Shown here piece by piece: positions 1-40,082 of a stretch of 40,082 nt of DNA. Every line of letters begins with the position of its first letter. The stretch's first letter is position 1. Made by a program: the position numbers and the translations under genes. The notes below the pieces were generated by a model. That model saw nothing but the letters and a program-made list of their open reading frames with translations, was not told where the DNA came from and did no database searches. The DNA is from a virus: positions 1 through 40,082 of IMG/VR virus record IMGVR_UViG_3300033553_000236; one strand, written 5' to 3'.

Positions 1-141
1 CCCCTCAATCAGGGGCTTTTTTTTCGTCTTCTTTTTTACTTACATCAGCCGGTAGCGGTTGTCTCTCGCGCACCGCGCTTACCAGGCTGTTGAAGTTGTT
101 CTGCATTAGCTGAATGTACTCCATCAATGCCAGGCTGAATA
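1..141. repeat. Terminal direct repeat, left copy (circular contig overlap)
   Basis: Bases 1-141 are identical to 39942-40082. The repeat cuts through the Rz1/Rz lysis genes and half of a terminator hairpin, so it is not a natural module. Exactly 141 bases equals a common de Bruijn assembly k-mer, which is what a circular or permuted genome gives when it is written linearly. I infer that the real genome unit is 39,941 bp. A true 141-bp terminal redundancy cannot be excluded from sequence alone. Confidence 0.93.
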
Positions 142-334
142 TTTGCAGTGCCTGCGGGCTGCCAGCGGCTGGTGGCTTTACGTTGTGCGCTGGCAGGTGC
201 AGGCTGGCTTCGGGTATCGGTTGCCAGCTGGTCACCGAAGGTGCTGTTGTAGGCTGTGATGAGCACGCTGAAATCATCAGCATTAAGCTCACAACGACTA
301 GCCACGGCTTTATTGTTACTGTGCTGGCTTTCAT
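5..334 (-). CDS. Rz1: Rz1-like outer-membrane spanin lipoprotein, out of frame inside Rz
   Basis: Probable o-spanin, the outer-membrane half of the complex that fuses inner and outer membranes at the end of lysis. From the Met at 334 it has a basic N terminus, a hydrophobic stretch and a lipobox ending MISAC, followed by a Ser/Pro/Thr-rich mature part and a charged C terminus. It overlaps the Rz-like gene in another frame over about 290 nt, the classic nested Rz/Rz1 layout, and runs past the Rz stop. The longer reading frame (to 376) would put 14 polar residues before the signal peptide, so 334 is the better start. Its stop lies inside the shared terminator hairpin. Confidence 0.8.
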   Translation of the reverse strand: MKASTVTIKPWLVVVSLMLMISACSSQPTTAPSVTSWQPIPEASLHLPAHNVKPPAAGSPQALQIFSLALMEYIQLMQNNFNSLVSAVRERQPLPADVSKKEDEKKAPD

Positions 335-644
335 GCTCGGCCACCTCTTCTGGTTGTTTGCCCTGGCTATCGCCATTACTCAGGCGTGCCCGGTATTCGG
401 CAAAGGTTTTTTTAATGGCGTTATCGCGCCGCAGTTTTTCTGCTACGTTAATGGCATCACCGCTGGCCTGCTCGGTGCGGCTTTGCTCTGCCTTGTGAAC
501 CTGCTCAATGCCGGCTTCGTATTGCTCCACCTTCTGCTCGTTTACCCCGCTCACTTTTGCAGTGCCCATAAAAGCATTCAGCGAGAACAGCATCAGGCCA
601 ATGGCCGCTAAAATTAAGGGCAGTTTAAATTGCTTTAATAACAT
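45..644 (-). CDS. Rz: Rz-like inner-membrane spanin
   Basis: Probable i-spanin (199 aa): one N-terminal membrane segment (about residues 8-26) followed by a long charged, helix-prone periplasmic region. The C-terminal third is constrained by the overlapping Rz1 frame and looks low in complexity. A GGAGA Shine-Dalgarno sits just before ATG 644. It is the last gene of the lysis block, after the endolysin and holin candidates, where spanins normally lie. The assignment rests on topology and the nested lipoprotein, because Rz sequences diverge strongly. Confidence 0.75.
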   Translation of the reverse strand: MLLKQFKLPLILAAIGLMLFSLNAFMGTAKVSGVNEQKVEQYEAGIEQVHKAEQSRTEQASGDAINVAEKLRRDNAIKKTFAEYRARLSNGDSQGKQPEEVAEHESQHSNNKAVASRCELNADDFSVLITAYNSTFGDQLATDTRSQPAPASAQRKATSRWQPAGTANIQPGIDGVHSANAEQLQQPGKRGARETTATG

Positions 645-732
645 GGGTTTCTCCGTTTTTTGTTGCGCATCAGCGCAGTTTGTTCAGCGCCCGGCTGCCT
701 ATTACATCGGCCACCGAGCGCCATGAGTTTAT

Positions 733-993
733 TCATTTGACGGGCTTATTCAGTAAAGCAGTCGAATACTTAACCCCGTTATCATTAGCTGCCAGCACAC
801 CTAAAAACACACCCACAGATACCCACCAGCGATCGAACGTCACACCGATAAGCTCAGCCTGGCCTGCATCCATTACACCGCTCAGCACCGCTGCCGTGGT
901 AAGAAGCCAGCCACCCGTGGTTAGCAGCAACGCATACTTGGTGATGCGTTTAATCTTGCCCTCGCTGGGTATTGTCTTTAGATTCTCAGCCAT
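733..993 (-). CDS. Small two-helix membrane protein, holin candidate
   Basis: An 86-aa protein with two hydrophobic segments (about residues 18-40 and 60-70) separated by a short polar loop, with charged ends. The size, topology and place between the endolysin and the spanins fit a class II holin or a holin partner. A second holin-like gene lies upstream at 1931-2296, so one may be the holin and the other an antiholin or accessory protein. Sequence alone does not tell which. Confidence 0.55.
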   Translation of the reverse strand: MAENLKTIPSEGKIKRITKYALLLTTGGWLLTTAAVLSGVMDAGQAELIGVTFDRWWVSVGVFLGVLAANDNGVKYSTALLNKPVK

Positions 994-1057
994 TTTTTAA
1001 CCCGCCTTACCAGTCCGTTCCAGTATGTGGCCAGCCATGCCAGCCAGCCTGCTATGC

Positions 1058-1465
1058 CTATTCCAGCGTCAGCACCGGGGCCGCCGGGTACTTTGGGCGG
1101 TACAGGTTCGCCTCTAACGTGTTCGAGTAGTCAGACCCAGCTTGTGAACCAATCACCGCGCCAATGGCTACCGTTTTAGCGCGGTAAAGGCACACACCCA
1201 CACCAAGTGGGGCCGTGGGGTCGCTGTAGGTGCTGGCAGGGGCTGGAATATCTGGAAGAATCACCCAGCCGGCACCAGAACAGTTGCGCTCCAGTATTGT
1301 GCTGATGATGTTTTCGGGCGGCAATTCTGACCCGTCAATGTATTCAGTCGGGTGTGACCACCTGGCATCAACTGTGTCGCGTTCGTCGATGTTTATATCC
1401 ACCGCCCATGCAGGTGATGAAAACAACAACGCCAACAATAAAATAATAAACAGTTTTGGTTTCAT
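1058..1465 (-). CDS. Secreted protein of the lysis block, function unknown
   Basis: A 135-aa protein with a clear Sec signal peptide: basic start, Leu-rich core and a predicted cleavage after AWA near residue 22. The mature part has two Cys (in ERNCSG and VCLYRA) that could form a disulfide. I do not recognise the fold. Its start overlaps the end of the endolysin gene by a few bases, so it is translated with the lysis genes and probably acts in the periplasm late in infection. Confidence 0.65.
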   Translation of the reverse strand: MKPKLFIILLLALLFSSPAWAVDINIDERDTVDARWSHPTEYIDGSELPPENIISTILERNCSGAGWVILPDIPAPASTYSDPTAPLGVGVCLYRAKTVAIGAVIGSQAGSDYSNTLEANLYRPKYPAAPVLTLE

Positions 1466-1938
1466 TCCAGGTTCTCCATCACATAGTGTTCAAAGTTGTG
1501 CACAAACTCCTGCACCGTGCCACGCCCAAGTGGCGTGTTGTAATGCTGCTTCCAGTATTCCGCCAGGCCCCACACATCATCTGCGGCTGGCAATGGCTCT
1601 TTCACCCGGCGGTAATGCAGGCGAGCCATGGCGGTGGCGTAGCGTAAATCGCTTACCATCTGGCTTGAATTATTAGCGCGGCCTCTAAACTCATCGCGTA
1701 AAATGTTTTCAATTTTCGGGCGGTACGAAACATAGTTGGCCCAAATGTCGCGAAAGGTAACGGGCTCCATCTGAAAAATGCCCTGCGCCGGGCCTTTAAT
1801 TTGCACCAGGTATTCACCCATGGCCGACTCCTGCGCACAGGTGCCCAGCAGCAGGTTAATGGCTGCCTCGCTTTTCATGCCCAGCGCATCCAGTGCGGGA
1901 ATAATTACAAAGTCCTGAAGCTGTTGCGGGTTAATCAT
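1462..1938 (-). CDS. Endolysin, lysozyme/transglycosylase-like
   Basis: A 158-aa protein with the lysozyme-like pattern: catalytic Glu candidate E37 in CAQES, followed by GPAQGIFQM at about residues 49-57, which resembles the G-L-x-Q motif of SLT-type transglycosylases. It should cleave glycan strands of peptidoglycan. There is no signal peptide, so a holin would be needed for export; the 121-aa holin candidate is immediately upstream and overlaps its start by 8 nt. Without a structure search I cannot separate a muramidase from a lytic transglycosylase. Confidence 0.75.
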   Translation of the reverse strand: MINPQQLQDFVIIPALDALGMKSEAAINLLLGTCAQESAMGEYLVQIKGPAQGIFQMEPVTFRDIWANYVSYRPKIENILRDEFRGRANNSSQMVSDLRYATAMARLHYRRVKEPLPAADDVWGLAEYWKQHYNTPLGRGTVQEFVHNFEHYVMENLE

Positions 1939-2296
1939 TGTTGGCCTTGTTCTTTACGGTTAGCTGCACTTCAATGCCCATGCGTTTTAACGCCCAGCGC
2001 ATGGTAAAGTTACTGCTGGCCAGCATCACGCTGCCACCAAAGCCACTGATTAAGCAGCTGGCTATTAGCTGGTCCAGCTGCATGTGCACGCCCAGATAAT
2101 TGCTGTGGGCGAGAAACAGCATGCCAAAAAACACCCCCACAATGCCGTAGGCCCACACCACCGCCAGCTTCAGGTTTTTACCACGCAACAACTGGTGGCT
2201 GGCTGCCGTGCAACCGCCCACCAGGCCGGTAACGGCGGCAATGGCGTATAAAATAACCGGGTAGTATTCTTTAAACAGCAGCTTTAAATCATTCAT
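1931..2296 (-). CDS. Holin candidate
   Basis: A 121-aa membrane protein with three hydrophobic segments (about residues 12-32, 45-63 and 78-93) and a charged C-terminal tail rich in Lys and Asn. It is directly before the endolysin gene and is the first gene after one of the four late-promoter elements. It has no clear Shine-Dalgarno, and the inferred transcription start falls only a few bases before its ATG. Confidence 0.7.
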   Translation of the reverse strand: MNDLKLLFKEYYPVILYAIAAVTGLVGGCTAASHQLLRGKNLKLAVVWAYGIVGVFFGMLFLAHSNYLGVHMQLDQLIASCLISGFGGSVMLASSNFTMRWALKRMGIEVQLTVKNKANND

Positions 2297-2304
2297 GCAA
2301 ACAC

Positions 2305-2345
2305 TTTACACAGCGGGTGAAAAATTGCGTCCGAAATGTGTCAGA
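2305..2345 (-). promoter_or_regulatory. Late promoter element, copy C (lysis block)
   Basis: On the minus strand the element reads TGACACATTTCGGACG (2328-2343). A -10-like TGTAAA lies at 2305-2310, its first base 33 bp from the T of TGAC, as in copies B and D. It sits immediately before the holin/endolysin block. The other copies are at 16745, 18496 and 24390. The promoter function is inferred from recurrence, spacing and position. Confidence 0.7.
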
Positions 2346-2350
2346 AAAAA

Positions 2351-2707
2351 CTAGCCACTCGCCGTTGGCACCACGCCATAAAACGGCCGGTCATTCTGTA
2401 GAAAATCGATTGCCGTGCGCGCATCCGGGTCGCACTGCACCTGAGTAGCATCGTCGTTTAGCACTGCAGCCCCATAGATGTCATACATAAACGAATCAGC
2501 TGAATTACACAGGTAATAGCGGCCTGGAAAGTCATTCTGCTCACCATTAAATGTGCCGACATATATCGGGTAGTTGACCAGCTCATAGCGCTGGTCATCC
2601 ACCTGCGGAGTTACGGTTGCATCAATCGCCTGGGTTTTGCAGCCGGTTAAAATAATGGCAAGAAACAGCAGGCTTAAGATCCAGTAAATCACACGTGTTT
2701 TAACCAT
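2351..2707 (-). CDS. Small lipoprotein
   Basis: A 118-aa protein starting at ATG 2707, which has a good AGGAGA site before it (the frame is open to 2746). The signal peptide ends in a lipobox IILTGC, so the mature protein should be acylated at Cys. The rest is soluble and unfamiliar. It lies between the tail-fibre-like gene and the lysis promoter. Phage lipoproteins here can be lysis inhibitors, superinfection-exclusion proteins or morphogenesis aids. Nothing in the sequence decides between these. Confidence 0.65.
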   Translation of the reverse strand: MVKTRVIYWILSLLFLAIILTGCKTQAIDATVTPQVDDQRYELVNYPIYVGTFNGEQNDFPGRYYLCNSADSFMYDIYGAAVLNDDATQVQCDPDARTAIDFLQNDRPFYGVVPTASG

Positions 2708-2774
2708 TTGATACTCTCCTGTAGTTGCTGCAGTGCCCGTCATCAATCACGCCTAGGTGTTTGCAGATGAATAA

Positions 2775-2798
2775 ATAATAAGCAATCGGCTAATTGCT
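2775..2798 (-). terminator. Weak terminator candidate after the tail genes
   Basis: On the minus strand the stem AGCAAT / ATTGCT (2781-2798) is followed by TATTATTTATT. The stem is only 6 bp and the tract is not pure T, so this would be a leaky terminator at best. It lies just downstream of the last tail gene. Confidence 0.3.
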
Positions 2799-2808
2799 GA
2801 TTTGCTGA

Positions 2809-3747
2809 TTATAAAAGACCGAAATCATACGTCTTTAATACGTCAGTTAGGTTGTCAACATAGGCGATTCGGGAGCTGGTTATGGCTGACAATCCTAGCT
2901 CCTGGGTAGCGCCTAGCGAAAGGCCAGTTCCAAGGAGACTCCATGCTGAGGACGCAAATTCGTAAGTTCTTATTTCCCCATTTCCGGGGTCAGAAAAAAC
3001 AATCCGTGTAGAACTCAATGCGCTAATTGTGACTGAGCCTGCTATTCCGGTTATATTTAAACTGCTACCGACTTGACTCCAGTCTGTACCATCAAAGCTG
3101 TATGTCGTTAGTTGTTCGTTGTCATTACTTATAAATGCAATTGTAGAACTATCGAGGGCGGCAGTTGACGTATTACCTACGGCCGCAGGAAGACTAAAGC
3201 TATTACCAACCTGTGACCAATCTGCTCCATCAAATGTATATGTGCGTAGCGTGTCGTCAGTAATATTGGATACAGCAACAGTGCTACTGGTTAGCGCCGT
3301 GATACCCACCCCAGCTATTGCCAAGGCGAGTCCGTTACCCATCTGTGACCAGTCAGTGCCATCAAACACGTATTTTCGTAATTCGCCAGTGCCCGTATCG
3401 TGCACTGCAATTTCTGTACTGCTCAGCCCTGCAATTGATGGGATAGCTAAACCGCCTATCGCTAACAGGTTGCCTGTGGCATTCCATGTTTCTGATGCAA
3501 GGCTGTACGCCTGTAAGCCGCCAACCCCAGGGTCGATGTACGCAATAGTCGTCTCACCCAGGGTAGCAACACGCGGAAAAGATGAGGCAACAGCTGTTTC
3601 ATTGCCAAATTGCGACCACGCGGAAAACTTATCTATTAGATATGATTCAATAGAACTCACCCGCGTTTCGTGATCCGCTATCGAGGCATCAATATCATTT
3701 TTATATGCAGCATCATCTACTGCAGTTGTCCAATTTGGTGTTGGCAT
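2809..3747 (-). CDS. Tail appendage protein with six ~45-aa repeats (propeller-like)
   Basis: A 312-aa protein with a short helical N-terminal region (about 1-40) and then six repeats, each marked by a Trp-containing turn: AWSQFGN, TWNATGN, DWSQMGN, DWSQVGN, DWSQVGS, AWSLLGT. Each repeat also has a Y-x-F/L strand and a V/I-A-x-x-x strand with the look of a beta-propeller blade. It follows the tip protein J, a usual place for receptor-binding proteins. The propeller is inferred from repeat length and number; the host-binding role is inferred from position. Confidence 0.6.
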   Translation of the reverse strand: MPTPNWTTAVDDAAYKNDIDASIADHETRVSSIESYLIDKFSAWSQFGNETAVASSFPRVATLGETTIAYIDPGVGGLQAYSLASETWNATGNLLAIGGLAIPSIAGLSSTEIAVHDTGTGELRKYVFDGTDWSQMGNGLALAIAGVGITALTSSTVAVSNITDDTLRTYTFDGADWSQVGNSFSLPAAVGNTSTAALDSSTIAFISNDNEQLTTYSFDGTDWSQVGSSLNITGIAGSVTISALSSTRIVFSDPGNGEIRTYEFASSAWSLLGTGLSLGATQELGLSAITSSRIAYVDNLTDVLKTYDFGLL

Positions 3748-3749
3748 TT

Positions 3750-6700
3750 TTAAACCCCCTTAGCTCGCCAGTTAACCGGGCTGTCGCCGCCGGCGCTGGT
3801 GTAGTCGTATAAGTTAATATCAAATCCGGTTTCGGTAATATTGCTGGGTTTAGCAAATACCTCACCGAGGCCTACCGCCACAGCTTCCACATAAGGCGGA
3901 AAATGAAACGGTTTTGCAAATGTCACGCTGGTGCCGGCATTGGGTACCAGTAAATTTTTCTCGCTTTCTTCGCGCTCGAGTAAATCCACCACGGCTTTAA
4001 AGCTGGTAATGGCGGCTATGCCATCGCTGGCGGTTAGCACCAGTTTGTATTTTGCATAGCGGGCTTCCACCACGCCCACGCCCCATGGGCGCCAGCCGCT
4101 GTAGGCTTCGCCCTCTTTGCGGTAGTCTGCATACAGGCGCGGGTTGGCGTTGCCGGTTTCGCCATACAGCAGGTGGGATGTTATGTCGGCCCACAGGCGC
4201 ACCGAGTCGTCGAACTGGCTGTCCAGCTCTGGCGTCTCATACTCGTAGGTTTCGTATGGGTTGCTTACTGCTACATCGAACGTATTCCAGCCGCTTACTG
4301 TCGGGCCGTCCTGGCTCGATGGCACCAGCACACCGGTGTGGTGCACTAAAAAGTTGGTGAGTGTGCCCGGCCATGTTGGCTGCTGGTTGGCTTCAATAAT
4401 AATGTCGTAGTCGCTTATAAAATTAACATCGTAGCTAGCAGCGTTAACGCTCTCATTGCCGCTGGTGTCTTCCGCCACAATAAATAACGTCCACTCGCCC
4501 GGTGGTAACAGTTTGGTGGTTACCTGCGTGCCCTTGGTGACTTCGGTGAGTGGGCTGGCATCGGCATAGGCGCTGCCCACGGGGCCGAATTTTATTATGT
4601 AGCCATTCACGTCGAGGTCCGGCACCTGCTGCCAACGGGTTAGCAGCGAGTCACCCACCTGGGTGGCCACAAAGCCCTGCACGTCTGCGGGTGGTGCCGC
4701 CTTGCCGGTTATTACATAGGTGAGGGTTTTGCGGCTGTTAGCGCTGGTTAAGCCGCGCAGGCTGACCAATGTTACTTCTATTTTTATATTGCCCTGGGCA
4801 TCCCAGTTAAATTCAAAATTGCGGCCGGTGGTTTTGCCCATTTCTTTTAGCTGCTGGCCGAACGATGCCGCGCGAATAATGGCGCTGCCGTATTCGCTGC
4901 TGGCATCCCAGCTCACACTAATGCGCGCGCCAAAGCCATTGCCCACACGAATAAGAGTATCGTTAATTTCCACATCGCTAATGGTGGGGGTTTTGAAAAG
5001 GCCGCTGAAAAACACCGGCACGTATATGTAGCTGTTGAACTCTGCCAGGTAATAGGCTTCTGTTTCGTCGGTGGCGGTTATGCGCACGCGGCTGGCGCTG
5101 AGTGGTTTTATGTCGGTTATTTTTACCAGCTTGCCGGGCGTGGCTTCGGGGGCAAACACAAAACCGTAGTCGGTTGGCTGGTGGTTGGGGTCGTCGTTGG
5201 GTGCGCTGGGCAGCGGCGTTACCAGGGTTACCACTTCTACATCACCGGCGGCGTACACCACGTCGTATACATCGTAAGTGCCATTGGGGTAGCGCACGCC
5301 AATGTAGTTGGTTACGCCGAACGTCATCTGCACCGGGCGGCTCAGTTCCAGTACGGTGGTGGTGCCACCAATCAGGCGGCCACTCTGCCCCCACTGGGTT
5401 AGGTCGTGGCTTAGTAGGGCCACATCACCACGCTGCACCACCATGCCGGCCATGTCGGTTTCAAAGCTAATTTGGCGGCGACGGTAGGCCTGCTCGGCGG
5501 CAATCAGGTTGGCCTCACGCCCGGCCATGCTCTCGCTGGTGCAGCCGAATAAATCGATGGTTATGGGGTTTTCCGGGTTGGTAACACCTGGCACGGTGGC
5601 GCGCACGGTATCGGGCTGCCAGTCGTTATCGGGGTTTATAAAGTTCACCACCACTTCATCGGGCAGGCGGCCGGTGGCGTAATCAACGCGGAAGCTGCTG
5701 CGCACTATGTTGCTCATATCAAAGGGCATTACCGGTGGCTGGTTGGCGGCATCCCACACCACGCCCAGTTTGCCGCTGGCCCAGGTGGGGGTGGCGCGGC
5801 CGCAACGGGCTATCATTTGCAGCACCTGGAAGCAGCTCATGTTTCTGTCGAGCACGGCATTAAACGTCAGGCCTCGTGCATCACACCAGGCGCCCAATTC
5901 TTTTAGCAGCTCTATGTCTATGCGGGCATCGGCAAGGCCTGCGCCGTACAGGCGGCGGCCGTTGCTGTCTTTCTTGCCGCGGGCAAACCATAAAAACCAC
6001 CAGGCCGGGTTGCTGGTGGCCTGGGTAACCCAGCTGCTGCCGTTCCACACCGGGCAGCGTGCGCTGCCCAGGGCGTTTAACTGGTCTACCTGACCCTGCA
6101 ACTGGCCTGTCGCTTTAATGGTGAGGGCTACGCGTTTCTGGCCGGTGTAGTCGGCCGTGTCTGGCTGGTAGCTTTTCAGGCTGGCCCATGAGATTTCGGC
6201 GGTAACGTCATTGCTGGCCTCGTTTACATCTGTGTTTACCGTGGTGCAAACATAGTCTCCAAGATCATCATCATAAGTACACTGCTCTTCCGGGCGTTTG
6301 GCATTTAAGAAGCGCCCGCGAACTTCGTACTGGCCACTGGGTACTTTTTTGCGGAAGCCCCAGCGTGCCGGGGTGCGGTCGTCGTTGCGCAGCTCCCAGT
6401 CGTGCAAGCTTAGCCAGGTACCACTGCCGACGGCACGGTATTCAAACTCCAGGTTAACAATCAGCGCCACCATGCCCAGCTTGCTGTTGGTAAAAAACAC
6501 CAGGCCGTGCACTTCAAGGCCAATGATGGTGGTGTCTACCGAGGTGGTGCGCTGCACCCAGGTGCCATCGTGGGCAAGTGTGCCACCGGCCACGGTGTCG
6601 ACGTTGCCGGGGAATGAGGTGAGGTTCCAGTTGCTGGTGGTGGTTTCTTCAATGCTGGCTTCGTCGTAGTCGGTTACCAGGGTGTCACCAATTTTTATTT

Positions 6701-7367
6701 CGCTTAGCGTGACATCACTCAGGCCGAAATTGAAAATCTGGTACAGAAACTGGTCTTCACCGCGAATTTCAGTAAATGTGCGCGCGCCAAGGTCGGCCAC
6801 CACGCGGTGGGTGCCCATAATAATGGGCAGTGGCTGAAACAACCGGGCGCGGTTGGCGCCGCTGGTAATTGAATAGGTGGGGCTGGTGTTGTCGCCAAAG
6901 TCTGGCGGATTTGGGGTGGGTACCAGTGCGTTTACCAGTAGCATGCCGCCCAGGGTAATTAAGCTGGTGCCCACTGTGCCAGCCCCCAGTGCACCCGCCA
7001 GCTGGGGGGCATAGGCCAGCACCGCAATGGTGAGTATTATCCGCAACGGGTCGCTGCCGCCATCGCCACCACCCTGCACCAGCGCACGAGCGGTGAGCAT
7101 ATCGCCGGGCTGCGGGTAAGTGCTGGCCCAGTGTTCGAACGCTATGCGTTTGCCATTAAGGCTGAGCGCCACCGGCTGATTAAACTGCACGCCCACCCGC
7201 TGCAGGTAGTGCGCGATGCTCTCACCGGGTAAAAACGGCGTGCTAATGATTTGCCGGTTGGCACCGGCGCTAATGGGGTGCAGGCTCACCACCAGGCTGG
7301 GTTGCTGGCGTGGCACCACTGGCAACTGACGCGGGTTTATGGGGTTGTTGTGGGGCATTATTTCCAC
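3750..7367 (-). CDS. Tail tip / host-specificity protein J-like
   Basis: A 1205-aa protein typical of siphophage central tip proteins. The N-terminal region has a beta-grasp-like part (VALSLNGKRI) and then an Ala/Leu/Gly-rich hydrophobic stretch (about 105-145), as in many J homologues. The middle holds the hub domains (DARIDIELLKELG, RCGRATPTWASGKLGVVWD), and the C-terminal half holds fibronectin-III-like repeats (PPADVQGFVATQVGDSLL, with WTLFIVAEDTSGN). It should form the tail tip, close the tube and contact the receptor. The first codons overlap the upstream NlpC/P60 gene by 10 nt. Confidence 0.88.
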   Translation of the reverse strand: MEIMPHNNPINPRQLPVVPRQQPSLVVSLHPISAGANRQIISTPFLPGESIAHYLQRVGVQFNQPVALSLNGKRIAFEHWASTYPQPGDMLTARALVQGGGDGGSDPLRIILTIAVLAYAPQLAGALGAGTVGTSLITLGGMLLVNALVPTPNPPDFGDNTSPTYSITSGANRARLFQPLPIIMGTHRVVADLGARTFTEIRGEDQFLYQIFNFGLSDVTLSEIKIGDTLVTDYDEASIEETTTSNWNLTSFPGNVDTVAGGTLAHDGTWVQRTTSVDTTIIGLEVHGLVFFTNSKLGMVALIVNLEFEYRAVGSGTWLSLHDWELRNDDRTPARWGFRKKVPSGQYEVRGRFLNAKRPEEQCTYDDDLGDYVCTTVNTDVNEASNDVTAEISWASLKSYQPDTADYTGQKRVALTIKATGQLQGQVDQLNALGSARCPVWNGSSWVTQATSNPAWWFLWFARGKKDSNGRRLYGAGLADARIDIELLKELGAWCDARGLTFNAVLDRNMSCFQVLQMIARCGRATPTWASGKLGVVWDAANQPPVMPFDMSNIVRSSFRVDYATGRLPDEVVVNFINPDNDWQPDTVRATVPGVTNPENPITIDLFGCTSESMAGREANLIAAEQAYRRRQISFETDMAGMVVQRGDVALLSHDLTQWGQSGRLIGGTTTVLELSRPVQMTFGVTNYIGVRYPNGTYDVYDVVYAAGDVEVVTLVTPLPSAPNDDPNHQPTDYGFVFAPEATPGKLVKITDIKPLSASRVRITATDETEAYYLAEFNSYIYVPVFFSGLFKTPTISDVEINDTLIRVGNGFGARISVSWDASSEYGSAIIRAASFGQQLKEMGKTTGRNFEFNWDAQGNIKIEVTLVSLRGLTSANSRKTLTYVITGKAAPPADVQGFVATQVGDSLLTRWQQVPDLDVNGYIIKFGPVGSAYADASPLTEVTKGTQVTTKLLPPGEWTLFIVAEDTSGNESVNAASYDVNFISDYDIIIEANQQPTWPGTLTNFLVHHTGVLVPSSQDGPTVSGWNTFDVAVSNPYETYEYETPELDSQFDDSVRLWADITSHLLYGETGNANPRLYADYRKEGEAYSGWRPWGVGVVEARYAKYKLVLTASDGIAAITSFKAVVDLLEREESEKNLLVPNAGTSVTFAKPFHFPPYVEAVAVGLGEVFAKPSNITETGFDINLYDYTSAGGDSPVNWRAKGV

Positions 7368-7741
7368 GTGTAAAAGCCCTCCAGCTGCAGGCCAATGTTT
7401 TTCAGTTCACGCAGTTTGTGCAGGCAGGCGGCCCCGGCATTGCGCATGGCATGCAGTACATAGGGCACGTTATCAATTAAGCAGTAAACGCCAATGTGAT
7501 TAATGCGGCCCCGGCTGAGCATGAGCACGGCATCGCCTTCCACCGGTGTGTAGGTGGGTGCGGCAAAGTCTTCCTGCAGAGTGCTTATCTGGCAGCTTAG
7601 CTGGCGCAGGCCGTCGGCGCGCTCGGTGGGCAGGTTAATGCGGCGTTTAAACACCTCGGCCTGCACGCGCACAGCCAGCTCGGCGCAGTCGGCGTCATCG
7701 TAGGGCAGGCCTATGTAGTTTGTGCTCCAGTGCGCCATCAA
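7358..7741 (-). CDS. NlpC/P60-type tail peptidase
   Basis: A 127-aa protein with the Cys-His arrangement of NlpC/P60: Cys19 in DDADCAELAVR, His82 in NHIGVYC and a third polar position near His97. Phage members sit at the tail tip (lambda K-like) and open peptidoglycan during DNA entry or help tip assembly. It lies between the DUF1833-like gene and J, the expected place. A second Met follows the first, so the start is uncertain by one codon. Confidence 0.8.
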   Translation of the reverse strand: MMAHWSTNYIGLPYDDADCAELAVRVQAEVFKRRINLPTERADGLRQLSCQISTLQEDFAAPTYTPVEGDAVLMLSRGRINHIGVYCLIDNVPYVLHAMRNAGAACLHKLRELKNIGLQLEGFYTWK

Positions 7742-7751
7742 AATAGCCCCA

Positions 7752-8225
7752 TTAGAATAACCCTGGCGCCACTTCGGGGCGGTAGTTAAGGGTGACCGCG
7801 GGGCGATTTAAAATGTCTTCAAAGCCCAGCTCACCGCTCACTTCCAGCTGGTTCATGGAAACCTTGTCCAGCCCCAGGGTAATGTCCAGCTCGATGGTGT
7901 TGGGGTCGCTGCGCAGCGCCTGCATTATGCGTACCTCGGCGCCCTGCCCACCGGCTGTGCTTTCAATCCACTGGGTGAGCTCGCGGCCTACGTTGTCAAT
8001 AGCCAGCCGTGCACGGGGCAGGCCCTGGCTTACGTCGTCTGGCAGAGTGGCGCGAAAGCTCATTTTGCTAAACACATTACCGCCCACGGTGATGTCATCG
8101 GTGTCGTTCACCACGCGCACCGGGGTGGCGAGGTTGGCGTGGGTTATTTCCAGCAGCGTTAGCGGCAGTTCTTTGCCGTTACTGTTTACAGACTCGATGT
8201 AATTGGTGGAAAAATCACGTGACAT
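7752..8225 (-). CDS. Minor tail protein, DUF1833-like
   Basis: A 157-aa protein starting at ATG 8225, which overlaps the stop of the upstream gene as TAATG, so the two are translationally coupled. Order (tape measure, minor tail, this, NlpC, J), length and pattern (LLEITHANLATPVRVVNDT, then a beta-rich half) match the DUF1833 family of siphophage tail-tip proteins. Its biochemical role is not known; distal tail or tip assembly is likely. Confidence 0.65.
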   Translation of the reverse strand: MSRDFSTNYIESVNSNGKELPLTLLEITHANLATPVRVVNDTDDITVGGNVFSKMSFRATLPDDVSQGLPRARLAIDNVGRELTQWIESTAGGQGAEVRIMQALRSDPNTIELDITLGLDKVSMNQLEVSGELGFEDILNRPAVTLNYRPEVAPGLF

Positions 8226-8584
8226 TAGCTTGCCCACTCTTCCAGTACAAAATCGACAATCACATCCAGCTCGGCACCGCGGCCGCGGCTGACTGCGCGG
8301 GTGTTGTATTCACTGGCTTTTATGCGCACCTGTTTGGTGGTGCCGGTGAATGGATCCACCCAGTCGAAAAACTGCCCGCCGTTGGCCTCGCTTAAAAACC
8401 AGCTTTCAAAGGTTTCAAACTCGGCCAGGGTGTAGCGATAACTCACATTGCGCGGCACCAGCACCCGCGACAAATGCGGGTTTTCTTTTATGTAACCGTC
8501 TTCCATTTCGGTGCGCAGGCTGCTGCTGGGGCGCTGCTTGGTAAAGCCACCCAGCTGCAAACGGCCATAGGTAGGAAAGGCCAT
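8225..8584 (-). CDS. Minor tail protein (distal tail / lambda M-like position)
   Basis: A 119-aa beta-rich protein with aromatic motifs (YRYTLAEFETFESWF, GGQFFDWVDPFTG). Its place right after the tape measure and its size fit the minor tail proteins that start the tip complex, as lambda M does. It is coupled to the next gene by TAATG, and its ATG overlaps the end of the tape-measure gene by one base. Confidence 0.65.
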   Translation of the reverse strand: MAFPTYGRLQLGGFTKQRPSSSLRTEMEDGYIKENPHLSRVLVPRNVSYRYTLAEFETFESWFLSEANGGQFFDWVDPFTGTTKQVRIKASEYNTRAVSRGRGAELDVIVDFVLEEWAS

Positions 8585-10626
8585 TAGCGGCTGCCCTCAA
8601 TGGTGTTGCGAATGGTGCCGCCGCGCTGCCAGTCATCTGTAAACACCTTTACCACCATGCCGTTTATGTCCATGCTGGCTTGCGAATCAATCACCTTCTG
8701 GGGCTGGCCGCTGTTAATAATTTCCACGCTCAAGGGCATACTGCCGCCGCTGTTATTGCGGTGGCGCGGGTCGTTTTCGGTGAGCACTTCCTCGCCGCGT
8801 TCGAGAATGGTGGGCACTTCATTGGCCGACAGCCCGGCAATGCCGCCGGTGTGGTGACGCCTGGCGCCAAGAAAAACACGGGGGTCTACAGTTTTAAAAG
8901 TGCCGGTACCGGTGCCGACCACACCGCCTGTGTGTTTGGTTGGCGCGGAGAAACCCGGTATACGAAGCCCTGCAAATAAAGGCGTGGTTATAGATTGCTG
9001 TATCTGAATACGAAGCAAATCACTAATAATTGAGTCTGCCAGCGATCTGAAATCCAGCTTGCCCTGCATCACCATGTCCGCCAGGGTGTTAGTGAATTCA
9101 TCACCCCAGCCACGGGCGGCTGCAATTAACTCGGCCATTGCCTTATCGCCGGATTCTGCAAGCCCGTTAAATTCTTCCTGTGCATTGAAAACAGCGCGGC
9201 TGTAGGTATCCCAGTCTATTGCACCTTGTTCGAGTAAGACATCGAGATTTTCCAGCTTGGCTGCCAGCTGCTCCTGCTCTGTGCGGGTGCGCTCGTAAAT
9301 ATCTGCTGCTTCACGCTGAATTTCGGCGGCTTTTTGCTGTGCAGCTACCGATTCACTAGCACTTCTTGCAAGCTCGATTTGCGCATCACTGGCCTCCAGT
9401 ACTTCAAGTTTATACAGAGCTATCTGCTCTGCGTTCTGGCCGTAGGTTGCGGCCTGATCTTGCAGGGCCTGGGTGATGGCGGCTATTTTTTTCTCGGCTT
9501 CCTGCCGCTCTTTGCTGGGTTCGCCATCTGCACCACCGCCTGTGCTGGGGTCTGCTCTGTCTCCGGTTACACCGTCCTGAATCGCTTTTATTTTTTCCAG
9601 CTCATCAACCATCTGCTGCAGGCCGGCAATGCGGTTTTCTAAAAATTCAGTTTGGCTGCCAGGCAGAAAATCAAACTCCCACCACGGTGAATCACCGCCT
9701 TCAAGTTGTTCTAGCTCAGCTTTTAGCTCTGCTACTTTGGCCTTTATTGTGTCGATGGCGGCGACACCACCACGCTCCATGGTGACGTAGTAATCGGCTG
9801 CGTCGCTGATGTCGTCCATGCCTTTGGATATTTTTTCAACCCAGCCATAGGTTTCACTTAAATACCCGGCCAGGTTGGCAAATGAGTTAGCCATGGCGGT
9901 GGCAGATCGCGCGATAGAACCATCGATATCTGCAAACTCATCAGCAATTTCCGGCGCCTGTTTTACAAGTGAATCGAACACATCTTTCGACAGCACTTTC
10001 CCTGCAAGCACCGCATTACGCAGCTCACCCACGGTAAGGTTCATGCCTTTTGCTATGCGGGTAGCGACTTCTGGCATGTTTTCCATAATGGAGTTAAATT
10101 CTTCTGCACGGAAAACGCCGGCAGAAAGGCCTTGGCTAAACTGCAGAAGGCCGGCATTCAGGTTGGCAGTTGACGTGCCGCTAATAATACCCAGCTGCTG
10201 AACCGCATTTGTGAGGGTTAGCATTTCATCATTAGTTGCCTGCAGCTCGGGTGCTGAACGGGCAAGACTTTGAAACAGGGAAACACTGGTGGCCAGCTGG
10301 GTGCCGTTGCGCTGTGAAATGTTATACAAAGACTGTGATACAGCTACATAGTCACCGGTTTCCTTGGTGGCGGTTTTTATGCGCTGCTGCAAAACGCCGT
10401 AGGCATCTGCCTCTAACAGTATTTTTTTTGCAAACTGAAATGATAAGTAACCCGCTACGATGCGCTTTAATGTATCTAAACTGCTGCCTAGTTTCTCTAC
10501 ATTTGCCGCTGAGCGCGCAGACTCATCACCTGTTTGCTTAACATTACCAGCTACTTGCTTTAATTCCCTAACAGCCTGTTTAATATCGGCTTTTACGAGA
10601 ATTAGAAGCTCGTCTTTATTACTCAT
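8584..10626 (-). CDS. Tape measure protein
   Basis: A 680-aa protein with a classic tape-measure domain (about residues 50-230; AGVFRAEEFNSIMENMPEV and ATRIAKGMNLTVGELR are typical), followed by a long Gln/Glu/Ala-rich coiled coil (about 290-520) and a Gly-rich C terminus. It sets tail length; at about 1.5 angstrom per residue it implies a tail near 100 nm (family rule, not measured). Its ATG lies inside the last codons of the tail-chaperone extension frame, as in lambda G/GT-H. Confidence 0.9.
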   Translation of the reverse strand: MSNKDELLILVKADIKQAVRELKQVAGNVKQTGDESARSAANVEKLGSSLDTLKRIVAGYLSFQFAKKILLEADAYGVLQQRIKTATKETGDYVAVSQSLYNISQRNGTQLATSVSLFQSLARSAPELQATNDEMLTLTNAVQQLGIISGTSTANLNAGLLQFSQGLSAGVFRAEEFNSIMENMPEVATRIAKGMNLTVGELRNAVLAGKVLSKDVFDSLVKQAPEIADEFADIDGSIARSATAMANSFANLAGYLSETYGWVEKISKGMDDISDAADYYVTMERGGVAAIDTIKAKVAELKAELEQLEGGDSPWWEFDFLPGSQTEFLENRIAGLQQMVDELEKIKAIQDGVTGDRADPSTGGGADGEPSKERQEAEKKIAAITQALQDQAATYGQNAEQIALYKLEVLEASDAQIELARSASESVAAQQKAAEIQREAADIYERTRTEQEQLAAKLENLDVLLEQGAIDWDTYSRAVFNAQEEFNGLAESGDKAMAELIAAARGWGDEFTNTLADMVMQGKLDFRSLADSIISDLLRIQIQQSITTPLFAGLRIPGFSAPTKHTGGVVGTGTGTFKTVDPRVFLGARRHHTGGIAGLSANEVPTILERGEEVLTENDPRHRNNSGGSMPLSVEIINSGQPQKVIDSQASMDINGMVVKVFTDDWQRGGTIRNTIEGSR

Positions 10627-10843
10627 AAGCGCCTCTTATTGCTTTGGCTACTCTGCTCTCTTCGCCGGCCAAAACAATGCTTAAATTATCTAACTGATCG
10701 GCACGATTCAGCTGCTTTTGTTTTTCTGCTTGCTCGAAAAATAATTTTATTTGCCTGCTTGTATAGTTTCCTATGTCGGGCTGATTATGTCCGCAAGCAA
10801 TAAGTTGGCTAAAAACGTAAGCCAGCCCTATTCCGTCTTTTCC
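10619..10843 (-). CDS. T-like extension of the tail assembly chaperone, read by -1 frameshift
   Basis: This frame has no credible start but is open from the end of the G-like gene to a TAA at 10619-10621 that overlaps the tape-measure ATG. From GAC at 10837 it encodes 72 aa (about DGIGLAYVFSQL to AIRGAYE) with a helical charged part like known T domains. The -1 shift is most likely at GGAAAAG (10837-10843), 7 nt before the G stop. The fused product would be about 204 aa and should bind the tape measure while the tail grows, as lambda GT does. Confidence 0.7.
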   Translation of the reverse strand, partial: GKDGIGLAYVFSQLIACGHNQPDIGNYTSRQIKLFFEQAEKQKQLNRADQLDNLSIVLAGEESRVAKAIRGAYE

Positions 10844-11232
10844 GTCTGTTGTTTTTGCATCTTCATCAACAACAGACGATTGATAAAAAAATTTCGGTTA
10901 ACGCTCCAGAAAGCCATTAATAATGATTGTCCATCTGTGTCGCTAAGTGTTTCGAACCACTCTACTGGCTTGCCTGTACTAATAGCCATTAGCTCAATAA
11001 GGGTGGAGACGTGGCTGTCAAATACCACCGACATGGCTGAAAAATCAACATCTTCACCATCTGAAAAAAACACAGAAAGACCCTTAATAAAGGGTTTTGC
11101 CATTGCATTAACCTTCATGCCCTGAATAAAGCTGAACTCTTTAACGACAACTGGTTCGTCGTTAATTACCACGCTCATTTCAGGAAAAAGAATTTCTGCT
11201 TCATTCGCTTTGTGTTGTGTCACTGGCTTCAC
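10828..11232 (-). CDS. Tail assembly chaperone, G-like
   Basis: A 134-aa protein with an N-terminal beta part (EILFPEMSVVIND) and a helical part (WFETLSDTDGQSLLMAFWSVN), ending in a charged K/Q/E tail. It lies between the tail tube and the tape measure, the lambda G position, and the coding signal continues in the -1 frame past its stop (see 10619-10843). It should coat the tape measure before tube polymerisation. Confidence 0.75.
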   Translation of the reverse strand: MKPVTQHKANEAEILFPEMSVVINDEPVVVKEFSFIQGMKVNAMAKPFIKGLSVFFSDGEDVDFSAMSVVFDSHVSTLIELMAISTGKPVEWFETLSDTDGQSLLMAFWSVNRNFFINRLLLMKMQKQQTEKTE

Positions 11233-11267
11233 CTTGTTTAATTTTTATACTACTAAATTTAACTAAG

Positions 11268-11468
11268 TCAGCTGCCTGCTTTTTCAATGTTGGCGCGGTC
11301 GCTGTCTGACGCCATGCGCGCGCGCTTTTCGGTTACCAGTTTTTCTGCCTGTGGCTTGCGCAGGGTTACCACTTCGCCCGGCGCGTAGTCTACGCGGCGG
11401 TGGGTGTGAGGTTGCAGCAGGACTATACTTACCTGTTCTGCGCTGGTGTCTGTTTTTTTGTCTGTCAT
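11268..11468 (-). CDS. Small protein after the tail tube gene
   Basis: A 66-aa acidic/basic protein with a central beta-like stretch (PHTHRRVDYAPGEVVTLRKP) and a helical Lys/Ala-rich tail. Similar small proteins occur near tail-tube or head-completion genes in other phages, but I cannot name the family. A short intergenic gap separates it from the tail tube gene and another from the chaperone. Confidence 0.6.
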   Translation of the reverse strand: MTDKKTDTSAEQVSIVLLQPHTHRRVDYAPGEVVTLRKPQAEKLVTEKRARMASDSDRANIEKAGS

Positions 11469-11509
11469 GGTGTCACCTGTTGCTTGTTGCTTTTTAAACG
11501 GTTATTGGC

Positions 11510-12259
11510 TTAAGCCTCGTTTTTCCATTTCATCACCTGATCACCCGCGGGGCGTGAGGTGTCAATTTCTGCAATGCCGCTTAATGTCATGGCCGCGGCT
11601 TCGGTGTTAATCATGTCGAGCGCGCTGGGGTCGAGCTTCACCTTGTACATTTCTGCACGGGTTTGCTTGTCGTTGTTGGCGGTGTTTTTGCCTGCAAACA
11701 CCACGTACTTGGCGGTGTTGCCGGGGGCCGAGGTAATGTGGTCCTGCGCGGCGTAGGTGTAGCTCACTTCAATTGCGCTTTCGTCGGGTATTGCGCCTGT
11801 TGAAAGAATTTCAACCATGCCTTCGTCGGCGTGCACAATGTAGTCGACGTCTACCGTGTAGGTTACCGGCGTGGCGGCGTCATCGGTTACGGTAGCCGTG
11901 CTGATCTTGTTGTGGTCCAGCAGCACAAAACCATCATGGTAAGCGGTGTGCGCTTCGTCGGTTACGCTAGCCCCCACTTTGGACGTGGCCACACCTTGCA
12001 GCGCCTGCGCCAGGTGATCTTTACGCACCGAGTGCAGGGTGAAGCTCACGGCGTATTCAATCGAGTTAATCCAGCTGGCGGCTACTGCGCGGCCACCGGT
12101 AACACTTTCAACGTGCTGGCCTCGGCTTACATTTGGGGTTGCGGTTGCAGCACTGCAATCGCCCAAAAATTTCAGGTTAATCGGGTTGCCGTTGGCGTCG
12201 ATATCGCCAACAAACATCTTGCCCTGGCCACGGAAATATTTGCTGCTAAAATCTTCCAT
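11510..12259 (-). CDS. Major tail tube protein
   Basis: A 249-aa protein, beta-rich, starting MEDFSSKYFRGQGKMFVGD, followed by a tail-tube pattern of alternating strands (IEYAVSFTLHSVRKDHLAQAL) and a second beta domain. Its place directly after the tail terminator and before the chaperones, together with its length, identifies it as the tube subunit of a long flexible tail. The C-terminal strand PAGDQVMKWKNEA fits tube subunit packing. Confidence 0.82.
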   Translation of the reverse strand: MEDFSSKYFRGQGKMFVGDIDANGNPINLKFLGDCSAATATPNVSRGQHVESVTGGRAVAASWINSIEYAVSFTLHSVRKDHLAQALQGVATSKVGASVTDEAHTAYHDGFVLLDHNKISTATVTDDAATPVTYTVDVDYIVHADEGMVEILSTGAIPDESAIEVSYTYAAQDHITSAPGNTAKYVVFAGKNTANNDKQTRAEMYKVKLDPSALDMINTEAAAMTLSGIAEIDTSRPAGDQVMKWKNEA

Positions 12260-12269
12260 CTCTATACCC

Positions 12270-12725
12270 TCAGTTGTTTACGGCCTGGCCGTAGGTAATG
12301 TCTAAATCGAATTGCGCGCTGTGCATGTAGGCGTTATCTACCCCCTGGGCAAATCGCCAGGCGGTGAGCGCGGCATCTGCCACTGCGCCATTGAGTGTGT
12401 CTGTGCGCATAATGGCATCCAGCACAATTTCAGGCAGGCCCTTGCGTTGATCAAATGCCGCTTCAAAATTATCTTCGTACCACACAAAGCCAAACTTTAT
12501 TTGCTGGGTTACGTCGTTGTATTTGTGGCCCATGGGTGTGGGCTCACCATCACCCAGTTCAAACACTAATGCGGGCAGTTCGTTGTCTCTAAATTCTTTT
12601 AAATCGCGGTTGCCGTTGAGCACGGTAAACGCTTTACCAAAATGCGCATTGGCCCATGCAGTGAGCGCAACATCACCGGTTAGCACGATTACAAGCTCGC
12701 TGTGTGCGTTGTTGAGTTTACTCAT
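12270..12725 (-). CDS. Tail terminator protein candidate
   Basis: A 151-aa alpha/beta protein located between the gp10-like connector gene and the tail tube gene, where siphophages encode the terminator that caps the tube and joins it to the head. The pattern of a central hydrophobic strand (IKFGFVWYED) and a C-terminal beta segment fits the family loosely. The start overlaps the upstream stop (ATGA type, 12722-12725), so translation is coupled. Confidence 0.6.
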   Translation of the reverse strand: MSKLNNAHSELVIVLTGDVALTAWANAHFGKAFTVLNGNRDLKEFRDNELPALVFELGDGEPTPMGHKYNDVTQQIKFGFVWYEDNFEAAFDQRKGLPEIVLDAIMRTDTLNGAVADAALTAWRFAQGVDNAYMHSAQFDLDITYGQAVNN

Positions 12726-13099
12726 AAGGCGAACACCTTTTTCTGTAGCTGCTGGCGCACTTCGCCGGTTACATCCACACTTTCAACGGCATCATCCAGA
12801 AACGGCCTGCGGCCATGCACCTGGTTAGCCCCTGTGCCTTCGTGCACGTTAATGGCGTAGCTTGTGGTATTACCCACCAGCGCCGACAGGTTGCCAATAG
12901 TTTTAAAAAAATGGCCCTGCAATAAATTACCCGTGCGCACAGGTATGGGGTAGTCGCCCGGTGATGCACCGCTTTTCAGGTTATCTATTTGCGCGTTGTC
13001 TATTTTTACAACTGCATTGCGCAGGCCCTGCTTAAGCGCGGCCTCAACCGAACGTGCACGGCGGTAAAACTTATTAGCCAGTGCGCCGGCGGTGCTCAT
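12722..13099 (-). CDS. HK97 gp10-like neck/connector protein
   Basis: A 125-aa protein with the gp10-like order: basic helical N terminus (FYRRARSVEAAL), a central PVRTGNLLQGHF motif (positively charged and Gly-containing) and a C-terminal RRPFLDDAVE. The family forms part of the head-tail joint. It overlaps both neighbours by 4 nt, as in a tightly coupled connector operon. Confidence 0.75.
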   Translation of the reverse strand: MSTAGALANKFYRRARSVEAALKQGLRNAVVKIDNAQIDNLKSGASPGDYPIPVRTGNLLQGHFFKTIGNLSALVGNTTSYAINVHEGTGANQVHGRRPFLDDAVESVDVTGEVRQQLQKKVFAL

Positions 13100-13539
13100 G
13101 CGCTTAACCCGAAGTGGCTGGTTTCAACATAGCCAACGGCGAGGCCGCCATTGTTTTCAATGTCTACACCCAGCTGCATTAAGTGCCTGGCGGCGGTGTC
13201 GTCTGCCGCTTTTGCGCGCTCCAGTATGCGTCGGTTTTCATCTTCAACCGACTCAGACGAACGCGACTTGCTCATTTTGGCCTGCTCGAAATTCGGCAGG
13301 CGGCGCAGCAACTCTGCTGCGGTTAGGTATTTTTCGGCCTCGATAATGTGCACTTCACTGGCACCGGTGGCGGCAGAGTAAAACGATGCGCCTACCGCAT
13401 CACTCACTACCTGCCCGAACGCCTGCAGTATTGAGTCGACATAACCGTCGCCTGCAATAAAGGCGGCGGTATCATCAATATCAAATTGCTTTGAGTTGAA
13501 GCCCAGTGCCACGACATCTTGTGCGGTTGCTTTTGCCAT
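13096..13539 (-). CDS. Head-tail connector candidate
   Basis: A 147-aa helical protein; I chose ATG 13539 rather than the in-frame TTG at 13551. It has helices typical of neck adaptor proteins (DGYVDSILQAFGQVVSDAVG, EVHIIEAEKYLTAAELLRRL) and an acidic-basic middle (SRSSESVEDENRR). It is the first gene after the capsid terminator, so it is read from leak-through or from its own start. Role inferred from position. Confidence 0.6.
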   Translation of the reverse strand: MAKATAQDVVALGFNSKQFDIDDTAAFIAGDGYVDSILQAFGQVVSDAVGASFYSAATGASEVHIIEAEKYLTAAELLRRLPNFEQAKMSKSRSSESVEDENRRILERAKAADDTAARHLMQLGVDIENNGGLAVGYVETSHFGLSA

Positions 13540-13587
13540 GCTGCTTATCAAGCCCGTTGTTGTTTAAAAATGGGTTGTTTAAAAAAG

Positions 13588-13610
13588 TCCGGGCGTCATG
13601 CCCGGACAAT
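13588..13610 (-). terminator. Strong intrinsic terminator after the major capsid gene
   Basis: On the minus strand GTCCGGGC-ATGAC-GCCCGGAC is followed by TTTTTT. The stem is 8 bp of almost only G-C pairs with a 5-nt loop. It lies about 40 bp after the capsid stop, so it should reduce transcription of connector and tail genes relative to capsid, a common way to set protein ratios. Confidence 0.85.
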
Positions 13611-13649
13611 CGCTGGTTTCACCACGTACCGTGGGAGGTTGGGTGATCG

Positions 13650-14702
13650 TTACGAGAACAGAACCCGGCGAACCTGATCGCTGTCGCCAATGGCGGCGTT
13701 CAGCTGCATGCGGCCCACCAGATCTTCTGCACTTACGTAAATGTTGCGCGAGGATTCAACGTTCATGTCCATCCATACGCCGCGCTTCATTTTGTGGCCC
13801 GGTAACACCAGGTAATAACCTGTGCTGTTGGCCGGAATTTCAGTGCTGCTAATGATGCCCGCAATGCGGTATGCCATTGGCTCTTTCACTGTGCCGGCAT
13901 CCACAATGGCACTGCCGCGCTGGGCGGTGAGCATGCGCTGTAAACGGCCCACATGCTCTGGCGCACACACTGCATAAAACGAGGTGTTTTGCCCTACGGC
14001 GTAACCCTTGTCTTTTACGCTGCGCAAAATGGTAGACGCGGCTTTGTTTGCAGTGGTGGTGTCGTCGGTGTCAAACGCGGTGTTAATGCCTGCGCCCTGC
14101 GCGGTTAACAGTGCGTAATGCAGGTTGGCCTGCTTCTGGTAACCTTTGGCCATAAACTCGGCAATGGCATCTTCAATTTTCCAGAACTGGTTAAACTGCA
14201 ACCACTGGTCGAGCATGCCCAGACCATCTGAAAATTCCAGATAACGCACGGTGGTTAGATCTTCCGCAATGTTTTTGCGAATTTTAATCTCCTGCCCTGG
14301 CAAACGCTGGTTCCAGCTGATGCCCGCACTGGTTGCTACAATGTCGAAGTGATCGTGCGTGCTGCCACGCAGGTCTACCAGATCGAACAGCGCGGCGTAG
14401 CCCATGTCGATGTCGGGCATGTTTTCGTGAAAAAACTGCTCAACACTGTTGGCCACCGAAGTAAGCTGCGGGTTGTCGGAATCGGTTGCGTACTTCATCG
14501 CCAGGTGCGACTTAATACGATCAAAGGTTACTGGCGAGTTACTCGCATCCAGCCCTTTAATGTTGCTGAGCGCCTGTGTTTTTGCAATTTCCAGACACAG
14601 CTGTGGCTTGTTAAGCTCAAAGCCCACGGCACCGGCAAGCGACTTTACCTGCGTGGCGCGGTCCATGCCTTTGAGTGCTTTATAATCAATCGCTGTTTTC
14701 AT
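13650..14702 (-). CDS. Major capsid protein
   Basis: A 350-aa protein of HK97-fold capsid type by position and pattern. It is preceded by protease/scaffold and decoration genes and followed by connectors. Typical elements are an N-terminal helical part, a central domain with NQRLPGQEIKIRKN, and a C-terminal domain with APEHVGRLQRMLTAQ and the MKRGVWMDMNVESSRNIYVS strand region. It has no long removable scaffold-like N terminus, in keeping with the separate scaffold encoded upstream. Confidence 0.82.
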   Translation of the reverse strand: MKTAIDYKALKGMDRATQVKSLAGAVGFELNKPQLCLEIAKTQALSNIKGLDASNSPVTFDRIKSHLAMKYATDSDNPQLTSVANSVEQFFHENMPDIDMGYAALFDLVDLRGSTHDHFDIVATSAGISWNQRLPGQEIKIRKNIAEDLTTVRYLEFSDGLGMLDQWLQFNQFWKIEDAIAEFMAKGYQKQANLHYALLTAQGAGINTAFDTDDTTTANKAASTILRSVKDKGYAVGQNTSFYAVCAPEHVGRLQRMLTAQRGSAIVDAGTVKEPMAYRIAGIISSTEIPANSTGYYLVLPGHKMKRGVWMDMNVESSRNIYVSAEDLVGRMQLNAAIGDSDQVRRVLFS

Positions 14703-14740
14703 TGGTATCCCCTAATAGTTACCAGATTTGTACCGGCCGC

Positions 14741-15079
14741 TTATGCAAACGGTGTTAAATAAATGATGCCTTCAACGTCTGCCGCCAGTGCATCTTCGGC
14801 CACCATGCCGGCCAGTGTGTTTGCGGTGGCGACGGTGGTAAAGTTTTCTGCAGTAGCATCCCAGTAAACGGCGGTGCCGGTTGCCCATGCCTGCGCTGCA
14901 ACCTTGGGCACGCGCGCCATGGGGGCTTCGTGCACAAACACGTTGTCTTCGTCTGCATCTTTGGTGTGCAGCGCCATCATCACGCGGCCGTTAATCACGT
15001 AAAAGTTTTTAGCCGTGGTGGCTGCGCTGTGCGCGTGCAGCACCGAGTGCTGCGTGGAACTTAAAACTTCTGTTGCCAT
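14741..15079 (-). CDS. Capsid decoration protein, DUF2190-like
   Basis: A 112-aa beta-rich protein. VPKVAAQAWATGTAVYWD, then AGMVAEDALAADVEG, are hallmarks of the DUF2190 capsid-cement family. Members bind the outer face of expanded heads and stabilise them. The gene lies between protease/scaffold and capsid, as in other phages. Two short flanking gaps (about 40 bp each) hold no visible gene. Confidence 0.8.
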   Translation of the reverse strand: MATEVLSSTQHSVLHAHSAATTAKNFYVINGRVMMALHTKDADEDNVFVHEAPMARVPKVAAQAWATGTAVYWDATAENFTTVATANTLAGMVAEDALAADVEGIIYLTPFA

Positions 15080-15120
15080 GTCGTTATCCCCAGTTGTTAA
15101 TCAGAAATGGCTGTTGCGGC

Positions 15121-15582
15121 TTAACCGGCAATCAGCTTGTTATTAAACGGGCTGCTTTCATCCTTGCTGCCTTTTTCGCCACCCTGCGCGCCGCTGGTGT
15201 TGGGGTCGCCGCCCTGAATTTCACCGGCTGAACCTGCCATTTTGCTCACCTTGCCGCAGTAGGTTTTAAGGCGCTCAACGGGCCAGTCGGCATAGCTTTC
15301 TTTTGCGGTTTTAACCGTAGCTTCATCGTCGCCTTCAATTAAACCGGCAAGGCGTTCTGCGGCCACTACGTCATCAACCAGTGCCTTGTGGTATTGCTGG
15401 CCGACTTCAGCCTGTGCTTTCAGTGCGTCCACACTGGTGTCGCCCAGCGCGTCTTTCAGCGTTTTCAGCTCGGTTGCGGCGGCCTGTAATTCTGGCTGCT
15501 TATCGGCTAATTCCGCGTGCTTTGCTTTCAACGCGTCATATTTGTCTTTCAGTTCTTTTGCTTCTTTCGCTGTTAATTCCAT
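15121..15582 (-). CDS. Nested scaffold protein from an internal start
   Basis: Inside the protease-scaffold gene, ATG 15580-15582 has GAGGGTGG just upstream, a good ribosome site, and starts exactly at the coiled-coil part (MELTAKEAKELKDKYDALKA). The product would be 153 aa of pure scaffold. This copies the lambda C/Nu3 plan, in which the nested product is made in excess. Inferred from the start signal and the domain boundary. Confidence 0.55.
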   Translation of the reverse strand: MELTAKEAKELKDKYDALKAKHAELADKQPELQAAATELKTLKDALGDTSVDALKAQAEVGQQYHKALVDDVVAAERLAGLIEGDDEATVKTAKESYADWPVERLKTYCGKVSKMAGSAGEIQGGDPNTSGAQGGEKGSKDESSPFNNKLIAG

Positions 15583-16230
15583 GGAACCACCCTCGTTATC
15601 GTGTGTTGATGCCTGTTTATGAATACGTGCGCCAGGCTGCGCGCCCAACCACACCAGTGAACCTTCGTATGCCTGCCCCGGCGAGTGAAGGCGATAGGCC
15701 ATTACACTTTCATCGGGTCGCTTAATGGGTGTGCGCTCGGCGTAGTTAAAGCCTATGCTTACATCTCCCGCTATGCCGGCGTCTATCTTTGCAATCAGGT
15801 TGTCACCACCGGCGGCACGGCTCATGTAAAAGCTGGCCTGCAATAGCGTTGCCTGTTCGTCGCCCACAAACTCAAGCGTTGGCTCGCGCAAAAGTTCGCG
15901 GGCTTCTTCCTGGCTCATGGTGATTTTTTCAGCTTTAAAAAACCGGCCTTCGCCGGGGCCGCTGTCACCATCCCAGCTGGCGGGGTGCTTTACGAAAAAC
16001 CCCTTGCCCGGCAGCGTGGTTGCGAGATTGTCAATTAGCGCGGTGTCAATTACTTCGCCGTCGCGGTCTATGGCGTTATGCGCCAGATACATGGTGCGCA
16101 TGTACAATTCATCGGCTTTAAACTCGCGCAGCGTAAAGCTGTTAATGAGCGCCAGATCATTTTCATCCGGGTTGCCGTGGGCCGACTTAACGGCCACCAG
16201 GTTAATGTGTTTAAGGCCTGACTTTTTCAT
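15121..16230 (-). CDS. Prohead protease fused to scaffold
   Basis: A 369-aa protein from ATG 16230 (the frame is open further, to 16458, but that part is the reverse reading of the previous gene and very basic). The protease domain covers about residues 30-200: His82 in VKHPASWDGD and Ser158 in GDVSIGF are the catalytic candidates. The C-terminal 150 residues (from Met217) are a Lys/Glu/Ala coiled coil followed by a Gly/Ser-rich tail, typical of a scaffold. The protease should cut itself and the scaffold during head maturation. Confidence 0.82.
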   Translation of the reverse strand: MKKSGLKHINLVAVKSAHGNPDENDLALINSFTLREFKADELYMRTMYLAHNAIDRDGEVIDTALIDNLATTLPGKGFFVKHPASWDGDSGPGEGRFFKAEKITMSQEEARELLREPTLEFVGDEQATLLQASFYMSRAAGGDNLIAKIDAGIAGDVSIGFNYAERTPIKRPDESVMAYRLHSPGQAYEGSLVWLGAQPGARIHKQASTHDNEGGSMELTAKEAKELKDKYDALKAKHAELADKQPELQAAATELKTLKDALGDTSVDALKAQAEVGQQYHKALVDDVVAAERLAGLIEGDDEATVKTAKESYADWPVERLKTYCGKVSKMAGSAGEIQGGDPNTSGAQGGEKGSKDESSPFNNKLIAG

Positions 16231-16234
16231 GGCG

Positions 16235-16654
16235 CTACTTTCGGCTGATGTTCTTGTTGCGCCACATTGCCTGCTCGCAGGTAATGGGGCCGGTGTAGTC
16301 TGGCTTTTTCCACTCAGGGGTTTCGCCGCGCTCGGCCTTGCCGCCCTGCTTTTGCTTCGCAGCATCTGCCGGCTTTTCGGCTGGCGGCTTCTGCTGTGTT
16401 TTATCCGCCGCATCATTCTGCGATTCACCCTGTGAACCCTCAGCAGCGGAATCGTCAACCGGCGCCTGGTTAACCAACGTATCCATGGCCTTTGCCAACG
16501 CCGCCAGCACCGGCTGACGCTTCTGCCTTTGCGACTCTGCCTCGTTTAACTCGCGCAACACCTCAAGGCTGAGCGCGCCACTCTCTGCGCCTTCAGCCAC
16601 AGAGCGCGTAACGCTTTTTGTATTGCCATTCAAAATCTCTATTAATTCGCTCAT
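16235..16654 (-). CDS. Unknown protein before the protease gene
   Basis: A 139-aa hydrophilic protein: a helical N terminus (SGALSLEVLRELNEAESQRQ), an Ala/Glu/Lys/Gln-rich middle of low complexity, and a C-terminal short motif (PEWKKPDYTGPITCEQAMW). Start ATG 16654 has AAGGA before it. It is the first gene after late element B and ends 4 nt before the protease start, so it is in the head block. No family recognised. Confidence 0.6.
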   Translation of the reverse strand: MSELIEILNGNTKSVTRSVAEGAESGALSLEVLRELNEAESQRQKRQPVLAALAKAMDTLVNQAPVDDSAAEGSQGESQNDAADKTQQKPPAEKPADAAKQKQGGKAERGETPEWKKPDYTGPITCEQAMWRNKNISRK

Positions 16655-16669
16655 ATAATTTCCTTAATA

Positions 16670-16690
16670 TGCCCGGCGACCAACCGGGCA
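16670..16690. other. 5' leader hairpin before the head block
   Basis: An inverted repeat TGCCCGG ... CCGGGCA (16670-16676 / 16684-16690) with a 7-nt loop lies in the leader between late element B and the 16654 start. It has no T tract, so it is more likely an mRNA stability or processing hairpin than a terminator. Confidence 0.4.
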
Positions 16691-16723
16691 AGGAGTCGTA
16701 ATGAAATAAACGTGAGCTTAAGT

Positions 16724-16763
16724 ATTAAAAAGAAATCGCGCCCGGTCGTCCGAAGCGTGTCAA
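16724..16763 (-). promoter_or_regulatory. Late promoter element, copy B (head block)
   Basis: Minus-strand TTGACACGCTTCGGACGAC (16745-16763) is identical over 19 bases to the copy at 24390-24408. A -10-like TTTAAT lies at 16724-16729, its first base 33 bp from the T of TGAC. The whole element is about 70 bp ahead of the first head gene of this block (16654). TTGACA resembles a -35 box but lies too far from the -10, so an activator site is more likely. Confidence 0.72.
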
Positions 16764-16822
16764 AAAAACAAAAAACCCGCTAAATCAGCGCCTCACATCT
16801 ACTTGCATGGGGCTGTAAACAC

Positions 16823-16861
16823 AAAAAAGCCGGGTAAGCATTTCTGCTGTGCCCGGCTTTT
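16823..16861. terminator. Bidirectional intrinsic terminator
   Basis: AAAAAAGCCGGG ... CCCGGCTTTT with an inner AGCA/TGCT extension forms a 10-bp or longer stem with A and T tracts on the two sides, so it can end transcription on both strands. It ends the accessory cassette (16995-18437) and insulates it from late element B. The rest of the 16655-16994 gap has no visible gene. Confidence 0.8.
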
Positions 16862-16994
16862 GGCTTGAAGCTTTTGGTTGTTTGGTGGGTTGGGTTTTAT
16901 TTTAAATGGATGGGTGTGTTAAGGCGTTGAATGATAAAAGCAGTAGTATTGGTATTAGTATTAGTTTATTCATGGTTGTCCTTTATTTTCATAT

Positions 16995-17435
16995 CTACAG
17001 TGCTCTCACAGGAAGCTCAGCGACAAGCTCAGAGGGTGTAGGTTTTGTTCTGGTTCCTGCTAAAACTAACCCCATCTGCTCATAGGCGTAAGACCATACT
17101 GCTCCCCGCCACGCTAAGAAAGACTGACCTTCAGTTTGATAGGGATTCGTGTAACCTGCATAAGATACCGCAGATAATACATTGTCGTAACCTGCTGCTT
17201 GGGCTTCTGAATCTAGATGCTTTTGAATAGCCGCTTCATATATTTTCTGCACATCAGCATTTATGCCTGCCTGCAAGTCGAAGGAGGCTACAAGTGTCTC
17301 CGCAGCGAGTTCTTCTTCTGGGGCACCCTCTACGTGTAGCGAATTGTCTACCAGCATTACTTGGCAGCCTGTTTCGGATAAGGCTTTTTGCAGGGCTGCT
17401 GATGAATATTGCCCCTCTATATTTAAGTTTTTCAT
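16995..17435 (-). CDS. Accessory cassette protein 3, unknown
   Basis: A 146-aa protein with an acidic N-terminal half and a C-terminal part containing AYDN/YAGYTNPY and FLAWRGAVWSYAYEQM, a Trp/Tyr-rich helical motif that is often seen in proteins beside tail or head fibres. It could be a fibre chaperone or a small virion protein. It is the last gene before the bidirectional terminator. Confidence 0.55.
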   Translation of the reverse strand: MKNLNIEGQYSSAALQKALSETGCQVMLVDNSLHVEGAPEEELAAETLVASFDLQAGINADVQKIYEAAIQKHLDSEAQAAGYDNVLSAVSYAGYTNPYQTEGQSFLAWRGAVWSYAYEQMGLVLAGTRTKPTPSELVAELPVRAL

Positions 17436-18100
17436 TGATCACCTTTCCACTTTATATACATTGCGCCGCCAGCGAAATTAGATATGCGTATTTCTTCATC
17501 TACCGCTATGATTCGTGGTGCTGCACCAAGATCAATATCTTGGAGAGAGTAGGCTACTGTGCTGAGCAAAGTACTGCCTTGTAAGGAACCTAGCACACCG
17601 GGGATTGGCCCTGCTGATTTCATTAACTGACAATTAATGTCATTCGTTGGTCCAGCCTTCCAAAACACCATAAACTGACTTGGCACGACCAAATTAAGCC
17701 CAGTGACAGAAACAACTCCATTATAATTATTTGCAACTGTTGTTAGCCCTGTCAGCAAATTTTCGGCTACTTTTAATCCGACCTGTCCTGATACTGAAGA
17801 ATTGCCTTTAGTCAACGATACTATGTTATATCGCACATCTCGAATATCCCCAGCACCTGTATTCCCTTGCGCAATAAACCCAATTTCTGAAATGACTCCT
17901 CCAGATTTTGGCATCAAGAAACCTGAACCCATGTGATCTAAACTACCAATCGGGACGCTTTCAGTCAGATCTGCTTCACCTGCAATTGGCGAGCAGTAAA
18001 CTTGTGGGAAAGTACTGGGCCAAGCTTCAACTACAGCTTTAATCGGCGTTAGTCCTAACGCTGCGTGGTGTTTTTGATGCTCGTTAAGAGTAGTTAACAT
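17432..18100 (-). CDS. Accessory cassette protein 2, probable virion fibre/spike component
   Basis: A 222-aa protein: an N-terminal helix (TTLNEHQKHHAALGL), then a beta-rich body of Gly/Ser/Val/Thr strands (GNSSVSGQVGLKVAENLL, VVSVTGLNLVVPSQFMVFW) with the look of a trimeric fibre head or jelly roll. No family recognised. It lies between portal and protease genes rather than in the tail block, so a head-fibre role is possible. It overlaps the downstream gene by 4 nt. Confidence 0.55.
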   Translation of the reverse strand: MLTTLNEHQKHHAALGLTPIKAVVEAWPSTFPQVYCSPIAGEADLTESVPIGSLDHMGSGFLMPKSGGVISEIGFIAQGNTGAGDIRDVRYNIVSLTKGNSSVSGQVGLKVAENLLTGLTTVANNYNGVVSVTGLNLVVPSQFMVFWKAGPTNDINCQLMKSAGPIPGVLGSLQGSTLLSTVAYSLQDIDLGAAPRIIAVDEEIRISNFAGGAMYIKWKGDQ

Positions 18101-18101
18101 A

Positions 18102-18437
18102 TTATGCTCCTAACGTGTAAGTTAGAGCCACTACAGCAGCTAGGTTTGTTGCCGCGTGTTCAAATGCCCCTGTGCCAGCAAATATAATCGTGTTGTCTGC
18201 TAATGTCTTGCGCATAACCTGCCATGCAGAGTCTGACAGCGCTGTACCTACAGGAGCTTCGCAGTAATATTTATACGTTGCATTTTCGTACTCGACATAG
18301 GTTGCGGCTGGGCTTGTTACACTCGCCGCCCCATTAACGCCCTGCACTTTCTCAAACGCGCCATCGCCATCTGGCCCGCCGGTTGGGTTCCAGTAAAAAC
18401 CTGCTGCACCTTCTACTTTTGAAACATTGCCTGACAT
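18102..18437 (-). CDS. Accessory cassette protein 1, unknown virion protein
   Basis: A 111-aa protein with a beta-rich, Gly/Ala-rich make-up (AAGFYWNPTGGPDGDGAFEK, ATYKYYCEAPVGTALSDSAW, ending LAAVVALTYTLGA). It is the first gene after late element D and one base from the next gene. It could be an attachment or collar domain for the next protein. Function unknown. Confidence 0.55.
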   Translation of the reverse strand: MSGNVSKVEGAAGFYWNPTGGPDGDGAFEKVQGVNGAASVTSPAATYVEYENATYKYYCEAPVGTALSDSAWQVMRKTLADNTIIFAGTGAFEHAATNLAAVVALTYTLGA

Positions 18438-18474
18438 AACGTGCGCCTGCTAATTAGTTAACTATTGTTGCAGG

Positions 18475-18514
18475 CTAATGGGTGGTGCGGTGGGTGTCGT
18501 CCGATTTGCGTCAC
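18475..18514 (-). promoter_or_regulatory. Late promoter element, copy D (accessory cassette)
   Basis: Minus-strand GTGACGCAAATCGGACGAC (18496-18514) is a diverged copy of the late element; the GAC, CGGACGAC and overall length are kept. A -10-like CATTAG lies at 18475-18480, its first base 33 bp from the T of TGAC. It lies about 40 bp ahead of the cassette. It is the weakest of the four copies by sequence, and the inferred -10 is also poor. Confidence 0.55.
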
Positions 18515-18556
18515 AAACTGGTGGCGGTGCTGGTTGTGCCTGCCCCGCCTGTTTTG

Positions 18557-20758
18557 CTATTGCTCTGGTATGCGGCCGCGGATGGTGCAGCGGCAGCCGG
18601 GGTGGCTGTCTTTCATCGGTATGGGGCCTTCGCCGATTTTGTAGGGGCCATTGGCGGCATGCGTGAGGCATATTGTTGAAACCTTGCCATCGCCTGCGGT
18701 TTCGTAGTCGTAGTCTTCCAGCCCTTCGGCTTGCAGCTCGGCCAGCTTGCCGTCTGCGTGCAGTTCGGTTATTTCACTTTGCGCCAGGCGCTCCCAGTCG
18801 TATTCGTGAATGTCGAAGCGTTTTCTCAGCTGGCGTGCTACGTCTTTGGGGTTTAGGCCGTCGTACACGCCTTGCTGCATGGCGGCTATTATGTCGTCTG
18901 AGTAGCTGCGCACGGTGGTGGCTTTTACCTGCGCCAGCGAGCGGTTGTTAAGCGTGCGCACCATGCCCTCACGCACACTCGCTTCTATGGCGCTGGCGCT
19001 GCCCTGCTCGGCGGCGGCGTTGAGGGTGCCGCGCAGCCATGCCTGAAACAGGCCTTGCACGTAGTCGCTGTCTTCTGCGCTGAGGGTTGCTATAAATTGT
19101 TGCTCAAGGTTTAGCAGCTCTTGCAGCACCAGTCCGACATCAAACATGAACAGCGGAGATTCTTTGCTGGCTTTGTCGCCTGCTGTTTTTCCACCGGCCG
19201 ATTTTTCAGCGGTGAGATCCAGCAGCTTTAAGGTTTCATCTTCCAGCAGTTTCCAGGCACTGAGTGCGGCATTGGTAATGCGCGCTTCTATTTCTGGCAG
19301 CTCGGGGTCGCTTTCGGCGAAGCCTTCACCGGTAGCGGCTTTTGCCGTGCTGGCTTTACCGGCTGCCGACTTTCCCAGGCGATTGCCCTCGCCTTCTTCT
19401 TCGGTATAACCAACTTTTACCCCGCCAATGCGCACCACTTTGCCGGCTTCGTCTTGCTCTACGGCATTGCCTTGCTGGGTGGCGCTGCCTGCGTTGCTGC
19501 GCATGAGCTCGGTTTGTGCTTTTAAAAAGTCGGCCTGTGCCTGCGCTACTACGTCCTGCATGTTGGGCAGCTCTTGCACCAGTTGCCAGTCGCCATCGTT
19601 CCACGTGTAACCCTGTGCGCGCAGGTGCATGGCCACTATTTTTTCCAGCCCTGGCTGGCGCAGCTCGAAGCGGGTTTTGCTTTCCTGCATGAGCAGTTCG
19701 GCTTGTTTGAGTGCCAGGCGTTCTGCGGTGCCCCATACGTAGCCGAGTATCCACGGTGGCAGGCCGGTTTTTGCTACTATTTGCTCCAGCACGTGTTTGG
19801 CCGGTGCTTCTATTTCCAGCGTTTCGCCTTCGGCCCCCAGCACTTTTATGGTGAGTTCGTCATTGGCGCCCACGGCGTTTACAAAGTCGGCCGCTTTGCC
19901 CTGCTGTTTGCTGCTCATGGCGCTGGCGATGTTGTCGGCAATGGTTTTGCGGCGGGTTTCCAGCTCGGGCTGGCCTATTTTAGATTTGGTTTTGTAGAGC
20001 ACATCAAACACCGGGTTGCCGAAGCGCTCCCACACGTGCATGGTGGAGTTGTCTATGGTGAGCAGCACTTTGCTTACAAACTCCATTGAGCGCAGCAGGC
20101 TGACGCCGTAGGGGTTGTCGGATTCATTATGCAGGCCTGCATATACCATGTGGGTGCTGTCTATTTTTTTATAGCCAGTGTTGTTCAGTTTGCTCAGCAG
20201 GTTGCCGGTGTTGTAGTTGTTGCGCAGCACGCGTTCTATTTGATCGGTGCCGTCGCGGCGGCCGGTTTGTGTGGCGGGTTTTCTATACCAGGTTTCCAGC
20301 TGTTCTTTTTCACGGCGAAATATTACGCCTTTTGAGTCGGCCACTTTCAGCTGCGCTACTGCGCGTTTGTCTTTGCTGAGAATGGGCTGGCCAATGGAGA
20401 AGCCCTGCTCGTATAGCTCGTTACTCATGCCGGCATAAAATGCCTGAAAGCCGGTTTGCAGGTCGTTAACCTGCACGGTTTTCATCCAGCTTTGTATGGC
20501 TTGCACAATCTCTTTGTTTTCGCCCTGCACGCGTATAATGCCGTCGAGTGTTACCAGGCGGTTAATGGCGGCATCGATAACGGGTATGGCTTCGCGCAGT
20601 GCTTCGTACAGGCCGGGGGCTACTTCACGGGCTACATAGCCGCTCAGGGTGTTGGTCCACTCGCCTTGCGCCTGTATGTCTCGCTGGGTTAGGGGCTGCC
20701 CGCTGATGCCTTTGTCTGCGTTGTTACTAAACCATTTTAGTGGATTTAAAGTTGCCAT
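18557..20758 (-). CDS. Portal protein fused to a Mu F-like head morphogenesis domain
   Basis: A 733-aa protein. Residues about 20-440 form a portal: an N-terminal part, a clip/stem-like middle (DSTHMVYAGLHNESDNPYGV, LLRSMEFVSKVLLTID) and PPWILGYVWGTAERLA. A Gly/Ala/Glu-rich linker follows (about 440-560). The last 150 residues resemble Mu gpF: LAQVKATTVRSYSDDII, LAQSEITELHADGKLAEL and the C-terminal HPGCRCTIRG signature. Portal and F-type proteins are usually two genes. Here one frame carries both, with no stop or frameshift between them. Confidence 0.82.
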   Translation of the reverse strand: MATLNPLKWFSNNADKGISGQPLTQRDIQAQGEWTNTLSGYVAREVAPGLYEALREAIPVIDAAINRLVTLDGIIRVQGENKEIVQAIQSWMKTVQVNDLQTGFQAFYAGMSNELYEQGFSIGQPILSKDKRAVAQLKVADSKGVIFRREKEQLETWYRKPATQTGRRDGTDQIERVLRNNYNTGNLLSKLNNTGYKKIDSTHMVYAGLHNESDNPYGVSLLRSMEFVSKVLLTIDNSTMHVWERFGNPVFDVLYKTKSKIGQPELETRRKTIADNIASAMSSKQQGKAADFVNAVGANDELTIKVLGAEGETLEIEAPAKHVLEQIVAKTGLPPWILGYVWGTAERLALKQAELLMQESKTRFELRQPGLEKIVAMHLRAQGYTWNDGDWQLVQELPNMQDVVAQAQADFLKAQTELMRSNAGSATQQGNAVEQDEAGKVVRIGGVKVGYTEEEGEGNRLGKSAAGKASTAKAATGEGFAESDPELPEIEARITNAALSAWKLLEDETLKLLDLTAEKSAGGKTAGDKASKESPLFMFDVGLVLQELLNLEQQFIATLSAEDSDYVQGLFQAWLRGTLNAAAEQGSASAIEASVREGMVRTLNNRSLAQVKATTVRSYSDDIIAAMQQGVYDGLNPKDVARQLRKRFDIHEYDWERLAQSEITELHADGKLAELQAEGLEDYDYETAGDGKVSTICLTHAANGPYKIGEGPIPMKDSHPGCRCTIRGRIPEQ

Positions 20759-20776
20759 TGTTTTCCCCGTTTTTTA

Positions 20777-22627
20777 TCAGGCGGCCCGCTCATGGGTGCC
20801 CGAGCTAAATACATCAACCCCGCCATCGTCGTTAAACACTTTGCGCAGCATGGCGGTGCGTTTTGCGTCTATGGTGTGGTCGTCTTTTTTGTCGAATATG
20901 CGGTTGCGCGCGCCTTCTTTTGCGGTGTGGTTGCTCATGTGTTGCACTATGTCGCTGTCTAGTGGCATGGCGTAACCAATGCGCTGCAGGCGGGCGGTTA
21001 TTAAATTGGTGGCCAGCTCTTTGGCGGGCAATCTCACTGCACGCACGTCGCCTTTTTTGTCTTCTTCTTCGAGCATGGTGCCGTCTTCGTCTATGGCATC
21101 GAGCGCGCTGCCGAACAGGAAGCCTGTCATTCTGTCTTCGTAGTTGCCGTCGTCGTATTCTTCTCGGTTTTGCAGCATTTGCACCACCATGGTGCCGGCG
21201 CTGCCGAAGTCGACACCCCATGCACCCTGGAAGCCGAACAGCTCATCGATAACATAAATGAGCTCGCACTGGTAGTCGTAGCCCAGGCCTTTGGCGTGTA
21301 TGCGGGCAACCAGTTTTAGCTCTGGGCCCAGCTCCTGATACACAAATATTTCGGTGGGGTCTTTGGCGTAGCCGAGGTCTGCACCAAACCAGAATACCCC
21401 GGCACCGGCTGGCTCGATAAATTCGCGCAGCAGTGAGTGAAACGCGCGGCGCACGTTCTGCATGTCTTTTGAGGTGTAGTCGCTTAAGCTGTCGTAGCGG
21501 TCTGCATGGGCGTGGTTCTGGCCGACTTTTTTACCGTCGTTCATTTCAAAATCGATGGAGTAGGCGATTACGTGCAGCGCATCTTGTGATTTGTCGGCGC
21601 GCAGTTTTATGCAGCGGTACTCGGGCACGTCTCTGAAGTTTGGTTCTAAGGTATCCCATGGCCACACGGGGTTTTCTTGCTGGCCGTGCAGGCCCAGCAC
21701 GTTGCGCTGGTAGCCGGGGGAGTCTTCACCGCCGTACATGGTTATAAAATGCTGCTTGCGATCTACCCCCCAGAATGGCGGCGGCATGAGTGTTTTCGCC
21801 CAGTGAAACAGGCGCAGGCCCTGTTTGTGTTTTGGCAGGTCGGGTATGGCCTGCTGCGTCATGCGGTAAAATTCGGTGGAGTTGTCGCCATCTGGCACTG
21901 AGTAAAAGCGGCGGTGACAGCCGGGTTTAAGTGCGCGGTGAAATTCTGAGAAGATGGTTTTGTTTTTTACTTTGGCAGCTTCATCGAACAGGCCCAGGCC
22001 GTTTACGTGCACACCACGAAACGCCTCGCCATCATGCCCCGCCGGGCGGAAATACACCCGGCCTATGCTGGGGCGATTGGGCCGCTGCGGGTTGGGTGTT
22101 ACAAACCGTGCCATGTAGTGCGGGGTGCGCTTCGGCTTCCGCCAGAAGTAATTAATAAACGGCATGGGCTCGTTACTCTCGGCCACCTCGCCCACGTGCT
22201 CTTCCATGTCCATTATAATTTCATCGAGGTGGGTTTGCTGTGGCGCGGCCACCAGTATAGACGGGCGTACAATGCGGCCGCCAAAGCTGGTGCACATGGC
22301 CCAGAGTAGAAGCGCGGTTATTTCGCGGGTTTTGCCCACCTCGGCACCGTCCTGGTGAATTACATCCTGATCATACGACAGCACAGATTCTTCCTGGTAA
22401 TCCCAGAAGGCGTAGGGGTTGCCGGTGTCTGGCTCTTTCATAAACGCCTTGCACCACAGCACCGGGTTTTCAGATATAAACGCCAGCTGCGCATGCTCAA
22501 TGCTAATGCCATACTCACCCCGCGACAACGGCTGCCACGCCCAGCCACGATCGGCCAGCCATTCGTCGAAGCCGTCTATGTCAAAGGCGTTGTCTAGGGC
22601 TTCGTTTATGTTTGTGGCGGGTTTCAT
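20777..22627 (-). CDS. terL: Terminase large subunit
   Basis: A 616-aa packaging motor. The ATPase part has a Walker A-like loop DGAEVGKT (about 93-100; the usual second Gly is replaced) and Walker B GLGLFDEAA (Asp215-Glu216). The nuclease part has the RNase H-like acidic residues Asp417 (FGADLGYAKDP), Asp473 (WGVDFGSAG) and a late DDHTIDAKR. It should pack DNA into the head and cut it. It is followed by the portal gene and preceded by an AT-rich two-gene insert that separates it from the small-subunit candidate. Confidence 0.9.
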   Translation of the reverse strand: MKPATNINEALDNAFDIDGFDEWLADRGWAWQPLSRGEYGISIEHAQLAFISENPVLWCKAFMKEPDTGNPYAFWDYQEESVLSYDQDVIHQDGAEVGKTREITALLLWAMCTSFGGRIVRPSILVAAPQQTHLDEIIMDMEEHVGEVAESNEPMPFINYFWRKPKRTPHYMARFVTPNPQRPNRPSIGRVYFRPAGHDGEAFRGVHVNGLGLFDEAAKVKNKTIFSEFHRALKPGCHRRFYSVPDGDNSTEFYRMTQQAIPDLPKHKQGLRLFHWAKTLMPPPFWGVDRKQHFITMYGGEDSPGYQRNVLGLHGQQENPVWPWDTLEPNFRDVPEYRCIKLRADKSQDALHVIAYSIDFEMNDGKKVGQNHAHADRYDSLSDYTSKDMQNVRRAFHSLLREFIEPAGAGVFWFGADLGYAKDPTEIFVYQELGPELKLVARIHAKGLGYDYQCELIYVIDELFGFQGAWGVDFGSAGTMVVQMLQNREEYDDGNYEDRMTGFLFGSALDAIDEDGTMLEEEDKKGDVRAVRLPAKELATNLITARLQRIGYAMPLDSDIVQHMSNHTAKEGARNRIFDKKDDHTIDAKRTAMLRKVFNDDGGVDVFSSGTHERAA

Positions 22628-22660
22628 TGGTTATTTTTTTTGGCTTCGCATATTAATTTA

Positions 22661-23200
22661 TTAGTTGACAGCAACGGCGGCCATTTCGTTTTTAAGTTTC
22701 CAGAATCTGTACGTCGATTTACGCGCTATTTTATAACGATCTTCAATCGACATCTTTTTTGTATGCAACTTGTTTGGGTGTTTTTTAATTCTTACTCGTC
22801 CGTCATTTAACACTACAATTAATCCTGCAAACTCAGGAACATCGCTAATATCAGCTACTCCTTCAGCAACTGCATACCAAAAATAATTTACTGGCAAATC
22901 ACCATCTATAAGCGCCTGTAGCTTTGGTTTGTAGTTAGGCGCATTTTTGCGATCATCCCATTTAAAATTTTTGTATTCATTAAGTTCTAAAGGCCTAAAT
23001 TGAATGAACTTTTTCTTATCAGCTTTAAAGTCTGAGCGCGATATTTTAATTTCGAACTCATCACATAAACCAGACTTTCTCACACAAAACAAATCAGCCT
23101 CGCTATCATGCTGAATATAAACATTAGGTAAAATTATTTCATATCTACGAATATGATCACCGTAATTTGCCAGCGCTAAAATTAAATCTTTTTCGTTCAC
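22661..23200 (-). CDS. PD-(D/E)XK nuclease-like protein (MmcB-like)
   Basis: A 179-aa protein with SEADLFCVRKSGLCDEFEIK, where D (residue 36) and E-x-K (EIKISRSDFKADKKK) match the PD-(D/E)XK nuclease core and look like the MmcB family signature EIK-SR-DF--D-K. The tail is Lys-rich and HTH-like. The start is GTG 23200, and codon use is distinctly AT-rich compared with the flanking packaging genes. Possible roles are DNA end processing near packaging or a moron endonuclease. Catalysis is inferred only from motif. Confidence 0.6.
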   Translation of the reverse strand: MNEKDLILALANYGDHIRRYEIILPNVYIQHDSEADLFCVRKSGLCDEFEIKISRSDFKADKKKFIQFRPLELNEYKNFKWDDRKNAPNYKPKLQALIDGDLPVNYFWYAVAEGVADISDVPEFAGLIVVLNDGRVRIKKHPNKLHTKKMSIEDRYKIARKSTYRFWKLKNEMAAVAVN

Positions 23201-23264
23201 ACTATAAACTCACAGCTAACTATAGAAATCATTAACACTAATTTATAACCTCTAAAATTTACAT

Positions 23265-23468
23265 TCATTCGGCTGTTACGAGACTACCTTGCTTTATATC
23301 TATAACTGACTGAACACTAAAACGACTAGCGAACCGAATCTTTTTATCCATCATAATCAATAACCACTCACCAATAGCAAATAAAATAACAATGTGGAAT
23401 TTGCCATCCAACTTGTTATTAAACTCAAAAATCTGCCCTTTTTCGATAACTATATCTTCAATTCTCAT
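23265..23468 (-). CDS. Small AT-rich unknown protein
   Basis: A 67-aa protein from ATG 23468, which has GGTGGAG before it. Beta-rich with hydrophobic stretches (FHIVILFAIGEWLLIMMD), so it may be membrane-associated or a small barrel. It forms, with the nuclease-like gene, an AT-rich insert between the two terminase genes. Function unknown. Confidence 0.5.
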   Translation of the reverse strand: MRIEDIVIEKGQIFEFNNKLDGKFHIVILFAIGEWLLIMMDKKIRFASRFSVQSVIDIKQGSLVTAE

Positions 23469-23581
23469 ACATACTCCACCCAGCAACTTACTTTTTAATA
23501 TATTTTTCACGCGACATCTGTTCACACTCAGCAAGTAAATTTAAATTTAGTGACATAACATATTCTCACATGTTTACTGAG

Positions 23582-24358
23582 TTACTGATCATACGTTTTA
23601 CCCCGCCGACCATTTGCAGCGGCACTTAATGCACCACCCAACAATGCAGCAATAGCGTTTTTATCGTCGTCTTTGTTGTTTATGTCTTTCACCGCACGCG
23701 GTGTGGCCAGCAGTTCTGGCAGGTTTATGCCGAGGGTGTCCAGCATTTTCACGTAGTGCGGCATTACCGGGTTACCCATTGGCTTGGTGGCCGGTCGCTC
23801 TCCCGTTTTCTGGCCGTCTTCCATTATCGGCAGCATTATTACCTCGCCTGCCTTGTTTACCAGTGGCACCTGAATAATAAAGCCGTGCTCGGCTATTTCT
23901 GCGCGCAGGCGTTGCAGCAGTTCTATGGCGCCAGCAGCTTCGGCCGCCAGTATTTCGTGCATGTGCTCGGCTTTACCATCCGACAGCACGTTAAACAATC
24001 GATCGAACGCCTGCAGATACACGGTTTTATCCAGGCAATCTTGCCCTGCCCTGGTGTAACCCTCCAGCACCAGCGTGCACGGGTGCGTGGGCTCGCCTCG
24101 CTCGTTTTCCGGATGATACTGGCAGGTAGTGCGGCACGGCTTTGCAAACGCGCCAACAGACCAGTTCTGCTGTATTAAGCCTTGCATGGGGCTATACAGC
24201 CCGTGCTTATACGCATTACGCGAACTGGCGGCCTTGCCATCATCGGTAACCGGCCCGGTAGACAGCTGCGCAGCATTACGCCGCTGCTCCAGCGCTTTGT
24301 CGCTCAGGGTGTACGCGCGCTTGCCGGATTTCTGCGGTTTATCATCTTTATCTGTCAT
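23582..24358 (-). CDS. Terminase small-subunit candidate / packaging-block first gene
   Basis: A 258-aa protein from ATG 24358. The N-terminal part (LSDKALEQRRNAAQLSTGPV, then DDGKAASSRNAYKHGLYSP) is a basic helical segment found in many phage genes just before TerL, and is a plausible DNA-binding domain. A Cys-rich middle (CRTTCQYHP, HPCTLVLEG) could bind metal. The C-terminal helical part would oligomerise. No clear Shine-Dalgarno precedes ATG 24358, and the inferred late start point lies only a few bases upstream. Confidence 0.6.
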   Translation of the reverse strand: MTDKDDKPQKSGKRAYTLSDKALEQRRNAAQLSTGPVTDDGKAASSRNAYKHGLYSPMQGLIQQNWSVGAFAKPCRTTCQYHPENERGEPTHPCTLVLEGYTRAGQDCLDKTVYLQAFDRLFNVLSDGKAEHMHEILAAEAAGAIELLQRLRAEIAEHGFIIQVPLVNKAGEVIMLPIMEDGQKTGERPATKPMGNPVMPHYVKMLDTLGINLPELLATPRAVKDINNKDDDKNAIAALLGGALSAAANGRRGKTYDQ

Positions 24359-24367
24359 TGCATGAAA

Positions 24368-24408
24368 TTTAAACAATTAACACGCGGCAGTCGTCCGAAG
24401 CGTGTCAA
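24368..24408 (-). promoter_or_regulatory. Late promoter element, copy A (packaging block)
   Basis: Minus-strand TTGACACGCTTCGGACGAC (24390-24408), identical to copy B. A -10-like TTTAAA lies at 24368-24373, its first base 34 bp from the T of TGAC. It heads the packaging/head block. Confidence 0.72.
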
Positions 24409-24474
24409 TGTAAAATACTCCTGGTAATTACTCATTCTGCAAATAATCAACTGGTCAGGCCGGTTAGCTGGTTG

Positions 24475-24750
24475 TTATGCACTCAATCCAAGAATATGCC
24501 TGACCATCTGTTCTGCCTGCTCAGCATCGAATAGATTAGTTCCTATTGGCTCATGCCTCATTGGGTAAGGTGTGTTCTCGTTATATTCAGCCTTGAAGCT
24601 AATACCAGCATCAGGCGCAAAATCTTTAGGCAGCTCCCAGCAGAGGAAGCGATTAACCATTTCCTTCACCAAATCTTCTGTTGTTTCTACACTGAAAGCT
24701 ATTCGCAGCTTTCTAACCATTTCGTCCACTTGCGCGTCTGTCATTGCCAT
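24475..24750 (-). CDS. Small unknown protein
   Basis: A 91-aa acidic helical protein with a strong GAGGAG site before ATG 24750. Its helices (DAQVDEMVRKLRIAFSVETT, AEQAEQMVRHILGL) give no recognisable fold. The TAA stop is embedded in ATAACAACCA, a motif shared with two neighbours. Confidence 0.6.
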   Translation of the reverse strand: MAMTDAQVDEMVRKLRIAFSVETTEDLVKEMVNRFLCWELPKDFAPDAGISFKAEYNENTPYPMRHEPIGTNLFDAEQAEQMVRHILGLSA

Positions 24751-24817
24751 TTTGGCTCCTCTTTAAGTGTTGTGTAAAAAAAAATTAAATCAACTAGGCA
24801 TAGGCGGAGGATGGTTG

Positions 24818-25006
24818 TTATATGGAAACAAAGCCTTGCTTAAGCATTCTTATCTCTAAGTCTTTCCGCTCAAGTACAAGCCGCACCAATTCTGCCGGTG
24901 CGGTGCCTAGCGGCCCGTGTACTTCAATCATGCCGTCAGATAGATCGAGTTCATTAACAACATCTTCAAGCATGTTTTCCAGCTCTTGTTTCGTCCAGCG
25001 GCTCAT
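24818..25006 (-). CDS. Small helical protein
   Basis: A 62-aa protein (start SRWTKQELENMLEDVVNELD) with an AGGAGATT ribosome site. Leu/Glu-rich helices suggest a dimer-forming small regulatory protein. No family recognised. The stop TAA is within ATAACAACCA. Confidence 0.6.
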   Translation of the reverse strand: MSRWTKQELENMLEDVVNELDLSDGMIEVHGPLGTAPAELVRLVLERKDLEIRMLKQGFVSI

Positions 25007-25087
25007 TCTAATCTCCTCGTTATAGGCATAGGTTTAACCGGCACATACTCGCTCAGCTTACGGCCTGTACGAGCTTCTGCTTGTGTT

Positions 25088-25244
25088 TGGTGCGGTTGGC
25101 AGGACTCGAACCTACACGGACTCAATTCCACCGAGTTCAGGTAACCTTCATAATGATTGAGCATTAAACGCAAGGTGTTTTTCACCACCGCTTGCTCGGT
25201 TATATCCCTACTTACAGCGCGTCTACCAATTTCGCCACAACCGC
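25088..25244 (-). tRNA. tRNA-Leu-like element with an oversized centre (157 nt)
   Basis: The outer parts are a textbook tRNA-Leu: 5' acceptor GCGGTTG pairs with CAACCGC, followed by ACCA (encoded CCA); D arm GCG-AAATTGGTAGA-CGC; T arm GTAGG-TTCGAGT-CCTGC. Between D arm and T arm, where a tRNA-Leu has about 40 nt, there are about 110 nt. They contain a 6-bp helix ACCGAG/CTCGGT, an inner hairpin GCAAG...CTTGC and a short GGA/TCC stem near the T arm that looks like a variable arm. The expected U33-containing anticodon loop is not clear; a TAG triplet sits near position 34-36 of a poorly paired loop. It may be an intron-bearing, damaged or repurposed tRNA. Confidence 0.6.
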
Positions 25245-25275
25245 TTAACTCTGTTTACTCGTTAGTCTTTTGTTA

Positions 25276-25527
25276 TTAATCTTTATTAGCTAGCTTTAAC
25301 TGTCGTAGATTAGTCCAGGGTTTTTCTCTGTTCCCGCTTCCCCAGCATTCATCACAAATGTCATTAGTTACCGTCTGGCCGCCAACACCTCTGTGCCATG
25401 TGCTTGTGTCGGGATAGCTTCTTACTCCAAACCCGCTGCACTTATCGCATGGTTTATCGTTTGAAAATTCAACATCTATTCCTCGCATCAATAGAAACTC
25501 TATATAAAATCTTTCTCTCGCACTCAT
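25276..25527 (-). CDS. Zinc-binding protein with DnaJ-type CxxCxGxG motifs
   Basis: An 83-aa protein from ATG 25527, with GGAG six bases upstream. The pair CDKCSGFG and CDECWGSG forms one DnaJ-type zinc centre. Small phage proteins with this motif are common, and their roles are not settled. It lies between the decayed methyltransferase and the tRNA-like element. The stop is followed directly by TAACAA. Confidence 0.65.
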   Translation of the reverse strand: MSARERFYIEFLLMRGIDVEFSNDKPCDKCSGFGVRSYPDTSTWHRGVGGQTVTNDICDECWGSGNREKPWTNLRQLKLANKD

Positions 25528-25555
25528 ATCAATCTCCATTAGGCATAGCTGGTTG

Positions 25556-25984
25556 TTATGCAGCCTGTTTGCTTTTCTGGCTGCCAATCTCAACACCCAC
25601 ATTGGCCATAACCAGCGCTTTAGCCATGTACGGGCTTACGCTGTTGCCACACATGCGCACTTACGCGGCCTGGCTTAGTCGTTTGCCGTTAACTTCAATA
25701 TCTATTTTGTAGGTGTCTGGAAAGCCCTGTGCGCGGTACAGTTCACGCGGCTTTAGCATGCGCATGCCAATGTCTGCTATTACATAATCTGTTCCGGCAA
25801 CGGTTACCAGGCCAAAGCGTGGCTTGGTGGTGGCGGTATGCATAGCCACCGCTTCTTTGTCGTGGTTAATGGCGATATCCACCGACCTGCCGAAAGCCTG
25901 CTCAATACCCAGCGATGCACCGCCGCCACCGGCGAAGTTGTCGATAATCAGTTCCTTTGCAAACATAAATTCAATCTGGCTCAT
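25556..25984 (-). pseudogene. Remnant of a DNA (cytosine-5) methyltransferase
   Basis: The frame starts with motif I (FAGGGGASLGIEQAFGRSVD) and the motif II region, then jumps at MHTA-TTKPRFGLVTV straight to motifs VIII-IX (ADIGMRMLKPRELYRAQGFP). The central part with the catalytic PCQ loop and recognition domain is gone. A TAA at 25661-25663 follows RLSQAA; after it the same frame continues with VRMCGNSVSPYMAKAL, the conserved motif X end. So there are two lesions: an internal deletion and a nonsense codon (probably CAA or CAG to TAA). It cannot be an active methylase. Confidence 0.85.
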
Positions 25985-26172
25985 TATTTATTTTTCTCCC
26001 ACTTGGTTTTGTACTGCGCTATAAACTCAGGCTCGAAAGCAGACCGCCAGCCGCAGCACGGGCAGTTGAACTGCTCACCATCAAACACTGTGCGGGGCAT
26101 GATCTTGCATTGGCCACCGCAGTACGGCGTGTAGCCTGGCTGAGTCATCAGGTTGTCGCGAACTATGCTCAC
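25984..26172 (-). CDS. Small zinc-ribbon protein
   Basis: A 62-aa protein with YCGGQC and CPCC pairs (a two-knuckle zinc ribbon) and a charged C terminus. GTG at 26172 overlaps the upstream stop (GTGA), and an ATG at 26148 is the alternative. Likely nucleic-acid or protein binding. Part of a run of Cys-rich small genes. Confidence 0.55.
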   Translation of the reverse strand: MSIVRDNLMTQPGYTPYCGGQCKIMPRTVFDGEQFNCPCCGWRSAFEPEFIAQYKTKWEKNK

Positions 26173-26438
26173 GCGGCGTCCTCCTGCATGTACGGTTCAC
26201 CCACCAGCGTGAAAGCAAACACCACCTGATTGGATGGCTGGTTGTAGTTGCTGACATAGGTTATTTCCACCAGCTGCACCATGCCTGTTGGTAATTTGGT
26301 TGTTTCATCCAGCTTTTTCAGCAGTACGGTGTCGCCTTTCTGAAACCCACGGTCGGCGTTGTTTCTTATCTCGAATTTCTTGTCGCCTCGCAGTACGGCA
26401 TCGAAGTGTGCGGGTAGTGTTTTTAGTTTGTGGTGCAT
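26169..26438 (-). CDS. DUF3850/ASCH-like protein
   Basis: An 89-aa protein: LKTLPAHFDAVLRGDKKFEI then RNNADRGFQKGDTVLLKK and VEITYVSNYN match the DUF3850 branch of the ASCH/PUA-like fold, which is thought to bind RNA. Common in phages. Its TAATG start is coupled to the upstream gene. No catalytic claim is made. Confidence 0.7.
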   Translation of the reverse strand: MHHKLKTLPAHFDAVLRGDKKFEIRNNADRGFQKGDTVLLKKLDETTKLPTGMVQLVEITYVSNYNQPSNQVVFAFTLVGEPYMQEDAA

Positions 26439-26653
26439 TACTTATCCTTTTTTCCCGTCATTATCTTCGCCAGTTCTATGGCTGTTACTCGACGGCCGCT
26501 GGCTTTGTCATACATAAGCTCGCCACTGCCAATGGTTCCACCGCGAAGACCGCCGCGACCTTTTCCGCCGCAGGTTGTGCAGTTCTGGCCGTTGTCTCTG
26601 ACGCCGTAGCCTGCGCATCTAGGGCAAGTTCTAAATTCAATGTCAGCCATCAT
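26438..26653 (-). CDS. Small zinc-binding protein, DnaJ-type motif
   Basis: A 71-aa protein with CPRCAGYG and CTTCGGKG, one zinc centre, then a Gly-rich turn and a helix (GRRVTAIELAKIMTG). CTGGGAGA precedes the double ATG. Similar to the protein at 25276. Role unknown. Confidence 0.6.
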   Translation of the reverse strand: MMADIEFRTCPRCAGYGVRDNGQNCTTCGGKGRGGLRGGTIGSGELMYDKASGRRVTAIELAKIMTGKKDK

Positions 26654-26674
26654 TCTCTCCCAGCGGGTAATTCG

Positions 26675-26875
26675 TTAAATACATTCCATATGCGTGTAAG
26701 CAATGAAACTCAAGCCGCATTTCAAGCGCCGCTCAGGGTTGCGCCCGTCATTATCCCAATCGTGGTCACATGGCTCTGGCGTTTTGGTGACATGCACATA
26801 GGTGGAGGCTGGTTTCGGCCAGTCCTGCTCCGGTGGTGTTACGATATTTCCGTTCTTGTCTACTACATTGCTCAT
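26675..26875 (-). CDS. Small Cys/His-containing protein
   Basis: A 66-aa protein with GGGAGA before ATG 26875. It has CDHDWDNDGRNPERRLKCGL and a late HMEC, which together give a possible C-H-C-C metal site. Short but with a good start site and close packing with its neighbours. Function unknown. Confidence 0.5.
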   Translation of the reverse strand: MSNVVDKNGNIVTPPEQDWPKPASTYVHVTKTPEPCDHDWDNDGRNPERRLKCGLSFIAYTHMECI

Positions 26876-26911
26876 GATTTTGTCTCCCAGCGGATAGCCG
26901 CTTTGCTTTAT

Positions 26912-27379
26912 TTATGCTGTTAACTCATCTTCCGGGTAATAAGTCTGGTCGTATTTCCCTGCCAGCGCATCACCCAGCACGCTTTGCAATGTTTCTTCTG
27001 GCTCCGCCCGGCTAATACACGCACCAGGTGGCAATACCCACATCCAGTAAACATTATGCTTATCCACCAGCGTTGACTCTGGCGGGTAAAACTCTATTGC
27101 GGTGGCTTCACTGCCAAACAGTTCGTTTTTTATGTTCTGCATTTTCCGCCAGTGGCCGGGTATTGGCTTGTCGTCGTGCCGCTGAACCATGGCTTTAATC
27201 GCCATACATCCCATCACATGCGCGTTGTCATCTATCATGACCGTATAGCGATTATTCCTGAACGCACGCGTCATCCAGTGTGGGGTGTTTCTGCCTTGCA
27301 GATCTACCGGCAGTAATTCACCCGCTGGCTTTTTAAGCAGCTTTTTCGCATTTCTCATCTGTTCTTTTGTTCTGCTCAT
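26912..27379 (-). CDS. Conserved phage protein, DUF7694-like
   Basis: A 155-aa protein with TRAFRNNRYTVMIDD, then WRKMQNIKNELFGSEATAI and EFYPPES, a pattern typical of a widespread phage protein of unknown function in early regions. The family name is from memory and unchecked. A basic start (MSRTKEQMRNAKKLLKK) and no membrane segment suggest a cytoplasmic role. Confidence 0.6.
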   Translation of the reverse strand: MSRTKEQMRNAKKLLKKPAGELLPVDLQGRNTPHWMTRAFRNNRYTVMIDDNAHVMGCMAIKAMVQRHDDKPIPGHWRKMQNIKNELFGSEATAIEFYPPESTLVDKHNVYWMWVLPPGACISRAEPEETLQSVLGDALAGKYDQTYYPEDELTA

Positions 27380-27382
27380 AAA

Positions 27383-27757
27383 TCACCCGGCCCTCTCTAC
27401 AGTAACAATCTTCTGTGCCGCATATTCTTCAACTAGTTCCCGCATGTCCTCACGCGGGTTAACGCAATAACCCAAGTCTTCAAGCGACAGACACAGGTCT
27501 GAGCATGTCTCGCACATCCAGTCGGATGCTATCGGTATTACCCCATCTTCACCGTATATATTGCACTCAACATCCGTGTCTGGAACTTTTACCCGCTTAT
27601 GCTCAGTGCATAGCGCGTTCAGCTCTATTGTCTCACCGCATGAGCAGCATTTACGGCGACGCTTAAACGGATATGGCTTATAGTCAGTAGCTGGTTCAGA
27701 CCAGTACCATTGGCCCGGCTCTGGCTCCCAATCTCCGCATTCGCATGTTAGCCCCAT
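27383..27757 (-). CDS. Cys-rich zinc-binding phage protein
   Basis: A 124-aa protein with ten Cys in CxC, CCSCG and CETC groups, so at least two zinc sites are likely. ATG 27757 overlaps the upstream stop (TGATG). It has no recognisable enzyme motif. One of several zinc-finger-like genes between 25.3 and 27.8 kb. Confidence 0.6.
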   Translation of the reverse strand: MGLTCECGDWEPEPGQWYWSEPATDYKPYPFKRRRKCCSCGETIELNALCTEHKRVKVPDTDVECNIYGEDGVIPIASDWMCETCSDLCLSLEDLGYCVNPREDMRELVEEYAAQKIVTVERAG

Positions 27758-28053
27758 CACGCTATCCCCTTATCAATAAACATCTTCGGCGCAAGCTGTC
27801 TGTTCGGCAACATGCCGCGCTTCATTTGCGACCAGAACTCGCCTGCCGCTTCAACCGTATGGTTTATAAAATCCTGCCGGCTCATTTCGTTGAACAGCTC
27901 AACATCCATTTCAAGTAGCTGCACGTTGCCCACGCGCGGCAAGCCTGGATCTATGGTGCTGAATGAAACGGATACAGTTTTATTTTCCACTATGCTCTCC
28001 CAGTCTGCGTGGCAGGGAATCATTTTTTTTGCGGTGGCTGGCGTTTCTGCCAT
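27757..28053 (-). CDS. Unknown protein after the Mor-like gene
   Basis: A 98-aa protein (or 87 aa from an internal ATG at 28020) with beta-strand-like SVSFSTIDPGLPRVGNV and helical DFINHTVEAAGEFWSQMKRG. It overlaps the end of the Mor-like gene by up to 74 nt. Neither start has a good ribosome site, so coupling is likely. Function unknown. Confidence 0.5.
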   Translation of the reverse strand: MAETPATAKKMIPCHADWESIVENKTVSVSFSTIDPGLPRVGNVQLLEMDVELFNEMSRQDFINHTVEAAGEFWSQMKRGMLPNRQLAPKMFIDKGIA

Positions 28054-28333
28054 GGATTATTCGGTGTATGTGCCGCGGAGATAGATCGTATTCTTCTGCC
28101 AGCTCCAGGTAGTTGCTGCCTTTAAACTTTGTTTTTATTTCATGGTCGCGCACGTCTCTAAGCAGGTTGTTCCAGAAGACATCCGCTTTGGGTACGTGTT
28201 TTTTTTCACCACCCCAGTACTCCATGAGCTCATTCAGTGCAAACGCGCCTATTTTTCGCCCCAGTTCGATAAAATCACGGTGCTTGCTGTCTTCTGGCGA
28301 CAACTGTTCCAGCAGGCACTGCTCTTCAATCAT
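27980..28333 (-). CDS. Mor-like transcription activator
   Basis: A 117-aa protein from ATG 28333 (the ATG overlaps the recombinase end by 8 nt). The C-terminal half matches the Mor/C family of Mu-type activators: a helical dimer region (HRDFIELGRKIGAFALNELM) then LRDVRDHEIKTKFKGSNYLE and a HTH ending LSPRHIHRII. Mor/C proteins turn on middle or late phage genes from sites just upstream of -35. Its neighbours are early genes, and four late elements lie downstream, so I infer that it is the late activator. Confidence 0.65.
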   Translation of the reverse strand: MIEEQCLLEQLSPEDSKHRDFIELGRKIGAFALNELMEYWGGEKKHVPKADVFWNNLLRDVRDHEIKTKFKGSNYLELAEEYDLSPRHIHRIIHGRNASHRKKNDSLPRRLGEHSGK

Positions 28334-29417
28334 CAAGCAGGCTTGTTTGCTCTTGCTGTTTCTTTTTAACCCAGAGTGGTAGTCCACCTTTGTTTCTCCC
28401 AGTCACTATGTTCATGCGGTTATTCGGCATGCGCGCTTTTCGTCTGCGCTCTGATATCACGATGTAGCGGCGTGTTGTTTCCAGTTTTTCATGCCCCATC
28501 AGTTCCTGAATTATTTCTATGTCCACGCCTTCGTCGTATAGGTCGGTGGCAAAGGTCACACGCATCATGTGGATGCCTGAATGCTTTAGCTTTGCCCGCT
28601 TGGCTCGGCGGCTCACCATGTTTTCGATGGCTCGCAGTGTTAGCTGGCTGCTGATTTTCCCAATGCCGTTCACGGATACCCACACGGCATCACCCGTTAC
28701 GCCAGCCACGTTATCTCGAACCGCCAGCCAGTTGCGCAAGGCATCAACCGCTTCGCCCTGAAACGATAACTCACGCTCTTTGGCACCTTTGCCCAGCACT
28801 TTCACTTTGCCTACCCGTTCACGCAGGGTTACCTGGTCCAGCTTCAACTGCTGCAGCTCTTCTCGCCTAAAGCCGGTGGCGTAAAGAAAAACCAGAATGG
28901 CGTAGTCTCGAATGCCGATATCGGTGTCCAGGTCGCAGGTTGAAAACAACTTTTGAAGATCTTCGGTGCTGTATTTTTTCGGGATACGCTTCGTAACCTT
29001 CGGCCCGCGAATAAACTTTGCTGGGTTTGGCTGGTGCATGTAGGTTTCACGCCAGGCGAAGTATTGCCGCACCGCTGATATGTGCTGCATGCGGAATTGC
29101 TCGCCGTATTTGCGCACCACGTACATCCACTTCTGCCAGTCTTCCATGTGGTTGATATTCAACCGATCAACGCCAAGCCCCTGCTCACGCATCCAGCTAA
29201 AAAACCGCGTCATGTTTTTGCAGTACGTGCAAATGGTCGACTGGGTAAGACCCCGGCTGATGCGCAGGTGAGTAAGCCACTCAATCACGCTATCGGCGTT
29301 TTCCTCTGCCACCCGAGCATCCATGTAGCGGATAGCCAGCTCGATATCGCGGCTTACCTGAGCCAGCAAACCGCGTGGGTTGCTCTGTACGGCGCGGTGC
29401 TGGATTTCGTCGGTCAT
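28326..29417 (-). CDS. Tyrosine recombinase with all catalytic residues
   Basis: A 363-aa recombinase from ATG 29417. An N-terminal SAM-like core-binding domain (about 40-130) is followed by the catalytic domain with Arg184 (ATGFRREEL), Lys210 (GKGAKERELSF), His283-x-x-Arg286 (IHMMRVTF), His309 (LMGHEKLETT) and nucleophile Tyr318. All six positions are kept. The start overlaps the upstream stop as ATGA, and the end overlaps the Mor-like gene, so it sits inside an early operon, unlike most integrases. It may act in replication-product resolution, inversion or integration. Confidence 0.88.
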   Translation of the reverse strand: MTDEIQHRAVQSNPRGLLAQVSRDIELAIRYMDARVAEENADSVIEWLTHLRISRGLTQSTICTYCKNMTRFFSWMREQGLGVDRLNINHMEDWQKWMYVVRKYGEQFRMQHISAVRQYFAWRETYMHQPNPAKFIRGPKVTKRIPKKYSTEDLQKLFSTCDLDTDIGIRDYAILVFLYATGFRREELQQLKLDQVTLRERVGKVKVLGKGAKERELSFQGEAVDALRNWLAVRDNVAGVTGDAVWVSVNGIGKISSQLTLRAIENMVSRRAKRAKLKHSGIHMMRVTFATDLYDEGVDIEIIQELMGHEKLETTRRYIVISERRRKARMPNNRMNIVTGRNKGGLPLWVKKKQQEQTSLLDD

Positions 29418-29815
29418 AACGCCAACCCTGTGCAAACAACCTCACCACACGGCAAATTTCCCCCCGCGCCCCCCTTGCTACGGCCCATAGAACCCACCTC
29501 ATTTTTAGAGAGGATACTCAGGCCGGGCATTGGCCTATTCAGGCTGAGCTTTGGATGGGGGGTGGGCCCTATGTTCACTACCCACCGGCTGTGCACAGTA
29601 CACCCCAGCCACAGCAGCCGATCAGCCAGCCCAGCCAATCCGTTTCCGGTTCCTTCATATGCAACTATTCTAATATTAGAAACGGCTGCGATTACCGAGT
29701 TAAGCCCGTGCAATGCGGCTTTGAAGCCTGTAAAACCTGCCTTATTTGGTGGCGGAGGAATTACCTTTGGGTGATTTTCCTGTAGCCAAAGAAGAATAAA
29801 TTCAAGCATTTGCAT
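29414..29815 (-). CDS. Unknown operon protein between loader and recombinase
   Basis: A 133-aa frame with a hydrophobic N terminus (MQMLEFILLWLQENHPK), several Gly and Pro, and a less typical C-terminal tail (GGAGGNLPCGE). It overlaps both neighbours (14 nt with the loader gene, 4 nt as ATGA with the recombinase), which supports translation, but codon use is less convincing than in its neighbours. Confidence 0.45.
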   Translation of the reverse strand: MQMLEFILLWLQENHPKVIPPPPNKAGFTGFKAALHGLNSVIAAVSNIRIVAYEGTGNGLAGLADRLLWLGCTVHSRWVVNIGPTPHPKLSLNRPMPGLSILSKNEVGSMGRSKGGAGGNLPCGEVVCTGLAL

Positions 29816-30257
29816 TACCTTTTCCCAGTAGTTCTTTCAGTTTCGCTCGGTGCAAGTCGGCTGTTTCCCTGGTTGCTTTCTGCGCGGTTAATCGCTTCTG
29901 CCCAGCAAACGACTGATGGCATGCGGCTGGTTTTGTTGCGATGCATAGCCGCATAAATTCCTGAAATTCGGGCGGCCATTCTTCTTCCCGTAACACGCAC
30001 GCATCCAGCCCGCGAATAATATCTGCCGTGCGTAACCCCTGCAGCTTCATGCACCACTTAACAAACGTCCGGCCACCAACTTTCCCGTACTTGAATTCTG
30101 CCTTGTCGCCATAGAGATCAACGAACTGTTCCCACAACCAATCCATCGCCTCCAGGTACTCCCGACTCATCGAGCGAATTGAAGAATTCTTCTGACGCTC
30201 TTTCATGCCTGTCGACAGCTGTTTCTCGTTTGGCATCACCTGGTTTATTTGCTGCAT
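29802..30257 (-). CDS. Replication protein P-like helicase loader candidate
   Basis: A 151-aa protein with a GAGGT ribosome site before ATG 30257. It has WCMKLQGLRTADIIRGLDAC, then EWPPEFQEFMRLC, the pattern of lambda P-type DnaB loaders (shorter than lambda P). The N-terminal part overlaps the O-like gene by 140 nt, both frames coding. It should bring host DnaB helicase to the phage origin. Confidence 0.65.
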   Translation of the reverse strand: MQQINQVMPNEKQLSTGMKERQKNSSIRSMSREYLEAMDWLWEQFVDLYGDKAEFKYGKVGGRTFVKWCMKLQGLRTADIIRGLDACVLREEEWPPEFQEFMRLCIATKPAACHQSFAGQKRLTAQKATRETADLHRAKLKELLGKGNANA

Positions 30258-30933
30258 TGCTGTTACCTCGTTTTGCTTCGAACACCTTGGCGTTCATCAG
30301 CCACTTGAAAAATTCTTCGTTCCAGTTCTTGCTAACCGTGCCCTTGGATTTGTGGTGAGAAATAAACTTCAGCACCTCATCCGGATTGTTGACGATCTTT
30401 TCCGGAACCATGGCCAGCAATGCTCGTTGCTTGACTTCGTCCGATGGCTGAAAGTCATCCGCTATAGAGAGAGTGTTATAGGGAATCAGATTAAAGGAAT
30501 CAGACGGATTAGACATTGCGGCGTCATTACTTGTAATGGCGTTGTAATTACTTGTAATGTTGTTATTTAAATCAGTAACTTGCGTGTTACATTCATTAGG
30601 CGACGGTATATCAGTGCCTTTTTTTATTTCATGCGGATGTGGGTGCTGATGCTTGGTGAAATTACGTATCTCGATGTACGTTTTTTTGTTGTTTTGCAGG
30701 TCACGATAAGTAATTACATGTAATGACTCGCAAAGACTATCAATTAATTTATTAATATCGCACTCATCGTAAGGCAGTAATTCTGCTTTTATTCTCTTAG
30801 GTCTGTACTCAAGTCGGCCATTAAAATCAGCCACTGTCCACAGACCAATAAACAGCAACCTGGCCAATGGATCCAGACTGGCAAGTTCATCATCTTTGAA
30901 GAAGTCGGGTTTTATGTTGCGTGCTCTAGCCAT
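30118..30933 (-). CDS. Replication initiator, O-like
   Basis: A 271-aa protein starting RARNIKPDFFKDDELASLDP and RLLFIGLWTVADFNGRLEYR, an N-terminal winged-helix pattern common to phage O/DnaD-like initiators. A variable Asn/Ser/Thr-rich middle (about 120-165) is followed by a C-terminal DnaB/DnaT-like part (HHKSKGTVSKNWNEEFFKW). The DNA for the variable middle holds palindromic repeats typical of an origin (30526-30558), as in lambda O. ATG 30933 has AGGTG upstream. Confidence 0.75.
   Translation of the reverse strand: MARARNIKPDFFKDDELASLDPLARLLFIGLWTVADFNGRLEYRPKRIKAELLPYDECDINKLIDSLCESLHVITYRDLQNNKKTYIEIRNFTKHQHPHPHEIKKGTDIPSPNECNTQVTDLNNNITSNYNAITSNDAAMSNPSDSFNLIPYNTLSIADDFQPSDEVKQRALLAMVPEKIVNNPDEVLKFISHHKSKGTVSKNWNEEFFKWLMNAKVFEAKRGNSNAANKPGDAKRETAVDRHERASEEFFNSLDESGVPGGDGLVVGTVR
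30526..30724. other. Candidate replication origin repeats inside the initiator gene
   Basis: The 12-bp palindrome ATTAC(T/A)TGTAAT occurs at 30526-30537, 30547-30558 and 30713-30724. The first two are exactly 21 bp apart (two helical turns). A longer palindrome GTAAC-TTGCGT-GTTAC lies at about 30575-30590, and a GGAATCAGA direct repeat at 30482-30490 and 30497-30505. The area is AT-rich. Lambda-type phages place the origin iterons inside O in the same way. The origin assignment is inference. Confidence 0.55.
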
Positions 30934-31020
30934 TTAACACCTACGGATAGCATGAGCAAAGTGGACATAAAAACGTCCCAATGCTATAAAAGTAATGCTT
31001 CTTATCCGCAAATGACCTGT

Positions 31021-31136
31021 GTATTTAACCAATGTACGCCCTGCAAGAGGGTGGCCTAAACCAATGTATATTATGTTAAATAGCAGAAATTCCAGATAAG
31101 AACATATAAAAAAACAATAAAAACAATAACCTATGT
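31021..31136. promoter_or_regulatory. Intergenic region between O-like gene and plus-strand recombinase
   Basis: The divergent gap 30934-31157 has no gene. It holds two direct repeats AACCAATGTA (31027-31036 and 31059-31068, 32 bp apart), the dif-like site, and AT-rich sequence with TATAAAAAAACAATAAAAAC just before the recombinase start. Promoters for both genes should lie here, but no strong -35/-10 pair is clear. Confidence 0.45.
31054..31081 (+). other. dif-like attachment site (attP candidate)
   Basis: AATGTATATTATGTTAAAT (31063-31081) is identical to the spacer plus XerD-binding half of the gammaproteobacterial dif consensus: spacer TGTATA (31065-31070), XerD box TTATGTTAAAT (31071-31081). 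The left 11 bases (GCCTAAACCAA, 31054-31064) differ from the dif XerC box except at its edges. This is the layout of attP in elements that use host XerC/D: a kept XerD arm and a diverged XerC arm. It is 77 bp from the start of a XerD-like recombinase gene. Confidence 0.8.
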
Positions 31137-31157
31137 TTGATCGCTGGATGCCTGTAT

Positions 31158-32132
31158 ATGACTCTGCCCGCGTTAACACTTTGTTATCGTCAAATTGATA
31201 CGGATGGTAATTACCCCATAGCACCGCTGCTGCCGGCCTTTCGGCAATACTTGTCGTATGCAAAAAAGTCGGCATCAACGCAGCGGATCTACCTGGCTGC
31301 GTTGGTGAAATGGGGTGAATTTGAGAAGAATGCACTAAACCCATCACAGGACGGCCTCCTGCGCTGGATGCGCCACCGGCGAACCCATGTGGGTGTTGCC
31401 ACCTATAATATCGACCTTACGGCGCTGAGGGCGTTTTATCGCTGGTGTTGCATGCTGGGTTATACCAGCAGCGATTACAGCGAGTGGTTGCCGAAGAAAA
31501 TCAAACAACCCAGCCGCTTGCCACGGTTTCTCACCGACAAACAGGTGGGCCAGTTGCTGGCAGCGCCAGATCTGGCCACGCTGGTTGGTTTCAGGGACCA
31601 TATAATGCTGCGGTTGATATACGAGACAGGCATTACGGCCAGCGAGCTGATATCGCTCGACATTGGCTGCATACTGCCGTGGCCGGATAACCGGCTGTAC
31701 ATCAGCAGCAAAATCGGCAATCAGGGCCGCAAGGCACCCTTTAGCCAGTGCATGCGAGAGTTGCTGCAGGCGTGGCTGGCTGTGCGGCGTGAAACGCGCC
31801 CGGGTAAGTCGGCCACCCTGTTTGTTACCTGCAAAGGCAGGCCGTTCAGGCAAGGCCGTGCTGTGTGGGAAATGGTGAATAAATACGCCCGGCAGGCACT
31901 GGGTGTTGCTGAAGGTTTTGGGCGGATACAGGCAGCCGGCAAACAGAAGCCGTGGCATGGCCACTACCCTCACCTGTTGCGCGCGGCCTTCGCCACCCAG
32001 CTTATTCAAAACGGCTGTAACCTGCGTGCGGTGCAGCAGCTGCTGGGGCATACGTCCATTCACAGCACAGCACAATACCTTGCGCTGGACATCGGCACGC
32101 TGAAACGCGAACACGCCAAGTTGTTTAAATGA
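31158..32132 (+). CDS. XerD-like tyrosine recombinase, first catalytic Arg replaced by Thr
   Basis: A 324-aa recombinase (from ATG 31158; the frame opens at a TTG 31137). The N-terminal SAM-like domain is followed by a catalytic domain with Lys185, His272-x-x-Arg275 (YPHLLRAAF), His298 (LLGHTSIHSTAQY) and Tyr307. At the first Arg position, where XerD has ATGLRVSEL, it has ETGITASEL, so Thr160 (codon ACG, 31635-31637) stands in for the essential Arg. It is the only early gene on the plus strand. It is probably the integrase for the dif-like site, or a partner of host XerC/D. Confidence 0.82.
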   Translation: MTLPALTLCYRQIDTDGNYPIAPLLPAFRQYLSYAKKSASTQRIYLAALVKWGEFEKNALNPSQDGLLRWMRHRRTHVGVATYNIDLTALRAFYRWCCMLGYTSSDYSEWLPKKIKQPSRLPRFLTDKQVGQLLAAPDLATLVGFRDHIMLRLIYETGITASELISLDIGCILPWPDNRLYISSKIGNQGRKAPFSQCMRELLQAWLAVRRETRPGKSATLFVTCKGRPFRQGRAVWEMVNKYARQALGVAEGFGRIQAAGKQKPWHGHYPHLLRAAFATQLIQNGCNLRAVQQLLGHTSIHSTAQYLALDIGTLKREHAKLFK

Positions 32133-32140
32133 TAATACTG

Positions 32141-32446
32141 TCACGCAGCCCTTTTCCCCGGTAATTTCTTCAAGTCTTTTATAAAACGATTAAAGTCAGC
32201 CTGGCGCTTAAACTCCTTACATGAGCCCACGCCATACGCCCCCAAGCGTAATCGATACAATTCATCGTCACTGCCAATAATCAGGCCTTTATCCGTGGCC
32301 AGCGCCTTCACCAGTTTTATCCTCTCTGGCGTCATTTTAAAGCGCCGCTTAATCAGTGCGGTTCCGCACTGGCGGCATGATGTCAACTTAGTTTCGTTGT
32401 GGCAGCCGCAGCGGCCACATTGCCTGGTTGACGGTTTTCTGGCCAT
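32141..32446 (-). CDS. Small zinc-ribbon protein
   Basis: A 101-aa protein with CGRCGCH and CRQCGT (zinc ribbon) near the start, then Lys/Arg-rich helices. Translation is coupled to the upstream gene (TAATG). It converges with the plus-strand recombinase 8 bp away. Possible DNA- or RNA-binding regulator. No family recognised. Confidence 0.6.
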   Translation of the reverse strand: MARKPSTRQCGRCGCHNETKLTSCRQCGTALIKRRFKMTPERIKLVKALATDKGLIIGSDDELYRLRLGAYGVGSCKEFKRQADFNRFIKDLKKLPGKRAA

Positions 32447-32751
32447 TAGCCAGGTGTCTGTTGGTTTTGCCCTTCCCTGGGTAGCTCGTTATTAACCTGG
32501 TGTTGCTTCAATGTCACCAGCTGCTGTGCCTTACGAATAATATTGCGCTCTTCCGGTTTTGAGTGATCTGGATCCCAGTCATGTAATACCGGCATTAACT
32601 CAATAATGGCCTGTTTCAGCTTTTTGTTCTCTGTATTAATGTCCACCATCAAAGAAAGCGCCTGCTTTAGCCGGTCATTTTCTGCCAGCATTTCAACCAT
32701 CAAAGCGTCAAACTGTTCTGCGTTCTCTGTGAATTTTTCTCTTAAACCCAT
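32446..32751 (-). CDS. Coiled-coil protein
   Basis: A 101-aa protein with heptad-rich helices (FDALMVEMLAENDRLKQALS, TENKKLKQAIIELMPVL), then a charged Gln-rich tail. Likely a dimer or oligomer. GAGTGG precedes ATG 32751. Function unknown. Confidence 0.6.
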   Translation of the reverse strand: MGLREKFTENAEQFDALMVEMLAENDRLKQALSLMVDINTENKKLKQAIIELMPVLHDWDPDHSKPEERNIIRKAQQLVTLKQHQVNNELPREGQNQQTPG

Positions 32752-32771
32752 TTTCCACTCGCTGTATTTAA

Positions 32772-33089
32772 TTACGATCCAACAACAGATCCATCAGGCA
32801 CCCAGGTAAATTCTTCTACCGGAAAATGTGTGCCGCAGCCGCAGCAGAATGTGCCGCCATAAAACTTCGGGTCACGGGCATAGGTTTCAGCCAGTGACAA
32901 GCCCATGGTTGTTTCAACGCCACACTTCGTGTGCGTATAACTTCTACGCACCGGGCGAACAAATCCCTTGGCGCGTTCTTCTGGGCATAAAACAAGGTAA
33001 TCCAGCTGCTGGCCATTTTCTTTTGCCTCTGTATAGCCGGGGCTTGGTGCACTGCCATCAGTCAGGCATGTTTTAGGTGATTCACTCAT
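32772..33089 (-). CDS. Conserved phage protein with a zinc knuckle
   Basis: A 105-aa protein from ATG 33089 (coupled to the upstream stop as ATGA). CGVETTMGLSLAETYARDPK, then CCGCGTHFPVEEFTW, is a pattern seen in many phage proteins of unknown function. The Cys group suggests a zinc site. Confidence 0.65.
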   Translation of the reverse strand: MSESPKTCLTDGSAPSPGYTEAKENGQQLDYLVLCPEERAKGFVRPVRRSYTHTKCGVETTMGLSLAETYARDPKFYGGTFCCGCGTHFPVEEFTWVPDGSVVGS

Positions 33090-33277
33090 TTTCTGCATTC
33101 CTTATTGGCGCTTTCAATAACTGGCTGTAACTGGCTTACCCATTCGTATTCAACCTGTAACGTGAGTGTGTCATTGGTAATACCCGGCTTTTCTGTGTAA
33201 TTAAAGCCAGCCTCATCAAGGTGCCGTTTAAAAATGCCCAGTTTCCAGCTATCTAATACTACTGCTGCGGTTTTCAT
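33086..33277 (-). CDS. Conserved small phage protein
   Basis: A 63-aa protein: MKTAAVVLDSWKLGIFKRHL then DEAGFNYTEKPGITND and EYEWVSQLQPVIESA. Similar proteins occur in many Pseudomonas and related phages with no assigned role. It lies between SSB and the zinc-knuckle protein. Confidence 0.65.
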   Translation of the reverse strand: MKTAAVVLDSWKLGIFKRHLDEAGFNYTEKPGITNDTLTLQVEYEWVSQLQPVIESANKECRK

Positions 33278-33304
33278 GTTTATTGCATTCCTATCTGGTG
33301 CAGG

Positions 33305-33739
33305 TTAAAACGGGTAATCGTCATCATCAGCCATTGGCTGATCGTGATAATTCTGCCCCTGGTCATTGCCAGAGGTCGGTGAGGATTCACACCGACCTTC
33401 CGGCCTGCTACCCAGCATCTGTAATTCATTGGCGATAATCTTCGTGGTGTAACGATCATTGCCCTGCTTGTCCTGCCATTTTTCGGTGCGCAGGCTGCCT
33501 TCTATGTACACCTGGCTGCCTTTCTTTAAATACTCACCGGCAATTTCACCCAGGCGGCCAAATAGCACTACGTGCGACCACTCGGTGCGTTCCTGCTTGT
33601 TGCCGCTTTGCTTGTCTGTCCAGTTTTCGGTGGTGGCCAGTGAGATGCTGGTTACCGCTTTACCGCTGGGCATGTGGCGCACGTCCGGGTCTTGCCCTAA
33701 ATGGCCCACAATAATTGCTTTATTTATGCCACGGGCCAT
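33305..33739 (-). CDS. ssb: Single-stranded DNA-binding protein
   Basis: A 144-aa SSB from ATG 33739 (TAATG overlap; the longer frame to 33799 adds an unlikely 20-residue head). OB fold ([18 protein letters not shown], then [10 protein letters not shown] and [18 protein letters not shown]), a short linker and the acidic tip DDDDYPF that binds DNA-repair and replication partners. The bacterial-type tail shows that it can recruit host SSB partners during phage replication. Confidence 0.93.
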
Positions 33740-34074
33740 TATGCATTTGCCTTGTAGTTCTGGTATTGGGTTACCATTTCTTCGGTTACTTTGCCCCATG
33801 GGCCGTTTCTTTCTACCATGCGGGCGCTGGTGTCTATAATTTCCGCATCACCAAAACCATGCTCGCTGTGAAACAATTCAGTGGCAATATCACTGGCTTC
33901 TTTCTCATTTGCCGCCAGCACGGTGCAGTATTCCTCATCGGTTATTGAATACTCAACCCCCACCGAAAACACATCACAGGCTTCATCAATTGGCACGGCC
34001 ATCATAATGGGTGTTTCACCGTCGAATAAATCCGGGTGCATCGGGCCTTCAATAAAAATCGTTTGCGCGGTCAT
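33739..34074 (-). CDS. Unknown protein between clamp and SSB
   Basis: A 111-aa acidic protein ([20 protein letters not shown], then [18 protein letters not shown]). It resembles no family I can name. It is read from ATG 34074 just after the clamp stop and is coupled to SSB through TAATG. It may aid the clamp or SSB. Confidence 0.55.
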
Positions 34075-34076
34075 TA

Positions 34077-35171
34077 TCAAGCCCTTATCGGCATAATTAA
34101 ATGAAAATCATCACCGCCAAAATTAAATTTAAGCGGCTTGCCCTCGCCAAACACTTCACAGGTTATGCCATCGTCGCCACCCAGTCGCAGCACATCGCAT
34201 AAATATTTTCCATCCAATGTGCAGTCGGCTTCATTGCTGGCCATGCAGTCGGCAAAATCATCGGTTGCACGGCCACGAATACGCATCATATTGCCGTTAA
34301 AATTTAACGATAATTTCTGGCATAAGGTGTTTTTAATTTTCGCCGTTTCCATCAGCACGTCGCGCTCAATCACCGGCAGCACATCCGGACAGTTCAGCTC
34401 CACCACGCTGTTCGGGTTGCCTACCGGCACGGTGCGAAACACATCCGGATAGTTGCCACTCATCAGCTTTACAATGTAGTTAAGCTCGTCGCTCACCACC
34501 GCCAGTGCAATGGCCTTGTTGTCTTTGTTTACATACAGCTTCAGCGCCTTGTCTTCACCACGGCCCAGCACTTTCAGCAAGCGGTCTATGCAGCCAATGG
34601 GCACCAGCAGCTCATGGGAAATCTCGCTGCCCAGTTTAAAAATAGCCAGGCGGTGGCCATCGGTTGCAGCCACGTAATTTTTCGCAATGCTTACCGCATT
34701 CAGGTAATAACGCACATCCTTTTTGCTGGCGGCGTACTTTACTCGAGTAATGGCGGTTTTTAGCAATGCGGGGTCTATCTCGAACGGCACTGTGCTGTCT
34801 TCGTTATACAGCGGAAAGTCAGCCGCCGCTAAATGGTTAAGGCTAAACTGGCGAGATCCGCGGCGGGTTTTCTGCTGCACGGTCAGCTTGTTGTCTTTCA
34901 GCTGCAGCGTAACCTCGCCGGTTAAGCCGCTCAGCGCATTGCGCAGCTCGGCCGCATTCACCAGCAGTTCGCTGCCATCCTCGTTGTGGCAGGGCACCAC
35001 CACACTCACCTGCTCTTCCATGTTGCTGGTGGTAAGGGTTAACTTGCCCAGCTCATATACGCCTGCTGCGCTCAGCAGTGCGTGCTCCAGCACAGGCATG
35101 GCGGTTCTTTTTTCGGCCACATTAAAGGCCAGCGCTTCGCGCAGTGCTTTTGCATCTATGGTTATGTTCAT
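34077..35171 (-). CDS. dnaN: DNA polymerase III beta sliding clamp
   Basis: A 364-aa bacterial-type clamp: three domains, with typical VRYYLNAVSI, ATDGHRLAIF, a third domain and the C-terminal HLIMPIRA, which corresponds to the VVMPMRL end of E. coli DnaN. It encircles DNA and binds polymerases and other partners. Phages that carry their own bacterial-type clamp are uncommon. No phage polymerase is visible, so it may bind host Pol III or a recombinase. Its ATG overlaps the tyrosine recombinase stop (ATGA), so both are translationally coupled. Confidence 0.93.
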   Translation of the reverse strand: MNITIDAKALREALAFNVAEKRTAMPVLEHALLSAAGVYELGKLTLTTSNMEEQVSVVVPCHNEDGSELLVNAAELRNALSGLTGEVTLQLKDNKLTVQQKTRRGSRQFSLNHLAAADFPLYNEDSTVPFEIDPALLKTAITRVKYAASKKDVRYYLNAVSIAKNYVAATDGHRLAIFKLGSEISHELLVPIGCIDRLLKVLGRGEDKALKLYVNKDNKAIALAVVSDELNYIVKLMSGNYPDVFRTVPVGNPNSVVELNCPDVLPVIERDVLMETAKIKNTLCQKLSLNFNGNMMRIRGRATDDFADCMASNEADCTLDGKYLCDVLRLGGDDGITCEVFGEGKPLKFNFGGDDFHLIMPIRA

Positions 35172-36154
35172 GCAGCACCTCCCAGGGTTTCGGTTGCATC
35201 ATCCAGCGGTGCCAGTGTTCTTATCTGGTGGCGGCGGGCTTCGGCACTTTGCAGGCCGTAGATGTCGGCAAAGGTGTTCATATTTTCATGGCCGGCCATG
35301 TCGGCGGCCACGCGCAAGTCGCCGGTTTTTTCATACACCTCACCCAGCCGGCGGTGGCGAAATAAATGGCAGTGCACATGGGGCAAGCCCGCCAGCTTGC
35401 CGTAGTGTTTCAGCCGGGCGGCAATGCTGGCGCGGCCCAGTCGTTTACCCTGCTTACTTACAAACAGTGCATCGCAAAATTTAAAATCCAGCTGAAAACG
35501 CACGGTCAACCACTCATTCAATAGCGCCAGCGTGGCATCGTCCACCACACTCACCTTCTGCTTTCCGCCTTTCGCCTGGTAAGCCACCACACCGGCCGGG
35601 GTCACGCAGTGTTTTGGTGGTTTTTTTTTGTTATACACATCCAGGCTAACCACACCACCCACACGCAAGGCCGAGTCAAACATCAGCCGAAACAGCGCGC
35701 GGTCGCGTTTACCCAGCAGCGTATCGGTGGGAATAACATCAATCACCTGCATTAACTGCGCCTTGCTGGGGGCCACCACCCGCTGGCGCACAAAGCGCAC
35801 CTTAATGCCGGCGGTTGGGTCGTGTTTAATCACATTGCGCAGGCGATAAAACTTAATAAAACTGCGCAAGCACTCCAGTTTACGTGCTGCTGTGCGATGG
35901 CTTACGCCGTTACCCTCAACCAGCGCAGTTACCCAGTCGTCCACCAGATTAAAACCAATGGTATTAATCACGGTTACATCACGGCTGGCGGCAAAGCCCA
36001 CAAACTGCTCCAGATCTGTCTGGTAGCTTTTCAATGTACTGGCCGCATAGCCCAAATTAGCCAGCTGGCGTAAAAAACGTTGGCACAGTGGAATAAGACT
36101 GCCGGGCTGGGCCACATTGCGGGGGGTGAAGTCCACTATGTTGTCGTCGTTCAT
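35168..36154 (-). CDS. Tyrosine recombinase coupled to dnaN
   Basis: A 328-aa recombinase from ATG 36154 (4-nt overlap with the upstream stop). SAM-like N-terminal domain (AASTLKSYQTDLEQF) and catalytic residues Arg164 (SALRVGGV), Lys195 region (AKGGKQKVSV), His263-x-x-Arg266 (CHLFRHRR), His289 (AGHENMNT) and Tyr299. All positions are kept. It is more diverged from XerD than the recombinase at 28.3 kb. The ATGA overlap with dnaN is a strong link. Confidence 0.88.
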   Translation of the reverse strand: MNDDNIVDFTPRNVAQPGSLIPLCQRFLRQLANLGYAASTLKSYQTDLEQFVGFAASRDVTVINTIGFNLVDDWVTALVEGNGVSHRTAARKLECLRSFIKFYRLRNVIKHDPTAGIKVRFVRQRVVAPSKAQLMQVIDVIPTDTLLGKRDRALFRLMFDSALRVGGVVSLDVYNKKKPPKHCVTPAGVVAYQAKGGKQKVSVVDDATLALLNEWLTVRFQLDFKFCDALFVSKQGKRLGRASIAARLKHYGKLAGLPHVHCHLFRHRRLGEVYEKTGDLRVAADMAGHENMNTFADIYGLQSAEARRHQIRTLAPLDDATETLGGAA

Positions 36155-36642
36155 GCCTGCGCCGCCCATTGAGTGTGTTCACACAGGTGGCGATCGCTCA
36201 GCTTTAAATCACCGGCCGTTTGCGGGTCGCAGGGTGACAAAAAGCGCAGGTAATTCTCCATGTCGTCGAAGAACATAATGGCCGCACGAATCAGTTTGGC
36301 TTTTGGGGTGTGGGTAAACGGCATCACCAGGCGGTAACCGTTGGCGCGCATCAGCGCCTCAAGCTGCTTACACACATCGCCCTCGCCCACATCCACCAGG
36401 CTAAAATCAACCAACCCATAGTCATCACTCGCGCAAAAGCGCACGCGCATTTTCAAATCGTATTCAATGCACGACACCACATCAAACTCAGTCATTACCT
36501 GCTCAATAATGCCGGCGTAGCCAAGCTGCTTCATGTGAGGTACCTGCTCGCAAAACGTAAGGCGCAGCTCATCGGTGAACACATCTTCAAACACGCCGCT
36601 GCAGCCCGGGCCTGTCGCTAAATTACGCATAGAGTCAGCCAT
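36151..36642 (-). CDS. Unknown early protein
   Basis: A 163-aa protein with GYAGIIEQVMTEFDVVSCIE and RVRFCASDDYGLVDFSLV. Alpha/beta, no recognised motif. It overlaps the small gene before it and is coupled to the recombinase after it. Confidence 0.55.
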   Translation of the reverse strand: MADSMRNLATGPGCSGVFEDVFTDELRLTFCEQVPHMKQLGYAGIIEQVMTEFDVVSCIEYDLKMRVRFCASDDYGLVDFSLVDVGEGDVCKQLEALMRANGYRLVMPFTHTPKAKLIRAAIMFFDDMENYLRFLSPCDPQTAGDLKLSDRHLCEHTQWAAQA

Positions 36643-36850
36643 TGCACTTGCCCCCGTTAATTATCAGGTAGCGGCCACCGTGGCGCACCGCCATGGCCAG
36701 CGCCTGTGGAATAGTCAGGTGCTTAAACCATGCAAACATTGCACGGCTTTCAGCCGGGCTCATCATGCCGGTTTTTTTCTGCTGTGCGTAAAACGCACCG
36801 GCTGTTGGAAACGGGCCGCTGATTACCTTGTTGAGTTTTTCTGTGTTCAT
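36635..36850 (-). CDS. Small unknown early protein
   Basis: A 71-aa protein with KTGMMSPAESRAMFAWFKH and TIPQALAMAVRHGGRYLIIN, helical. Overlaps both neighbours by a few bases. Function unknown. Confidence 0.5.
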   Translation of the reverse strand: MNTEKLNKVISGPFPTAGAFYAQQKKTGMMSPAESRAMFAWFKHLTIPQALAMAVRHGGRYLIINGGKCNG

Positions 36851-37098
36851 GCGGTGTCCCCTGCACTTTCAGCCATCATGTCATTACGGTATGAATAGCC
36901 AACCCGGTCATAATACTCACGGGCCAGCATTCGTTCATCACCGCCATTAGAGCAGTATCTATCATCACGGTCGCCGCTTACACTGCTATTAATTTCAGCA
37001 AGGTCGGCGATAAAGCCGCGTACCACTTCATCTGGTTCAACGCCATCCGCATCGCAGATATCTAAAAACTCTTGCGGTAAATTAATTGTTAACTCCAT
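36847..37098 (-). CDS. Small acidic protein
   Basis: An 83-aa acidic protein with GGAGG before ATG 37098 (MELTINLPQEFLDICDADGV, EPDEVVRGFIADLAEI). May be a small DNA mimic or regulator, but this is speculative. Function unknown. Confidence 0.55.
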   Translation of the reverse strand: MELTINLPQEFLDICDADGVEPDEVVRGFIADLAEINSSVSGDRDDRYCSNGGDERMLAREYYDRVGYSYRNDMMAESAGDTA

Positions 37099-37110
37099 CT
37101 TTGCCGCCTC

Positions 37111-37719
37111 CTAATGCCGCTGCGCCGAGGGTGAAGCACCCTGTGCTGCCATGCTGCTCATCACCTGCGAAACCACGCACTGCTCCAGGGTTAATGCCCA
37201 TGAGGCCACGTCGCTTAGCTCGCACTTCACCGTGTTTAAAAACGGGTAGTCACGGTAATCGATCTTTCCGTGGCTGGTCATCAACTCCGCCAGCGCCGCC
37301 AGTGCCTCACCGGTTTCTTTCATCAGCCGGGCTGAGTCGTCCAGCGTCACATCACCCAGCAACGGCAACTCATGCTTAAATACTGTTAAACAGCCGTAGC
37401 GATCGTTCAGCTCGGTCAACAGGCGGTAACGATACTCACTGGGCAGGCTCAGCACCCACGCCTCTTCCAGCTCAGATGGAAAACGCATATCGCCATTGTT
37501 TTCAATGCAGCGCTGCACAAATTTCTTGCTGTTATCCAGCCCGTTAAAACGTATGCGACGATCTTGCGGCGCCACTGTCTGCTCATACTGTTCAACCAGG
37601 CTTAAAGTAAACGCCTTGAGCCAGCCGGTGCGCTCGTTGGCATACAGCCGGGTAATTCTAATAATGGTTTGTGTGCGGCTCTCTGGCCGTGCACCTGTTC
37701 CAACATTGCGGTTATTCAT
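37111..37719 (-). CDS. Unknown early protein
   Basis: A 202-aa protein from ATG 37719, which has GGGAGGTG before it (the frame opens at GTG 37725). Helical, with ETGEALAALAELMTS and DVASWALTLEQCVVSQVMSS. No family recognised. Confidence 0.55.
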   Translation of the reverse strand: MNNRNVGTGARPESRTQTIIRITRLYANERTGWLKAFTLSLVEQYEQTVAPQDRRIRFNGLDNSKKFVQRCIENNGDMRFPSELEEAWVLSLPSEYRYRLLTELNDRYGCLTVFKHELPLLGDVTLDDSARLMKETGEALAALAELMTSHGKIDYRDYPFLNTVKCELSDVASWALTLEQCVVSQVMSSMAAQGASPSAQRH

Positions 37720-37734
37720 AGTCACCTCCCACGG

Positions 37735-37824
37735 TTACAAAAATGAAAATACCTGCGAAATAACGGCAAATGCCAGCCACCACAGCGGCGCAGCTATAAA
37801 CTGTGCCAGCCGGCGGCTACGCAT
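37735..37824 (-). CDS. Possible 29-aa membrane microprotein
   Basis: ATG 37824 overlaps the serine recombinase stop (ATG CG TAG) and opens a 29-aa frame: a basic start (MRSRRLAQF) and one hydrophobic helix (IAAPLWWLAFAVISQVFSF). The topology fits small toxin-like or regulatory membrane peptides. No independent start site is visible, so translation would depend on coupling. It fills an otherwise empty gap. Confidence 0.35.
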   Translation of the reverse strand: MRSRRLAQFIAAPLWWLAFAVISQVFSFL

Positions 37825-38566
37825 TGCCCGCTTCATTGCCCGTCTCAAGCAGCCCAGTGAAATCCACCGCAAATGGAATATGATCAAACTCATCATGAGA
37901 TTTAATCAAACCCACCACTGTGCTCACCTGCCACTCACGCCCACCCTTCGGGGTGGCTACTTTATCTTTGTAAAGCTGGTTGCAAATTTCGCGCAGGCTC
38001 AGGCCCGCATCGTTCAGCTCCATAATCAGTTCACGAATCGCCCAGGTCTGCTTATCTTTAAACAGGTAGCCATCCACATTAAGCAGGCCATAAGACACCG
38101 GGCCATACACTCTGCCCGCGCCCTTAAGCCCACGCATGCACTGGCGAGTGCGCTGCGCGGTTTTATTGCGCTCATACTCACAGGTGGCCAGGCGAATAGT
38201 CAGCGCCAGCTTGCCCTCGGGCGATGCGGTGTCGATGGAGTCGTTAATGGAAAAAACAGATACGCCGCGGCGGTCGAACCAGGCGAAGGTCATCAGGCCG
38301 TCCAGCGTCAGGCGAAACAGGCGGTCAAGGTCGCGAATCAACACGCCATCTGCCTCACCGGCATCCAGCCGTGCCAGCAGCTCGCGGCCACCCTCGCGCT
38401 TTTCAAGGCCCTTGCTGCCGCTCACGCCCTCGTCGGTAATAACCGCCACCAGCTCGTGGTCGTAGAGCGCGCAAAACTGCTCAAACATGGCCCGCTGCTG
38501 CCCCAGGCTGTGGCCGTGCCGCGCCTGCTCTTCTGTGCTTACTCGAATGTAACCAATAATGCGCAT
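37817..38566 (-). CDS. Serine recombinase (resolvase/invertase-type)
   Basis: A 249-aa recombinase. N-terminal resolvase domain: nucleophile Ser10 (YIRVSTEEQ), DEGVSGSKG, and the Arg-rich RDLDRLFR and TASPEGKLALTI. The C-terminal part is short (about 100 aa: GPVSYGLLN, DAGLSLREICNQL, HTH-like), so it is smaller than large integrases but larger than Tn3 resolvases. Its start overlaps the Cro-like gene's stop (TGATG). It could invert, resolve or integrate; its place in the early operon argues against a simple integrase role. Confidence 0.87.
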   Translation of the reverse strand: MRIIGYIRVSTEEQARHGHSLGQQRAMFEQFCALYDHELVAVITDEGVSGSKGLEKREGGRELLARLDAGEADGVLIRDLDRLFRLTLDGLMTFAWFDRRGVSVFSINDSIDTASPEGKLALTIRLATCEYERNKTAQRTRQCMRGLKGAGRVYGPVSYGLLNVDGYLFKDKQTWAIRELIMELNDAGLSLREICNQLYKDKVATPKGGREWQVSTVVGLIKSHDEFDHIPFAVDFTGLLETGNEAGNA

Positions 38567-38844
38567 CAGGCGGATTCCTTGTCTGCGTGTGTGTCAACAG
38601 AATCGTATTCCGCCCACAGGTCGCAGGGCTTACCGTCCCAGCCCATTACTCTAAGAAGCTCAACAGTCTTTTTTCTGATGGCTTCTTTGTATACAGGCCG
38701 CACATTATTAACCCGCTTAGGGTCCAGTGTTTTACGCACAGTTAGCCTGTCGCACTGGGCCGCAACAGCAATCTGCGCGGCATTTATTTTGTGTTTCTTG
38801 AGTGTGGCAACCAGAGTGCTACAATCAATCGGTTTACTCATCAT
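38566..38844 (-). CDS. Cro-like/CII-like DNA-binding protein
   Basis: A 92-aa protein with HTH-like INAAQIAVAAQCDRLTVRKT in the first half and a basic middle (KRVNNVRPVYKEAIRKKT). It is divergent from the repressor with only about 55 bp between them and is the first gene of the early operon. It fits a Cro- or CII-type regulator. The first or second Met may be used. Confidence 0.7.
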   Translation of the reverse strand: MMSKPIDCSTLVATLKKHKINAAQIAVAAQCDRLTVRKTLDPKRVNNVRPVYKEAIRKKTVELLRVMGWDGKPCDLWAEYDSVDTHADKESA

Positions 38845-38871
38845 AACGATCTCTTACAGGATAATAATAAT

Positions 38872-38905
38872 CTCAATGTGAGTACATATTAGCTGTCACA
38901 ATGAG
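38872..38905. promoter_or_regulatory. Paired operators of the genetic switch
   Basis: CTCAATGTGAG (38872-38882) is a perfect CTCA-n3-TGAG palindrome. CTCATTGTGAC on the minus strand (38895-38905) is a close copy in reverse. The centres are 23 bp apart, between the divergent Cro-like and repressor genes. O2 overlaps the repressor ATG at 38901. These should bind the CI-type repressor and the Cro-like protein. Confidence 0.7.
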
Positions 38906-39371
38906 AATGTCAAGCCCATTTATGGATGATTTTCATAAAACAACCGCACTCCGTCTGATACTGGATCGTATAAAAAAGGTAGAGGGAGCAAAAAACGACA
39001 CTGATCTCGCGGTGCCGTTGCGTGTTACCAAGCGCAATATTGCAAACTGGAAAAGTCGTAACTCCATTCCGTGGGAAACGCTGGTGGCATACTGTCGCTG
39101 GCGAAAAGTGTCAATGGAGTGGTTATTCAATGACCGCGGCCCAATGATGAATGACGTGATCGCTGAGCCGGGAGTGCTTTATCAGGTAGAAACCAATCAG
39201 GATGCGGTGTACGACATAGCCGCCGAGGTGTACCAGACCCTGCTCGATCAACAGAAGCAACCTACCCCCGATAAATACCGCCAGCTGGTGAAGCTGCTTC
39301 ATAGGGAAACCATTGAAACCGGCCAGTCGCCCAGTGCTGAAAAAATTAATGAACTGATAATGCTGATATAG
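38901..39371 (+). CDS. CI-type repressor without peptidase domain
   Basis: A 156-aa protein. HTH domain TDLAVPLRVTKRNIANWKSR, then VAYCRWRKVSMEWLF, matches the CI-type HTH family. There is no S24/LexA peptidase domain; the C-terminal 80 residues are a helical oligomerisation part (AAEVYQTLLDQQ). RecA-driven self-cleavage is thus unlikely, and induction must use another route. ATG 38901 is within an operator and lacks a ribosome site; starts at 38907 and 38922 are alternatives. The transcript may be leaderless. Confidence 0.8.
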   Translation: MRMSSPFMDDFHKTTALRLILDRIKKVEGAKNDTDLAVPLRVTKRNIANWKSRNSIPWETLVAYCRWRKVSMEWLFNDRGPMMNDVIAEPGVLYQVETNQDAVYDIAAEVYQTLLDQQKQPTPDKYRQLVKLLHRETIETGQSPSAEKINELIMLI

Positions 39372-39380
39372 GAGATCTAA

Positions 39381-39917
39381 ATGGCATTAATAAAATGTAA
39401 AGAGTGCGGCGCAGAAGTCAGCTCAAAGGCGAAGACGTGCCCAAAGTGCGGGGTAAAGGTAGAAAAGAAAACGTCAATCGTTACCTGGCTGGTGCTGGGG
39501 CTGGTGGTTTATGTTGCATACATTGCGGTTCAAAGCCCAGCCCCAACTCATGCCAGCAGAGAGACCATAATTGATGTAACGAAGATTGCCGGCAAATCTG
39601 AAAAAGAAGTCTCTGCCTATCTCGGCCAGCCACTGTCCTGTGGCGACAGCAAGTTTGGCGAAAAATGCCACTTTCAAAAAGGCGAAACTGAAATAATCTT
39701 TATCGATGAAAAAGCAGACTGGATCACCGTTCAAGGCGCTGAACAAATACCCTTCTCAATGTCGGCCTTGAGTGCCATTGGCCTGCAAGTACAGCAACCA
39801 TCATTCAGGAGTGATTTCGTTCTTCGATGGCGATCAATACAGGGGTTAATGGAAGTATCAATTTTCAAGGGTGCTTCGAATATCGACTATTTTTACATTA
39901 AAGTAAGAACAAAATAA
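39381..39917 (+). CDS. Zinc-ribbon transmembrane protein, lysogenic conversion candidate
   Basis: A 178-aa protein with GGAGATC before ATG 39381, 9 bp after the repressor stop and thus co-transcribed with it. N-terminal zinc ribbon (CKECGAE, CPKCGVK), one membrane helix (about 31-49: SIVTWLVLGLVVYVAYIAV), then a 125-aa domain with Cys (SCGDSKFGEKCH). Topology suggests a cytoplasmic ribbon and an outer domain. Genes placed here are expressed in the prophage and often serve in superinfection exclusion or host fitness. Confidence 0.7.
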   Translation: MALIKCKECGAEVSSKAKTCPKCGVKVEKKTSIVTWLVLGLVVYVAYIAVQSPAPTHASRETIIDVTKIAGKSEKEVSAYLGQPLSCGDSKFGEKCHFQKGETEIIFIDEKADWITVQGAEQIPFSMSALSAIGLQVQQPSFRSDFVLRWRSIQGLMEVSIFKGASNIDYFYIKVRTK

Positions 39918-39932
39918 TATTCACATAAACCC

Positions 39933-39965
39933 AAAAAAAAGCCCCTCAATCAGGGGCTTTTTTTT
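39933..39965. terminator. Bidirectional terminator between the two transcription units
   Basis: AAAAAAAAGCCCCT-CAATC-AGGGGCTTTTTTTT has a 6-bp GC stem with A and T tracts on the two sides. It closes the plus-strand lysogeny operon and, in circular form, the minus-strand lysis operon. The half copy at 1-22 is the overlap copy. The Rz1 stop lies in its loop region. Confidence 0.88.
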
Positions 39966-40082
39966 CGTCTTCTTTTTTACTTACATCAGCCGGTAGCGGT
40001 TGTCTCTCGCGCACCGCGCTTACCAGGCTGTTGAAGTTGTTCTGCATTAGCTGAATGTACTCCATCAATGCCAGGCTGAATA
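39942..40082. repeat. Terminal direct repeat, right copy (identical to 1-141)
   Basis: Exact copy of the first 141 bases. It joins the lysis end to the repressor end in the circular genome. Genes in this stretch (Rz1 and Rz 3' parts) are already listed at the left end. Confidence 0.93.

Follow-up and report, generated by a model that had tools for sequence, protein, structure and literature searches.

Tailed phages with a dif-type attachment site whose XerC half is replaced by a private arm, and the evidence for their integration at host dif

Introduction

Several kinds of element are known to insert at dif by borrowing the recombinases XerC and XerD, namely filamentous phages, islands and some tailless phages. 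The closest described systems are the IMEX of Vibrio and Neisseria, i.e. CTXphi, VGJphi, TLCphi and GGI, which insert at dif by means of an attP that is part host-type and part divergent: the XerC half is kept, and the XerD half or the core is varied (PMC5357621). These elements are filamentous or satellite phages or an island, and they rely on host Xer proteins. Tailless dsDNA prophages likewise occupy dif in Vibrio, some of them with integrase genes, and the part of the account drawn on here leaves the acting recombinase inconclusive (PMC11630473); the corresponding part of a second account places NO16/Asemoviridae among these prophages (PMC9966536). In Legionella, the mobile element LME-1 carries a dif mimic, inserts at dif and yields a modified dif site (PMC9765430).

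The locus described here lies in a virus record, IMGVR_UViG_3300033553_000236, analysed over its whole stretch of 40,082 nucleotides (henceforth the window). Like the IMEX, its family combines a dif-like attP (19/19 bases in the window) with integrated copies at dif (six prophages among the relatives). Unlike them, it comprises tailed dsDNA phages with Xer-like proteins of their own, in which the XerD half is kept and the XerC half replaced; the conserved XerC half that characterizes CTXphi/VGJphi/TLCphi-type attP sites is absent from that of the window. The tailless Vibrio prophages differ in being small and lacking tails, and the layout of a private arm with an adjacent recombinase goes unreported in the parts of those accounts used here (PMC11630473, PMC9966536), while LME-1 differs in that Legionella has a single host recombinase, XerL (PMC9765430). 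The Bacillus tyroviruses share with the window family the presence of three Xer-like tyrosine recombinases, but in the part of their description available to us dif integration is unreported and a plasmid-prophage lifestyle is suggested (PMC9703825). The literature searched, which was mostly open-access, contained no published account of tailed phages integrating at dif, whether or not with a private arm in place of the XerC half. We infer that the family is a variant of the IMEX: tailed phages that retain the XerD half, carry a private arm for the XerC half and would recombine by way of host Xer proteins.

The attachment site and the phage that carries it

The site (31054-31081, plus strand, 28 bp) reads GCCTAAACCAA / TGTATA / TTATGTTAAAT, as compared to GGTGCGCATAA / TGTATA / TTATGTTAAAT in the dif of E. 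coli. The right arm (31071-31081) is of the XerD type and the same as the E. coli XerD box, the 6-bp core (31065-31070), which is the strand-exchange region, is that of gammaproteobacterial dif, and the left arm (31054-31064) stands in place of the XerC arm. Overall, 20 of the 28 positions equal those of E. coli dif, with just 3/11 in the left arm; a preliminary description of this DNA had pointed to the 19 bases from 31063 to 31081 as the dif spacer plus XerD box, and the comparison bears this out (19/19). This 19-mer occurs once in the window even when up to three mismatches are allowed, and not at all, with the same tolerance, in 100 dinucleotide shuffles of the window, which rules out a chance match; the runner-up 28-mer, with a score of 18, has no comparable unbroken run. 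A tRNA attachment site was ruled out, the window having no tRNA.

Inverted repeats surround the site (30999-31011/31090-31102 and 31022-31029/31075-31082) and had suggested a folded single-stranded attP of the CTXphi kind; this was dropped because the genome is dsDNA and because no such repeats were seen when the flanks of the relatives were inspected by eye. There is also a direct repeat, AACCAATGTA, at 31027-31036 and 31059-31068, whose upstream copy amounts to a second partial private arm plus the start of a core, oriented like attP and lying 32 bp upstream of it; no second partial arm was seen in the flanks of the relatives.

A terminal direct repeat of 141 bp (1-141, copied at 39942-40082) makes the record circular, with a genome of 39,941 bp, and the site is therefore an attP rather than a prophage end. 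Its structural genes classify the window as a tailed, siphovirus-like phage of the Caudoviricetes: PHROG matches were obtained for the portal, the tape measure, the J fibre and the major tail protein, and an Ig-type tail tube is encoded. The protein encoded at 20777-22627 gave no match in the PHROG search, but a Caudovirales record contains a protein annotated as terminase large subunit with which it aligns at 23% identity (E 7e-17).

Several site-specific recombinase genes are present. The one adjoining attP (31158-32132, plus strand) begins with an ATG at 31158, 76 bp past the site, or alternatively with a TTG at 31137; it is a Xer-type tyrosine recombinase as judged by Pfam (PF00589), a PHROG integrase match, alignments and its solved relatives XerA and XerD, so that the XerD homologue originally noted beside the site is indeed a Xer-like recombinase. 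XerA and XerD are also the top Foldseek matches of its AF2 model (pLDDT 78.5, pTM 0.46), which was used for fold identity alone, since a pTM of 0.46 leaves the domain orientation uncertain. A second tyrosine recombinase with a complete active site (28326-29435, minus strand) lies on the opposite side of attP, which becomes the attR side of the prophage, and a third (35168-36169, minus strand) lies in the replication region beside a homologue of the DNA polymerase III beta-clamp (34077-35171). Finally, a serine resolvase/invertase (37817-38566, minus strand) is conserved in the family and probably stands outside the dif reaction.

A family of phages with the same layout

Searching IMG/VR for the 19-mer gave 120 loci, many of them on short contigs of ~5-12 kb, while a single-sequence viral scan with the recombinase as query returned no match; further members came from scanning viral and bacterial contigs with alignments and from one order-wide genome search. 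It totals 30 recombinases, that of the window and 29 homologues of the adjoining type, which the tree separates as a clade from the second phage recombinase (support 100/100). The genomes across the family are those of tailed phages of about 40-50 kb. The relatives with fetched contigs have the terminase (48-66% identity) and portal in common, and three tyrosine recombinases apart from a few gaps on fragments; they also share the serine resolvase, except for one 12-kb fragment.

Each of the 25 distinct members with upstream DNA has a dif-type core with a XerD-type half within 350 bp upstream of the recombinase gene, the cores of two of them (L126 and L128) being diverged; the family consensus of the right arm is TTATGTnA. 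For instance, a relative on a 39-kb contig (L061, G007) encodes a recombinase 47% identical to that of the window, adjoining GCGTAAACAAA / TGTATA / TTATGTTAAAT. The phage MACPNOA1 (KY697807) is a further member, with the terminase 48% and the adjacent integrase 40% identical, and with ACCTAAGCCAC / TGTATA / TTATGTCAAAC in the equivalent position of an equal attP layout; its att site is unannotated. Its annotated host, the cyanobacterium Microcystis, differs from the gammaproteobacterial hosts of its relatives and is doubtful, because those relatives are prophages of Gammaproteobacteria, one half of the att site is of a proteobacterial XerD type and there is a fourth gene (12355-13344) annotated as XerD.

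As for the left half of the site, the circular record of the window and MACPNOA1 both carry the private arm, and in 8/8 members from cellular genomes (Gammaproteobacteria MAGs, Stenotrophomonas, Pseudoxanthomonas, Xanthomonas codiaei, Lysobacteraceae and two further genomes of the order) the gene-side site has a host-type left half, TGCATAA, CGCATAA or CGTATAA.

Integrated copies at dif

Both ends lie on one contig in six prophages, i.e. G005 (44.4 kb), G010 (46.4 kb), G012 (41.9 kb), G444 (44.6 kb), G448 (50.4 kb) and G452 (42.4 kb). In each of the six, the recombinase-side end consists of the host XerC arm, the core and the phage right arm, i.e. a restored dif, whereas the far end, 42-50 kb away, consists of the private arm, the core and the host right arm. 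The attL and attR cores are equal within each prophage, and the sequences of the relatives place the crossover in the core and the inner part of the right arm, which the partners share.

The attB deduced for G010, a Stenotrophomonas prophage, is ATTTCGCATAA / TGTATA / TTATGTCAGGA and equals the reverse complement of the Xanthomonas campestris dif published earlier (PMC2731167); to the right of this site, the flanking sequence runs collinear with that beside an intact dif in a relative, at 78% over 55 bp. The attB deduced for G452 occurs as the same 28-mer, intact, in two related genomes. Six two-ended prophages and two attB sites equal to intact dif thus strongly support, at the level of sequence, integration of the family at host dif. 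The preliminary description had read the site as the attP of a dif-integrating element and had proposed inspecting whether the ends of related prophages abut dif, as those of all six do. A lysogen of the window phage itself was not found in the scans of viral and bacterial contigs or in the order-wide genome search, and its own integration at dif is suggested by an anatomy identical to that of its relatives.

The private left arm

The left arm follows the consensus ~nCsTAArYCAA in nine phages, whose recombinases range down to about 35-40% identity to that of the window. The mean pairwise identity of this arm, for eight of the nine phages, is 7.4/11 as against 2.8 for random 11-mers from the flanks, and 0 of 20,000 random flank draws reach that value. 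The earlier view of the left half as a diverged XerC box hence holds for the divergence and fails for the decay: conservation so far above that of the flanks rules out a simple decayed XerC box, and the left half is a conserved, phage-specific half-site unlike any XerC box. Other clades have other left arms, e.g. TCCTGTCAAAC, CCGGAAGGGAA, CTCGGAAAGAA and CCCCGAACAAC.

The distance between left arms tracks that between adjacent recombinases when the second one is corrected for (partial r 0.35, permutation p 0.002), with the qualification that these Mantel permutations ignore phylogeny and that linkage of left arm and gene can itself yield covariation. The corresponding value for the second recombinase, once the adjacent one is allowed for, is a partial r of -0.12.

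Catalytic residues lost from the adjacent recombinase on three branches

A complete active site is found in most family members, and the motif GLRASEL is present in most of them. The latter is GITASEL in the window and GITAAEV in L061, i.e. Arg I is replaced by Thr in both. In the window protein the hairpin Lys is displaced by one position, and HxxR, GH and Tyr are kept; it hence departs from the signature R...K...HxxR...H/W...Y of active tyrosine recombinases. The L061 protein has no hairpin Lys. In L125, Lys takes the place of Arg I, the hairpin Lys is missing and Phe replaces the nucleophile Tyr; its int-side site is a restored dif. In L179 (G019), likewise beside a dif site, Arg I is replaced by Ser and Tyr by His, and Lys and GH are also lost; its branch is long, and it may come from a prophage in decay. 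The tree thus places the loss of catalytic residues on three branches: the window with L061 (sisters, 95/88), L125 and L179.

In some tyrosine recombinases, such as Flp, Arg I is dispensable for cleavage, and partial activity is retained without Arg I in some. The degenerate recombinases nevertheless keep open frames, and since these, with a conserved HxxR, persist over long divergence, the proteins may well retain a function other than catalysis.

Mechanistic interpretation

We propose, with a probability of roughly 0.6, that a temperate tailed phage uses this site as its attP, with a phage protein on the private arm and catalysis left to the partner on the right arm. The sequences of the relatives show attP to be built of the private left arm, the dif core and the XerD-type right arm, attL to be a restored dif with the host XerC arm and the phage right arm about the core, and attR to have the private arm and the host right arm about the core. 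Host XerD would sit on the right arm of both partners and host XerC on dif, and the 31158-32132 protein would bind the private left arm and complete the synapse. Since dif offers XerC and XerD arms alone, the simplest synapse would join dif:XerC-XerD with attP:phage protein-XerD. Because the 31158-32132 protein has lost Arg I and the hairpin Lys, strand exchange would probably be performed by the right-arm partner, most likely host XerD or, alternatively, the intact 28326-29435 recombinase, which could be the catalyst and is present in every relative checked. The arms of dif and the lost catalytic residues of the phage protein together suggest recombination by host XerC and/or XerD. On the opposing side, the complete active site of most members implies that catalysis by the adjacent protein may be normal elsewhere in the family.

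The dif site would remain usable after insertion, with attL expected to be a working dif. Host XerCD/FtsK alone would be unable to excise the prophage because attR is without a XerC arm, and excision would await the phage protein. GGI likewise secures its stability by changing one half, there the XerD side (PMC5357621). The arrangement suggests how a large prophage may live, uncut by FtsK/XerCD, in the place where recombination on the chromosome is busiest. A more specific version of this reading, which we offer tentatively and with considerable doubt, is that in several lineages the phage protein is a 'pseudo-integrase' without catalysis, a subunit targeting the private half-site that drafts XerD, along with XerC on dif, and so inserts and later excises a 40-kb prophage while dif stays functional and excision phage-controlled. 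The repeated catalytic loss raises the question of whether an integrase can become the pure targeting subunit of a host enzyme.

A phage-encoded pair, in which the 28326-29435 recombinase catalyses with the 31158-32132 protein as its partner and with little or no need for host Xer proteins, is possible though on balance unlikely. The second recombinase carries the active signature that the adjacent one has lost, with Arg, Lys, HxxR, GH and Tyr all present in the window protein and the seven relatives aligned; it has a homologue in 16/16 relatives searched and sits near the attR end of the prophages, so that the two recombinase genes bracket the prophage. Such a pair would, however, have to bind the host XerC and XerD arms, the only ones that dif has, in addition to the private arm. 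Moreover, left-arm distance does not track the second recombinase once the adjacent one is allowed for, and the location of its gene near a replication gene makes another task possible. That the element is an ordinary IMEX, for which host XerC and XerD suffice and integration does not involve the phage recombinases, would fit the host-type core and XerD arm and the integration of filamentous phages and islands without an integrase of their own (PMC5357621); it is nonetheless improbable, given a left arm conserved between phages and unlike any XerC box, a dedicated recombinase gene beside the site in all 25 members with upstream DNA, and the fact that the IMEX of that account vary the XerD side or the core, not the XerC side. 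Least probable of all is a classical integrase, with the adjacent recombinase acting alone as a homotetramer and dif merely its attB, since a single protein would need to recognise three unlike arms (private, XerC and XerD) and its catalytic residues are gone in the window phage and two further branches, despite the complete active site of most members and a gene that adjoins attP as in ordinary prophages. The layout of the family also supplies a practical rule for recognizing its prophages, namely a dif site with a Xer-like gene 50-200 bp away.

Dif-type sites outside the family

Relatives of the window recombinases are absent from the fetched stretches of four other tailed-phage contigs, L108, L046 (siphovirus-like tail genes), L076 and L066 (tail sheath/baseplate), in which a dif core and XerD half are present; the use of dif among tailed phages may thus be wider than this family. 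In two further phage contigs, dif-like sites lie directly upstream of O-like replication-initiation genes (L088, 3574-3601; L112, near 7022); in L088 the left arm is TTGGGAAATAA, and a pair of Xer-like genes lies within roughly 1.5 kb.
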